Below, in pieces: positions 1 through 51,290 of a stretch of DNA of 51,290 nucleotides. The notes under the pieces were generated by a model. It was given only the letters and a program-made list of their open reading frames with translations, was not told where the DNA came from and did not search any database. Position 1 is the stretch's first letter, and every line of letters begins with the position of its first letter. Position numbers and translations under genes: made by a program. The stretch is from Candidatus Brocadia sp. (GTDB lineage Bacteria; Planctomycetota; Brocadiia; Brocadiales; Brocadiaceae): the NCBI GenBank assembly GCA_011525665.1, contig WYAU01000090.1, positions 1-51,290 of the forward strand. Direction: 5' to 3'.

Positions 1-83
1 ATTGCATCTTTACACCCTGTTTTCACCTTCAACCCTCCTCCTGTTGTGTATAATCTGTTCTTTACAAACATCTTATACCATAA

Positions 84-1476
84 ACAACAGGGGATTTCTA
101 TCTCTTCGGTGAGAAATCCGGGCTAGGTGACGTGGATATCGGTGCAAATACCATACAGAATTTTCCTGTATTGACATCGGTTGTGAGTGGAAGCGTCACG
201 GGGACACTCAGCAGTACGTCCAATATGGTGTTTATTTTGCAATTCTTTGCCAATACTGCTTGTGATACTTCTGGTTATGGAGAAGGTAAAAATCTCGTAG
301 GCTCAACAACAGTAACAACTGATAGCAATGGGGAATGTAACTTTACAGCTACACTGTCGGTTCCCATGGCGCATGGACAGTCCCTTACGGCGACAGCGAC
401 AGACTCGAGTGGTAATACGTCAGAGTTCTCTCTTTGTCTTGATATCACAGGTAATATAAAACCAGTTGCTGATGCAGGTCCTGACCAGACGGTTGAGCAG
501 ACAAGCGTTTCTGGTGCAGAGGTAACCCTTGATGGCACAGGCTCAAGCGACCCTGATAATGACACGTTAACCTATACATGGACGGGGCCGTTTGGCACGG
601 CAACAGGCCCCACACCTGCGGTAACCATGCCGCCAGGGATAAACACCGTGTATTTGGTGGTGAATGATGGAACGGTTGATTCAGCACCGGATACGGTTAC
701 CATTACGGTGCAGGACACCACTGCCCCCGTTGTTTCAAATACAGCGACGAATCCAAAACCCGGTTGCCGTAAATACGGAGTGTACCATTACTGCGCAGAT
801 CGATGATACGTCGTCAAATATCTCCTATGCCGAATATAGCCTGGATGGTATTCAATGGTATAACATGAATCCGATAACCACCGGCACGAATTCTGTAAAT
901 GTTTCGGTAACCATGCCTAGTGTTACAGAATCAAAACTTTTAACAGTCTCCGTGCGAGGTACTGACGAAGAAGGCAATACGAGTGAAGCGGAAAGTATTT
1001 ACCTGCCGGTCTATGACCCCAGCGCAGGGTTTGTCACGGGCGGTGGATAGATCTGGTCGCCGAAAGGAGCATATATGGCAGATACCACCCTGGAAGGCAA
1101 GGCGAACTTTGGGTTTGTGGCCAAGTACAAGAAGGGTGCGAATATCCCTGATGGCTCTACTGAGTTTAAGTTTACCACAGGGAATCTCAACTTCCACTCG
1201 GATGTGTACGACTGGCTTGTTGTCGCCGGATACAAGGCCATGTTTAAGGGAACCGGTACGATTAACGGAGGAGGGAGCTACAAGTTCATGATCTCCTGCG
1301 TTGACGGAGATTTGAAAGGTAACGGCGCGAAGGATACCTTCCGCATCCGCATCTGGGACGAGGATGGAAACGGTGGCGAAACCACCATCTATGATAACCA
1401 GATGGGTGCCGATATGGATGCTGAGGCCATCACGACCCTCGGCGGTGGATCGATCATCATCCACAAGGGAAAATAG
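84..1476 (+). pseudogene. Decayed Ig/PKD-repeat surface protein
   Basis: Remnant of a large secreted or surface protein. The readable part begins after a TAA at 81-83 and has no credible start, so the 5' part is missing. It encodes a beta-rich segment, then a PKD domain (about 475-705, with PVADAGPDQTV near its start), then an Ig-like segment, then a C-terminal beta domain (1075-1473). Two lesions are visible. Near 759-763 an extra base in a C run shifts frame: removing one C restores KPVAVNTECTI. At 1048-1050 a TAG lies between FVTGGG and IWSPKGAYMAD, where one base change from TGG (Trp) would explain it. Downstream of both lesions the protein sequence still makes sense, so decay is recent or the readthrough product is tolerated. 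PKD and Ig domains usually mediate adhesion or cell-surface assembly; no enzyme motif is visible. Confidence 0.7.
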
Positions 1477-1798
1477 AACACTGGGAAGATCGGTGGATTC
1501 AAATGAGTAAATAAACGGGGTGTATCTGTTTTTCTCGTATTTCATTTTTATAACGGCAACCCTGGAAGGAGAAGCCAAATATAATCGCCCTGTTTATTTA
1601 TTCTGTTTTGAAAAACAGAAACAAGCGATAAAAGGTAAACTCGAATGATCAGGGGACGCAAAAGAGAGGGTCTTTCCGTGCATACAGGGAAGTATGCGGG
1701 GACGATATGTGAAAGTCCTTTATTTATACAGGGAAATAGGTTTAAAAAGATAGCCTTACTGCTGAAGATTTTTGTAAAAAATATCTTTGCAGTATAGT
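1477..1798. other. Intergenic region with two hairpins
   Basis: No gene is supported here. There is a tight inverted repeat at 1601-1620 (TTCTGTTTT facing AAAACAGAA). A longer bulged hairpin at 1757-1794 has TACTGC and GCAGTA as outer arms and A/T-rich inner arms. The second lies just past the stop codons of the two genes that converge here and could end transcription from the DUF1015 side. Confidence 0.4.
1757..1794 (-). terminator. Possible terminator after the DUF1015 gene
   Basis: Bulged hairpin with outer arms TACTGC (1757-1762) and GCAGTA (1789-1794) and inner arms AAGATTTTT and AAAAATATCTT. It sits five bases past the end of the minus-strand DUF1015 gene. There is no clean T tract, so intrinsic termination is only a possibility. 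Confidence 0.35.
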
Positions 1799-3115
1799 TT
1801 AAATAGAATTCAGGCTGTTTATCACAATACCCGTGATCAGCTTCGGATAAAAGTACGTCGATTTGGGGGTCATGACCTTGCGCGCCATGGCAATTTCTTT
1901 TACCTGTTCAATACGGGTAGGGTTAAGAAAGAATGCCAATTGATACTGTCCGGATCGTACGAGCGATATGGCCTCTGCTTCGTCCTTTACGTATTTCACA
2001 TAATCCTTTAAGGTTACATCGGTGGAAGTTATACCCAATATTTTGTCAATAATCATACCATGAAGAATACCTGTATCCAGATGCTTCCATTCGGGATGGT
2101 TATTGGCAAATGCCTTATCAAGCAATTTATTATCGCTGAGACGCAATTTATAGCAGGCATCATCCTGGCCAACGTACATGATAAAAGTATGGCCTTTGGT
2201 TTCGTTGTTGAGTTGTGACATAACATCCTCTGCCGTACACCCCTTGCCTAAAGGTTCAACCGTAAAAGCCTCCTGTATTGATTGCATAATCCGGTCGGGG
2301 CGATAATCTTTTATATTCCGTATGAGCCGATGGGCCGGTAATATTTTCAACCCGTTATTGTTCATCGACACACACACCATCATAACGTAATCTGAAGGCA
2401 AGTCGTTTCCGGACTGTCTGCTTTCTTTACGCATTTGTTCTTTGTAAACCAATGCGGTTTCATACCGATGATGTCCATCTGCAATAAAAAGGGGTTTTTC
2501 CTTTATGAGGGCAAGTAATGTGTTGATGATCTGGGTTTCCTTTATTACCCAGAGCTTGTTTTTCACTCCCGTATCGTCTATAAAATCTACCTCGGGTCTT
2601 GTGAGAGTTGCCGTTGACAAATAAGTATCGATCGCGTTATTCTCGTCCGGAAAAAGGGCAAATATGGAACTGAGGTTGGCCCGGCACGATTGGGTAAGTT
2701 TCAAGCGATCCGCCTTCGGGCCAGGGAGTGTTTGTTCATGGGGATAGATGTATCCTTTATCAAAGGGTTCAATCTTTACCCGTGCAATAAATCCTCTTCT
2801 GACCAGCCATCTGGTGCCGGACAAGAATTCCTGATCATAAATATAAATCGCCGGGGCATCTTCCTGTTTAAGGATGCCGTCTTTCCTCCAGCTCCTGAGA
2901 AATTCAGCAGCACGGGTATATTTGTTCACTTCTTCTGTGTCACCGGGAAGGTCCTTTCCCAAATCCAGACGAATGATATTATTGGGATGATTCTGATAAT
3001 ATTGCTCTTGCTCCTGTGGTGAGATTACATCGTAAGGCGGCGTTACAACGGACGAAATGTCCTTGATGATATCCTGGTTGTACCGTAACCCACGAAACGG
3101 TTTTATGATGGCCAT
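1799..3115 (-). CDS. DUF1015 family protein
   Basis: A 438-residue soluble protein matching the DUF1015 family along its whole length. The N-terminus (MAIIKPFRGLRY) and the following TPPYDVIS block (25-32) are family hallmarks. HEQT (126-129) and DGHHRYET (213-220) form a conserved His-rich core that looks like a catalytic or metal site, but no activity is established for the family. There is no signal peptide or membrane segment. It is the last gene of the minus-strand run secA-kdtA-metK-ahcY-DUF1015, 61 bases after ahcY, with a palindromic repeat in the gap. Operon membership is inferred from strand and spacing. Family assignment is strong; function is unknown. Confidence 0.85.
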   Translation of the reverse strand: MAIIKPFRGLRYNQDIIKDISSVVTPPYDVISPQEQEQYYQNHPNNIIRLDLGKDLPGDTEEVNKYTRAAEFLRSWRKDGILKQEDAPAIYIYDQEFLSGTRWLVRRGFIARVKIEPFDKGYIYPHEQTLPGPKADRLKLTQSCRANLSSIFALFPDENNAIDTYLSTATLTRPEVDFIDDTGVKNKLWVIKETQIINTLLALIKEKPLFIADGHHRYETALVYKEQMRKESRQSGNDLPSDYVMMVCVSMNNNGLKILPAHRLIRNIKDYRPDRIMQSIQEAFTVEPLGKGCTAEDVMSQLNNETKGHTFIMYVGQDDACYKLRLSDNKLLDKAFANNHPEWKHLDTGILHGMIIDKILGITSTDVTLKDYVKYVKDEAEAISLVRSGQYQLAFFLNPTRIEQVKEIAMARKVMTPKSTYFYPKLITGIVINSLNSI

Positions 3116-3133
3116 AGTAAATTTACGATTTGC

Positions 3134-3165
3134 GATTTACGATTTTAAATCCAGAATCGTAAATC
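3134..3165. repeat. Short inverted repeat between ahcY and DUF1015 gene
   Basis: GATTTACGATT (3134-3144) faces AATCGTAAATC (3155-3165), an 11-bp perfect stem with a 10-base loop. A further direct copy of TTTACGATT precedes it at 3122-3130. It resembles the small dispersed palindromes elsewhere in the window. Confidence 0.5.
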
Positions 3166-3176
3166 TAAAATCTGTT

Positions 3177-4451
<1,275 letters not shown>

Positions 4452-4500
4452 TCATAATCCTTGTTGAGGATAGCATTTTTTGTTAACATCGTATAAATTA

Positions 4501-4524
4501 AGGGGCACGGTGCACCGTGCCCCT
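4501..4524. repeat. Perfect 24-bp palindrome between metK and ahcY
   Basis: The sequence reads AGGGGCACGGTG and then its exact reverse complement with no loop. It lies in the metK-ahcY gap. It has no T tract on the minus strand, so it looks more like a REP-type element than an intrinsic terminator, though an RNA hairpin here could reduce ahcY expression or protect an mRNA end. Confidence 0.7.
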
Positions 4525-4537
4525 ACTGTTAGTGATT

Positions 4538-5704
4538 TTAAACACCCGCTGCCTTTCGCAAGGCATCCACCATGTCAGTCTTTTCCCACGTAAATGTATC
4601 TTCCGAGCGGCCAAAGTGGCCGTGACGGGCCGTGACCTTATAAATCGGTCTCCGGAGTTTTAAACGGTCTATAATACCCTTTGGTGTCATATCAAAAACC
4701 TTTTCACAAATTTGGGTAAGTTGTTCGTCGGGGACCTTGCCCGTACCTTCCGTTGCAATATGAATGGCAAGGGGTTTTGCCACGCCAATTGCATAGGCTA
4801 CCTGCGCCTCACACCGATCCGCCAGACCGGAAGCCACAACATTCTTTGCGATATGCCGGGCCGCATAGCAGGCGCTTCGGTCAACCTTCGTTGGGTCTTT
4901 TCCCGAAAAGGCGCCTCCGCCGTGCCGTCCCCATCCGCCATACGTATCCACGATAATCTTACGACCTGTCAGTCCACAGTCCCCCTGGGGGCCACCGATC
5001 ACGAAACGCCCTGTTGGATTTATATGATAAATCGATTTGCTATCCAGGAGATGGGCTGGTATTACCTGTTTTGCAACCTTTTCAATCATATCATCTTTTA
5101 TGGTCTGGTATTTAACATCCGGGGCATGTTGGGTAGAAACAACTACGGTATGTACCCGGACAGGCGTATGATCCTGATATTCAACGGTAACCTGGGATTT
5201 TGCATCCGGGCGTAAATATTTCAATGTCCCGTTTTGCCTTAATTCCGCGAGTTTTATAATAATCCTGTGTGCCAGCATGATGGGAAGCGGCATCAATTCC
5301 GGTGTGTCGTTGCAGGCGTAGCCAAACATCATTCCCTGATCGCCTGCCCCCTGTTCCTTATAAAGACCTTCACCGCTTACGCCTTGTGAGATATCCGGTG
5401 ATTGTTTGCCAATGCTGGTAAGAACCGCGCAGGTATTATAATCAAACCCCATCGAAGCGTCATTGTAACCGATTTCTTTTATGGTATTTCTTACAATGTC
5501 AGGAATATTTACATTGGCCTTTGTGGTAAACTCACCTGCGACAAAAGCTACACCTGTTGTTACGAGTGTTTCGCATGCCACCCTGCTCATGGAATCCTGT
5601 TCAAGCATTGCATCCAACACGGCATCAGATATCTGGTCAGCGACCTTATCCGGGTGTCCCATGGATACTGATTCTGAGGTAAATACATGCCTTCCTTTCT
5701 TCAT
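4538..5704 (-). CDS. metK: S-adenosylmethionine synthetase
   Basis: Methionine adenosyltransferase, 388 residues, makes SAM from methionine and ATP in the cytosol. Family signatures are complete: GHPDKVADQ (16-24, with the catalytic His17), GAGDQG (119-124) and the glycine-rich [16 protein letters not shown]. Length is normal. Its first four bases overlap the end of kdtA (shared ATGA at 5701-5704), so translation is probably coupled. ahcY follows, giving a SAM-cycle pair. No SAM riboswitch is recognisable upstream, as expected for a gene inside a run. Confidence 0.97.
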
Positions 5705-7017
5705 ACTGATACTGTCCTCTCCTTCAATAAAATTTTTCTTAATACTTTTACATTACGATCGGTAGCACCCCTTTGTTTCATTACAACCGATTGTGCCCTT
5801 CTCCCCATTTCCCGAGCCTCATCCGGATGCTCCAGCAAATAGGTCATTTTATTCAACAGCGTCGATTCGTCCTGAATAATTTCGATGGCATCGGCCTTTT
5901 GTAATAACTGAACCTCTTCATGAAAATTAAATGTGTGCGGACCAACAATAATTGGTTTGGCCAGTCCGGCAGGTTCCAGCATGTTTTGTCCACCGTGCGG
6001 CACAAGGCTTTTTCCAACAAAAACACAATCGGCAATACTGTATGCTGTAAGCAATTCCCCGACGGTATCAATAAGGATGATTGTTTCATATTTCCGTTCG
6101 CCTATTTTTTTCCCCTGATCGAGCGAGGTCTTCTTTATCCATCCGAGCCCCATAGACTCGATGAGTTTCACTAAATCGTGTATTCTTTCAACGTGTCGTG
6201 GCGCTAAAACCAGCCGTACCTGGCGTATTTTTCCCTTAATTTGCCGGAAGGTCTTCAAAATAATCGCCTCTTCGCCTTCGTGTGTACTGCCACAGACAAT
6301 TACCGTATCATTTTTGTTCATCTCAAAGAGGTCCGTTAATCGTTTTTTCACGTCTTCCGGGACATCAGTCACGATATTATCAAATTTCATATTGCCGGTG
6401 ATAAAAATTTGCGCCTCGGGTATGCCAAAATTTACAAGACGAATCGCATCGGCCCCGGTCCTGGCGCAAAAGACATTTTCTTTCCTTGTTAAACTTTCAC
6501 AGAACCCCTGTGAAATCTTACTGATAACGCGATACCATTTTAGCGATTTTTCTGATATTCTCGCATTCAATAAAACTACCGGGATATGCCTTCTTGCAGC
6601 CGCTATGAGAAAATTAGGCCATAGCTCCAGTTCAATCAATATTATGCAGATGGGTTGAATAGAACCCAGCACCTTATCGGCTATCCAGCTCAAATCGAGA
6701 GGGAAATAAAACACATTCCTGCTATCAAAAAATCGTTGTGCAACGGACAATCCCGTATTGGTATTGGTCGAGACGACGATATCCAGGCAGTTGAACTCTT
6801 TTCCCAGGGATTTCACAAGCGCTTTTACGGTGAGAACCTCTCCGACAGAAGCACAGTGAATCCATACACATGGTCTTGTCCTCTTCTTGGTGTTAATTCG
6901 ACCTAGGCGTTGTGACAATCCAGAGCGATATCGCTTAGTAGCTATGAATTTCAAAAAAAAATATGGCGAACCAAGAGTGAGTGCCATTATATAAACGGCA
7001 TCAAAGAGTGTCGACAT
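5701..7017 (-). CDS. kdtA: 3-deoxy-D-manno-octulosonic acid (Kdo) transferase
   Basis: WaaA/KdtA family glycosyltransferase, 438 residues, which adds Kdo to the lipid A precursor at the inner face of the inner membrane. The first 25 residues ([20 protein letters not shown]) are a hydrophobic anchor, followed by the glycosyltransferase N-domain ([12 protein letters not shown], about 50-61) and a C-terminal nucleotide-sugar half with [19 protein letters not shown]. Presence of this gene indicates Kdo-containing lipopolysaccharide. It follows secA by 69 bases and overlaps metK by four. Confidence 0.93.
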
Positions 7018-7086
7018 GTGGGATGGGATTGGTTTCAGGTTATCTCTGCGTCATTCGCAATGTATATGTAGAGGTAAAAAACAAAA

Positions 7087-9702
7087 TTAACTTGCCCTGC
7101 CACAGCACTGTTTGAACTTTTTGCCGCTACCGCAGGGGCAAGGTTGATTTCTGCCTACCTTAATTCCCACTTTAATAGGTTCCATCTTCCGTTCACCCTG
7201 TTCTTCTGGGTTGACATTTGTGCCCGGAATTGCGGCTGCAACGGGTGATTCCTGAATTGTTTCCAGTCCTGAGACCTCCTGGTGAACATAGCGGCTGGGG
7301 TGCCAGATTTCTTTTCTCTCTGCCTCTTTGCTTATTTGTAACTTGAATATAAGATCGGTTACCTCGTCCCGGATCGACAGATTCATGCTTTCAAACATGG
7401 CCAGCGCCTCTCTTTTATACTCTATTTTTGGGTCAACCTGGGCATATCCACGGAGACCGATGCCTGACCTCAGATGATCCATGGCATAGAGATGATCTTT
7501 CCACTTTGTGTCGATCTTTTCCAGCAAAAGGATCTGGGCAATTTTTTCCATCTCTTCTTTGCCAATGTCATTTTCCTTTAATTCATATGCCTCTTCTGCT
7601 TTCTTTATCAGATAGTCTTCCACATTCTGACGCGTCTTTTCTTCAACTTCATTAAGATCAATGGACAACCCAAATTTTTGCTTAAACCAATCTTCAAGAC
7701 GAAAAGGATCTTCCTCATCCCTTTCGCTTTTTGTATCGAAAGCAAAAGCTGTTACTTCCGTAATGCTATCCTCTATCATCCTGAAAATATAATCACGGAT
7801 GTTTTTCCCTTCTAGCACATCCTGTCTCAGAGAATAAATCGTTTTTCTCTGCTGATCCATGACCTCGTCATATTCGAGCAGGTGTTTCCGTATTTCGAAA
7901 TTGTGTTCCTCGACCTTTTTCTGCGCCCGCTCGATGGATTTTGTTACCATCGAGTGTTCAATTGCCATGCCTTCTTCCATTCCAAAGGTTTTCAGGAGTG
8001 AACTGACACGTTCAGAGGCAAAAATACGCATTAAATCGTCTTGAAGAGATACGTAGAAACGGGAAGAACCCGGATCTCCCTGGCGACCGGCGCGTCCACG
8101 AAGCTGGTTATCGATACGCCGGGCCTCGTGTCTTTCGGTGCCTATGATATGAAGACCGCCGAGGGCTGAAACGCCTTCGCCCAAAACGATGTCTGTACCT
8201 CTACCGGCCATGTTCGTTGCTATTGTGACATTCCCGTGCTGTCCGGCTTTGGCGACGATGTGCGCCTCCCTTTCGTGTTGCTTGGCGTTTAATACCTCAT
8301 GATCAATACCTTCTCTCATGAGTTTCTCACTCAGCAATTCTGATTTTTCAATGGAAACCGTTCCCACCAGTATTGGTCTGCCCGTTTTGTGCACCCCTGC
8401 AATCTCTTTAATAATGGCATCAAATTTTTCCTTTTCTGTCCGATAGACCCGGTCGGGAAAATTCGTGCGCCGCATGGGTTTGTTGGTGGGAATCGTAACA
8501 ACTTCCAGCTTATATATCTTGTCAAACTCGGCAGCCTCGGTCATTGCAGTTCCGGTCATTCCGGCGAGTTTTTTATATAACCGAAAGAAGTTCTGGAGGG
8601 TGATAGTAGCCAATGTCTGGTTTTCTTCCTTGATACGCTGATGTTCCTTTGCCTGAACGGCCTGATGCAGTCCATCGCTCCAAACACGACCTTCCATCAG
8701 TCGCCCGGTAAATTCGTCTACAATGATTACCTCGCCGCCTTTGACAATATAGTCTCTGTCGTTTTTAAACAGATGGTGTGCACGGAGGGCCTGTTCTATA
8801 TAGTGAGGCCACTCCATATTCCTGTCCGTGTAAATGCTGTCAACATTCAGCAGTTTCTCGACTTCTTCGATGCCCTCCTCGGTAAGATGCGCCATGCGCT
8901 CTTTTTCTTTTATCTCAAAGTGTTTTCCTGCTTTTAAACGTCTGGCAACCTTGTCCGCTATATAATATTTTTCTGTAGACTCTTCCGCCGGACCAGAGAT
9001 AATCAAAGGGGTGCGCGCCTCGTCGATTAATATACTATCAACTTCATCAACAATGGCATAATTCAGACCGCGGCTGACCTGTACCTGTTCTTCCGTCATA
9101 ACTCTCATGTTGTCGCGGAGATAATCAAAGCCGAACTCATTGTTTGTTCCATAGGTAATATCACAGAGATAAGCGGCCTTCTTTTCTTCGTAGGGTTGAT
9201 TTGATTGAATGGCGCCGGTCTTTAAGCCCAAAAATTCATACAAGGGGCTCATCCAGTCCCTATCGCGCTTTGCCAGATAATCATTGACCGTTACTATATG
9301 GACACCTTTCCCGGAGAGTGCATTGAGGTAAGCAGGCAGTGTGGCAACCAGCGTCTTGCCTTCGCCGGTCGCCATTTCGGCAATCTTTCCGTGATGCAGA
9401 ACGATGCCGCCAATAAGCTGAACGTCAAAGTGTCGCATTGTGCGATTGGGGCTGTCAGGGTTGGGGGCAACAAGTACCCGCCTGCTTGCTTCTCTCACCG
9501 CAGCGAATGCCTCTGGCAGGAGGTCATCCATGGTCTCTCCTCTGGAGATCCTTTCTTTAAACTCATCCGTTTTCTGCCGGAGTTCGGCATCCGTTAGCGA
9601 TATCATCTTGGGTTCGAGAGAATTGATCTCTTGCACAAGGGGTGCTATCTTCCTGAGTATTCTCTCGTTCGATGTTCCAAATATTTTTGTTAGAAAGCTC
9701 AT
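7087..9702 (-). CDS. secA: Protein translocase ATPase SecA
   Basis: Motor of the Sec export pathway, 871 residues, binding SecYEG and preproteins. Visible are the Walker A GEGKT (113-117), the DEAD-like block [16 protein letters not shown], the helicase motif MAGRGTDI, the [14 protein letters not shown] block and the C-terminal SEC-C zinc site [13 protein letters not shown] (Cys855, 857, 866, 867). The region before the zinc site is a short linker. The gene appears intact. It is first in the minus-strand run; the next upstream gene, fhs, ends 250 bases away behind a terminator. Confidence 0.97.
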
Positions 9703-9893
9703 AATTTAATTAATGCCTTTTGCGATGTAATAACACAGAGAACTTTGCCATTCTTAACTGTGTATGAAAATTAATGCTCCGGGTTTTTTAAGAGTTTCAC
9801 GAGAAAAAATTTATACGGGAAATTCCGATAGATACGTGATTATTGTAAGCAAACACGGATATATATGTCAAGGTAATGTTTAGGAATGAAAGG

Positions 9894-9932
9894 AAAAAGA
9901 AGGCTGCCGAACCTGTTCGCTCAACAGCCTTC
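9894..9932 (-). terminator. Intrinsic terminator after fhs
   Basis: On the minus strand the arm GAAGGCTG (9932-9925), an inner CGAAC/GTTCG stem and the arm CAGCCTTC (9906-9899) form a long hairpin followed by TTTTT (9898-9894). It lies about 20 bases past the fhs stop and separates fhs from secA. Confidence 0.75.
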
Positions 9933-9952
9933 AGAATAAATTGGTTGCCGGT

Positions 9953-11716
9953 TTAAAACAACCCTCTTACCTTTCCGGTATTTACATCGACATCCACACG
10001 CCGGAATGCAGGGTCGGAACTCGTTCCCGGCATGAGTTTAATATCCCCTGCCATCGGTACCACAAATCCGGCTCCCTTGAAGGTCAGTATGTCTCGGACA
10101 CGTAATCTCCAGCCCTTTGGGGCGCCTTTTAAATTCGGATTGTCCGTTATAGAAAGATGTGTTTTCACCATGCACGTCCCCATTTTTGAAATATCGGGGT
10201 CGCTATCCAGTTGTTTTATTTTGTTCAATGCATCGGGCGTGAAATCAACACCGTCTGCGCCGTAAACTTCTTTTGCGATTTTTTCAATACGTTCTCTTAA
10301 GGGGGTGTTTAATTCATAAAGAAATTTAAAATTCGTGGGATGGTTGCACGCGTCAATCACTGCATCTGCCAGTTCGAGGGCGCCATCTCCTCCTTTGAGC
10401 CAGTGTTGAGATACGGCAACACGCGCCCCGGCGGCATCCGCGATTTTACGAATTACTTTAATTTCGGCATCTGTGTCGGTATAGAAATGATTGATACAGA
10501 CAACCGGGTTGATTCCGGCTTTTCTAACTGTCTCAATATGGTGGACAAGATTTTCTGTGCCCTTTTCTACCCATGCCACATTCTCCTTTTTGTAACATTC
10601 ATCTAAAGGACGCCCGGGCACCGGAATAGGAGCGCCGCCATGACATTTCATTGCCCTCACAGTGGTGACTATTACTGCTGCATTTGGCCTCTGGCCTGAA
10701 TAGCGGCATTTTAAGTTCCAAAACTTCTCAAATCCGATATCGGCGCCGAATCCCGATTCCGTCACGACATAGTCGCCCAATTTTAAGGCAATCCTGTCGG
10801 CGATAATCGATGATTGGCCAATGGCAATATTGGCAAAAGGGCCGGCATGAACGAATACAGGCTGTCCTTCGATGGTTTGCATGAGGTTTGGATTGATTGC
10901 TTCCACCATCCATGCGGTCATAGCGCCGGCCACTTCAAGATCCGTTGTTGTTATGGACCTTCCTTTTTTGTCATATGCGACAACCATCCTGCCGATTCTC
11001 TCCCGCATGTCTTTTAAATCTTTGGAGACTGAAAGGATTGCCATCAGTTCAGAGGACACTGCTATGGCAAAACCAGACTCCATCATGAAACCATCCATCC
11101 TGCTCCCGATGCCGATGATGATTTTTCTCAATGCCTGGGCGCAAAAGTCAATAATCCACCTGATTTCAATTCTATCGGTATCGATGTCAAGCCGTTTTAA
11201 ATTGCTTTTTGCAAGCCTCTCGTCGTCGTAATTGAATTCATGTTGTATTCTGGATGTGAGCGCCACCATGGCCAGGTTATGTGCATTCATAATGGCGTTG
11301 ATATCTCCCGTTAATCCCAGGGAGAACGGGGTTAGCGGGATACACTGGGAAAGCCCACCGCCGGCAGCAGAGCCTTTTATATTCATCGTAGGTCCACCTG
11401 ACGGCTGACGAATTGTTCCGATTACATTTTTTTCCCTCTTCCCCAAACCCTGTACCAATCCGATGGTCGTGGTAGACTTTCCCTCACCAAGAGGCGTGGG
11501 GGTTATTGCGGTAACATCAATAAATTTGCCGTCAGGTTTATTTCCCGTACGGCTCAGAACCTTATTGAAGTCGATTTTCGCCACATAGTGCCCGTGGGGA
11601 AGCAGTTCTTCTTTTTTAAGACCTAATCCGTCGGCTAATTGTTGCACTGCTTTCATTCTGGTTTCGGCATCTTCTGCTATTTCCCAATCTGCATGCTTGG
11701 TGGGATCCAATGTCAT
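9953..11716 (-). CDS. fhs: Formate--tetrahydrofolate ligase
   Basis: Joins formate to tetrahydrofolate with ATP, giving 10-formyl-THF for one-carbon metabolism. In anammox bacteria and acetogens this is the second step of the methyl branch of the reductive acetyl-CoA pathway. The protein has 587 residues, slightly longer than the usual about 556 because of an N-terminal stretch. Motifs: P-loop TPLGEGKST (74-82), [19 protein letters not shown], and [14 protein letters not shown]. It is preceded by a strong TTAGGAGGT ribosome site and followed by a terminator, so it is probably monocistronic. Autotrophic use is inferred from the organism type; no other pathway gene is in the window. Confidence 0.96.
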
Positions 11717-12437
11717 AAATATTACCTCCTAAAATTCTGTTTCATTGTAAAATTAAATCCAAAATCACCATAAGGGTTGTTGTCAAACAGCTAAAAAGCA
11801 TATATATATACAAATATACCTAAATTACCCAGGCAAGAGAAATGGACAATTATACTGATAAAATTTTCAAGGTCAAGAAAAATGACTCTGGATCATCAGG
11901 ATTTTTTGATTTATTTTAAGATTTTTGTTGACAAGCACCATTATAAATATAAAATGCACAATGTCATAAAGCATCCATTGATGAAATATGCTGTTCTATA
12001 TCGGCCACCACATTGCAAAATTTCTGGCAGGTGAAAAAGAAAGGGAATGTTATTTCTTTCTCAGGAAGTTTTTAAAATACCGGTTTGCAATTAATTAATC
12101 AGCGAAAACTTGTGGCTTTGCAAGTGGTTGTGATCTCTATGGTTAATTCAACGATAGCATATCGTTGCCCACTTCAGTATTCATGAAATTTTCATTTTCG
12201 CCGTAATATTATATTTTAGGAGGTATAATTTTTGCTAAATTTGACATTAACGATTTTGAGTGAGGAGGAGAAAGGGGGGCATATAAGACTTAACTAATCA
12301 ATTACGTGTAGTATTTTTAGTATAGCTAGTCTCGTTGATTGTGTGATTTTATTTTTCATCTTAAATACCTTAGGGAGTCAGAATAAAGTAAGTTTTACGC
12401 GAGATCCTTAATCGATAAGGAAAGGAGGAAGTTCTAA
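11717..12437. other. Long AT-rich divergent intergenic region
   Basis: A 721-base gap between divergent fhs and the barrel-protein gene. It holds a strong-looking promoter (11928-11955) and an AGGAGGT at 12219-12225 not linked to any long reading frame; a 21-codon frame beginning TTG CTA AAT follows it and ends at a TAA near 12297. No conserved RNA fold was recognised. The porin mRNA may carry a leader of several hundred bases. Confidence 0.4.
11928..11955 (+). promoter_or_regulatory. Predicted sigma70-type promoter
   Basis: TTGACA (11928-11933), a 16-base spacer, and TAAAAT (11950-11955). The -35 box is consensus. It points toward the barrel-protein gene about 480 bases away, so it would give a long leader or a separate small RNA. 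Judged from sequence alone. Confidence 0.4.
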
Positions 12438-13649
12438 ATGAAGAAGGTAAATAGTTGGGGGTTAGCAGGTATAGTGTGTGGTGCGCTGACATGTTTTGCT
12501 GCGCCGATTTTTGCAGAGGAAGCACCTGCCCCGGTAGCGATGGCTTCTGCAGAAGAGGAAGGCAAGATGGCCAGTTTTTTCAAAAGCATAGAGATAAGCG
12601 GTTTTATTGATACCTATTATAGTTATAATTTTTCAAAACCGGACGACCAGCGTGGCTCCGCCGGTGGCTTTGTGCGGGATGGCGGACAGGGGGACTGGGT
12701 AGATGTAAGGGCGTTTGACAGGGAAAATAATTCCTTTACATTAGACAATGTTGAGATCTCTATCTTCAAACCATCAACGGAACAAGACCCCATCGGTTTT
12801 GGTTTTACCACCAATTACGGTGAAATTGCACAAAGGATTACTTTTATTCCCAGTGATGGCAGGGTTGATGATGACGATTTTACCATAAGCCAGGGTTTTG
12901 TAACCTACAAAGCGCCGGTTGGGAAAGGATTAGACTTTAAGTTTGGTAAGTTTGCCACCTGGATTGGCGCGGAACTCTGGGAAAGCGTCGATAATCCTAA
13001 CTGGTCACGGTCGCTTCTCTATCAGAATGCGATTCCGTTTACCAACACCGGTTTAGCTGTAAGCTATCCTGTATTGGATAGCCTAACCGTGACGGGATAT
13101 CTGGTAAATGGGTGGGATACATTTGTAGATAACAACGATAGTAAGACGTTCGGATATCAGTTTAACTGGAAAATCAGTGAAAATACGAGTTTTATCGTTA
13201 ATGGCAGTCACGGGGCAGAACAGGATGAAGATGTGGTTGCTAAAGCAGATTCAAACATCCGCCATTTCTGGGATTTGATTTATGTGTTTAAGCCTTTTGA
13301 AAAGACGACTTTTAACCTCAATTTTGATTTTGGCACGGAAGAACACGGAAGGATGCTTGCCACGGAATCTGGAGTTGGCAAGTGGTGGGGTTTCTCCGGT
13401 ATCATTAATCAGGATATTACCGACTACTTCGGGCTGGCTCTAAGAGGTGAATATTTTGATGACACGGACGGAGCCCGATTGGGTGTTGCACGTCTTGATA
13501 TCTGGGAAATTACCCTTACGGCCAATTGCAAGATCAGGGAAAATTTATTTGTAAGACCGGAAATCCGTTATGATGAGGCAAGCGAAGATATATTTAACGG
13601 TCATAACGATGAAATTACCACGGCAATTAGTGTTGCCTATTTGTTCTAA
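12438..13649 (+). CDS. Outer-membrane beta-barrel protein (porin-2-like)
   Basis: A 403-residue exported protein with a clear signal peptide (about 1-26, ending CFAAPIFA) and a mature part of alternating polar/aromatic strands that ends in FDxxxx-type barrel strands and a C-terminal phenylalanine (AISVAYLF), the usual outer-membrane insertion signal. The early block ISGFIDTYYSYNFSKP and later ENNSFTLDNVEISIFKP fit the putative beta-barrel porin-2 (OmpL/BBP2) family. Expected role is passive passage of small solutes through the outer membrane; specificity cannot be read. Ribosome site AAGGAGGAA lies just upstream of the ATG. Expected to be well expressed. Confidence 0.8.
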   Translation: MKKVNSWGLAGIVCGALTCFAAPIFAEEAPAPVAMASAEEEGKMASFFKSIEISGFIDTYYSYNFSKPDDQRGSAGGFVRDGGQGDWVDVRAFDRENNSFTLDNVEISIFKPSTEQDPIGFGFTTNYGEIAQRITFIPSDGRVDDDDFTISQGFVTYKAPVGKGLDFKFGKFATWIGAELWESVDNPNWSRSLLYQNAIPFTNTGLAVSYPVLDSLTVTGYLVNGWDTFVDNNDSKTFGYQFNWKISENTSFIVNGSHGAEQDEDVVAKADSNIRHFWDLIYVFKPFEKTTFNLNFDFGTEEHGRMLATESGVGKWWGFSGIINQDITDYFGLALRGEYFDDTDGARLGVARLDIWEITLTANCKIRENLFVRPEIRYDEASEDIFNGHNDEITTAISVAYLF

Positions 13650-13713
13650 ATAGTTTTAATTCCAGGTCAAAAAGGCATTTTGATTTTATCGTGAATGCCG
13701 GAAGTTTATGAAT

Positions 13714-13757
13714 CCCCCTGTACGCCTTTTCATAAAGGAGGTATAGGGGGATTTGTA
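13714..13757. repeat. Imperfect palindrome of the AATCCCCCT type
   Basis: AATCCCCCTGTACGCC faces a near-complement ending TAGGGGGATT. It sits in what a longest-frame call would treat as the first 20 codons of the following gene, which is one reason for placing that gene's start further downstream. Confidence 0.55.
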
Positions 13758-13826
13758 TTTAGAGAGGTGATTGTCATTAATTCGTTCTTCCTTTGTAAAT
13801 CACCGCAAATTCAGCAGGGTAAAATA

Positions 13827-15995
13827 GTGAAAAATATCTCAATTCACAAAGAAAAAAAGTTTTTTGTGTTTACCCTCGTCTTGATATCGGCATTCTCTTT
13901 TTTGCTGTATTTAAATGCAACGAACGGCAAATTCGTTTACGACGACTTCAAGATTATTGTAGAAAATTCCTTCATAAAGGAATGGAGGTATCTCCCTAAA
14001 CTCTTTACGAAAGATTACTTGTTTATCTCGGGGGAGATGAGTTATCGCCCCCTTGTTACGTTCTCGTACTTCGCTGATTATGCCGTCTGGAGATTAAATC
14101 CCTTCGGATTTCACCTCACCAATGTTATTGTGCATACAGTAAATACCGCGCTTTTTTACCTTTTGCTCCGCATCATTTTGCGGAACAATAAGGTTGTTTT
14201 GCTTTCAGTTTTTTTCTTTGTTACACACCCGCTACTTGTGGAAACCGTTAATGCCGTCGGCTATCGGGAAGACCTCTTATCTGCAACCTTTCTCCTTGTC
14301 TCTCTTATTTATTATATAAAATCCGATACCCTTCTTTGCCAGGAAAGTGTTAACAATAGCCGATTTGTTGTCTATTATACAATTTCTCTTGTTGCATATT
14401 TGTGTGCCCTCTTTTCAAAAGAAATGGCAATAACCCTCCCTGCCTTGCTTATGTTGTTTGTGGTATTTTCTGATAAAAACCCATGGCCTGCCCTTGCAAA
14501 AAGATTTAAGGGAATCTATGTGGGATACCTTACGATTTCCCTGTTCTACCTCATAATAAGATTTATGGTCTTCAGTAATCCGGCATTAAAATCTGCCTAT
14601 CAACCCGGTGGCCTCTGGGTCAATACTTTCACGATGATGAAGATTCTGGCATGCTATATTAAATTATCATTCTTCCCGCTTGATCTTAATGTGGACTACG
14701 TGGTTTCTCCCGTAATATATCCACTGGAAGTATCCTTTGTTCTTTCCGCAACGCTCCTGGTATCAATTTTTATTATATTTACAATATTGTGCAAAACGCG
14801 GAATATCTTTGCCTGCTGGATGGCGTGGTTCTTTATTACCCTGTTGCCGGTCATGAATATCATTCCGATAGGCAATATCATGGCAGAGAGGTATCTTTAC
14901 ATACCAGTGATGGGATTTTGTGTGGCAAAAGGAATTCTGATTTATCGGATTACAGATCACACCTTGTCTCCACGTGCCATCCCATTGAGGCGCATAGTGC
15001 AACTGGTTCTGGTGACCTTAATGCTCGGGGGATACGGAGTTTCTATTATCGGGAAGAATGGAAATTGGCGGGACGAACTTACGCTGTGGACAAAAACCAT
15101 CGCACGTTCCCCCGACAGTTATCGTGCTCATTGTAATTTAGGGAATGTATACATAGAAAGCGGCCTTACAGAAATGGCGCAAATGGAATATGAAACTGCC
15201 TCACGAATAAACCCAAAGGATGCCAGCGTTCATAGTAATCTGGGAAACGCTTATACAAAACAGGGACTTATTGACAAGGCATTTCTGGAATACCAGGAGG
15301 CCATTCAACGGGACAGGAATTATGCGCCGCCCCACAATAATCTCGGCAATATCTATTTTAATCAAGGAGCTATTGATAAGGCAAAAATGGAATATGAAGA
15401 AGCATTAAGAATAAAGCCGGATTATGCGCTGGCCCATAACGGACTCGGAAATGTTTATACCCGATCCGGAGACCTCGATAAGGCCATGGATGAATTTAAA
15501 AAATCTCTTTATTACGACGGCACGTACATACCCGCCATGATTAATTTAGGGGTAAATTACGCCCAAAGGGGACAGCTAAACGAAGCCATTGCTGAATTCA
15601 AAAAGGCTATTGAATTGGATGCGAATCAATTGGTAAGCCATTACAACCTGGGCCTAGCCTATGAAAAATTGGGAAAGCACGCTGATGCATTCACTGAATA
15701 TAATACCGTTATTCGATTGGATCCCAACAACTTCGCTGCCCACTACGCGCTGGGTAGTCTATATTGCGGGCTGGGCATGACAGATAAGGCCATAGACGTA
15801 TTTCAGAAGATCATCGTGTTTAATCCCAATATCGTCAATGTTTATTGGCATCTTGTTTTTTTATATCTCGATAGCAAAAATGACGCTGAGATGTCCCTGT
15901 ATTATCTGAAAGAATTATTGAAGTTGGATCCTTCTCAGGCGCAAAGGCAGGACATAAAACAGGTACTGGAACGTTTGAAACTATCAGGAAACTAA
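13827..15995 (+). CDS. TMTC-like multi-pass membrane protein with TPR repeats
   Basis: Membrane protein with about ten hydrophobic segments in its N-terminal 430 residues, then about eight 34-residue TPR units to the C-terminus (NLGNxY...A..EY..A...P pattern). The architecture matches TMTC/DUF1736-like proteins, thought to be GT-C-fold glycosyltransferases; FVYDDFKII near the N-terminus carries the acidic pair typical of the first luminal loop. The frame is open from an ATG at 13695, but the first 44 codons run through a palindromic repeat, so the GTG at 13827 (VKNISIHKEKK) is preferred, giving 722 residues. Possible role: glycosylating exported proteins, which is inference. Confidence 0.75.
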   Translation: MKNISIHKEKKFFVFTLVLISAFSFLLYLNATNGKFVYDDFKIIVENSFIKEWRYLPKLFTKDYLFISGEMSYRPLVTFSYFADYAVWRLNPFGFHLTNVIVHTVNTALFYLLLRIILRNNKVVLLSVFFFVTHPLLVETVNAVGYREDLLSATFLLVSLIYYIKSDTLLCQESVNNSRFVVYYTISLVAYLCALFSKEMAITLPALLMLFVVFSDKNPWPALAKRFKGIYVGYLTISLFYLIIRFMVFSNPALKSAYQPGGLWVNTFTMMKILACYIKLSFFPLDLNVDYVVSPVIYPLEVSFVLSATLLVSIFIIFTILCKTRNIFACWMAWFFITLLPVMNIIPIGNIMAERYLYIPVMGFCVAKGILIYRITDHTLSPRAIPLRRIVQLVLVTLMLGGYGVSIIGKNGNWRDELTLWTKTIARSPDSYRAHCNLGNVYIESGLTEMAQMEYETASRINPKDASVHSNLGNAYTKQGLIDKAFLEYQEAIQRDRNYAPPHNNLGNIYFNQGAIDKAKMEYEEALRIKPDYALAHNGLGNVYTRSGDLDKAMDEFKKSLYYDGTYIPAMINLGVNYAQRGQLNEAIAEFKKAIELDANQLVSHYNLGLAYEKLGKHADAFTEYNTVIRLDPNNFAAHYALGSLYCGLGMTDKAIDVFQKIIVFNPNIVNVYWHLVFLYLDSKNDAEMSLYYLKELLKLDPSQAQRQDIKQVLERLKLSGN

Positions 15996-16091
15996 TGCTT
16001 CAAAGGCCTTTTTCATTGCATCTTCTGCAATTTTCAGAATGGGTTCCTTTGCATTTCCGGCACCTATAACAGCGATGTTTTTTTTATTCAT
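15984..16091 (-). pseudogene. Short 35-codon frame, probable gene fragment
   Basis: Encodes 35 residues beginning MNKKNIAVIGAGNAKEPI and ending in an amphipathic helix. The start resembles the first strand and glycine loop of a Rossmann-like or TIGR00725-type protein, after which the frame stops inside the 3' end of the TPR gene, which it overlaps by 12 bases antisense. It may be the N-terminal remnant of a longer gene. A MITE-like element lies 19 bases before its ATG. No ribosome site is obvious. Confidence 0.3.
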
Positions 16092-16110
16092 TATTTAAAA
16101 ATGAAATTAC

Positions 16111-16247
16111 GTAACACTTTAGTTTTTTAAAAACATCGTGTTTGAAAAATGCCTTTGAGCCAGTATGTAGTGGCAATTCATAAATTGCAACTACAGTGCA
16201 TGATAACCACACTATTGCTGGAATTTCTCAAAAAACTAAACTGTTAC
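16111..16247. mobile_element. MITE-like element with 18-bp terminal inverted repeats
   Basis: A 137-base element. Left end GTAACACTTTAGTTTTTT (16111-16128) and right end AAAAAACTAAACTGTTAC (16230-16247) are inverted copies with one mismatch. The hexamer AAATTA occurs at 16104-16109 (one base before the left end) and at 16248-16253 (adjoining the right end), as expected for a target duplication. Inside is a further palindrome at 16166-16195. No coding capacity. A 14-base match to the outer right end recurs at 48886-48899. Confidence 0.65.
16166..16195. repeat. Internal palindrome of the MITE-like element
   Basis: TGTAGTGGCAATT faces AATTGCAACTACA with one mismatch in 13 and a four-base loop. 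It gives the element a strong hairpin when transcribed. Confidence 0.6.
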
Positions 16248-16311
16248 AAATTATCTAAACCATGTATTAGATGATAGAAGTAGGTGGTCGAAGAAATATT
16301 TGGAGGAAAAG

Positions 16312-16385
16312 TGGGCCCACAAGGATTCGAACCTTGGACACGCGGATTATGAGTCCGCTGCTCTGACCGGCTGAGCTATGGGCCC
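16312..16385 (-). tRNA. tRNA with CAT anticodon, probably tRNA-Ile2
   Basis: A 74-base cloverleaf on the minus strand: acceptor GGGCCCA/TGGGCCC, D arm GCTC/GAGC, anticodon stem GCGGA/TCCGC around loop CTCATAA, T arm CAAGG/CCTTG around TTCGAAT, discriminator A. CCA is not encoded. Anticodon CAT allows elongator Met or Ile2 (read as AUA after lysidine modification). C4-G69 and C5-G68 pairs, which TilS favours, are present and support Ile2; elongator tRNA-Met usually differs here. Confidence 0.9.
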
Positions 16386-16787
16386 TTGTTTAGATAATGC
16401 GACATTATATCAGAATCCTGCCCCTTTTCAATTTCATTTTAAAATAGACTCCGTGACAAAAAGAGGAATACTGTAATTATACGGGTAATGTGACGGAACA
16501 ACCAAAGAACGGGGGCAATGCAATGAAGTTACCCCCCTGGGGGGGATTCCGAGAGTAACCGGTCAAAATCGAGTAATTGCGGTACGGATGAGGAATTTTA
16601 CTGCCTTGCCACAAAACCAATAGTGGAGAAAAAATAGATACCCTAATAAACGTGCAAAAATGGCAGGGGCAGAGTCCCGCTGGGAATTATTGGATGCATT
16701 CCTACCCGTTTTAATTTGAAGCGACTTGCTACTTTCTGTAGAAATGTAAAAAATAAGTAGCGTAGGCGTCATCCCGGCCCGTTCGGA
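16386..16787. other. Intergenic region between tRNA and hotdog protein
   Basis: No convincing gene. A G/C palindrome (CCCCCCTGGGGGG) lies at 16532-16544. A 69-codon minus-strand frame at 16563-16772 has no recognisable motif and no ribosome site and is not called. Confidence 0.4.
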
Positions 16788-17789
16788 TCAGGTTGGTGCG
16801 ATATACTCTTTTTCTTGCTGGTCGGTACTTATCAGCTTGTTAATGGCATCCAGAACCGGTTCTTTGGAATTGTGGAATTTTGCGATGGGATTAACGATCG
16901 CAAGGCCTCGGTAATAGGTAACAAGCCCTTCTGCGATCTCTGTCATGATCTTGTTGAATGTACTTCGTTTCTTTGCCCTGGCAAGCTTCACCTCCGGGCC
17001 CTTGTCACCCGTAATGGGAATCCTTTCGTAACTGCCGAAATCCATTCGCAATATATTTATCATACCTCCCTGTCCGGACAGTTGATTTACAATCTCCGCA
17101 GAAGGCAACGAGGCAATATAGGCCAGAGGATAGGTGTAATCTTTATATTCTCCTTTCTGGAAGTAAAAATCACTTCGAATCCCCACTGTCTCAAAATAGT
17201 CCCGCACCCTTGCTAAACATTTTTTATTTACGGTGTCTTCATCTATTTCTTTGACCTGTTTGTTTGCAGTTTTCAACCTTCCCAGAATAATAGTAGTGGC
17301 AATAGCCCTGTCTTGTTGATAGGTCTTTACTTCAATTTGAATGTAGTCGTTACTTACAAACTGCCAGAGAAACAGACTGCATGTCCTTTCGTCATAATAG
17401 GCAGAACTCGTAAATTTTATATTTACCGAGGATATTTCTAATTCTGGGAAGAGAACTTCTAAGGGAAGGATGATCTTGGAAACAGTCATTGCTCCGGGAA
17501 CAATATTGCCCTTCCTGTGGATGAGATTGTTGTCGTTGGTTACATCGACGAAACGTTCTCCCTGCTGTTTAGAGACCTTATATTCATGCTTGATTAAAAA
17601 TTTATCCCAGACCAGAAGCCTTCGATCGTTATGGTGGTCTGTTTTCAGTGTTAGACCCGGATGTGGAGTCCGTGCCTTCGCATCCCGAAAACAAATTTTA
17701 TCGGTCACGAAGCCATCTGTTCGTTTGAGGGGTATTGAAAATATAGGGAATTGCGCTCTGCTCATAGAAGTATTATCGACAAAAAGCAT
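16788..17789 (-). CDS. MaoC-like hotdog-fold protein
   Basis: A 333-residue soluble protein. Residues 79-100 (RFVDVTNDNNLIHRKGNIVPGA) resemble the hydratase-2 motif of MaoC-like (R)-specific enoyl-CoA hydratases, where Asp and His five residues apart act on the substrate; here they are Asp86 and His91. The conserved Asn and Gly-Asp context is partly changed (TNDNN instead of SGDxN), so activity is uncertain. The next part (ELEISSVNIKFTSSAYY) fits the hotdog strands. The C-terminal 130 residues match nothing I recognise. It stands alone between a tRNA and a divergent operon. A role in fatty acyl or polyketide-like chemistry is inference. Confidence 0.6.
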   Translation of the reverse strand: MLFVDNTSMSRAQFPIFSIPLKRTDGFVTDKICFRDAKARTPHPGLTLKTDHHNDRRLLVWDKFLIKHEYKVSKQQGERFVDVTNDNNLIHRKGNIVPGAMTVSKIILPLEVLFPELEISSVNIKFTSSAYYDERTCSLFLWQFVSNDYIQIEVKTYQQDRAIATTIILGRLKTANKQVKEIDEDTVNKKCLARVRDYFETVGIRSDFYFQKGEYKDYTYPLAYIASLPSAEIVNQLSGQGGMINILRMDFGSYERIPITGDKGPEVKLARAKKRSTFNKIMTEIAEGLVTYYRGLAIVNPIAKFHNSKEPVLDAINKLISTDQQEKEYIAPT

Positions 17790-18321
17790 TTTTGCTCAAA
17801 TTTTTTTGATTGTATTACGCAACCTATATTATGTCAAGGATATTAAAAAAAATTTTAACTTTTTCCGGAGGTAAACTGTCGTTGGCTAAAACTTATGCGT
17901 CGGTTGGATGCGGTAGGCCGGTTGAAAGAGATGAGAGTGATAAGAAAGAGTGCACATACATTACCGTGGCTGTAAAGAATTTCCGTATTACTTAAGCGCG
18001 TCGTATGATGGTGGTAAAGGAAAAGTTCCTGTGAAAAAGGGGGATAAAGGGGGTTGAAAATAACCCCCGGAAAAACACAATCTCCCGAATGAAGGGGAGA
18101 TTTATTAGGAATAACTTGACAAAGATTGCAAGCCTAAGTATGCTACCGACACGGAACATAACGATATGTTGTTCCCGTGGCAATCCGGTACTGATAATCT
18201 CAACCCCTGGGTTGTACTATTCTATAAGAGAGAATAAAAAACCAAATCCTTGTCCATTTTTTCATAGCGTTTACCACAAAAAGGTGTATTTCCAGGTGAT
18301 AGAAAATGGAGGTATTTTCAA
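17790..18321. other. Divergent intergenic region with hairpins and a promoter
   Basis: The gap holds GGGGGTT (18049-18055) facing AACCCCC (18062-18068), a second hairpin near 18079-18102 (ATCTCCC facing GGGAGAT), and a good promoter at 18116-18144. Between the promoter and the glmU-like start there is an imperfect hairpin around 18149-18176 in the predicted leader. No reading frame is convincing. Confidence 0.5.
18116..18144 (+). promoter_or_regulatory. Predicted promoter of the glmU-like/HARP operon
   Basis: TTGACA (18116-18121), 17-base spacer, TATGCT (18139-18144). Both the -35 box and the spacing are ideal. It faces the glmU-like gene, leaving a leader of about 170 bases. Confidence 0.6.
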
Positions 18322-19566
18322 ATGCCATATATCTGCGTATTTGAAGACCGTCATTCTTCACAACTGACTCCCCTTCTCTATACAAGAGCGGCCTTTGAGC
18401 TTCGATGCGGGTTGTTTACTTTTTTGGAAAGAATCGTCAGCCATTATCCCGGTGCCACGATTATTCTTTTCTGCAGAAACTATTTATCCGATGTATTACA
18501 GGAGGGGTATTCCTATCGCGTTAATGACGTGCATACAACCGATAATACCTGTCTTTTTTTAAACGGGCGTGCTATCTTTTCCCTCCCTATTCCTGCAGAA
18601 GGTCGCGAGGAAATTGGGGTTCAGGATAATACCCTTGTTTATGCCCGACTGAAGGGAGAAAATGCGAAGAAAATGTCATCCGAAATGCTTCTTACGGGCG
18701 ATCCGATTGAAATGTTGAAAGGTACGGTTCCGGTAGTTAATAGCCGGGTACCTCTTATAAACTATTTTTGGGATATTATTAAGCACAACAAGTCTCAGAT
18801 AGAAAAGGATTTCAGGGTATTTATCAAAGAAGGCGCCAATCTTGGTAATCTCTACGAAGGGGTTCACCTTATAAACGAAGACCAAATATTTATTGATAAA
18901 GGCAGCCGTATTAAGCCAGGTTGCGTATTGGATGCCGAGGATGGGCCAATTTATATTGGTCAGCACGTTACTATAGCCTCCAACACGACCATCGAGGGGC
19001 CCGTTTTCATCGGCAATCATTCTGTAGTTCAGTCTAATTCGAGGATCCGGGGAGGCGCAAATATTGGAAAGGTTTGCAAGATTGGAGGAGAGGTCGTAAA
19101 TACTATCTTCCACAGTTACACCAACAAGCAACATGATGGATTCCTTGGTGATTCCTATGTTGGTTCATGGGTTAATATGGGGGCTGATACCGTAAACAGT
19201 AATCTGCTTAATACCTACGGAGATGTAAAAGTCGAAATTGATGGAAATATCATAAACACAAACCATATGTTCCTTGGTATGGCTATGGGAGACTACTCGA
19301 AAACAGCCATCAGCACAACGATCATGACGGGTAGCAGTATTGGTTTCTCTTGTAATATCATCACCTTCACCTATCCACCCAAATATCTTCCGTCTTTTAC
19401 GTGGTATTCATATCATGGTGTGAAGGTCTATATCGTAGAAAACGCATTACGTGCAGCAAAGATAGCGATGAAAAGACGGGATAAGAAAATGACCTCAGCC
19501 GAAGAACGGCTCTTCAGGCGGGTATTTCAGCTTACACAAAAAGAAAGAAATTCCGTACCTAAATGA
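18322..19566 (+). CDS. Alternate GlmU-type sugar nucleotidyl/acetyltransferase
   Basis: A 414-residue protein with a divergent N-terminal nucleotidyltransferase half and a C-terminal left-handed beta-helix of hexapeptide units ([20 protein letters not shown], about 213-232). The layout fits the alternate bacterial GlmU group (TIGR03991), proposed to make UDP-GlcNAc for cell-wall and LPS synthesis in phyla lacking classical GlmU. The acetyltransferase-like part reads [23 protein letters not shown] with [20 protein letters not shown] has a good GGAGG site nine bases upstream. It ends ten bases before the HARP gene, so the two are probably one transcript. The exact sugar substrate is inferred. 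Confidence 0.75.
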
Positions 19567-19576
19567 AAGGTCTTGT

Positions 19577-20284
19577 ATGGAAAAGGACATCAGACGCGAA
19601 CGGGTTATTATTGATACGAGTATTTTTACCAATCCGGAGGTCTATCAGTCATTTGGCACAAATCCAACGGAGGCATTGCGTACGTTTCTGGAGATTATTG
19701 GTGATCTGGACGGACCGGCTTTTTATATGCCCCCAACGATCTATCAGGAATTGACTAATTTTGTAGAAATAAAAGATATCCCCCCCGACCTTCAGATTCG
19801 TATAATCCAGAAACCACCAAAGCGGTATGAACTGTCGGTTCCCGCTTTTTTGCTGTATGAACTCATCGAGGATGTGCGTCACAGGATAGACAAGGGATTG
19901 CGGGTAGCAGAAGAGGCCATTCGGAAAAGGATTAACAAGGGATTAAAGGCAGCCGAGGAAATTGAGCGGAAGCGGAAGGCATCGATTGAAAAATCGGTCT
20001 TTCTTTTTCCGGATGTACGTATGACTGAAGAGATTCCACACAGAACCGAGTCGGAAGCATTGGAGGCCATTGCTATTGCTGATCTGAGGAAAAAGTATCG
20101 TGCCGCCCTCAGGGAAGGGATTATTGATAGTAAGGAGGACGTAGACCTGATCCTTCTTGCCAAGGAACTTGATGGCATATTGGTGACGGCCGACACGGGC
20201 ATTGTAAAATGGGCTGACAAGCTTGGTATCCGATACATCGATCCCCGTACGTTACGGGGTATACTTGACAAGCTGATGCAGTAA
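19577..20284 (+). CDS. HARP-type protein-only RNase P homologue (RNA ligase partner family)
   Basis: A 235-residue PIN-domain protein of the family once called RNA ligase partner (UPF0278/TIGR03875). Its Aquifex member is the minimal RNA-free RNase P that trims tRNA 5' leaders, and the family is now called HARP. The acidic residues expected for the metal site are present: Asp13 (VIIDTSIF), Asp184 and Asp188 (IIDSKEDVD) and Asp206 (LVTADTG). Residues about 90-170 form the helical spike region, with [15 protein letters not shown] (103-117) followed directly by a second copy [15 protein letters not shown] (118-132), 10 of 15 identical. This and the following insert make it about 40 residues longer than the Aquifex protein. 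It follows the glmU-like gene and converges on an RNA ligase gene. tRNA processing is inferred from family. Confidence 0.9.
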
Positions 20285-20390
20285 GTCTGTGAAAAGGAAT
20301 CATGAATTTCTCATATCTTACCCGTAAAACTGAATTTTCATGCCGGCCCGGGGTCAGGCGCTGGGGGCGCAAGGCTTCTGGCTTTGAAAA

Positions 20391-21515
20391 TTAGTCCACG
20401 TGGGCTGAACCTTCCAGGTGTTTCTGGAGGATATCATACGAGGCGTAACACTTTCTTGCGAACTTGACGTGCCAGTAGTTCCCCTCCTTGTTTTTCGATA
20501 ATACCTCGAACTTTACTTTGCATTTATAAAGGTGATCAATCATTCTCTGAACATTCTTCTCTTCCCGGAAGCGGAGGGAAAATTTTTCATCAATGATTTC
20601 ATTCCGTGCCGCCTTGCCAACATTTTCGTATACAGGTTTTAACAATACCTCTCCCAACTGGGTGAAAATTCCCGATTTTAATGAATGCGCATGCTCGTGC
20701 ATGAACATGGCCGCGCGAATGATCCGATGGGTAAAAAACTCCGATGCCATCTCTGCCATCAAAGGGGCAGTAACACGAATATCTCGCAGGCAGGACCCCA
20801 ATGTAACGTACTTTAAAATCTTTTCAGCAGTATGGGTTGGTTTTATTACGATCCCTTCGCATCCCGCCTCATCCAGCTCTTTAACAAGCTTTTTTAAATC
20901 TGAAATATCAGATGCTGAATACCGTCCGAACCTCCTTACCGTTGGTATGCCATAGGTATCGAAGATTTTATACCGTTCCTCAACAGAAATTTTCTGAGGT
21001 TTGCTCATTCTCATTATATCAAAAGCAAAAAATCGGACGTCTTCCCTCACATAAGGGGGGTGTTCAATGTTGTACGGATTCTCCGGACCGGCAAATTCTC
21101 CGCAAATAACAAGACCCGGATTTTCATCAAATATCTTTTTTACATCTAAAAAATCTGCAATCCGATCCGTCGAAAACGGGCAGATGTATGCACCACGTGA
21201 AAAAACTACGATACGACCCTGAACACGCGCTACCCTGACATTGTAACCGTCTACTTTTTCTTCAACATAAAAGGGTTGGCTATAGGCGTTGCGGATGCCA
21301 TTTTCCAGGTGCAATATTCGCGCAATACTTGGAAAATCAAAAATGATGCCCTCCGGGGTAACGAGAGATCCCTTTCCCAGAGTGCCAATTTTTTTTGTTA
21401 CCCGGTAAAGGTCAATACCGTCGAATTCCTCATGGACAACGTCGTGCTTTTCTGCCGAAGCCTGCCACAGGGTCTCGGAAATACCAGCCTGCTTCACAAT
21501 ATCATATATTTCCAT
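20391..21515 (-). CDS. Archaeal-type ATP-dependent RNA ligase (Pab1020/Rnl3 family)
   Basis: A 374-residue ligase of the family known mostly from archaea (TIGR01209), which joins RNA ends through an enzyme-AMP intermediate. The nucleotidyl-transfer Lys is Lys87 in EEKVDGYNVR (motif I, KxDG). Later motifs are ICGEFAGPENPY (III-like), FFAFDI (IIIa) and EGIVIKPT (IV/V). The C-terminal third is the dimerisation/helical part of the family. Biological substrates are not settled; RNA circularisation and repair are discussed. It is convergent with the HARP gene, 106 bases apart, the pairing that gave that family its old name. The gene looks intact. Transfer from archaea in the distant past is plausible but not shown. 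Confidence 0.9.
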   Translation of the reverse strand: MEIYDIVKQAGISETLWQASAEKHDVVHEEFDGIDLYRVTKKIGTLGKGSLVTPEGIIFDFPSIARILHLENGIRNAYSQPFYVEEKVDGYNVRVARVQGRIVVFSRGAYICPFSTDRIADFLDVKKIFDENPGLVICGEFAGPENPYNIEHPPYVREDVRFFAFDIMRMSKPQKISVEERYKIFDTYGIPTVRRFGRYSASDISDLKKLVKELDEAGCEGIVIKPTHTAEKILKYVTLGSCLRDIRVTAPLMAEMASEFFTHRIIRAAMFMHEHAHSLKSGIFTQLGEVLLKPVYENVGKAARNEIIDEKFSLRFREEKNVQRMIDHLYKCKVKFEVLSKNKEGNYWHVKFARKCYASYDILQKHLEGSAHVD

Positions 21516-21706
21516 GTGCGTTGTCTTTCCTGATAAACGTATTCTCTCTGTAATGTCTGATACGATGTTACATAAACCGGTTCCCTGATTTCAAGACAAA
21601 ACTGGATTGCAATGAAATATGCATACAGCTACTTAATGCTGTAATTTCATATATAACCCCTATATTTGTAAAAGCTTAAAACCGGGGATGCGATCCGTTT
21701 TTAATA

Positions 21707-21735
21707 TTGACTTCAAAAAGACATAATCGTATAAT
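21707..21735 (+). promoter_or_regulatory. Predicted promoter of the DHH phosphoesterase gene
   Basis: TTGACT (21707-21712), 17-base spacer, TATAAT (21730-21735), about 50 bases before the ATG at 21789. Near-consensus with ideal spacing. Confidence 0.65.
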
Positions 21736-21788
21736 TGGTCGCCGTTTAATTATAACTGAAAATTTGGATTCCGCTTAGGGATAGAGCT

Positions 21789-23261
21789 ATGTATATAATT
21801 TTTGGTTGCGATGACATCGGATGTGAATTGGCCAGAAATCTAAGTAAATCCGGCGAGGAGGTACTGGTAATCGGTAATGATGAAACGGCTTTAGGCGCGG
21901 TGAAAGCCCCTAACCTCCAAATGTTCACAGCGGATGTCCATGCAGTGGACTTTGAATCGTTGCCGGCAAAAGACGCCATAGCGTTCATACTCCTGCAGAA
22001 AAGTTTTGACGATAACTTGGCCCTGGCAAGACGTATCAGAAAATCATTTCCGGATAAATTTATATTATCAAGGGCTACGGGCGAAAAAGAGGAATCTGAA
22101 TTATTGGGAAACGGCGTGGATCAGATTATTCAAACAGTCAGAATCCTTACAAACGCAATCCGGAATGAACTGGAAACGGCAAAATTAAAAAGATCGGTTT
22201 TTCGTTTGGTTAGTGTCATTAAGGAAGCGACAGGGAGGGGTTTGGCGATTTTTCTCCAGGACAACCCCGACCCCGATGCAATTGCCTCGGGTTTTGCGCT
22301 CAAGCGCATTGCCGAAAAATACGATATTAAATCCAATATTTATTATGGTGGAAATATCGGGCGTCAGCAAAATAAGACGTTGGTCAATTTATTGGAAACC
22401 GAACTCATTCGATTAAAAACCCCGGAAGAGGCTCTCCATATAACTCATGCAGTTGATAAAGTGGCATTGATAGAGGCCTCCATTTCTTCAAAGAACAATA
22501 TATTACCGGCAGAGATAATTCCCCATATTATCATTGATCATCATCAAACAGACTTTAATCTCGTGAAAGGGGAATTCGTTGAAATATTGCCAAAAATAGG
22601 AGCCAACTCTACTATCATGACAAGATATCTGAGGCATCTGAATATCATCCCTGACCCGCCCCTCGCTACAGCGCTTCGTTACGGAATCAGGGTGGACACG
22701 TGCGGATTCACCAGAAACACGACCACCGAGGACCTTGATGCGGCTGCTTATCTTTCCCCCCTGCTGGATGTTGGTCTGTTGAACCAAATTGAAAACCCCC
22801 CCATGAGTGCCGAAACTATTGATATTATTGGAAGGACCATACGAAATCGGGAGGTTCGAGGTTCGTATCTGATATCTTTTGTTGAATTTATAACCGATCG
22901 GGATGCATTGCCGCAGGCGGCTGAATTAATGTTACAGATGGAAGGTATTTCTACCGTTCTTGTTTTTGGCATTGACAAGGACAAAGTTCAGTTATCCGCC
23001 CGAAGCGTAGATACAAGAATTAATCTTGCTTTTTTGCTGCAAAAAGCATTTGGCTTTATGAACGCCGGCGGACATGCTACTATGGCGGCCGGCTGCATAG
23101 ACTTGGGCATTTTTGGGGATGTAACGGATAAAAAATCACTTTTGAGAATTACCTTTGATGCCGTAAGGAAGAAGTTTTTCACAGCAGTGGGAATAGATAT
23201 AGAAAAGCGGGAAATACCTGATGAGTTAGAGTTGATGGTCAGCAACAGCACCAAGAGTTGA
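21789..23261 (+). CDS. TrkA-N/DHH/DHHA1 fusion phosphoesterase
   Basis: A 490-residue protein with three parts. Residues 1-115 are a Rossmann-type TrkA-N (RCK-like) domain (IIFGCDDIGCELARNL). Residues about 145-330 are a DHH phosphoesterase core with DNPDPDAIASG, IIIDHHQTDF and RYGIRVDTCGF, which hold its metal-binding Asp and His residues. Residues about 365-470 are DHHA1, with GGHATMAAG. Such proteins are related to nanoRNase/cyclic-dinucleotide phosphodiesterases; the RCK domain could sense a nucleotide. Whether the substrate is c-di-AMP, pAp or short RNA cannot be read. The lipoprotein gene follows 41 bases past the stop, on the same strand. No membrane segments. Confidence 0.85.
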   Translation: MYIIFGCDDIGCELARNLSKSGEEVLVIGNDETALGAVKAPNLQMFTADVHAVDFESLPAKDAIAFILLQKSFDDNLALARRIRKSFPDKFILSRATGEKEESELLGNGVDQIIQTVRILTNAIRNELETAKLKRSVFRLVSVIKEATGRGLAIFLQDNPDPDAIASGFALKRIAEKYDIKSNIYYGGNIGRQQNKTLVNLLETELIRLKTPEEALHITHAVDKVALIEASISSKNNILPAEIIPHIIIDHHQTDFNLVKGEFVEILPKIGANSTIMTRYLRHLNIIPDPPLATALRYGIRVDTCGFTRNTTTEDLDAAAYLSPLLDVGLLNQIENPPMSAETIDIIGRTIRNREVRGSYLISFVEFITDRDALPQAAELMLQMEGISTVLVFGIDKDKVQLSARSVDTRINLAFLLQKAFGFMNAGGHATMAAGCIDLGIFGDVTDKKSLLRITFDAVRKKFFTAVGIDIEKREIPDELELMVSNSTKS

Positions 23262-23302
23262 CCGTAATTAAGTATTTATTTTATAGAGAAGGAGAAAGAA
23301 TT

Positions 23303-24238
23303 ATGGGAAAAGGGTTTTTGGGGATAGGTTTAATAAGTCTTACAATTTTTTTAAGTTCTTGTGTTGCCACCCAGCAGCAAGTAAAGGAAGAAAGGGAGCC
23401 AGAATTAAAGGTGGAAGTAAAGGCAGAGCCGCTTAAGGAAGAGGTAACTCCGGAAACACCCGCTCCTGGAGAAGAAGCTGTTGCTCCAGAAGTCCCAGAA
23501 GCGACTGCGCCGGCATCTCCTGAAACCCCGGCAGAAGCTGCACCTGAAGCCCCGCAAGCAGGTGAGCCAACCACTCCGGCAGAAGCTCCAGAGGCTGCGG
23601 CGCCAGTAGCTCCGGAAACTCCGGTCGCTGAAGAACCGGAAACTCCACCCACAGCAGAACCGGTTGCTCCTGAAGCCCCAGAGTCAGCGGCTCCGGAAGC
23701 AGCCGCGCCCGTGGCTCCGGCTCCCGAGGTTGTTGCACCTCCGGCAGAAGAGGAAGAACCAGCGGAACATCCCGTAAAACCTGAAGAAGAAAAGGCAGAG
23801 GTATTGCCTCCCGAGGGGCAGGAATCCAGGGCGGAGGGATTACGGCAATGTGCCACCTGTAATAAAGAGGCAGGGGAAGGACACATCTGTGGTCTTACTA
23901 CCTATTGTCAGCAATGCAGGGAAGAGGTCGGTTCCGGCCATATTTGTGATTTAACTTTCTTTTGCCATGATTGTAAAAAAGAAGTGGGAGATGGCCATAT
24001 CTGCGGAATAACGGCTTTTTGCCCAACGTGCGAGGAGGAAGTTGGACCTGGCCATATCTGTGATGTAACCTATTTTTGTTATGATTGCGAGAAAGAAGTG
24101 GGAGATGAGCACATTTGTGGTGTCACGCAATTTTGCTTCACCTGCAAGGCAGAAGTCGGAGAAGGACATGAGTGCGGAAGAACCTACTTCTGTTTTGATT
24201 GCGAGAAAGAAGTGCCGAAGGACCACCGGCATGAATAG
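23303..24238 (+). CDS. Lipoprotein with Pro/Ala/Glu-rich linker and tandem Cys/His modules
   Basis: A 311-residue exported lipoprotein. The start at 23303 is chosen because AAGGAGA lies just upstream and the product begins with a lipobox signal (MGKGFLGIGLISLT..LSSC, lipid Cys near residue 20). Residues about 25-180 are a low-complexity linker rich in Pro, Ala and Glu. From 23849 six units of exactly 19 residues follow, each CX2CX7HXC then a hydrophobic pair (for example CHDCKKEVGDGHICGITAF), and a partial seventh ending HRHE. Each unit offers three Cys and one His, a likely zinc or other metal site. I do not recognise the family. Role in metal binding, redox or protein contact outside the cytoplasm is inference. 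It shares the transcript of the DHH gene. Confidence 0.8.
   Translation: MGKGFLGIGLISLTIFLSSCVATQQQVKEEREPELKVEVKAEPLKEEVTPETPAPGEEAVAPEVPEATAPASPETPAEAAPEAPQAGEPTTPAEAPEAAAPVAPETPVAEEPETPPTAEPVAPEAPESAAPEAAAPVAPAPEVVAPPAEEEEPAEHPVKPEEEKAEVLPPEGQESRAEGLRQCATCNKEAGEGHICGLTTYCQQCREEVGSGHICDLTFFCHDCKKEVGDGHICGITAFCPTCEEEVGPGHICDVTYFCYDCEKEVGDEHICGVTQFCFTCKAEVGEGHECGRTYFCFDCEKEVPKDHRHE
23849..24235 (+). repeat. Six and a half in-frame 57-bp repeats
   Basis: Six 57-base units (23849-24190) encode the 19-residue CX2CX7HXC modules of the lipoprotein; a shortened seventh unit occupies 24191-24235. Units 3 and 5 (CHDCKK, CYDCEK) resemble each other more than they do units 2 and 4, hinting at duplication of a two-module block. 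Confidence 0.8.
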
Positions 24239-24277
24239 GCGTAAAGTAAGTTTTTTTTGAGAATTCAGGGTATATCG

Positions 24278-24314
24278 AAAAAGGCATGTTTCACACTGAA
24301 ACATGCCTTTTTTA
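24278..24314. terminator. Intrinsic terminator after the lipoprotein gene
   Basis: Perfect 14-bp stem AAAAAGGCATGTTT / AAACATGCCTTTTT with a seven-base loop and a T run. The A run on the other side makes it usable in both directions, but dinB ends more than 250 bases away, so it mainly serves the plus-strand operon. Confidence 0.85.
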
Positions 24315-24571
24315 TTTCCTATTATCAAAGCATGAAAACCCGTCCGCTTTTCCGTGGATAAGATGCCGGTTTTTCGCTTCCAGAATATAATTGCGGTCTG
24401 TCCGGATCACGTATCAGAACTCAGGCATTTGCATCTCGTGTAAAGATGTCTACGATATAACCTCCTGATTGTATGACCTTCGACTTCGATCAAAAAGGAA
24501 ACAAACATGAAGGAAGTATGTAAAGCGTTTTCCGCACCCGACGGATACTTTGCCCCCTCGCAGGACTGATT

Positions 24572-25618
24572 TCATACCTTTTCTAATCCACCCATCTTTA
24601 CGCCTATGAGCCTGACCTTCTTTTTCATTTCAAACCTCTTCAGACAATCGAAGACAGCCGTTCTTATCTCATTTACAGCATTCGTAGACGCTTCCAGCGT
24701 TTTTGCCCGTGTGTGGGTTTCAAAATCGCTGAATCTCACCTTTACCGTAACGGTTCTGCCTTTATAACCCGACTGCTTCATATCATTCGCAACATCCCGT
24801 GTAAGCCCTGCAAGTGCCTTCGCTATGATCTGCCAGTTGCCAACGTCCCTTTCAAAGGTGGTTTCTCTGCTTGTGGACTTTGGTTCCCAGTGGGTAACGA
24901 GCGGGCTTTCGTCTATTCCCCTCGATGCCTCGTAAAGATATCTTCCGTGAGATTCTCCGAATTCCTCAATAAGCCTCTCCCGTGATAATGAAGCAAGCTC
25001 TCCGATGGTTCCTATACCCATTTCCTTCAAATATGCTTCTGTCTTTGGTCCCACGCCCCAGAGCTTTCTCACCGCCAAAGGCCATATACGGTCCTCTCTG
25101 TCGCCTTCCGTAATGATGGTTAGTCCATCCGGTTTTTGCATATCAGAGGCAATCTTTGCCAGAAGCTTGTTAGGCGCTATTCCTATAGAACAGGTAAGAC
25201 CCGTCTCTTGCTTAATTTTTGTCTTGATTTCCCTTGCGATTTCCTCTGCCGGCCTGTCTCTTTGGGATAAATCAAGAAATGCCTCGTCAATCCCGACATC
25301 TTCCATTATCGGGCTGAATTCCCTCAGGATGCCCTTTATCCGTCGGGATACCCTTGCATATTCCTCATAATCTACAGGGAGAAAAACGGCATGGGGGCAT
25401 AGTTTGTGTGCGGTTTTTAACGGCATCGCGGAGTGTATTCCGAATTTTCTCGCTTCATAGGATGCCGTTGATACTACGCCCCTTTTGGTGGGATCGCCGC
25501 TGCCCCCAATTACAAGAGGTTTGCCGGTCAGTTCAGGATTTCTTCTTTGTTCAACTGCGGCAAAGAATGCATCCATGTCGATATGAAGGATTCGTCTCAT
25601 GGAATCAGGATTTTCCAT
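24572..25618 (-). CDS. dinB: DNA polymerase IV
   Basis: Y-family translesion polymerase. Visible are the catalytic HIDMDAFFAAVE near the N-terminus, VGIDEAFLDLS with the second acidic pair, and CSIGIAPNKLLAKIASDMQKPDG. The little-finger domain follows. A GTG at 25669 gives 365 residues; the ATG at 25618 (MENPDSMRRILHID) is preferred because AAGGA precedes it and the core begins only seven residues on, giving 348 residues. The protein ends shortly after the little finger without an evident beta-clamp tail (QLxLF); loss of that motif would reduce clamp binding. It lies downstream of sucD on the same strand and may be co-transcribed. Confidence 0.92.
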   Translation of the reverse strand: MENPDSMRRILHIDMDAFFAAVEQRRNPELTGKPLVIGGSGDPTKRGVVSTASYEARKFGIHSAMPLKTAHKLCPHAVFLPVDYEEYARVSRRIKGILREFSPIMEDVGIDEAFLDLSQRDRPAEEIAREIKTKIKQETGLTCSIGIAPNKLLAKIASDMQKPDGLTIITEGDREDRIWPLAVRKLWGVGPKTEAYLKEMGIGTIGELASLSRERLIEEFGESHGRYLYEASRGIDESPLVTHWEPKSTSRETTFERDVGNWQIIAKALAGLTRDVANDMKQSGYKGRTVTVKVRFSDFETHTRAKTLEASTNAVNEIRTAVFDCLKRFEMKKKVRLIGVKMGGLEKV

Positions 25619-25688
25619 AAATCCAATAATCCTTGTGGTAGGTATTGAACGTGAAATGCCCCCGTGCACACGTTATTCTGGGGCATTG

Positions 25689-26561
25689 TTAACATCCGAG
25701 TATTCTTGCTACCGTTGTGCCAATATCTGCAGGGCTCTCTGTCATAGTAACACCGGCATTTTCCAGCGCAGAGATTTTTGATGACGCAGTGCCCTTACCA
25801 CCTGAAATAATGGCGCCGGCATGACCCATGCGTTTCTCCGGTGGCGCTGTTCTGCCCGCAACGAAACCAATAACCGGTTTTGTGATCTCTCGTTTTATTA
25901 CCTCCGCGGCTTTCTCCTCTGCGCTTCCCCCGATTTCTCCTATCAACACGATGGCCTGTGTTTCCTTGTCGTCCTGGAACAATCTCAGAACATCGGCAAA
26001 ATCGGTTCCAATTAGGGGATCTCCCCCAATACCCAGGCAGGTGGATTGTCCCAATCCTCGCCGGGTCAACTGCCAGACGGCTTCATAGGTGAGTGTTCCG
26101 CTGCGTGAGACAACTCCCACGTGGCCTGGTTTATGGATGTATCCGGGCATAATGCCGATCTTGCATGCACCAGGCGTAATGACGCCAGGGCAGTTTGGTC
26201 CGATAAGACGTGTCCTCCCGGATGAGAGATATTTTTTTACCCTGACCATGTCCAGTGCAGGAATCCCCTCGGTAATGCAGACTACCAATTCAATTCCTGC
26301 CTCAGCGGCCTCCAGGATGGCATCCGCTGCAAACGGTGCGGGCACGTAAATGACAGAGGCATTTGCATCCGTATTTTTCATTGCGTCGATTACGCTGTCA
26401 AAGACAGGAACGCCCTGTTGTCGTGTGCCGCCTTTGCCGGGAGTAACACCGGCGACAAGTTTGGTGCCATATTCCAGCATTTTACCGGCATGAAAACTGC
26501 CCGCATGCCCGGTTATGCCCTGGCATATTACCTTCGTATCTTTATCTATTAATATACCCAT
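25689..26561 (-). CDS. sucD: Succinyl-CoA synthetase alpha subunit
   Basis: Alpha subunit, 290 residues, of the ligase interconverting succinyl-CoA and succinate with ATP or GTP. It has the CoA-binding Rossmann part ([15 protein letters not shown]) and the phospho-His loop [14 protein letters not shown]; the His of GHAGA carries the phosphate in this family. Length is standard. It starts one base after the sucC stop, so subunits are translated together. The preceding gene is the Re-citrate synthase-like enzyme, linking this operon to the TCA cycle. Confidence 0.96.
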
Positions 26562-26562
26562 T

Positions 26563-27723
26563 CTATTGTGATGCCGTTACTGCCATACGTGCGGCTTCTT
26601 TCATGTCTTTTGCACACAGGATACTTAAAGCGGAATTGTCGAGTATTTTTCTTGCAATTTCAACGTTTGTTCCTTCCAGTCGGACGACCAGAGGGATATG
26701 TATGCCTGCTTCTTTAATAGCCTGAATGATGCCGGACGCAATGACGTCGCACTTCATGATTCCCCCGAAGATATTGATCAAAACAGCCCTTACTTTGGGA
26801 TCGGACAAAATTATCTTGAACGCCTGTGCGACCTGTTCCAGAGATGCATCGCCGCCGACATCCAAAAAGTTGGCGGGTTCTCCACCGTGGAGTTTGATAA
26901 TATCCATGGTGGCCATGGCAAGGCCGGCGCCATTTACAAGGCATCCGATATTTCCGTCAAGGCTTATATAACTCAGCCTGTGTTTCCTGGCCAGGGCTTC
27001 TGCAGGAGAGACGTCCTGATATGAGATACACTGATCGAATTCGGGATGGCGATAGAGGGCGTTGTCATCAACGTCCATCTTCGCATCGAGCGCATATATT
27101 TCACCGTCCGTTGTCACAGCCAGGGGATTGATTTCCAATAACGAACAATCGTTTTCCAGAAAGGCACGAAACAGACGCACGATAAGGTTGTTCAGCCTCA
27201 TTGAAAGCGCCCCCGATATGTTTAATTGAGAGGCAATGCGGCGTGCCTGGAAAGGGTGGATCCCAAAGAAAATGTCGGCCGGTTCTTTGATGATTTTGCC
27301 GGGTGTTCGCCTGGCAATCTCTTCGATTTCCACGCCTCCTTCGGCGCAGGCGATCAGCATCGGCATACAAAGGGAACGGTCTATCGTTATAGCGAGGTAT
27401 AATTCCTTTTTCACCGAAACGGCTTCTTCTATGAGAACATACTTAATTTCAGCGCCTTTTTGGTTTGTTTGATGTGTTGCAAGGCGGGTGCCGAGCATGC
27501 TTGTTACGCATGACAGGGCTTCCTCCGGTGTATTTACAAAATGAATGCCGCCGCGTTTTCCTCTGCCGCCGGCAAGGATTTGCGCCTTTACAACACAACG
27601 ATTACGTCCGATTTCCCGGAATGTCTCTGATGCGTCATTGCTTTGTGATATGGTCTTTCCGCAAGGAACGGAGACGTTGTATGCTTTGAGGATATTTTTT
27701 GCCTGAAACTCATATAACTTCAA
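26563..27723 (-). CDS. sucC: Succinyl-CoA synthetase beta subunit
   Basis: Beta subunit, 386 residues, with an N-terminal ATP-grasp domain ([20 protein letters not shown]; the glycine-rich loop binds nucleotide) and C-terminal CoA-ligase part ([37 protein letters not shown]). Length matches the family. It begins five bases after the stop of the upstream synthase gene and abuts sucD, a tight three-gene operon. Nucleotide preference (ATP or GTP) cannot be told. Confidence 0.96.
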
Positions 27724-27728
27724 AGATG

Positions 27729-29144
27729 TTATTTTGTCTTCGCAGTTCCGGATTGTTGTAATTTATCCGCTTTGATGAAATCCCGAAGGTGGATGCGCAC
27801 CTGTTCAATCATTTCTCCGTCAGAAATAGAAGTAATGCGCCCCTCGGTATATTGTTTGTCCACCCATTCTTTTATCCGTGAGACACCCTCGTGTGTTTTT
27901 GAAATCTGCTCGCTTCCTTCCAATCCGAAGAAGATATTAACCCACTGCGCAATTCCAGCCACACCGGATTTGTCCGTTACGGCAACACCAAGGGGCCTGT
28001 TTAAAAGCTTCTTTGTATCGAAGATATTATATATCTCTTCGTTTTTCAATAATCCATCCGAATGGATACCTGCACGGGTGACATTGAACTCTGCGCCTAC
28101 AAGGGGTTGTGTGGGAGGAATGGGATACCCGATTTCATTCCTGTAATAATCTGCAATTTCCGTAATCACGGTGGTATCGATTTGTTCGTCGTCTCCCCGG
28201 AGCGCCAGGTATTCAATCACGAGGGCTTCAATCGGTGTATTTCCGGTCCGCTCCCCCAGTCCCAGCAATGTACCATTAATTCCACTGCATCCGTAGAGCC
28301 ATGCGGTGGTGGCATTGCTTACCGCAAGATAAAAATCATTATGACCGTGCCATTCCATGTATTCGGAAGGGACGCCTGCAAAATGATTGAGTCCATAAAT
28401 AATGCCGGGCACGCTCCGCGGTAATGCGGCGCCTGGGTAACTCACCCCCATCCCCATGGTATCGCAAGCCCGTATCTTAACGGGGAGTTTGCTTTCCCTG
28501 GACAATTTCATTAGCTCCTTGGCAAAGGGCACAACAAAACCATAAAAGTCAGCCCTCGTAATATCCTCAAAATGGCAGCGGGGGATAATGCCCTCTTCCA
28601 GCGCGGCACGCACAATATCCAGGTACATCTCCATTGCCTGTTTCCGTGTCTTATTTAACTTTAAATAGATATGATAATCCGAGGACGAACATAAGATGCC
28701 CGTTTCCTTAAGCCCCATTTCCTTGACGAGCTTAAAATCGTTCTTCACCGCCCTGATCCATCCGGTAACTTCCGGGTATTTATAACCCCGTTCCAGGCAC
28801 TTCCTGACCGCTTCCTGATCTTTTGCATTATAAAGGAAAAACTCACACTGACGAATAAGCCCTTTTTTACCGCCAAGTTTGTGTATCAGGTCGAAAAGAT
28901 CGACGATCTGTTTTACTGTGTACGGCGGACGGGACTGCTGGCCGTCCCGAAAGGTCGTGTCCGTAACCCAAATCTCTTCAGGAGGGTTCATCGGATTAAG
29001 CCGATAATTGAATGGTATCTTTGGTATTTTTTCGTAGGGGAAGACGTCCCTAAAGAGATTGGGTTCTGACGAATCCTGTAATTGGAAAATGTACTCTTCA
29101 GGTTCTAATGTATTTCGGCGTTTATTGAATCGAAGCATCTTCAA
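27729..29144 (-). CDS. Re-citrate synthase-like enzyme (LeuA/homocitrate synthase superfamily)
   Basis: A 471-residue DRE-TIM metallolyase, condensing acetyl-CoA with a 2-oxoacid. The active-site block is VTDTTFRDGQQSRPPYTVKQ (60-79); the metal-binding WHGHND and the GTLLGLGERTGN turn are present. The DTTFRDGQQxxPPYTV form and about 450-residue length fit Re-citrate synthase rather than LeuA, which has a longer C-terminal regulatory domain. Re-citrate synthase replaces the ordinary Si-type enzyme in some anaerobes and is reported to serve the TCA cycle of Kuenenia. Its position directly before sucC and sucD supports that. Homocitrate or isopropylmalate synthesis remains possible. Confidence 0.8.
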   Translation of the reverse strand: MKMLRFNKRRNTLEPEEYIFQLQDSSEPNLFRDVFPYEKIPKIPFNYRLNPMNPPEEIWVTDTTFRDGQQSRPPYTVKQIVDLFDLIHKLGGKKGLIRQCEFFLYNAKDQEAVRKCLERGYKYPEVTGWIRAVKNDFKLVKEMGLKETGILCSSSDYHIYLKLNKTRKQAMEMYLDIVRAALEEGIIPRCHFEDITRADFYGFVVPFAKELMKLSRESKLPVKIRACDTMGMGVSYPGAALPRSVPGIIYGLNHFAGVPSEYMEWHGHNDFYLAVSNATTAWLYGCSGINGTLLGLGERTGNTPIEALVIEYLALRGDDEQIDTTVITEIADYYRNEIGYPIPPTQPLVGAEFNVTRAGIHSDGLLKNEEIYNIFDTKKLLNRPLGVAVTDKSGVAGIAQWVNIFFGLEGSEQISKTHEGVSRIKEWVDKQYTEGRITSISDGEMIEQVRIHLRDFIKADKLQQSGTAKTK

Positions 29145-29271
29145 ATTCCCCTTAATAAATATTTTTTTATCACCACATATCAGAAAAAGCTAAAGGAAGG
29201 ATAAAATCAGATTGTAAAGGTAATATTTTTGCAAGTCAAGCGAAATGATGGAAAATTCTTGTGATTATGGA

Positions 29272-29300
29272 TTGACTTTGCGGGAAAAAACTGGAATACT
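29272..29300 (+). promoter_or_regulatory. Possible promoter of the yceI-like gene
   Basis: TTGACT (29272-29277), 17-base spacer, AATACT (29295-29300), 75 bases before the ATG. The -10 box is moderate. Confidence 0.4.
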
Positions 29301-29375
29301 AAAGAAATTCTTTTTAGACACTCACCATTACTGGGGAGAAGTGATTGTTTGCACTATCAGGACAGGAGATGAATT

Positions 29376-29936
29376 ATGGTCTTAACGGAAGGTATTTATA
29401 CTTTCACTGCAAGTTCTGGAAAATTATTCGTCTATACTTTCAAGGAGGGATTTCTGAGTGCGGTAGCCCACGACCTGCTGATTGAGGTGACCGATTTTAA
29501 AGTTAACCTTACCGTTCCGTCCGTCGGTGTTAATTCGGCGGCTGTGGATGCAGAAGTCCGGGCAGATTCCTTAAAAGTTGTTTGTGCGATGAAAAACGGA
29601 CAGCGCCACTACGATACACTGAAAGAAAAAGATAAAACTGATATTGAAGAAGCCACCGCCAAGGATGTTCTGCATCCCGGCAAGTATCCTTCCATTAACT
29701 TCCGTTCCACGGGTATCCGGCAAAAGGATGGTATTTACCACGTGAAAGGGGAAATAACCCTGCACGGTGTAACGCGTCCTGTGGAGTTTGACGTTCAAAC
29801 CACCACGGGAAAGGATCTGAAAGGAAAGATTGTCCTATCCCAAAAAGACTTTGGAATAAAACCCTACAAGGCCTTATTGGGAACCCTCAAGGTGAAAAAT
29901 GAGGTGGAGGTTGCCTTTGACCTGTCGTTGAATTAA
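29376..29936 (+). CDS. YceI family protein
   Basis: A 186-residue lipocalin-like protein of the YceI family, which binds isoprenoid chains in a beta-barrel. The family features are FSAVAHDLL-like block (FLSAVAHDLLIEV, about 26-38), the DVLHPGKYPSINFRST block and ITLHGVTRPVEF. Most YceI proteins are periplasmic with a signal peptide; here the sequence begins MVLTEGIYTFTASSG with none, suggesting a cytoplasmic form. It lies upstream of the Rieske/cytochrome b pair with a 430-base gap, so a shared role with quinones is only a guess. Confidence 0.88.
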   Translation: MVLTEGIYTFTASSGKLFVYTFKEGFLSAVAHDLLIEVTDFKVNLTVPSVGVNSAAVDAEVRADSLKVVCAMKNGQRHYDTLKEKDKTDIEEATAKDVLHPGKYPSINFRSTGIRQKDGIYHVKGEITLHGVTRPVEFDVQTTTGKDLKGKIVLSQKDFGIKPYKALLGTLKVKNEVEVAFDLSLN

Positions 29937-30367
29937 GCCGGTTGTAGCGGAGACTTTTTGGATGCACGGCAAATGGTAATGAAAAAACACCTCCTCGTTC
30001 CCTTTCCTCTGTACTAAGGGAGATTTTCCCAAGTCCCCTCATTCAAAGAAGAACTTCGGCGGGAGCGTTCAACCGAGTTTGCTCCAGGGGCAGAGACGAA
30101 CGACCGGTCGAAAAGTTCCGGGTGTGCGTGTCACGTTTCTCGCCACGGTTTTGAAATTCCTTAAACATCTGCCAAGCCGCCTTTGCCGCTCACTTGCGAC
30201 CCTTTTATATTCGGTTGATTTCTCAAAAATTGACTTTATTTTTGGAACAGAAAGTTATACAATTTTTGTTTTGAGTTAAAAGCCATGCGCTCGAAGAATG
30301 CAAATAATGTCAATGGCGGGCGTATAATCTTTACGATTGTCAATGAAAAGCTGAAAAGGGGTAAAAT
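29937..30367. other. Intergenic region with a dispersed repeat
   Basis: Contains a copy of a dispersed repeat at 30054-30112, described separately. No credible gene: the 66-codon frame at 30079-30276 runs out of the repeat and has no family resemblance. The Rieske promoter was not identified. Confidence 0.4.
30054..30112. repeat. Dispersed repeat, copy 1
   Basis: About 60 bases beginning CTTCGGCGGGAGCGTTC and ending GACCGGTCGAA. A related copy lies at 49179-49238 (about three-quarters identical by eye, same order of blocks: CGGCG, GAGCGTTC, ACCGAG, AGGG, AGACGAACG, GTCGAA). Each copy can form a GAGC/GCTC hairpin. Confidence 0.6.
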
Positions 30368-30856
30368 GTGGAAAACAGCAGGAGGAAATTTCTAAAAATC
30401 GCATCGCACGCACTGGGAGGGACTTTGGCAGCAGGGGTGGTTGCACCGCTCATAGGCTTGACAGTGCACCCGTTGATGAAAGAAACGGTATACGGAACAG
30501 AAGACTTTATCAGTATTGGCAGAGTGGATGATTTTCCCGTTGGCGTGCCAACAAAGACGACCATTACATCTTCGAAAATGGATGCTTGGAATATTTTTGA
30601 AGGACTGGTTATGGGGTCAGTATGGGTAATACGAAAAGAAGATAATTCGTTAAACGTGTTTTCCGTTAATTGCCCGCATCTTGGTTGTGGCATAAACTGG
30701 GGAGAGGATGTCAGGCAGTTTCTGTGTCCGTGCCATGAAGGTGTATTTGACATAAACGGAAGGAAGATATCGGGGCCTGCGCCCCGTGACCTTTACAGCT
30801 TTGAAACAAAGATAGAAAACAATAACGTCCTTATAAAATTCGGGAGCTTTACATAA
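30368..30856 (+). CDS. Rieske iron-sulfur protein
   Basis: A 162-residue [2Fe-2S] subunit of a bc-type quinol-oxidising complex. The N-terminus SRRKFLK plus a hydrophobic stretch (about 14-33) resembles a Tat signal that stays as a membrane anchor. Cluster ligands are Cys102 and His104 (CPHLGC, 102-107) and Cys120 and His123 (CPCH, 120-123); Cys107 and Cys122 supply the disulfide. The start is GTG at 30368 after an AAAAGGGG site. The cytochrome b/c fusion begins 93 bases downstream, so the two form a minimal complex operon. The protein would sit on the outer (or anammoxosome) side of the membrane; compartment is inference. Confidence 0.93.
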   Translation: MENSRRKFLKIASHALGGTLAAGVVAPLIGLTVHPLMKETVYGTEDFISIGRVDDFPVGVPTKTTITSSKMDAWNIFEGLVMGSVWVIRKEDNSLNVFSVNCPHLGCGINWGEDVRQFLCPCHEGVFDINGRKISGPAPRDLYSFETKIENNNVLIKFGSFT

Positions 30857-30949
30857 CAGGGGTGTGCCGCAAGCCCTGCGGATGTTTAAATTACAAAAGG
30901 TAAATTTACCAATACTACTCTAGCATTATTTCTGAGGTGGCCTAAATCT

Positions 30950-32737
30950 ATGGCAAACAAATTGGGTGAATGGATAGAAGAGAGAACCGGATTAAGCAAG
31001 CTATTAAAAGCGGCGCTGGATGAGCCTGTTCATGGCGGAGCCAAATGGTCGTACATTTTTGGAAGCGGCCTGGTATTTCTTTTCATTCTCCAGGCGGTTA
31101 CCGGAATTATTATGACGAGTTATTACTCGCCTTCTTCGACGTCGGCGTGGGGAAGTGTTTATTACCTTCAATACAAGACTTCCTTCGGTTGGTTTGTACG
31201 CGGTATACACCACTTTGGCTCCAGCGCCATGATGATACTCGCCCTTGTGCACATGTTCCAGGTCTTTATCTTCGGCGCATATAAAAAACCCCGTGAACTG
31301 AATTGGATCTCCGGTGTATTCCTTCTTCTGCTTCTGGCGGGTTTTGGGTTAACCGGCTACCTTTTGCCCTGGGATCAGAAGGGATACTGGGCTACTCAGG
31401 TCGCTACCAATATCATGGGAACGATTCCGGTAATCGGGAAATATATCAAAATACTCCATCAGGGCGGCGCTGATTATGGAAATTTTACCATTACCCGCTT
31501 TTACACCCTTCATGTATTTTTGTTGCCTCTCTCCCTTGTCTTTTTTCTCTTCATTCATATAGCGCTTTTCCGTAAACATGGCGTGACCCCCTGTTGGAAA
31601 ATGAGTAAAGAGGTATTGAAAAACCGTGTCGACCCCTTCTGGCCGGACCAGATATTTAAAGATGCTGTCTTTGCCGTAGGAATATATGCGGCGCTTGCAG
31701 GCGTGGTCTTCTGGACGGGTGGTGCTGAACTGGAGGCACCGGCTGATCCTGCTTCAAATTACCTAGCCAGACCCGAATGGTATTTTTTATTTTTATTCCA
31801 ACTCTTAAAATATTGTCAGGGAAATTTCTTAATCGTGGGCACCGTTATCGTTCCTGCTCTTGCCTTGGCCTTTCTCTTTGTATTGCCATTTATCGACAGA
31901 AATCCGTCGCTCTATCCATCCAAACGAGCGCCTTTTTTTGGCGCTGTATTTTCCGGCCTGGCCGGAGTTATTGCTCTGACCACTCTTGCTATCCATCATG
32001 ACAGCCAGGATATCCATATCATTCATCAGCGGGAAGAGGCAGAGAAACAGGCTTCAAGGGCTGTAAAACTGGCCTCAAAGGGAATTCCACCGGCGGGCGG
32101 CATGTCTATCTTTCTTAACGATCCTGTTTATCTTGGGGAAAAGATTTTTAAAGAAAGTTGCATCGGCTGCCATATGGTGCGGGGAGAAGGCGGTGAAAAT
32201 AGTCCCGATTTTACAAATTTTGGCTCACGAGAGTGGGTTGCAGGACTCTTAAAAAATCCGAAAGATAAAAAATACTTTGGGGAATCCGGTGCGATGCCTC
32301 CCACAAAACTCCCGGACGAATCGATCCTGGACATAACGGAGTTTCTGCTCAGCCAGTCGGGAAATCTGCTCAATATAAATCCAGAAAGAGTGGAAAGAGG
32401 AAAAGAACTTGCCCTGAAGGGTAATTGCGCTATCTGCCATCCGTTCGGGAACAAAGAAATGAAAAAGGTTGCGCCGAATTTAACCGATTATTTGTCAGAG
32501 ACGTGGTTAAAAGAGTTTATCAGAAACCCGGCAGATCCCAGATTTTATGGTGCCAGGAATAAGATGCCGGCCTTTGATAAACTTACCGATAGGGAGCTGG
32601 ATGCTGTTGTACAGTATCTTTTTAATCTCTCGAAAGACCGGGCGCTTGTTTCTGAAAGGGAGGAAGATGGGAAAAAGACATATGTGTTTGGCCTGACAAG
32701 CCCGCGTGCCATAATCGACTTTAAAGGCAAGTCCTGA
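30950..32737 (+). CDS. Cytochrome b fused to a diheme cytochrome c domain
   Basis: A 595-residue membrane protein joining the b6 and subunit-IV parts of a bc complex with a C-terminal c-type domain. Haem-b His residues occur in IHHFGSSAM..ALVH and in YTLHVFLL..FIHIALF. The quinol-site motif is PEWYFLFLFQLLKY. The tail carries two covalent haem sites, CIGCH (404-408) and CAICH (493-497), each followed by a Met-containing class I fold. With the Rieske protein this supplies all redox centres in two polypeptides. Anammox genomes are known to encode several bc-type complexes of unusual make-up, and this arrangement fits the simplest. The haem part replaces a separate cytochrome c1 or f. Confidence 0.92.
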   Translation: MANKLGEWIEERTGLSKLLKAALDEPVHGGAKWSYIFGSGLVFLFILQAVTGIIMTSYYSPSSTSAWGSVYYLQYKTSFGWFVRGIHHFGSSAMMILALVHMFQVFIFGAYKKPRELNWISGVFLLLLLAGFGLTGYLLPWDQKGYWATQVATNIMGTIPVIGKYIKILHQGGADYGNFTITRFYTLHVFLLPLSLVFFLFIHIALFRKHGVTPCWKMSKEVLKNRVDPFWPDQIFKDAVFAVGIYAALAGVVFWTGGAELEAPADPASNYLARPEWYFLFLFQLLKYCQGNFLIVGTVIVPALALAFLFVLPFIDRNPSLYPSKRAPFFGAVFSGLAGVIALTTLAIHHDSQDIHIIHQREEAEKQASRAVKLASKGIPPAGGMSIFLNDPVYLGEKIFKESCIGCHMVRGEGGENSPDFTNFGSREWVAGLLKNPKDKKYFGESGAMPPTKLPDESILDITEFLLSQSGNLLNINPERVERGKELALKGNCAICHPFGNKEMKKVAPNLTDYLSETWLKEFIRNPADPRFYGARNKMPAFDKLTDRELDAVVQYLFNLSKDRALVSEREEDGKKTYVFGLTSPRAIIDFKGKS

Positions 32738-32925
32738 GCGAGGCAGCTCCCGAAAATTCTGGATACATATTTTGTGACATGTTGGATTTTTGAAAAATGC
32801 CCGTGCGTTTATGACATCTAGGTCCCTCTACTTCCTCGCGCAAGAAGCTTGTGGGAAAAAAATAACTCCAAAGAAAAAGTCATGAAGTGGTCGTCGGGAG
32901 GAAAACAGATGAATGAGGGCTTATG

Positions 32926-33225
32926 CTACAAATACTGAATAACCCTCGTCCTTCCGTATTCCCTTCCATCCCGGCCAATCTTTAACACCCCGAACCGTAT
33001 TGTTGCAATTCGGGAAATGTCGTTTACAGGCGTGAAGAGTTTTATATTGCCTCCCAAAGGGTCTAAATCAATAATTGTGCCAAGACCCAGTGTATTATTG
33101 CCTTTGTCATTGAGGCCAACGAGGAGGTCGTTTAGTGCATGCCTTTCGATGAATACAACCGAGGAAACGCCAAAGTGACCTTTTAGTTTATCGAATGGCG
33201 CCACTACATTTCTATCGTCCGCCAT
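32926..33225 (-). pseudogene. C-terminal domain of split polynucleotide kinase
   Basis: 99 codons whose product (LVGLNDKGNNTLGLGTIIDL, then IKLFTPVNDISRIATIRFG) matches the C-terminal beta-domain of Clp1/Grc3-like kinases. It starts with an ATG overlapping the preceding TAA by one base (TAATG). Reading further upstream in the same frame gives KCGTELLVMADDRN, so it was probably joined to the kinase by one reading frame. It may still be made by reinitiation. Confidence 0.65.
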
Positions 33226-34001
33226 TACCAGCAGTTCGGTGCCGCATTTTTCAGGTACAGATGGTTCATATCATGAATACAGTATTCCTTTGGCAACTCA
33301 TGGGGATGTATCCTTCGGCCCGTACCCAGAATACCGGATGGGAATACCACCTTATGGATTGGACATTCCTTGATTTTTGCCGGTTTGAAATATGCCTGAT
33401 ACTTTTCGCTCCGGTACCTCTGCCTTTCGGCCTGTGAACGGGTCGCTACGTGTTTCGGGCACGCCAGACGTATGACATGCCATCCCATTTTTTCATATCC
33501 TTTTAAAAGATGTTCCATCTCGTCTTCTGCCTGTAACGCAAGAATCCATTGCGGACGGAGCATTTCTAGCTTGTGCAGTTTCAGGATACGGGCGACAGGG
33601 CCGTCGATAAAACCCGTAGTGTCTACAAGGGTGATTTGGGCGCCTTGCCGCAGGGATATATTGACCATCAGTTTTACTGCATGCAGTGTCTGCAACAAAA
33701 AGCCTTCAGGTGCCGTATTACCAACGAAGTGCAGATACGAGGGATTTGCATAATCACCTGCGTCGGGTGGGGTAGTGAAATTTTTTAAGCTTACCGTGGT
33801 TGGCGGGCCTAAGGTGGATTGGCCTAAGTCACTGTCGATATACCCAACACGTATTCCGGAAGCCGTCCATGTACGGATCAGGTATTTACACAGGGTGCTC
33901 TTGCCACTATCGGTTTTTCCAAGAACGATGCATATTTTTGTGTTGTGTTTTATTCGCCCAGCAACCAGCTCCCATTCTCCGGGGATATCGATTTTGTCCA
34001 T
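33225..34001 (-). CDS. Clp1/Grc3-like polynucleotide 5'-kinase, N-terminal and kinase part
   Basis: 258 residues with Walker A GKTDSGKST (28-36), the lid/substrate block GYIDSDLGQSTLGPPTTVSL (54-73) and VDTTGFIDGP, all typical of Clp1_P kinases, which phosphorylate 5'-OH RNA or DNA ends in archaea and eukaryotes. Bacterial members are rare. The frame ends early (LKNAAPNCW) at a five-A run (33247-33251): a -1 shift there, or one more A, would continue into the C-terminal domain encoded at 32926-33225. The start overlaps the recJ stop by one base (TAATG), so it is translationally coupled to recJ. Function in RNA or DNA end repair is inferred. Confidence 0.75.
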   Translation of the reverse strand: MDKIDIPGEWELVAGRIKHNTKICIVLGKTDSGKSTLCKYLIRTWTASGIRVGYIDSDLGQSTLGPPTTVSLKNFTTPPDAGDYANPSYLHFVGNTAPEGFLLQTLHAVKLMVNISLRQGAQITLVDTTGFIDGPVARILKLHKLEMLRPQWILALQAEDEMEHLLKGYEKMGWHVIRLACPKHVATRSQAERQRYRSEKYQAYFKPAKIKECPIHKVVFPSGILGTGRRIHPHELPKEYCIHDMNHLYLKNAAPNCW

Positions 34002-35734
34002 TACTCATTATCAAACTTTACGTCCTTTACCTCCAGTTCCAGTTGTTCGCTGTCCATCCAGGTATTTATCTTTACTGCAAAGACAAGGGAACACTTTCTT
34101 CCGTTTTGTTTAAACCTGTCTATCTGGTCTCCCATGCCAAAGGCAACTGCCCTTATGGCCACATCCCCCTGTCTGGCATAGAAACTCAGGTGCTGTCCCT
34201 TCGAGCCAATACGGCGCGGCTGTCCGGCGATCTTTAAGTTTGTGGCGGCAAATAACGGAGTGGGATTGCCTTCGCCATGCGGAGAGAGTCGTGCAAGCTC
34301 CGTTACCACTGCCTTGGACAACAGGGAAAGCGTGACTTCCGCATCGATATGCAGGATGGGAACCAGATCCGTCTTGCAAAGTCTCTGAGATGTCGTGCTG
34401 TTGAGCATTTCACGAAACTCGTCGATATTATCCGGGTGTATCTTTAAGCCTGCCGCCTGTGCATGACCACCCACGGAAAGCAGCGTGTTCCTGCAGCTTT
34501 CGAGGGCCTCCAGGATATGGAATGAAGGAATGGAACGCGCGGAACCGTGACCGATTTCATCGGCAACGGCAATCATCACGGTGGGGCGGTTAAATTCTTC
34601 TACAATTTTCGAGGCAATAATTCCGATTATCCCCGGGTGCCATGCCGGGTCTGCCAATACGATGGCAGTGGTTTCGTCCAGGTTTATTTCATTTACGACC
34701 TTTTTCCTCGCCGATGCCATGATATCAATCTGGATTTCCTGCCTTCGTTTATTTTCCTGTTCCAGAAAATTGGCGATTTCCGCCGCCCTTTCCTTGCACG
34801 ATGTCGTTAACAGTTCAACGACAATGCCCGCGTTGCCAATACGTCCCGGCGCGTTTAACCGGGGCCCCAACCGATAGCCCACATGAAAAGAGTCAAGATT
34901 TGTACCGGAGAGGTCTGCCATATCGAGAAGCGCCCGCAGTCCCGGAATTTCAGTTGATTGCAATGCGCTCAGCCCGTATTTTGTAATGACACGATTTTCA
35001 CCCAGGAGCGGTACCACGTCCGCGATCGTCCCCAGCGCCACCAGACCCACGGCGCTTAACAGAAATTTCTTAAACTCCAGAGACACCTTTTTCTGTGGCG
35101 AGAAATGCTGCCCGATGGCCCATGCCAGCTTGAAGGCGATACCGACACCAGAAAGGTTATGGAAAAGGTGAGGGGAGGGATGTAGTTTTGGATTGACGAC
35201 TGCAAAGGCGTCGGGTATCTCCTGGCCGGGTCGATGATGGTCGGTAATAATCAGGTCGATGCCGTATGCGCGGGCGATATCCGCCTCCCGGCAGGCATTG
35301 ATGCCGCAGTCTACAGTCAGGATGACTTTTGCCCCGCCTTCCTTCAGTTTTTTAATAGCGTCTGCATTTAAACCATACCCCTCTTCCAGTCTTTCCGGGA
35401 TATAGTAACTTACCTGCGCCCCCACCAATTTCAGACACCGGTACATAAGAGCCGTTGCAGACAGGCCATCGACGTCATAATCTCCGTAGATGACGATTTT
35501 TTCTGCCTTCCGTACTGCCTCGTTAATGCGAATGGATGCCTTTTCAATGCCGGGCAGAAGGGAGGGGTCTCCTAATGTTCCAATGTGTGGCTGGAGAAAG
35601 TTTCTGGCAGATTCAGCATCGGCAATCCCGCGATTGATGAGAACCTGCGCCATCAGGGTTGATATTTTGAGTCTGCTGGCAAGCTCTGTCTGGAGCGGCT
35701 TGTTAGGAGGGAAAAATACCCACCTTTTGATCAT
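34001..35734 (-). CDS. recJ: Single-stranded-DNA-specific exonuclease RecJ
   Basis: A 577-residue 5'-3' exonuclease acting in recombination and mismatch/base-excision repair. The DHH motifs are complete: YGDYDVDGLSATA, LTVDCGI and IITDHHRPG; the DHHA1 part follows with GGHAQAAGL, and an OB-like C-terminal region. Length is standard. It is first in the minus-strand operon and is joined by TAATG to the polynucleotide kinase gene. Confidence 0.94.
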   Translation of the reverse strand: MIKRWVFFPPNKPLQTELASRLKISTLMAQVLINRGIADAESARNFLQPHIGTLGDPSLLPGIEKASIRINEAVRKAEKIVIYGDYDVDGLSATALMYRCLKLVGAQVSYYIPERLEEGYGLNADAIKKLKEGGAKVILTVDCGINACREADIARAYGIDLIITDHHRPGQEIPDAFAVVNPKLHPSPHLFHNLSGVGIAFKLAWAIGQHFSPQKKVSLEFKKFLLSAVGLVALGTIADVVPLLGENRVITKYGLSALQSTEIPGLRALLDMADLSGTNLDSFHVGYRLGPRLNAPGRIGNAGIVVELLTTSCKERAAEIANFLEQENKRRQEIQIDIMASARKKVVNEINLDETTAIVLADPAWHPGIIGIIASKIVEEFNRPTVMIAVADEIGHGSARSIPSFHILEALESCRNTLLSVGGHAQAAGLKIHPDNIDEFREMLNSTTSQRLCKTDLVPILHIDAEVTLSLLSKAVVTELARLSPHGEGNPTPLFAATNLKIAGQPRRIGSKGQHLSFYARQGDVAIRAVAFGMGDQIDRFKQNGRKCSLVFAVKINTWMDSEQLELEVKDVKFDNE

Positions 35735-36106
35735 GGTGTTTTTGCTTATGAGAAAAGTGCGCCGTTATTAAGATACGAACCTCAAATATGCTATTGTTCT
35801 TGTAGTGCGCCTGCCACGGATACTGCGCATAACCATTTTACTGGGATTTACAAGTCTTTCAAGGAAATTTCATTATTTTTCATTTTTCTTTGATTTTCCC
35901 GTTTTTTTTGTCACTTTACCCTGTTGCCCGGTCAACACCAAGGACGGTTACCCAAATCTTTTATTGAAAAACGCGCCATAGTGTGATAGCATTTCGCTAT
36001 AGTTTACGCTACTTCGCACATGATGGCAAAATATACTGCCCTGATGTCTCTTGTTTTATTCCTCCGCCTTGATTCAGAATAATTCTTCAAGACTTTTTAC
36101 CTGTAA
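35735..36106. other. Divergent intergenic region recJ/msbA
   Basis: AT-rich stretch between divergent genes. It presumably carries promoters for both, but no clear -35/-10 pair, hairpin or repeat was found. An in-frame GTG extension to 36107 exists but is not used in the msbA call. Confidence 0.4.
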
Positions 36107-36166
36107 GTGTCATTTCAGCCGAAGGCCATTTATGTTTCGTTAAATTATAGTCAATGGAAGAAACCC

Positions 36167-38059
36167 ATGAAAAAAAGCACGCTTTTCAGTGAATGTGCAA
36201 AGTTGTTGTCATTTGCAAAACCTTACTGGAAATATATGGCGCTGGCCATTTTCAGCATGGTTCTCTACACATCGGCAAATGGTATACAGATCTCATTGAT
36301 CAAACCCATCATAGACAAACTGCTTATAGGGGGGGATACCAATCAGATTGCTCCCTTACCGAGAATCGATATAGAGCATGCCGTAGACAAAGAAAATAGT
36401 CATTCCCCCGTCAAACAGTTTAAAAAACAGATATTCCATAAATTTGCGTTTATCGAAAAAATACAAAAGCGGGCTACGCGTTCATTTACGAGTATTGGTA
36501 TTGTGATGGCGATCGTTGCCCCCCTCATCTTCCTCTCCTGTTATTTCCAGCAATACTTGAGAAATCTTGTCATGTGGGCAGTTATTGTGGATATCCGGAA
36601 CAAGGTATGCGACCACCTGCTTCCCCAGCCCCTGAGTTTTTTTGAAAACAGGAAAAGCGGCGACCTCCTTTCCAGAATGACAAATGACATTTCTGTAACA
36701 CAGTCAGGGCTTACGGTACTTTTTGATGAAATCATGCTTCAACCCTTAAAGCTGATTTGCGGATTGGTTCTGGCATTTTATTTTAGCTGGAAGCTGTCCC
36801 TGCTGACCCTGGTTGCTGTTCCCGTTATATTTATCCCTGTGCTTGTAATGGGTAAGAAGATCAAGAGGCACGGGAAGGGGAGTTTGCGTCATCTTTCCGA
36901 TCTCACGGATGCCCTCCGGGAAATGTTTGCAGGCATCAGGATTGTGAAGGCTTTTAAGATGGAGGCGGAGGAGAGCCGTGAAATCCATGACATCAGCGAA
37001 CGATTCCTCAGGAAAAGGCTGAAAATGGTCAAGGCAAAGGCAATAAACACGAGTACCAGTGAATTTGTCTATACCCTGGGTCTTGCCGTCTTGATTATTC
37101 TGGGTGGCTATGTGGTTGTGTCAAAGAAAATCACGCCGGGGGAACTGGGTGGGTTTATTACTGCCGTAGGCTTTATGGTGATTACCTCCATCAAGAAACT
37201 GGCAAAAAGTTATGCGAGTTTGCAGGAATCCCTGGCTGGCGTCAACAGGGTATTTGAGTTGTTTACGATTGAACCCACAATAAAAGATATCCCCGACGCC
37301 GTGGTGCTGAAGCGCATAGAAGAGGGTATCTCTTTTAAGGACGTGAGTTTTTCCTACAACAATAGCAAAGATTTTATCTTAAAGGACATCAACCTTACCA
37401 TCCACAAGGGAGAGGTGCTTGCTATTGTAGGGAAGAGCGGGGCCGGGAAATCGACCCTGATAAACCTGATACCGCGTTTCTACGACCCTGTCAAAGGTAG
37501 CGTGGAGATTGACGGCATCGATATACGAAAGATTAAACACGAATCACTCCTTGCGCATATAGCAATAGTTTCCCAGCAGACCTTCCTGTTTAACCGCAGC
37601 CTCCGCGAAAACATCCTTTATGGGAGGAAGGACGCCTCAATCGAGGAAATTTATGCAGCCGCCGAATCTGCCAATATCCATGAATTTATTATGAGTCTCC
37701 CCAAAGGCTATGATACCGTCGTGGGTGAATTGGGTGTAAAACTATCCGGAGGAGAGCGTCAACGGATCGCCATTGCCCGCGCCATACTGAAAAATGCCCC
37801 CCTTTTACTTTTAGACGAAGCGACTTCGTCGCTGGATTACGAGTCTGAGAAACTGGTGCAGGACGCACTCAACAACCTGATTGTCGGAAAAACGACCATC
37901 ATCGTCGCCCATCGCCTTTCTACGATACAGCATTGCGACAGGATCATTGTGATGAAAAACGGGCATATCGTAGAAACGGGGAGCCATGAATCCCTCATGT
38001 CAGGAGAGGGGGAGTATAAACGCGTTTATCAGTTGCATTTTGACACACTTCAGACATGA
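36167..38059 (+). CDS. msbA: Lipid A exporter-type ABC transporter (MsbA-like)
   Basis: A half-transporter with six membrane helices then an ATPase domain. It matches MsbA, which flips core-lipid A to the outer leaflet of the inner membrane. Motifs: Walker A GKSGAGKST, signature LSGGERQR, Walker B LLLLDEATSSLD, H-loop VAHRLST. The frame is open from a GTG at 36107, but the ATG at 36167 (MKKSTLF) has GGAAG upstream, giving 630 residues. An insert of about 55 residues between helices 1 and 2 (near DKENSHSPVKQFKKQIFHKF) is larger than in E. coli MsbA. rfbD overlaps the last four bases, placing it with surface polysaccharide genes. Confidence 0.85.
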   Translation: MKKSTLFSECAKLLSFAKPYWKYMALAIFSMVLYTSANGIQISLIKPIIDKLLIGGDTNQIAPLPRIDIEHAVDKENSHSPVKQFKKQIFHKFAFIEKIQKRATRSFTSIGIVMAIVAPLIFLSCYFQQYLRNLVMWAVIVDIRNKVCDHLLPQPLSFFENRKSGDLLSRMTNDISVTQSGLTVLFDEIMLQPLKLICGLVLAFYFSWKLSLLTLVAVPVIFIPVLVMGKKIKRHGKGSLRHLSDLTDALREMFAGIRIVKAFKMEAEESREIHDISERFLRKRLKMVKAKAINTSTSEFVYTLGLAVLIILGGYVVVSKKITPGELGGFITAVGFMVITSIKKLAKSYASLQESLAGVNRVFELFTIEPTIKDIPDAVVLKRIEEGISFKDVSFSYNNSKDFILKDINLTIHKGEVLAIVGKSGAGKSTLINLIPRFYDPVKGSVEIDGIDIRKIKHESLLAHIAIVSQQTFLFNRSLRENILYGRKDASIEEIYAAAESANIHEFIMSLPKGYDTVVGELGVKLSGGERQRIAIARAILKNAPLLLLDEATSSLDYESEKLVQDALNNLIVGKTTIIVAHRLSTIQHCDRIIVMKNGHIVETGSHESLMSGEGEYKRVYQLHFDTLQT

Positions 38060-38931
38060 AAATACTCGTTATTGGTTCTTGGGGCATGCTCGGCAGGGAC
38101 CTTGTCAGCCAATTGTCCAACCTATCTGTTCCCGGCTCTCTACCTGTTGAAATTATTGCAGCCAATCACGGGCATGTGGATATCACGAACGGCTCAAATA
38201 CCTCCGCATTTATTGCCCAGATCAAGCCGGACGTCATTGTCAACTGCGCCGCATTCACGAATGTTGATGCTTGTGAAACCCGGATTTCTGAAGCCTTTGC
38301 CGTCAATGCAACCGGGGCAAAGAACATAGCGCAGGCGGGAAAAGAATCGGGGGCAAGGGTCATCCATATCAGCACCGATTATGTATTCGACGGCACGAGG
38401 AATGAACCTTACAGCGAAACCGACCAACCCAATCCCCTCTCTGTCTATGGCAAATCAAAACTTGAAGGAGAATTAGCAATACAAGAGATAAGCGATACCT
38501 ACGCTATTATCAGAACGGCATGGCTCTATGGCCCGTATAAGAAAAATTTTGTGACCACCGTGCTGGACCTGGGAAGGAAAAACCGCTCCGTATCCGTTGT
38601 TACCGATCAGTGCGGATGCCCCACGTATACGGCAGACTTGTCGTATGCCATAGGAAGCATCATATCGCGGAATCTCCGGGGCCTGTACCACGTAACGAAT
38701 GCCGGAACATGTTCACGCTATGAGTGGGCAAAGAAGATCTTTGCATTAACCGGTGAGCAGGTATCCGTACTTCCTCTGAAAGCCGCAGATTACAAACGCG
38801 CGGCAGCAGTCCCTCAAAATTCTTCCTTAGACTGCACAAAATATACCACGGCCAGCGGACACAAAATGAGGCCATGGCAGGAAGCACTGGAAGAGTATTT
38901 AAGGCTATGTAACGATCAGGCCGCGAATTAA
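38056..38931 (+). CDS. rfbD: dTDP-4-dehydrorhamnose reductase
   Basis: A 291-residue short-chain dehydrogenase making dTDP-L-rhamnose, a precursor of LPS O-chains and other glycans. N-terminal nucleotide loop GSWGMLGRDL, the catalytic YGKSKLEGE (Tyr and Lys), STDYVFDG, and the WLYGPYKKNFV block are clear. It overlaps msbA by four bases (ATGA), so the two are coupled. The other rhamnose genes are not in the window. Confidence 0.92.
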   Translation: MKILVIGSWGMLGRDLVSQLSNLSVPGSLPVEIIAANHGHVDITNGSNTSAFIAQIKPDVIVNCAAFTNVDACETRISEAFAVNATGAKNIAQAGKESGARVIHISTDYVFDGTRNEPYSETDQPNPLSVYGKSKLEGELAIQEISDTYAIIRTAWLYGPYKKNFVTTVLDLGRKNRSVSVVTDQCGCPTYTADLSYAIGSIISRNLRGLYHVTNAGTCSRYEWAKKIFALTGEQVSVLPLKAADYKRAAAVPQNSSLDCTKYTTASGHKMRPWQEALEEYLRLCNDQAAN

Positions 38932-39143
38932 AACACATGGGCACGATTGGAAGGCAGAAATATTAATAACATAAGATTTGCAGCCATTCTTTCAATAAAC
39001 TTCTCTACATAATCCTTTGAAATCAAATTCTTTGGAATTTTTACCACTAAATTTTCCTGATGCAAGGACGGGGTGATCTCACCCTTGCTTAATTTTCTGC
39101 CTGTGCGCTTGCCTACGTTCCACGGACAGGCAGGTGTCCGCAC
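38928..39143 (-). pseudogene. Truncated antitoxin-like fragment
   Basis: On the minus strand the frame reads LHQENLVVKIPKNLISKDYVEKFIERM, which resembles the beginning of small antitoxin-like proteins, then goes off-family (MAANLMLLIFLPSNRAHVF). It overlaps the rfbD stop by a few bases and the upstream end lies in a G/C repeat, so both ends look lost. No start with a ribosome site is seen. Confidence 0.35.
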
Positions 39144-39175
39144 GCAAACAGGTTGGTAGGCAGTGCCTACCCTGG
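39101..39175. repeat. Palindrome-rich repeat
   Basis: G/C-rich stretch with TTGCCTACG, GGTAGGCAGTGCCTACC (a palindrome, 39157-39173) and GGACAGGCAGGTGTCC. It resembles the GGCAGGCGATGCCTACC element at 39834-39905. It marks one edge of the decayed small-gene island. Confidence 0.45.
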
Positions 39176-39245
39176 CTAGCAGGCTATTGATCCTTTGCTT
39201 ATTCTTTTAAGGTGAATGTTAAAAAACATTGAACAAGGAGAGAGG

Positions 39246-39485
39246 ATGAGTCCAACAATATTCAGATACAAAAGCTAGCGGCTTTATTTCTTTTCAAAAG
39301 AAGAGGCCAGAGTGCATATTCATGTGAAATGTCCTGACGGTGAAGCGAAGTTCTGGCTGGAACCAATCGTTGCGCTGGCAAATCATTATGGCTTATCGCC
39401 AAAACAGTTAAACGAAATACAAAAATTTATCCAGGAGAAGGCTGATGAAATTACAGAAGCGTGGGAAAACTATTTCAAAAGTTGA
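39246..39485 (+). pseudogene. DUF4160-type gene with in-frame TAG
   Basis: An 80-codon frame beginning MSPTIFRYKS, then TAG (39276-39278), then RLYFFSKEEARVHIHVKCPD and on to LSPKQLNEIQKFIQEK. The family usually reads RYKxYRxxFFSxEEARxHVH, so the TAG sits where Tyr is expected (TAC or TAT to TAG). Everything after the stop is well preserved. DUF4160 and DUF2442 genes often occur as a pair thought to act as a toxin-antitoxin or related small module. The 3' end overlaps the DUF2442 start by 41 bases. Confidence 0.7.
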
Positions 39486-39711
39486 GGTTTTGAATATTTC
39501 TGCACACGGTATATGGCTCTATACAAACAAAAAGGAATATTTCTTATCATACAAACAGTATCCTTGGTTTGAGGATGCTAAAGTAAAAGATATCTGCAAT
39601 GTTGAATTACTTGACGGCTACCATCTTTACTGGCCTGCCCTTGACGTTGACCTCGAAATAGACTCACTTAAAAATCCGGGAAAATACCCATTAACATTCC
39701 ACAAAAAATAA
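39445..39711 (+). CDS. DUF2442 family protein
   Basis: An 88-residue small protein with the family core LNISAHGIWLYTNKKEYFLS, then FEDAKVKDICNVELLDGYHLYWPALDVDLEIDSL. It is intact. Its ATG lies inside the end of the DUF4160 frame, so it would be translated with it. DUF2442 proteins accompany DUF4160 and are suspected antitoxin-like partners; function is not established. Confidence 0.75.
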   Translation: MKLQKRGKTISKVEVLNISAHGIWLYTNKKEYFLSYKQYPWFEDAKVKDICNVELLDGYHLYWPALDVDLEIDSLKNPGKYPLTFHKK

Positions 39712-39842
39712 CATCTGTACGATAAATTTACCCGACGGAGGCATGGGAGTACGTCGGCAATGACGGCTTCTTGCAACCTTTGGCGGGCCAGTACAGGCAA
39801 ATGGAATTTATCCATGCCACCTGCAATTTTTACGTAGGGCAA

Positions 39843-39895
39843 GGCATCGCCTGCCAGATCAAATCCGGCAATAGAAATACGTGGCAGGCGATGCC
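39843..39895. repeat. 14-bp perfect inverted repeat next to truncated gene
   Basis: GGCATCGCCTGCCA (39843-39856) faces TGGCAGGCGATGCC (39882-39895). The preceding GTAGGG and following TACCC extend the symmetry. It lies a few bases beyond the point where the DUF2971 fragment stops. Confidence 0.65.
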
Positions 39896-39907
39896 TACCC
39901 TTATATG

Positions 39908-40114
39908 TTATGGAAAAGTTCCCTCCGCCAAACCAAATTTCTCAATCATTTTCTTCGGAAATACACCTTCCCATTTATCGTGAAATTTATCTGCTCTACA
40001 AAAGAATAGTGATTCAGAATCGATAAGATTGACGAATTTTGTAAAGTTCATATATCGCCAAATCTTCTTTGTTAAATCACCCGGTAATTTTGAGTTTGAA
40101 TGTTTTACATACAT
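39908..40114 (-). pseudogene. 5' fragment of a DUF2971 gene
   Basis: The minus-strand frame carries LTKKIWRYMNFTKFVNLIDS and LFFCRADKFHDKWEGVFPKK, the conserved N-terminus of DUF2971 proteins, which are normally over 200 residues. The frame stops after EGTFP, right where a palindromic repeat begins, so the rest has been lost. The ATG at 40114 (MYVKHSNSK) is the likeliest original start; the frame is open back to 40192 inside a hairpin. Confidence 0.6.
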
Positions 40115-40178
40115 CAAATAATTCCCATAATTATAACACTTAGGTTTTTTAACATATTTGCATAACTCATTAAAACCC

Positions 40179-40210
40179 AAACAAAATGCCATTTTAATGG
40201 CATTTTGTTT
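40179..40210. repeat. Near-perfect 32-bp palindrome
   Basis: AAACAAAATGCCATT (40179-40193) and AATGGCATTTTGTTT (40196-40210) are exact inverted copies separated by TT, with a T-rich tail on the plus strand. It could act as a terminator, or be a repeat scar. Confidence 0.7.
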
Positions 40211-40557
40211 CTTTTAACATTTTTATACACCCATTACTGATGAATCCATGGTACTTGTCAAACGATTTCTCAGTCTTTTTGCCTCAGCGGCAGTCCTGGA
40301 ATTATCTTGAGAATAGAGCATGAAAATCTTATATTTAATGTCTTGGAATTCCGGTAATTGGGATTCTTCGGTCGCTTCAGTTTTTGTATGATGGGCACTG
40401 CCCATCATAATTAATCCTTCGACTTCGCTCAGGACAGGCCCTGTTAGAATAAAAAATACAATGATTCTAAATTAGCCACAATGCATACCGGGAACGCAGA
40501 GTAAAAAATTATCCGTGTAATCTCAGTGACCTCAGTGGTTAGTAGATTTTATAAGTT

Positions 40558-43383
40558 ATGAAAAAATCCATTATTGCCCGCGGCATACGGGTGAATAATT
40601 TAAAAGATATTAATATCGAAATCCCTCACAAAAAATTGGTGGTAATTACGGGGGTCAGCGGGTCAGGCAAATCCAGCCTTGCATTCGATACCCTCTTTGC
40701 AGAAGGGCAAAGACGGTATGTGGAATCATTTTCGGCCTATGCGCGTCAGTTCCTGGAAAGGATGGACAAGCCCGATATCGACCACATCGAAGGGATTCCC
40801 CCTGCAATAGCCATCCAGCAGAAAAACCCGGTAAAAAACCGGCGTTCAACCGTTGGGACCGCCACAGAGATTAACGATTACCTGAGATTGTTGTTTGCAC
40901 GGATCGGCAAGACCTATTGCAGTTCCTGCAAACGGCATGTGCAGATCGATACCGTCTCTCATATTGTCGATACCGTCCTTTCGTTACCCGAAGGCACACG
41001 CTTTCTGGTTGTCTTCCCCATCACCGTCAGCCAAAAAGTATCGGGCCAATCCCAAATCAATCTCCTGAAAGAACGCGGGCTGGTAAGGATACTGGCGGAT
41101 AATGCCATTGTCGATATAACAACCGAAATGAAAGATTGGGACATCCGTTCTGCAAAGTCCGTTTATGGAGTTATCGATCGGCTGGTCGTCAAAGACGTGA
41201 TTAAAGAACGGCTTGTGGATGCCCTGGAAACGGCATATCGTATGGGCGCCGGACATTTGAGCATTATCTACAGTATCCAGGACCCTTTCGCTCATTCTAA
41301 GATGAATACAGAAGGATATCCGATAACTATTCAGGGTTCTTCCTGGATTGAACTAAAATACAGTAAGCAATTCTTTTGCAGTTACTGTGCTATTGAATAC
41401 CCGGAACCTGTTCCCGTGTTATTTTCCTTTAATAATCCGATCGGTGCCTGTCCCCAATGTCAGGGTTTTGGATACACCATAGAGATTGATATGGATTGCG
41501 TCATACCGGACAAAGAAAAAACGTTGAACGAGGGTGCTATTGCGCCGTGGAATACACCCACATACAGCACGATGTTCGAATCACTGAGAAAGGCGTCTTC
41601 CCAATATAATATTCCATTAAATATCCCCTTCGGTAAGCTGACAAAAGAGCAGACAAAACTGATCTTGGAGGGTACAAAAGATTTCTGCGGCATCCGTGAT
41701 TTCTTTGCATGGCTGGAACAGAAGAAATATAAGATGCACGTCCGTGTGTTTTTGAGTAAATACCGGGGATATACTTTGTGTCCTACGTGTAATGGGAAGC
41801 GTTTAAAAAGTCAGGCGCTGAATGTCTTGATAAACCGTAAAAACATAGCCGACGTTTGTACCATGACAATCGATGACGCCTATCGGTTCTTCGACGGGCT
41901 TCCGCTTACCGAGTATGAAAAAAATATCGCCCATCTGCTCTTACAGGAAATTAAAAAACGTTTAGACTACATGATTAAGGTAGGACTGGGATACCTTGCC
42001 CTTGACCGTATGACCCGCACGCTTTCCGGAGGTGAGGCCCAGAGGGTCAATCTGACGACGTCCCTTGGCTCTTCACTGGTAAATACCCTTTACATCCTGG
42101 ACGAACCCAGCATCGGACTTCACCCAAGGGATACCGACAGGTTAATACGGATACTCGAGCGGTTACGGGATATTGGAAATACCGTTGTTGTGGTAGAGCA
42201 TGACCAGGAGGTCATCAAGGCTGCCGATGAGATCATTGATCTTGGGCCGGGTGCCGGTGAAAATGGAGGCATGCTGGTTTATCAGGGTTCATTTGGCGCT
42301 TTACCTGCCCGCAATGGTTCGCTTACCGGACAGTATTTAAAAGGTAATCGGGCGATCAGAGTACCCTCCCAGCGGAGAGAACCCACCAGTAAGGTTATTA
42401 CAGTGAAGGGCGCCTCACAAAATAATCTGAAAGGCATTGATGTTACCTTTCCCCTGAATGTGCTCGTATGTATAACGGGGGTATCGGGATCAGGGAAAAG
42501 TACGCTGGTACAGGATACCCTTTACGGGGCAATTAAAAAAAAGCGGGAGGGATATACAGGATTCGTCGGAAAGTATAAAAGCATCGGTGGTATGCAGTTT
42601 ATTAACGATGTTATTCTTGTGGATCAATCTCCCATCGGGCGCACCCCTCGTTCCAATCCTGTCACGTACGTAAAAATATTTGATGATATCCGGAGGCTTT
42701 TTTCTTTAACGCGCGATGCAAAAATGCGGAATCTGAGTATCGGCGCCTTCTCATTCAATGTCGTTGGCGGGAGATGTGAGCAGTGTGAAGGCGCCGGCTC
42801 CATAAGGGTAGATATGCAATTCCTCGCAGATATCTACGTTACATGCGACAAATGCAACGGAAGGCGATTTACCAAAAAAGTGCTCGATGTAAAATATAAA
42901 AACAAAAACATCCATGAGGCGCTTGAGATGACGGTAGATGAAGCCGTTACCTTCTTCCATGATTCCCCCCGTATTACAAAGGGGCTGAAATTTTTGCAGG
43001 AGACAGGATTAGGCTACTTAAGGCTGGGCCAACCGGCCACCACCCTGTCCGGAGGAGAGGCGCAAAGACTTAAGATCGCTACCTATATGGCCCAGGAAAA
43101 CCCTGACGCCATGCTCTTCATTTTTGATGAACCGACCATCGGGTTGCACATGGACGATGTTCAAAAATTGCTGATCTGTTTTCAGAGACTGATTCAGGCC
43201 GGGCATTCCCTCATTGTAGTGGAACATAACCTCGACGTTATTAAATCAGCGGATTATATTATCGACCTCGGACCGGAAGGCGGCAGCGAAGGAGGATATG
43301 TCGTTGGGTGCGGGACACCGGAACAGATAGCACAAATAGAAGCAAGTTACACGGGGAGATACCTGAAACCTTACTTTTCCTGA
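40558..43383 (+). CDS. uvrA: Excinuclease ABC subunit A
   Basis: DNA damage sensor of nucleotide excision repair, 941 residues. Two ABC ATPase modules are present: Walker A GVSGSGKSS (32-40) and a second [10 protein letters not shown], two LSGGEAQR signatures, and DEPSIGLHPRD and DEPTIGLHMDD for Walker B. Zinc-binding pairs are visible (CSSC, CSYC/CPQC, CPTCNGKR, CEQCEGAG/CDKCNGRR). Length is standard and the gene is intact. It is first of a plus-strand run; a flippase-like gene starts nine bases after its stop. Confidence 0.97.
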   Translation: MKKSIIARGIRVNNLKDINIEIPHKKLVVITGVSGSGKSSLAFDTLFAEGQRRYVESFSAYARQFLERMDKPDIDHIEGIPPAIAIQQKNPVKNRRSTVGTATEINDYLRLLFARIGKTYCSSCKRHVQIDTVSHIVDTVLSLPEGTRFLVVFPITVSQKVSGQSQINLLKERGLVRILADNAIVDITTEMKDWDIRSAKSVYGVIDRLVVKDVIKERLVDALETAYRMGAGHLSIIYSIQDPFAHSKMNTEGYPITIQGSSWIELKYSKQFFCSYCAIEYPEPVPVLFSFNNPIGACPQCQGFGYTIEIDMDCVIPDKEKTLNEGAIAPWNTPTYSTMFESLRKASSQYNIPLNIPFGKLTKEQTKLILEGTKDFCGIRDFFAWLEQKKYKMHVRVFLSKYRGYTLCPTCNGKRLKSQALNVLINRKNIADVCTMTIDDAYRFFDGLPLTEYEKNIAHLLLQEIKKRLDYMIKVGLGYLALDRMTRTLSGGEAQRVNLTTSLGSSLVNTLYILDEPSIGLHPRDTDRLIRILERLRDIGNTVVVVEHDQEVIKAADEIIDLGPGAGENGGMLVYQGSFGALPARNGSLTGQYLKGNRAIRVPSQRREPTSKVITVKGASQNNLKGIDVTFPLNVLVCITGVSGSGKSTLVQDTLYGAIKKKREGYTGFVGKYKSIGGMQFINDVILVDQSPIGRTPRSNPVTYVKIFDDIRRLFSLTRDAKMRNLSIGAFSFNVVGGRCEQCEGAGSIRVDMQFLADIYVTCDKCNGRRFTKKVLDVKYKNKNIHEALEMTVDEAVTFFHDSPRITKGLKFLQETGLGYLRLGQPATTLSGGEAQRLKIATYMAQENPDAMLFIFDEPTIGLHMDDVQKLLICFQRLIQAGHSLIVVEHNLDVIKSADYIIDLGPEGGSEGGYVVGCGTPEQIAQIEASYTGRYLKPYFS

Positions 43384-43392
43384 AAGGTCACA

Positions 43393-44505
43393 ATGAAACT
43401 TAAAAAAAAGAATGTCCTGTTTATTGTAAGCATTACAATCAGTATCGTTTGTACCTGGTTATTTGTAAAACATATCGATTGGTTGCTCCTGAAAAACGCC
43501 TTGGGAGGCGCAAATTATTGGTTCATCATTCCAACACTCATTTTAACCCTGCTGGTTTACATTGTGAGGGCGCTCCGATGGCAGGTATTGTTGTCCCATA
43601 TCAAGCGGATATCGGTAGTAAATTTGCTGTCTGTTACCTCCATTGGTTTTATGGCAAACAATATCCTTCCCGCCCGTGTGGGAGAGATCTTAAGGCCTTT
43701 TATTTTGACGAAAAAGGAGAATGTAAAATTTTCAACCTCCTTCGCCACCGTAATCGTGGAACGGATATTTGATATGCTGGGGCTTATCTTATTCACGGTG
43801 GTTGTCATTGCGTTGTTACCGCACCCCCCGGCCACTCAAGAAAATTCTCTCACCCACGTTTCGGCAGATCATGTGTATACGATCAAGGAATCGATTATCC
43901 CTTCCCTGAAAAAATGGACCGAGATATTTGCCGCGGTGGGAGTAGTTACCATCGGCACCCTATTCTCCGTCGTTATGAGACCTGATTTCTTTAAAAAAAT
44001 ACTCTTTAACCTTTGCGCCTTTCTGCCTCATAAACTGAGAGATAAGGTTTTGGGACTGTACGAATCCTTTGTTTATGGCCTGAAAATTCTGGAAGATAAA
44101 AAGCAGACCGTATGGATACTGATGCTTTCACTTTTTATCTGGGTTCTCGGGGGAGCAGAAATATACCTTCTCGGATTTTCTTTCCACATGCATCTCCCTT
44201 TTATGGGGGCATGCCTTGTTGCTGTTTGCCTTGCGCTGGCCGTTGCCCTGCCTCAGGCGCCCGGATTTGTCGGCGTCTTCCATATCGCAGTGTTAAAATC
44301 ACTGCATATTTTTGGGATAGAAACTACGGCTGCCCAGAGTTATGCCATTGTTTTGTGGGCCATCAGCATTCTTCCGTCTACGCTTATGGGCTTTCTCTTC
44401 CTCTGGCGGGAGGGCATTGCCTTCCGTGAGGTGATCAAACTGGAAGAAGAAATCGCCGAAGGAAAACTGGAAGAGCTGGAAGGCGTAACAAGAGACATAA
44501 AATAA
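43393..44505 (+). CDS. Flippase-like integral membrane protein (LPG synthase TM family)
   Basis: A 370-residue multi-pass inner-membrane protein (about 8 helices) of the UPF0104/TIGR00374 group, related to the flippase half of lysylphosphatidylglycerol synthase. The signature is FMANNILPARVGEILRPFIL (about 91-110). No aminoacyl-transfer domain is attached. Proteins of this group are proposed to move lipids between leaflets, a function not proven for this branch. It follows uvrA by nine bases but the association may be only positional. Confidence 0.8.
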   Translation: MKLKKKNVLFIVSITISIVCTWLFVKHIDWLLLKNALGGANYWFIIPTLILTLLVYIVRALRWQVLLSHIKRISVVNLLSVTSIGFMANNILPARVGEILRPFILTKKENVKFSTSFATVIVERIFDMLGLILFTVVVIALLPHPPATQENSLTHVSADHVYTIKESIIPSLKKWTEIFAAVGVVTIGTLFSVVMRPDFFKKILFNLCAFLPHKLRDKVLGLYESFVYGLKILEDKKQTVWILMLSLFIWVLGGAEIYLLGFSFHMHLPFMGACLVAVCLALAVALPQAPGFVGVFHIAVLKSLHIFGIETTAAQSYAIVLWAISILPSTLMGFLFLWREGIAFREVIKLEEEIAEGKLEELEGVTRDIK

Positions 44506-44544
44506 ACGGGCGAGACAAAACCTCAGACCTATAAAAATTTGGAG

Positions 44545-44600
44545 CCACAGATTTCGCAGATTACCCAGAGGATTGAGATTTTTATCTGTGAAATCTGTGG
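44545..44600. repeat. 17-bp inverted repeat of the CCACAGATT type
   Basis: CCACAGATTTCGCAGAT (44545-44561) and ATCTGTGAAATCTGTGG (44584-44600) are inverted copies with one mismatch. It lies between the flippase-like gene and the MacA-like gene. Confidence 0.6.
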
Positions 44601-44661
44601 TTTCGGCAACTCTTTTTAAAACTTAACTCATTTGTGAAGATAAATCGCATATAAAGTATTC

Positions 44662-45882
44662 ATGTCACAGGAAGACCTTGTAAAATTAAAGATAGACAAA
44701 TCTGCAAGGAGTATTTGTCCGGTACGGCACAGAAAACCGCACTACCGTATCGCAATTATAGTACTCATTGTCGCAGTGGTGGGATTCCTTTACTCGCGAG
44801 GGGTCCTGACACCGGCCGTCCACGTTGAGGTTGCCAGCGTTACCAGGATGTATCCGTCCCAGACCCTTACCCTGTTGAATGCCAGTGGTTATGTGGTAGC
44901 CCAGCGCAAGGCTGCCGTGGCGTCTAAAATCACCAGCCGTCTTGTATCATTGAGCGTTGAGGAGGGAAGTAGGGTAAAAAAGGGTGAGATTATTGCACGT
45001 CTTGAAAATGAAGACGCTGTTGCTTTACGGAGCCAGGCCGAAGCCAACCTGGATGTTGAGCGCTTTAGCCTCCGGCAGGCGAAGGCGGAGCTTCAGGACG
45101 CCACGGTCTCCTTCCGCCGTGAAAAAGAATTACTTGCAAAGGGGATTACAACACAGGCCGGTTACGATGCCGTTCTTGCCCGTTACAAGAAGGCCATGGC
45201 CGCAGTTGCCGGCGCAAAGGCTGCAGTTAAGGCCGGCGCAGCTGCGCTTCAGGTGGCTGATGTGTCTCTGGAATATACCTTCATCCGGGCCCCCTTTGAT
45301 GCGGTGGTTTTAACCAAAAATGCCGATATTGGCGATATTGTTACCCCAATCGGAGCGGCGGCAGATGCCAAGGCTGCCGTTGTTACTATAGCCGATATGG
45401 ATTCGCTTCAGGTAGAGGCCGATGTTTCTGAATCAAATCTGGAATTGGTGAAGGTCGGTCAGCCGTGCGAGATACAGCTCGATGCCCTGCCGGAATCCCG
45501 TTTCCGCGGAGAAGTCCATATGATCGTACCAACAGCCGACCGGAGCAAGGCGACGGTCATGGTCAAGGTACGCTTTACCGATAAAGACAGCCGTATATTG
45601 CCGGAAATGAGCGCAAAGGTCGCCTTTCTCTCCAGGCCAACAAAAAGTGAAGAGCAAAATCCGCTGACTGCCATTAACCATGCGGCTATTGTAACCCGCA
45701 ACGGCAGGAATCTTGTCTTTCTCATAAAAGACGATCATGTGGTACAGACACCCGTCACTTTAGGAAGACAGAGTGATGATATGACAGAAATCCTTGACGG
45801 GGTAAAACAGGGCGATAAGGTGGTAATTAAACCGGTGAACAAATTGAAGGACGGCACAAAAATAAAGGTGATGGAAAAGTAA
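44662..45882 (+). CDS. MacA/HlyD-type periplasmic adaptor
   Basis: A 406-residue membrane-fusion protein for a tripartite ABC exporter. One membrane helix (about 30-46) is followed by a lipoyl-type barrel (ASKITSRLVSLSVEEGSRVK), an alpha-hairpin coiled coil (about 120-190), the second lipoyl half (IRAPFDAVVLTKNADIGDIV) and beta-barrel parts. The stop overlaps the start of the ATPase gene by one base (TAATG), so the operon is translationally coupled. Cargo (peptide, lipid or drug) cannot be inferred. Confidence 0.88.
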   Translation: MSQEDLVKLKIDKSARSICPVRHRKPHYRIAIIVLIVAVVGFLYSRGVLTPAVHVEVASVTRMYPSQTLTLLNASGYVVAQRKAAVASKITSRLVSLSVEEGSRVKKGEIIARLENEDAVALRSQAEANLDVERFSLRQAKAELQDATVSFRREKELLAKGITTQAGYDAVLARYKKAMAAVAGAKAAVKAGAAALQVADVSLEYTFIRAPFDAVVLTKNADIGDIVTPIGAAADAKAAVVTIADMDSLQVEADVSESNLELVKVGQPCEIQLDALPESRFRGEVHMIVPTADRSKATVMVKVRFTDKDSRILPEMSAKVAFLSRPTKSEEQNPLTAINHAAIVTRNGRNLVFLIKDDHVVQTPVTLGRQSDDMTEILDGVKQGDKVVIKPVNKLKDGTKIKVMEK

Positions 45883-46583
45883 TGGAACGTAAGGTGCCGA
45901 TTGTTGAAATAAAAAATCTGAACAAATCTTACCGCAGAGGCAACCAGACAATACCGGTATTGGAAAATATCACCTTTGACATTGAAGAAGGTGAATTTCT
46001 GGCGCTGATGGGCCCCTCAGGTTCGGGAAAGAGCACCCTCTTAAACCTGCTTGCCGGCATTGATACATCGGATAGCGGCATCATCAAGGTTCACGGTGTT
46101 GATATTACGGTACTATCAGAAACGGAGCTTGCCCGGTGGCGATCTGCCAATGTTGGCTTTATCTTCCAGTTTTATAACCTGATCCCGGTACTTACTGCCT
46201 TTGAGAACGTTGAATTGCCCCTGCTTCTGACACATCTCTCCGGAAAAGAGCGAAGGGAACATGCTGAAACGGCGCTTCGGGTGGTCAATCTTTCCGATCG
46301 CATGGACCATTACCCTGGTCAGCTCTCCGGTGGGCAACAGCAGCGAGTGGCTATTGCCCGGGCACTTGTTACCGACCCTACGATAATTGTGGCAGATGAG
46401 CCGACCGGCGACCTGGACCGTGTCTCAGCAAAAGAAATACTGGAACTGATGAACCGTCTCAATTCCGAATTCGGCAAGTCCATTATCATGGTTACCCATG
46501 ATCCGCATGCCGCAGAAAAGGCCCATACGATAAAGCATCTGGAAAAGGGCGTTTTGAATGTACATAATCAGGCTCATTTATAA
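45882..46583 (+). CDS. MacB/LolD-type ABC transporter ATPase
   Basis: A 233-residue ATPase with Walker [11 protein letters not shown]-loop [20 protein letters not shown] (the LolD/MacB form), signature [15 protein letters not shown], Walker [13 protein letters not shown] and H-loop VTHD. It drives the permeases encoded next. The permease start lies 26 bases inside its end. Confidence 0.93.
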
Positions 46584-47715
46584 AAATACCTTTCGCCATA
46601 AACTGCGTGCATCGCTAACCATTCTCGGAATAACCATTGTTATTCTTGCCTTTAGCCTCCTGAGGACTGTGGTGAGCGCCTGGTATGCAGGGGTGGAGGC
46701 ATCTTCAGCAACCCGTCTCGTGACCAGAAACTCCATATCCCTTGTCTTTACGCTCCCCATTTCGTATAAGGATAAAATACGGCAAATACACGGGGTGAAG
46801 TTTGTATCCTCTGTATATTGGTTTGGCGGAATCTATATTGACGAAAAAAATTTCTTTGCCAATTTTGCCGTGGAACCGAAAAATTTCCTGGAATTATATC
46901 CTGAATACATACTTCCTCCGGACCAGAAGGATGCCTTTTTCCGCGATCGAAAGGCTGTTATTGCAGGAGAAAAACTTGCGGCAAAATATCATTGGAAAAT
47001 CGGCGATACCCTTACCCTTAAGGGGACGATTTTTCCGGGCAACTGGGAATTTGTGCTGCGGGGGATCTATCGTGGTAGAGATAAAAGCGCCGATGAGACC
47101 CAGTTTTTTTTCCACTGGGACTATCTCAATGAAACGCTGAAAAAGACCGCACCCCTGCGCGCTGATCAGGCCGGTTTTTACCTCATCGGGGTAAATAACC
47201 CGGTGCTGGCGGAGGAGGTGGCGGTGGCCATTGATAAGACCTTTAAAAATTCACTTGCGGAGACCTTGACCGAGACGGAAAAGGCGTTTCAGCTGAGTTT
47301 TGTTTCCATGAGTGAAGCGATTGTTGTTGCCATACAGTTGGTTTCCTTTGTAGTAATTATTATTATCATGGTGGTGCTGGCGAATACCATGGCCATGACT
47401 GCCCGCGAACGGATCGGAGAATATGCAGTATTCAAAACCCTGGGATTCGGGGGCTGGTATCTTGCCGCGCTCATATTTGGAGAATCCCTGTTTATTGCCA
47501 TGGTTGGCTGCACCGCAGGTATTGCTTTAACGTTCCCGGTTGCAAAGATCTTCGGGAACGTTATGGGAACTTATTTCCCCGTGTTTAACGTGGCAACAAC
47601 AACCATCTACCTTGCAATTGCAGCCTCTTTCCTGGTTGGAGCGGTTGCGGCAATTATCCCGGCCTGGCGTGCTGTAACGATACGGATCGCCGATGGCCTC
47701 AGGAGGATCGGATAG
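46558..47715 (+). CDS. MacB/FtsX-type ABC permease, first copy
   Basis: A 385-residue permease with an N-terminal helix, a periplasmic domain of about 220 residues (60-260) and three C-terminal helices (FtsX fold), ending [21 protein letters not shown]. It overlaps the ATPase gene by 26 bases. The motif [23 protein letters not shown] is the coupling region of this family. It pairs with the second permease, which follows without a gap. Confidence 0.88.
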
Positions 47716-48882
47716 ATGAGAATACCCTTTTCGTACAGCTTTCGTAATCTCCTGACCCGCAGGCTTACTACCATACTCACGGCGTCCGGTATGGCGCTGG
47801 TGGTATTTGTATTTGCCTCGATTTTAATGCTTGCCGAAGGGCTGCGGAAAACCCTGGTGAATACCGGCTCCTATGATAATGTGGTGGTAATCCGCAGGGC
47901 GGCTGCCTCTGAAGTACAGAGTGGAATTGACCGGCGGCAGGCCTCGATAGTGGAAACACAGCCGGAGGTGGCTACGGGGGCAAATGGTCAAAGATTGCTG
48001 GCTAAGGAGATGGTAGTGCTTATCAACCTCCCCAAGAGGGGGAGCAATAAACCATCGAATGTGGTTATCAGGGGAATTTCGCAAAACTCTCTCTTGTTGC
48101 GTCCTCAGGTAAAACTCATTGATGGGCGTATGCCCAGAACGGGTTCGTCCGAAATTATTGCGGGTCAGAGTATTGCCAAAAGATTTAAAGGAGGCGGCAT
48201 CGGTGAAACTCTCCGCTTTGGCATGAGGGACTGGACGGTGGTGGGGTCGTTTGATGCGGGGAATACGGGTTTCAGTTCGGAGATATGGGGGGATGTGGAT
48301 CAGCTTATGCAAGCATTTCGCCGCCCCGTGTACTCGTCTGTTATCTTTCAGTTACGTGATCCTTCTGAGTTCAGTAAGGTTAAGGCACGCATTGAAAGCG
48401 ACCCTCGCCTGACCCTGGAGGCCAAACGGGAAATCACATACTATGAAGATCAATCGAAGATGATGGCAAAATTCCTGCGCATCCTTGGGCTATCACTCAC
48501 CATAATCTTTTCTTTAGGTGCCATTATTGGTGCTATGATTACCATGTATTCTGCAGTGGCTAACCGTACCAGTGAAATTGGCACGCTGCGCGCACTCGGC
48601 TTTCAAAGAATAAGCATTTTGGGTGCGTTTCTCATGGAATCACTCATACTGGCTTTTTTGGGCGGCTGTGCAGGACTATTTTTTGCATCATTTATGCAAC
48701 TCCTCACCATTTCTACCATGAACTTTCAGACCTTTTCCGAACTCGCCTTCACCTTCTCCCTCAACTACGGTATCATCTATAAATCCCTCACATTCTCTCT
48801 GATCATGGGTTTTCTTGGTGGTGTGCTGCCTGCCGTCAGATCATCACGCATGAATATCGTGGACGCCCTTCGGACGAGTTGA
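47716..48882 (+). CDS. MacB/FtsX-type ABC permease, second copy
   Basis: A 388-residue permease of the same fold, starting on the base after the first permease's stop. The coupling region reads VANRTSEIGTLRALGFQRIS and the C-terminus GVLPAVRSSRMNIVDALRTS. The two permeases differ clearly, so they probably act as a heterodimer, as in LolCE, rather than the usual MacB homodimer. Confidence 0.88.
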   Translation: MRIPFSYSFRNLLTRRLTTILTASGMALVVFVFASILMLAEGLRKTLVNTGSYDNVVVIRRAAASEVQSGIDRRQASIVETQPEVATGANGQRLLAKEMVVLINLPKRGSNKPSNVVIRGISQNSLLLRPQVKLIDGRMPRTGSSEIIAGQSIAKRFKGGGIGETLRFGMRDWTVVGSFDAGNTGFSSEIWGDVDQLMQAFRRPVYSSVIFQLRDPSEFSKVKARIESDPRLTLEAKREITYYEDQSKMMAKFLRILGLSLTIIFSLGAIIGAMITMYSAVANRTSEIGTLRALGFQRISILGAFLMESLILAFLGGCAGLFFASFMQLLTISTMNFQTFSELAFTFSLNYGIIYKSLTFSLIMGFLGGVLPAVRSSRMNIVDALRTS

Positions 48883-48925
48883 TAATTTGTAACAGTTTAA
48901 AACCTTGTAGGTACTGGCAGTAATT

Positions 48926-49368
48926 GTCCCCCGCTGGCGGGGACAGGGGGTGGAAACAGGGGTGGAAATTGGAAAGCTAATACGATGGCAATTACTCCCT
49001 GAGCGCTAGCCATAAGATGAAGCGTTGCAGAGTATAAACAGTGACACATAACGCAGCACAGCCGCAACTAAATTAACTACCCCTCTTTCCCCTCCTTTGC
49101 AAGGAGGGGATGAAAAGGGTGGTAAATGATAATAATTTTTCCTTGTTCCTCCTTCGCAAGGAGGGGACTTCGTCGAGTCTTCGGCGTGAGCGTTCGACCG
49201 AGCTCACACCGAGGGCTCAGACGAACGCTCAGTCGAACGATGAAGGGGAGGTAAAAAATCTTCCTAAAAAAAGAAACTTTTGTGGAGTAATGCTATAAAT
49301 GGAGAAAACAGATGGTAGACACAAGTGAAGCAGTCCTGTCCACCCCCTAACCCCCGCCAGCGGGGGAC
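48926..49368. repeat. Pair of inverted G/C repeats
   Basis: GTCCCCCGCTGGCGGG (48926-48941) recurs exactly inverted as CCCGCCAGCGGGGGAC (49353-49368), with further similarity on the inner side (GGGGGTGGA against TCCACCCCC). Each arm is itself partly palindromic. Confidence 0.6.
49179..49238. repeat. Dispersed repeat, copy 2
   Basis: Copy of the repeat at 30054-30112. GTGAGC and GCTCAC (around 49187-49208) can pair as a six-bp hairpin. Confidence 0.6.
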
Positions 49369-49370
49369 AT

Positions 49371-49399
49371 GTAAAGACGACCCGGCGGAGCGTCTTTAC
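49371..49399. repeat. Nine-bp hairpin
   Basis: GTAAAGACG (49371-49379) faces CGTCTTTAC (49391-49399) with an 11-base G/C-rich loop. No T tract follows. Confidence 0.55.
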
Positions 49400-49559
49400 C
49401 GGAACAAGGGGTTGGTGGTAATTATAGATTCTTAACTTAAACGTATGGGCTTTGCCCCCTGCTCTATACTGACGGCCTTTCAGTCCTGGCATTGAAATTC
49501 AAAGGCTTTGCCTTCATAGACTCTCAAAACTCTTAGACAAAACGGATAGGAGGTATTCC

Positions 49560-49883
49560 ATGAGTTGGCTTTATCTGATCTTAGCAATCCTTTTAGAAGT
49601 CTCTGGTACCACGTGCTTGAAATTGTCTCAGGGTTTCACGAAACTATTGCCATCGGTATTGCTCCTTATCTTCTATGGATTCAGCTTTACTTCGTTTTCC
49701 TTTGCCCTCAAAAAGCTTGATGTAAGCGTTGCCTATGCAGTATGGTCGGGGCTGGGGACAACTCTTATCGCAACGGTGGGTATTTTATGGTTCAGGGAGC
49801 CATTAAGCGCCTTAAAGATAATTTCGATTGGACTGATTGTAATAGGGGTAATTGGGTTACGTCTGAGCGGGGGAATACAGTAA
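49560..49883 (+). CDS. Small multidrug resistance (SMR) family transporter
   Basis: A 107-residue four-helix inner-membrane protein. The helix-1 motif AILLEVSGTTCLKLSQG carries the glutamate (Glu13) corresponding to the proton/substrate-binding Glu14 of EmrE, and YAVWSGLGT holds the conserved Trp. Such proteins export cationic compounds or guanidinium as dimers. It has AGGAGG upstream and stands alone after a repeat cluster. EmrE-type and guanidinium-export (Gdx) types cannot be told apart with certainty; NP and WSG details favour the EmrE side. Confidence 0.9.
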   Translation: MSWLYLILAILLEVSGTTCLKLSQGFTKLLPSVLLLIFYGFSFTSFSFALKKLDVSVAYAVWSGLGTTLIATVGILWFREPLSALKIISIGLIVIGVIGLRLSGGIQ

Positions 49884-49986
49884 TCGCCAGGGAACCGCCT
49901 CCATCTATGGCAAATACAAAAAGAAAGGAATTCTTAATAATGTCAAAATAACGTTTGAGTTGGGCACCAAGATGCGATGCCTGGCC

Positions 49987-50961
49987 TTAACGCAAGGTGG
50001 ATGCTGCAATGTACTGCAACGCCAGAAGCAGCAGGACACCTCCCAGAAGCAGTTTTAGTGTTCTTTGTGGCACGAACTTTTGAAAGAGCGCGCCCAGGTA
50101 CATGCCGGCGATGCCGCCGAAGCCGAACAACAATCCCAACGGCCAATCCGGATGGGTAGGCAACCCGTCCGGTACCGGCAGCACGCTATACAGAATCACG
50201 CCGACAACCGATGTCGCAAGGGTTCCCGCCAAAGCTGCGCCAGCCACAGTGTAAACAGGCAACCGGAAGATGGAGACGCAAAACGGCGCAATGATTGAGC
50301 CGCCACCAATGCCATAGGTGCCGCCGATAATGCCCACCACGAACGCCAACATGAACATGCCCAGCGTACTGAAGGAGAAGGTTTCCCACCAGAAGTCGTA
50401 TTCCACCCTCGTAAGAGAAAAATGCCTGACCCGAATAGTGGCGTCGTCTGTCAGACCTGCCGAAAGCCCTGAAGCCTGCTTGGTCTGTGCCTTGAACTTC
50501 TCATCCAGCTTCGATTGTGACTTACCCCCCCATGGGGTAAACTCGGAAAGAAGACGATAACCGATATAGAGCAGGACACACCCGGCGAACAGTTTGAATT
50601 GGCGTGGGTCGGGCAGGTACAAGATGCGCACGTAATAGCCGATGATGATTCCAGGCAGCGTTCCGAACACAATAAGCCAAGTTAGCGGCCAGGCCATACG
50701 GCCTTCCTTGATGTAGCGCCAAACGCCACTGGGGATGGCGACCAAATTGAACACCAGATTAGTGGAATTTACCGAGGGACTAGTGAAATTCAACACGCTC
50801 ATCTGGAAAGACAATAGCAGAAATGCGCCCGAAATGCCCACCATTGAACTGAAAAATGAAATGAAGAAAGCCACCACCGGTGGCAGCCACAGCCATGTCT
50901 CCACTCCAGAAACAGAGAAAAATACGTTCATCATCATTTCCGTTTCTTTAATTGTCGGCAA
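49987..50961 (-). CDS. TauE/SafE family membrane permease
   Basis: A 324-residue multi-pass membrane protein of the TauE/SafE (UPF0721) family, linked to export of sulfite or organosulfonates and other sulfur compounds. The family repeats are visible: SFFSSMVGISGAFLLLSFQM near the N-terminus and IIGGTYGIGGGSIIAPF in the second half. A hydrophilic loop of about 55 residues (near GKSQSKLDEKFKAQTKQ) separates the halves. The gene is richer in G and C than its surroundings and has a different codon feel, suggesting later acquisition. No sulfur-metabolism gene is nearby to indicate substrate. Confidence 0.88.
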   Translation of the reverse strand: MPTIKETEMMMNVFFSVSGVETWLWLPPVVAFFISFFSSMVGISGAFLLLSFQMSVLNFTSPSVNSTNLVFNLVAIPSGVWRYIKEGRMAWPLTWLIVFGTLPGIIIGYYVRILYLPDPRQFKLFAGCVLLYIGYRLLSEFTPWGGKSQSKLDEKFKAQTKQASGLSAGLTDDATIRVRHFSLTRVEYDFWWETFSFSTLGMFMLAFVVGIIGGTYGIGGGSIIAPFCVSIFRLPVYTVAGAALAGTLATSVVGVILYSVLPVPDGLPTHPDWPLGLLFGFGGIAGMYLGALFQKFVPQRTLKLLLGGVLLLLALQYIAASTLR

Positions 50962-51183
50962 ACAATGATTATCTTTCGATTATTGAGTCGGTGGGCATCG
51001 AAACCCTCGATCATGGTGCCCAACAAGTTATTATACAGTTTCTGTCTTTTAGCAAAGCAAAACTTGAAAGTCAATACGTAAATATAATTAGTGTAATTAG
51101 TGTTTGAACGGAAACCAGCCGAAGGCTGATAATACAAGGAGAAGAAGGCGAAAGAATCGAAGAAGCTAAGGGTCAGACCTTCG

Positions 51184-51290
51184 TTATTCAACAATTACTT
51201 GTTTTTTTAACACTTCGATTTCTTTCTTGAATTTTCTCTCTCTTTTTATCCTGGTTTCTACTCGCTTTAGCGTTTCACTTACGGTTGACC
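51184..51290 (-). CDS. C-terminal end of a coiled-coil protein (cut by window edge)
   Basis: The minus-strand frame entering from the window edge reads STVSETLKRVETRIKRERKF and then KKEIEVLKKQVIVE before TAA. The heptad-like spacing of hydrophobic residues and Lys/Glu richness indicate a coiled coil. The rest of the gene lies outside, so the family is unknown. Confidence 0.4.
   Translation of the reverse strand, partial: STVSETLKRVETRIKRERKFKKEIEVLKKQVIVE

Follow-up and report, generated by a model that had tools for sequence, protein, structure and literature searches.

Arrays of zinc-finger type are known to serve as binding platforms inside cells, and zinc ribbons consist of CxxC...CxxC pairs, unlike the 19-residue C-x2-C-x7-H-x-C repeats described here. 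The C2HC zinc-finger array of human Cep104 (PDB 5lpi) binds Nek1 and CP110 (PMC5222566). The window analysed in this work, a 51,290-nt stretch of a Candidatus Brocadia sp. contig, encodes a predicted lipoprotein with an array that resembles the Cep104 array in its tandem C2HC metal modules and its conserved, charged surface, except that Cep104 is eukaryotic, is not an exported lipoprotein, and packs its four fingers as a globule. The two arrays show no sequence match, and the comparison is one of analogy rather than membership; Cep104 offers the nearest precedent for an array in the role of protein-binding platform, a role proposed for the window array by analogy. Metallothioneins are likewise Cys-rich, and the seven metals predicted for the window array recall them. 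In contrast to what is generally known of metallothioneins, the window array lacks C-x-C clusters and is predicted to have regular secondary structure; it also has one four-ligand set per unit and strong conservation of non-ligand residues. A search of open PMC papers retrieved no description of the lipoprotein.

The gene and the N-terminal part of its product have the following features:

23289-23294, + strand: AAGGAG, a Shine-Dalgarno-like sequence 5′ of the lipoprotein gene
23303..24238, + strand: lipoprotein gene, 311 aa, ATG start, with orthologues in 31/33 Brocadiaceae genomes
23303..23362, + strand: lipoprotein signal peptide, residues 1-20, assigned from sequence
23351-23362, + strand: lipobox LSSC, residues 17-20, with Cys20 as the predicted lipidated residue
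23363..23848, + strand: Pro/Ala/Glu-rich linker, 162 residues, pI ~4, no Cys

Based on its signal peptide and lipobox, the protein is predicted to be exported and lipidated. Inspection of the sequences of Brocadiaceae proteins reveals an L-x-S-C lipobox in 26/26 (LSSC, LNSC, LCSC, LTSC, LVSC or LASC). The linker, which spans the region from the lipidated Cys to the first Cys of the array, is 68% Pro, Ala and Glu; the linkers of relatives are 96-267 residues long, and Cys is absent from every one of them. The open reading frame, lipobox and repeat units were all found where the preliminary description had placed them, and the linker is long and stalk-like as described, with a length of 162 rather than 150 residues.

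The array is composed of six 19-residue C-x2-C-x7-H-x-C units followed by one 14-residue C-x2-C-x7-H-x-H unit:

23849..23905, + strand: unit 1, CATCNKEAGEGHICGLTTY (CCHC)
23906..23962, + strand: unit 2, CQQCREEVGSGHICDLTFF (CCHC)
23963..24019, + strand: unit 3, CHDCKKEVGDGHICGITAF (CCHC)
24020..24076, + strand: unit 4, CPTCEEEVGPGHICDVTYF (CCHC)
24077..24133, + strand: unit 5, CYDCEKEVGDEHICGVTQF (CCHC), the best conserved unit (92%)
24134..24190, + strand: unit 6, CFTCKAEVGEGHECGRTYF (CCHC)
24191..24232, + strand: unit 7, CFDCEKEVPKDHRH (CCHH), the terminal site, with a final His invariant in 23 orthologues

The seven four-ligand sites thus formed follow each other at an exact 19-residue spacing and place 20 Cys and 8 ligand His within 128 residues. 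The preliminary description recognised six modules and a partial seventh; the six are confirmed, while unit 7 has a full CCHH ligand set and lacks only the 5-residue spacer. When the array was shuffled 100,000 times, the maximum was 3 motifs, reached in 1 shuffle, compared with 7 observed, indicating that the array is not a product of chance. In the orthologous units, the C, C and H of the first three ligand positions are invariant in 161/161, and the fourth position is C in 138 and H in 23. Across the 23 orthologues, ligand positions are never occupied by anything other than Cys or His, in support of the earlier reading of the units as tandem metal-type modules. In the window array, no CxxC motif has a His directly after it; haem binding was rejected on the grounds that the CXXCH motif of c-type cytochromes does not occur in the array. 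The pI of the array is 4.8, which makes nucleic-acid binding unlikely, and this candidate was set aside as well.

The median dN/dS is 0.037 (86 unsaturated pairs among 23 orthologues, most pairs being synonymously saturated), a value that indicates strong purifying selection on the array. The presence of orthologues in other genera, mostly at saturated synonymous distance and with a ratio of ~0.04, argues for a conserved protein-coding feature. Furthermore, non-ligand residues show an identity of 0.80 when one unit is compared across species and of 0.46 when the units of a protein are compared with each other, and the best match of a unit is its own position for 129/132 units. Such position-by-position conservation is expected if each unit keeps its own surface and is not required of a simple metal sponge; it is also compatible with a metal carrier that folds precisely. 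Of the complete Brocadiaceae proteins, 27 contain seven units, and four, from Kuenenia-type genomes and one other genus (loci L039, L040, L097 and L098), contain eight, with the extra unit near the N-terminal end of the array. This fixed copy number, seven or, in Kuenenia and one other genus, eight, suggests that the units are autonomous. A recent repeat expansion or VNTR was rejected, since the units are conserved by position and their copy number is stable.

AlphaFold2 models of the window array (mean pLDDT 81, pTM 0.49) and of an eight-unit Kuenenia array (mean pLDDT 83, pTM 0.62), with no more than one or two confident models out of five in each job, agree in predicting one β-hairpin per 19 residues, with the CxxC at its tip. 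Comparison of the models with the PDB by Foldseek and VIA-align gave no significant fold match. The weak Foldseek neighbours are mostly zinc-binding proteins and include the Cep104 array, for which the values (5lpi; E 2.6, prob 0.07, TMq 0.15) fall short of structural similarity. A sequence search of PDB chains likewise yielded nothing significant, and Pfam, NCBIfam and PHROGs yielded no family above the curated cut-off (or significant where no cut-off exists), in line with the earlier remark that no named family with this layout was known. Pfam Zn_ribbon_6 (PF07191) aligns with units 1-3 at 21.1 bits (E 3.1e-4), below its 25-bit cut-off, and a distant relative, L112, exceeds that cut-off in its irregular C-terminal part; CxxC knuckles are common to the window array and to Zn_ribbon_6 and double zinc ribbons.

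A contig search with the Brocadiaceae array, covering all phyla, placed the closest relatives among named genomes in Candidatus Brocadia, Jettenia, Kuenenia and Loosdrechtia, which identifies the host as an anammox planctomycete of the Brocadiaceae. The two Brocadiaceae genomes without the gene are 58% and 83% complete, and the gene was found in 0/29 genomes from four other families of the same order, which likely include Scalinduaceae and Bathyanammoxibiaceae (PMC12758564). Hydrazine synthase alpha is present in most genomes of three of the four families without the lipoprotein gene. Absences of the HZS domain are uninformative, because it is also undetected in several Brocadiaceae assemblies, that of the window included. 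The lipoprotein is a predicted family-specific envelope protein, single-copy in nearly all Brocadiaceae genomes, and its gene is a marker that distinguishes Brocadiaceae from other anammox families. Searches of phages, plasmids and viral contigs gave no matches, and an origin from any of the three was rejected.

Outside Brocadiaceae, related arrays occur in 10 of the ~390 planctomycete genomes sampled: 9 were detected with a three-unit profile and one more with a broader profile, both of these sensitive profiles having been run on whole genomes of Planctomycetota only. Judged from these matches, the window protein belongs to a scattered planctomycete family, of which it is a highly regular member, and is no orphan. 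The distant relatives that were read are short and have lipobox-like N-termini where the start is present; their spacing is irregular, CCHH units are frequent, and the C-terminus lies near an H-x-H in 8/10. Their fourth ligand position is C in 32 and H in 27 cases, and one unit type has CxxH. The H-x-[CH]-x5-C-x2-[CH] spacing is constant in 49/50, whereas the C-x2-[CH]-x7-H spacing, found in 46/58, is less so.

Several of these relatives have distinctive contexts. The bin GWA2_39_15 holds three arrays, and one paralogue (L038:1012-3290) combines a hydrophobic stretch, HEAT repeats, a Big_5 Ig-like domain and six units; an ORF just upstream, overlapping it in another frame, resembles a J-domain protein. 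The array lipoprotein at L113:3373-5438 has nearby genes that Pfam assigns to a YukD-like ubiquitin fold, an E2 (UQ_con) and a JAB protease, and L108 and L114, from the same non-anammox family, have like neighbours as judged by similar sequence. A gene with the sequence appearance of a phosphomannomutase/phosphoglucomutase lies directly 5′ of the array lipoprotein at L111:17-1363, L112:1573-2904 and L116:4955-6394.

We consider the chances about even that the array is a structural, zinc-finger-like platform for protein binding, displayed outside the cytoplasm on a stalk, with Zn2+ as the most likely metal. Specifically, the long acidic Pro/Ala/Glu stalk would hold seven metal-stabilised modules away from the membrane. 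Each module would consist of a short β-hairpin, with the CxxC turn at its tip, and an H-x-C (H-x-H in unit 7), whose four ligands would together hold one tetrahedral ion, with structural Zn2+ the likeliest candidate. Such modules in series could then form a stiff acidic rod, with individually conserved faces positioned to bind one or more envelope partners. Here the hairpins and the lipidation are predicted, and we infer zinc, the stoichiometry of one ion per unit, the extracytoplasmic display and the protein-binding role. The lipoprotein gene is probably co-transcribed with a DHH phosphoesterase gene, yet its product would act outside the cytoplasm. More speculatively, and with considerable doubt, the protein could represent an undescribed planctomycete family of exported lipoproteins, with strings of C-x2-C-x7-H-x-[CH] zinc modules and a CCHH cap, that form a stalked, metal-stabilised and possibly zinc-bridged rod organising the Brocadiaceae envelope. 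If true, a long regular array that is carried beyond the membrane by a lipid and a stalk, and that has stayed nearly the same across Brocadiaceae, bacteria important for nitrogen removal, would put structural metal to unusual use.

Of the roles suggested in the preliminary description, a scaffold is the one we prefer; metal storage is possible and fits poorly, and a haem-related delivery role is unsupported. As an extracytoplasmic store or buffer, the seven sites would hold metal, zinc in particular, either to supply the envelope or to limit metal toxicity, which would agree with the predicted export and tethering of the protein and with the 20 Cys and 8 ligand His arranged as a full set per unit. 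Yet a store would need nothing but ligands, and here each unit also conserves its own non-ligand residues (0.80 versus 0.46), the copy number is fixed, and no metal transporter or regulator was recognised among the neighbouring genes examined. Because of the fixed copy number and the unit-specific conservation, we regard storage as unlikely, and as less likely than a protein-binding platform. A factor for metal delivery to, or maturation of, envelope metalloproteins, haem proteins included, would suit the host, since anammox bacteria have a very large load of extracytoplasmic metalloproteins. However, the gene is absent from other hydrazine-synthase-bearing families, relatives are found beyond the anammox order, CXXCH is missing from the array, and four-ligand Cys/His sites usually hold metal tightly; delivery is therefore highly improbable.

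The ligands themselves bear on two further readings. With 20 Cys and CxxC motifs outside the cytoplasm, the protein could instead be redox-active through its CxxC motifs, or crosslink the envelope through disulphides. Neither activity accounts for an invariant His and three Cys per unit, or for the exchange of Cys for His at the fourth and occasionally the second ligand; such exchange is expected of a metal site, which is therefore favoured over disulphides, and we judge a thiol/disulphide protein quite unlikely. Alternatively, the H-x-C of one unit could pair with the CxxC of the unit after it, so that the first CxxC and the last H-x-H would be free to join molecules into a zinc-bridged, head-to-tail polymer. 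The H-x-C-x5-CxxC spacing that would define such sites varies less than any other feature in distant relatives, CxxC-x7-HxC included, and to judge from these spacings this counts against deciding for within-unit pairing. Pairing within units, on the other hand, uses all 28 ligands, leaving none orphaned, and tolerates a one-unit change in copy number; the step from seven to eight fits autonomous units, and a polymer seems very remote. The stalked protein-binding platform is the reading we favour.

The lipoprotein gene follows a DHH-family gene, and the surrounding signals are as follows:

21707..21735, + strand: promoter-like site upstream of the DHH gene (TTGACT, spacing of 17, TATAAT; 11/12, a consensus match only)
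21789..23261, + strand: TrkA_N-DHH-DHHA1 gene (Pfam), 490 aa, ending 41 bases 5′ of the lipoprotein start
24277..24313, + strand: terminator-like hairpin 3′ of the lipoprotein gene, with a 17-bp stem and a T run

In the gap between the genes, consensus matching identified no promoter-like site on the + strand. Together with the strong promoter-like site before the DHH gene and the hairpin after the lipoprotein gene, this makes it likely that the two form a bicistron. The DHH gene is directly upstream of the lipoprotein gene in 23/23 Brocadiaceae loci with testable contigs. Of 19 genomes from sister anammox families, 16 carry the DHH gene, with other genes after it, and the flanking sequence fetched around the distant relatives contains no DHH gene. 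The co-occurrence raised in the preliminary description therefore extends to Brocadiaceae, but not to the other anammox families, where the DHH gene persists without the lipoprotein. This pattern is one-family synteny and no evidence of joint function, and a functional link through the DHH neighbour was rejected. The lipoprotein gene probably arrived behind a pre-existing DHH gene in the Brocadiaceae lineage, or else was lost from the other families.

Elsewhere in the window, positions 19577-21515 and 33225-34001 encode proteins of RNA-processing type, namely a PIN_5 nuclease, a Pab1020-like RNA ligase (Lig_C) and a CLP1_P kinase domain; many Brocadiaceae retain the PIN_5 nuclease and RNA ligase genes upstream of the DHH gene. 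A 333-aa protein encoded on the − strand (16788-17789), with no Pfam match at 1e-5, is 78-85% conserved near the lipoprotein locus in many Brocadiaceae.
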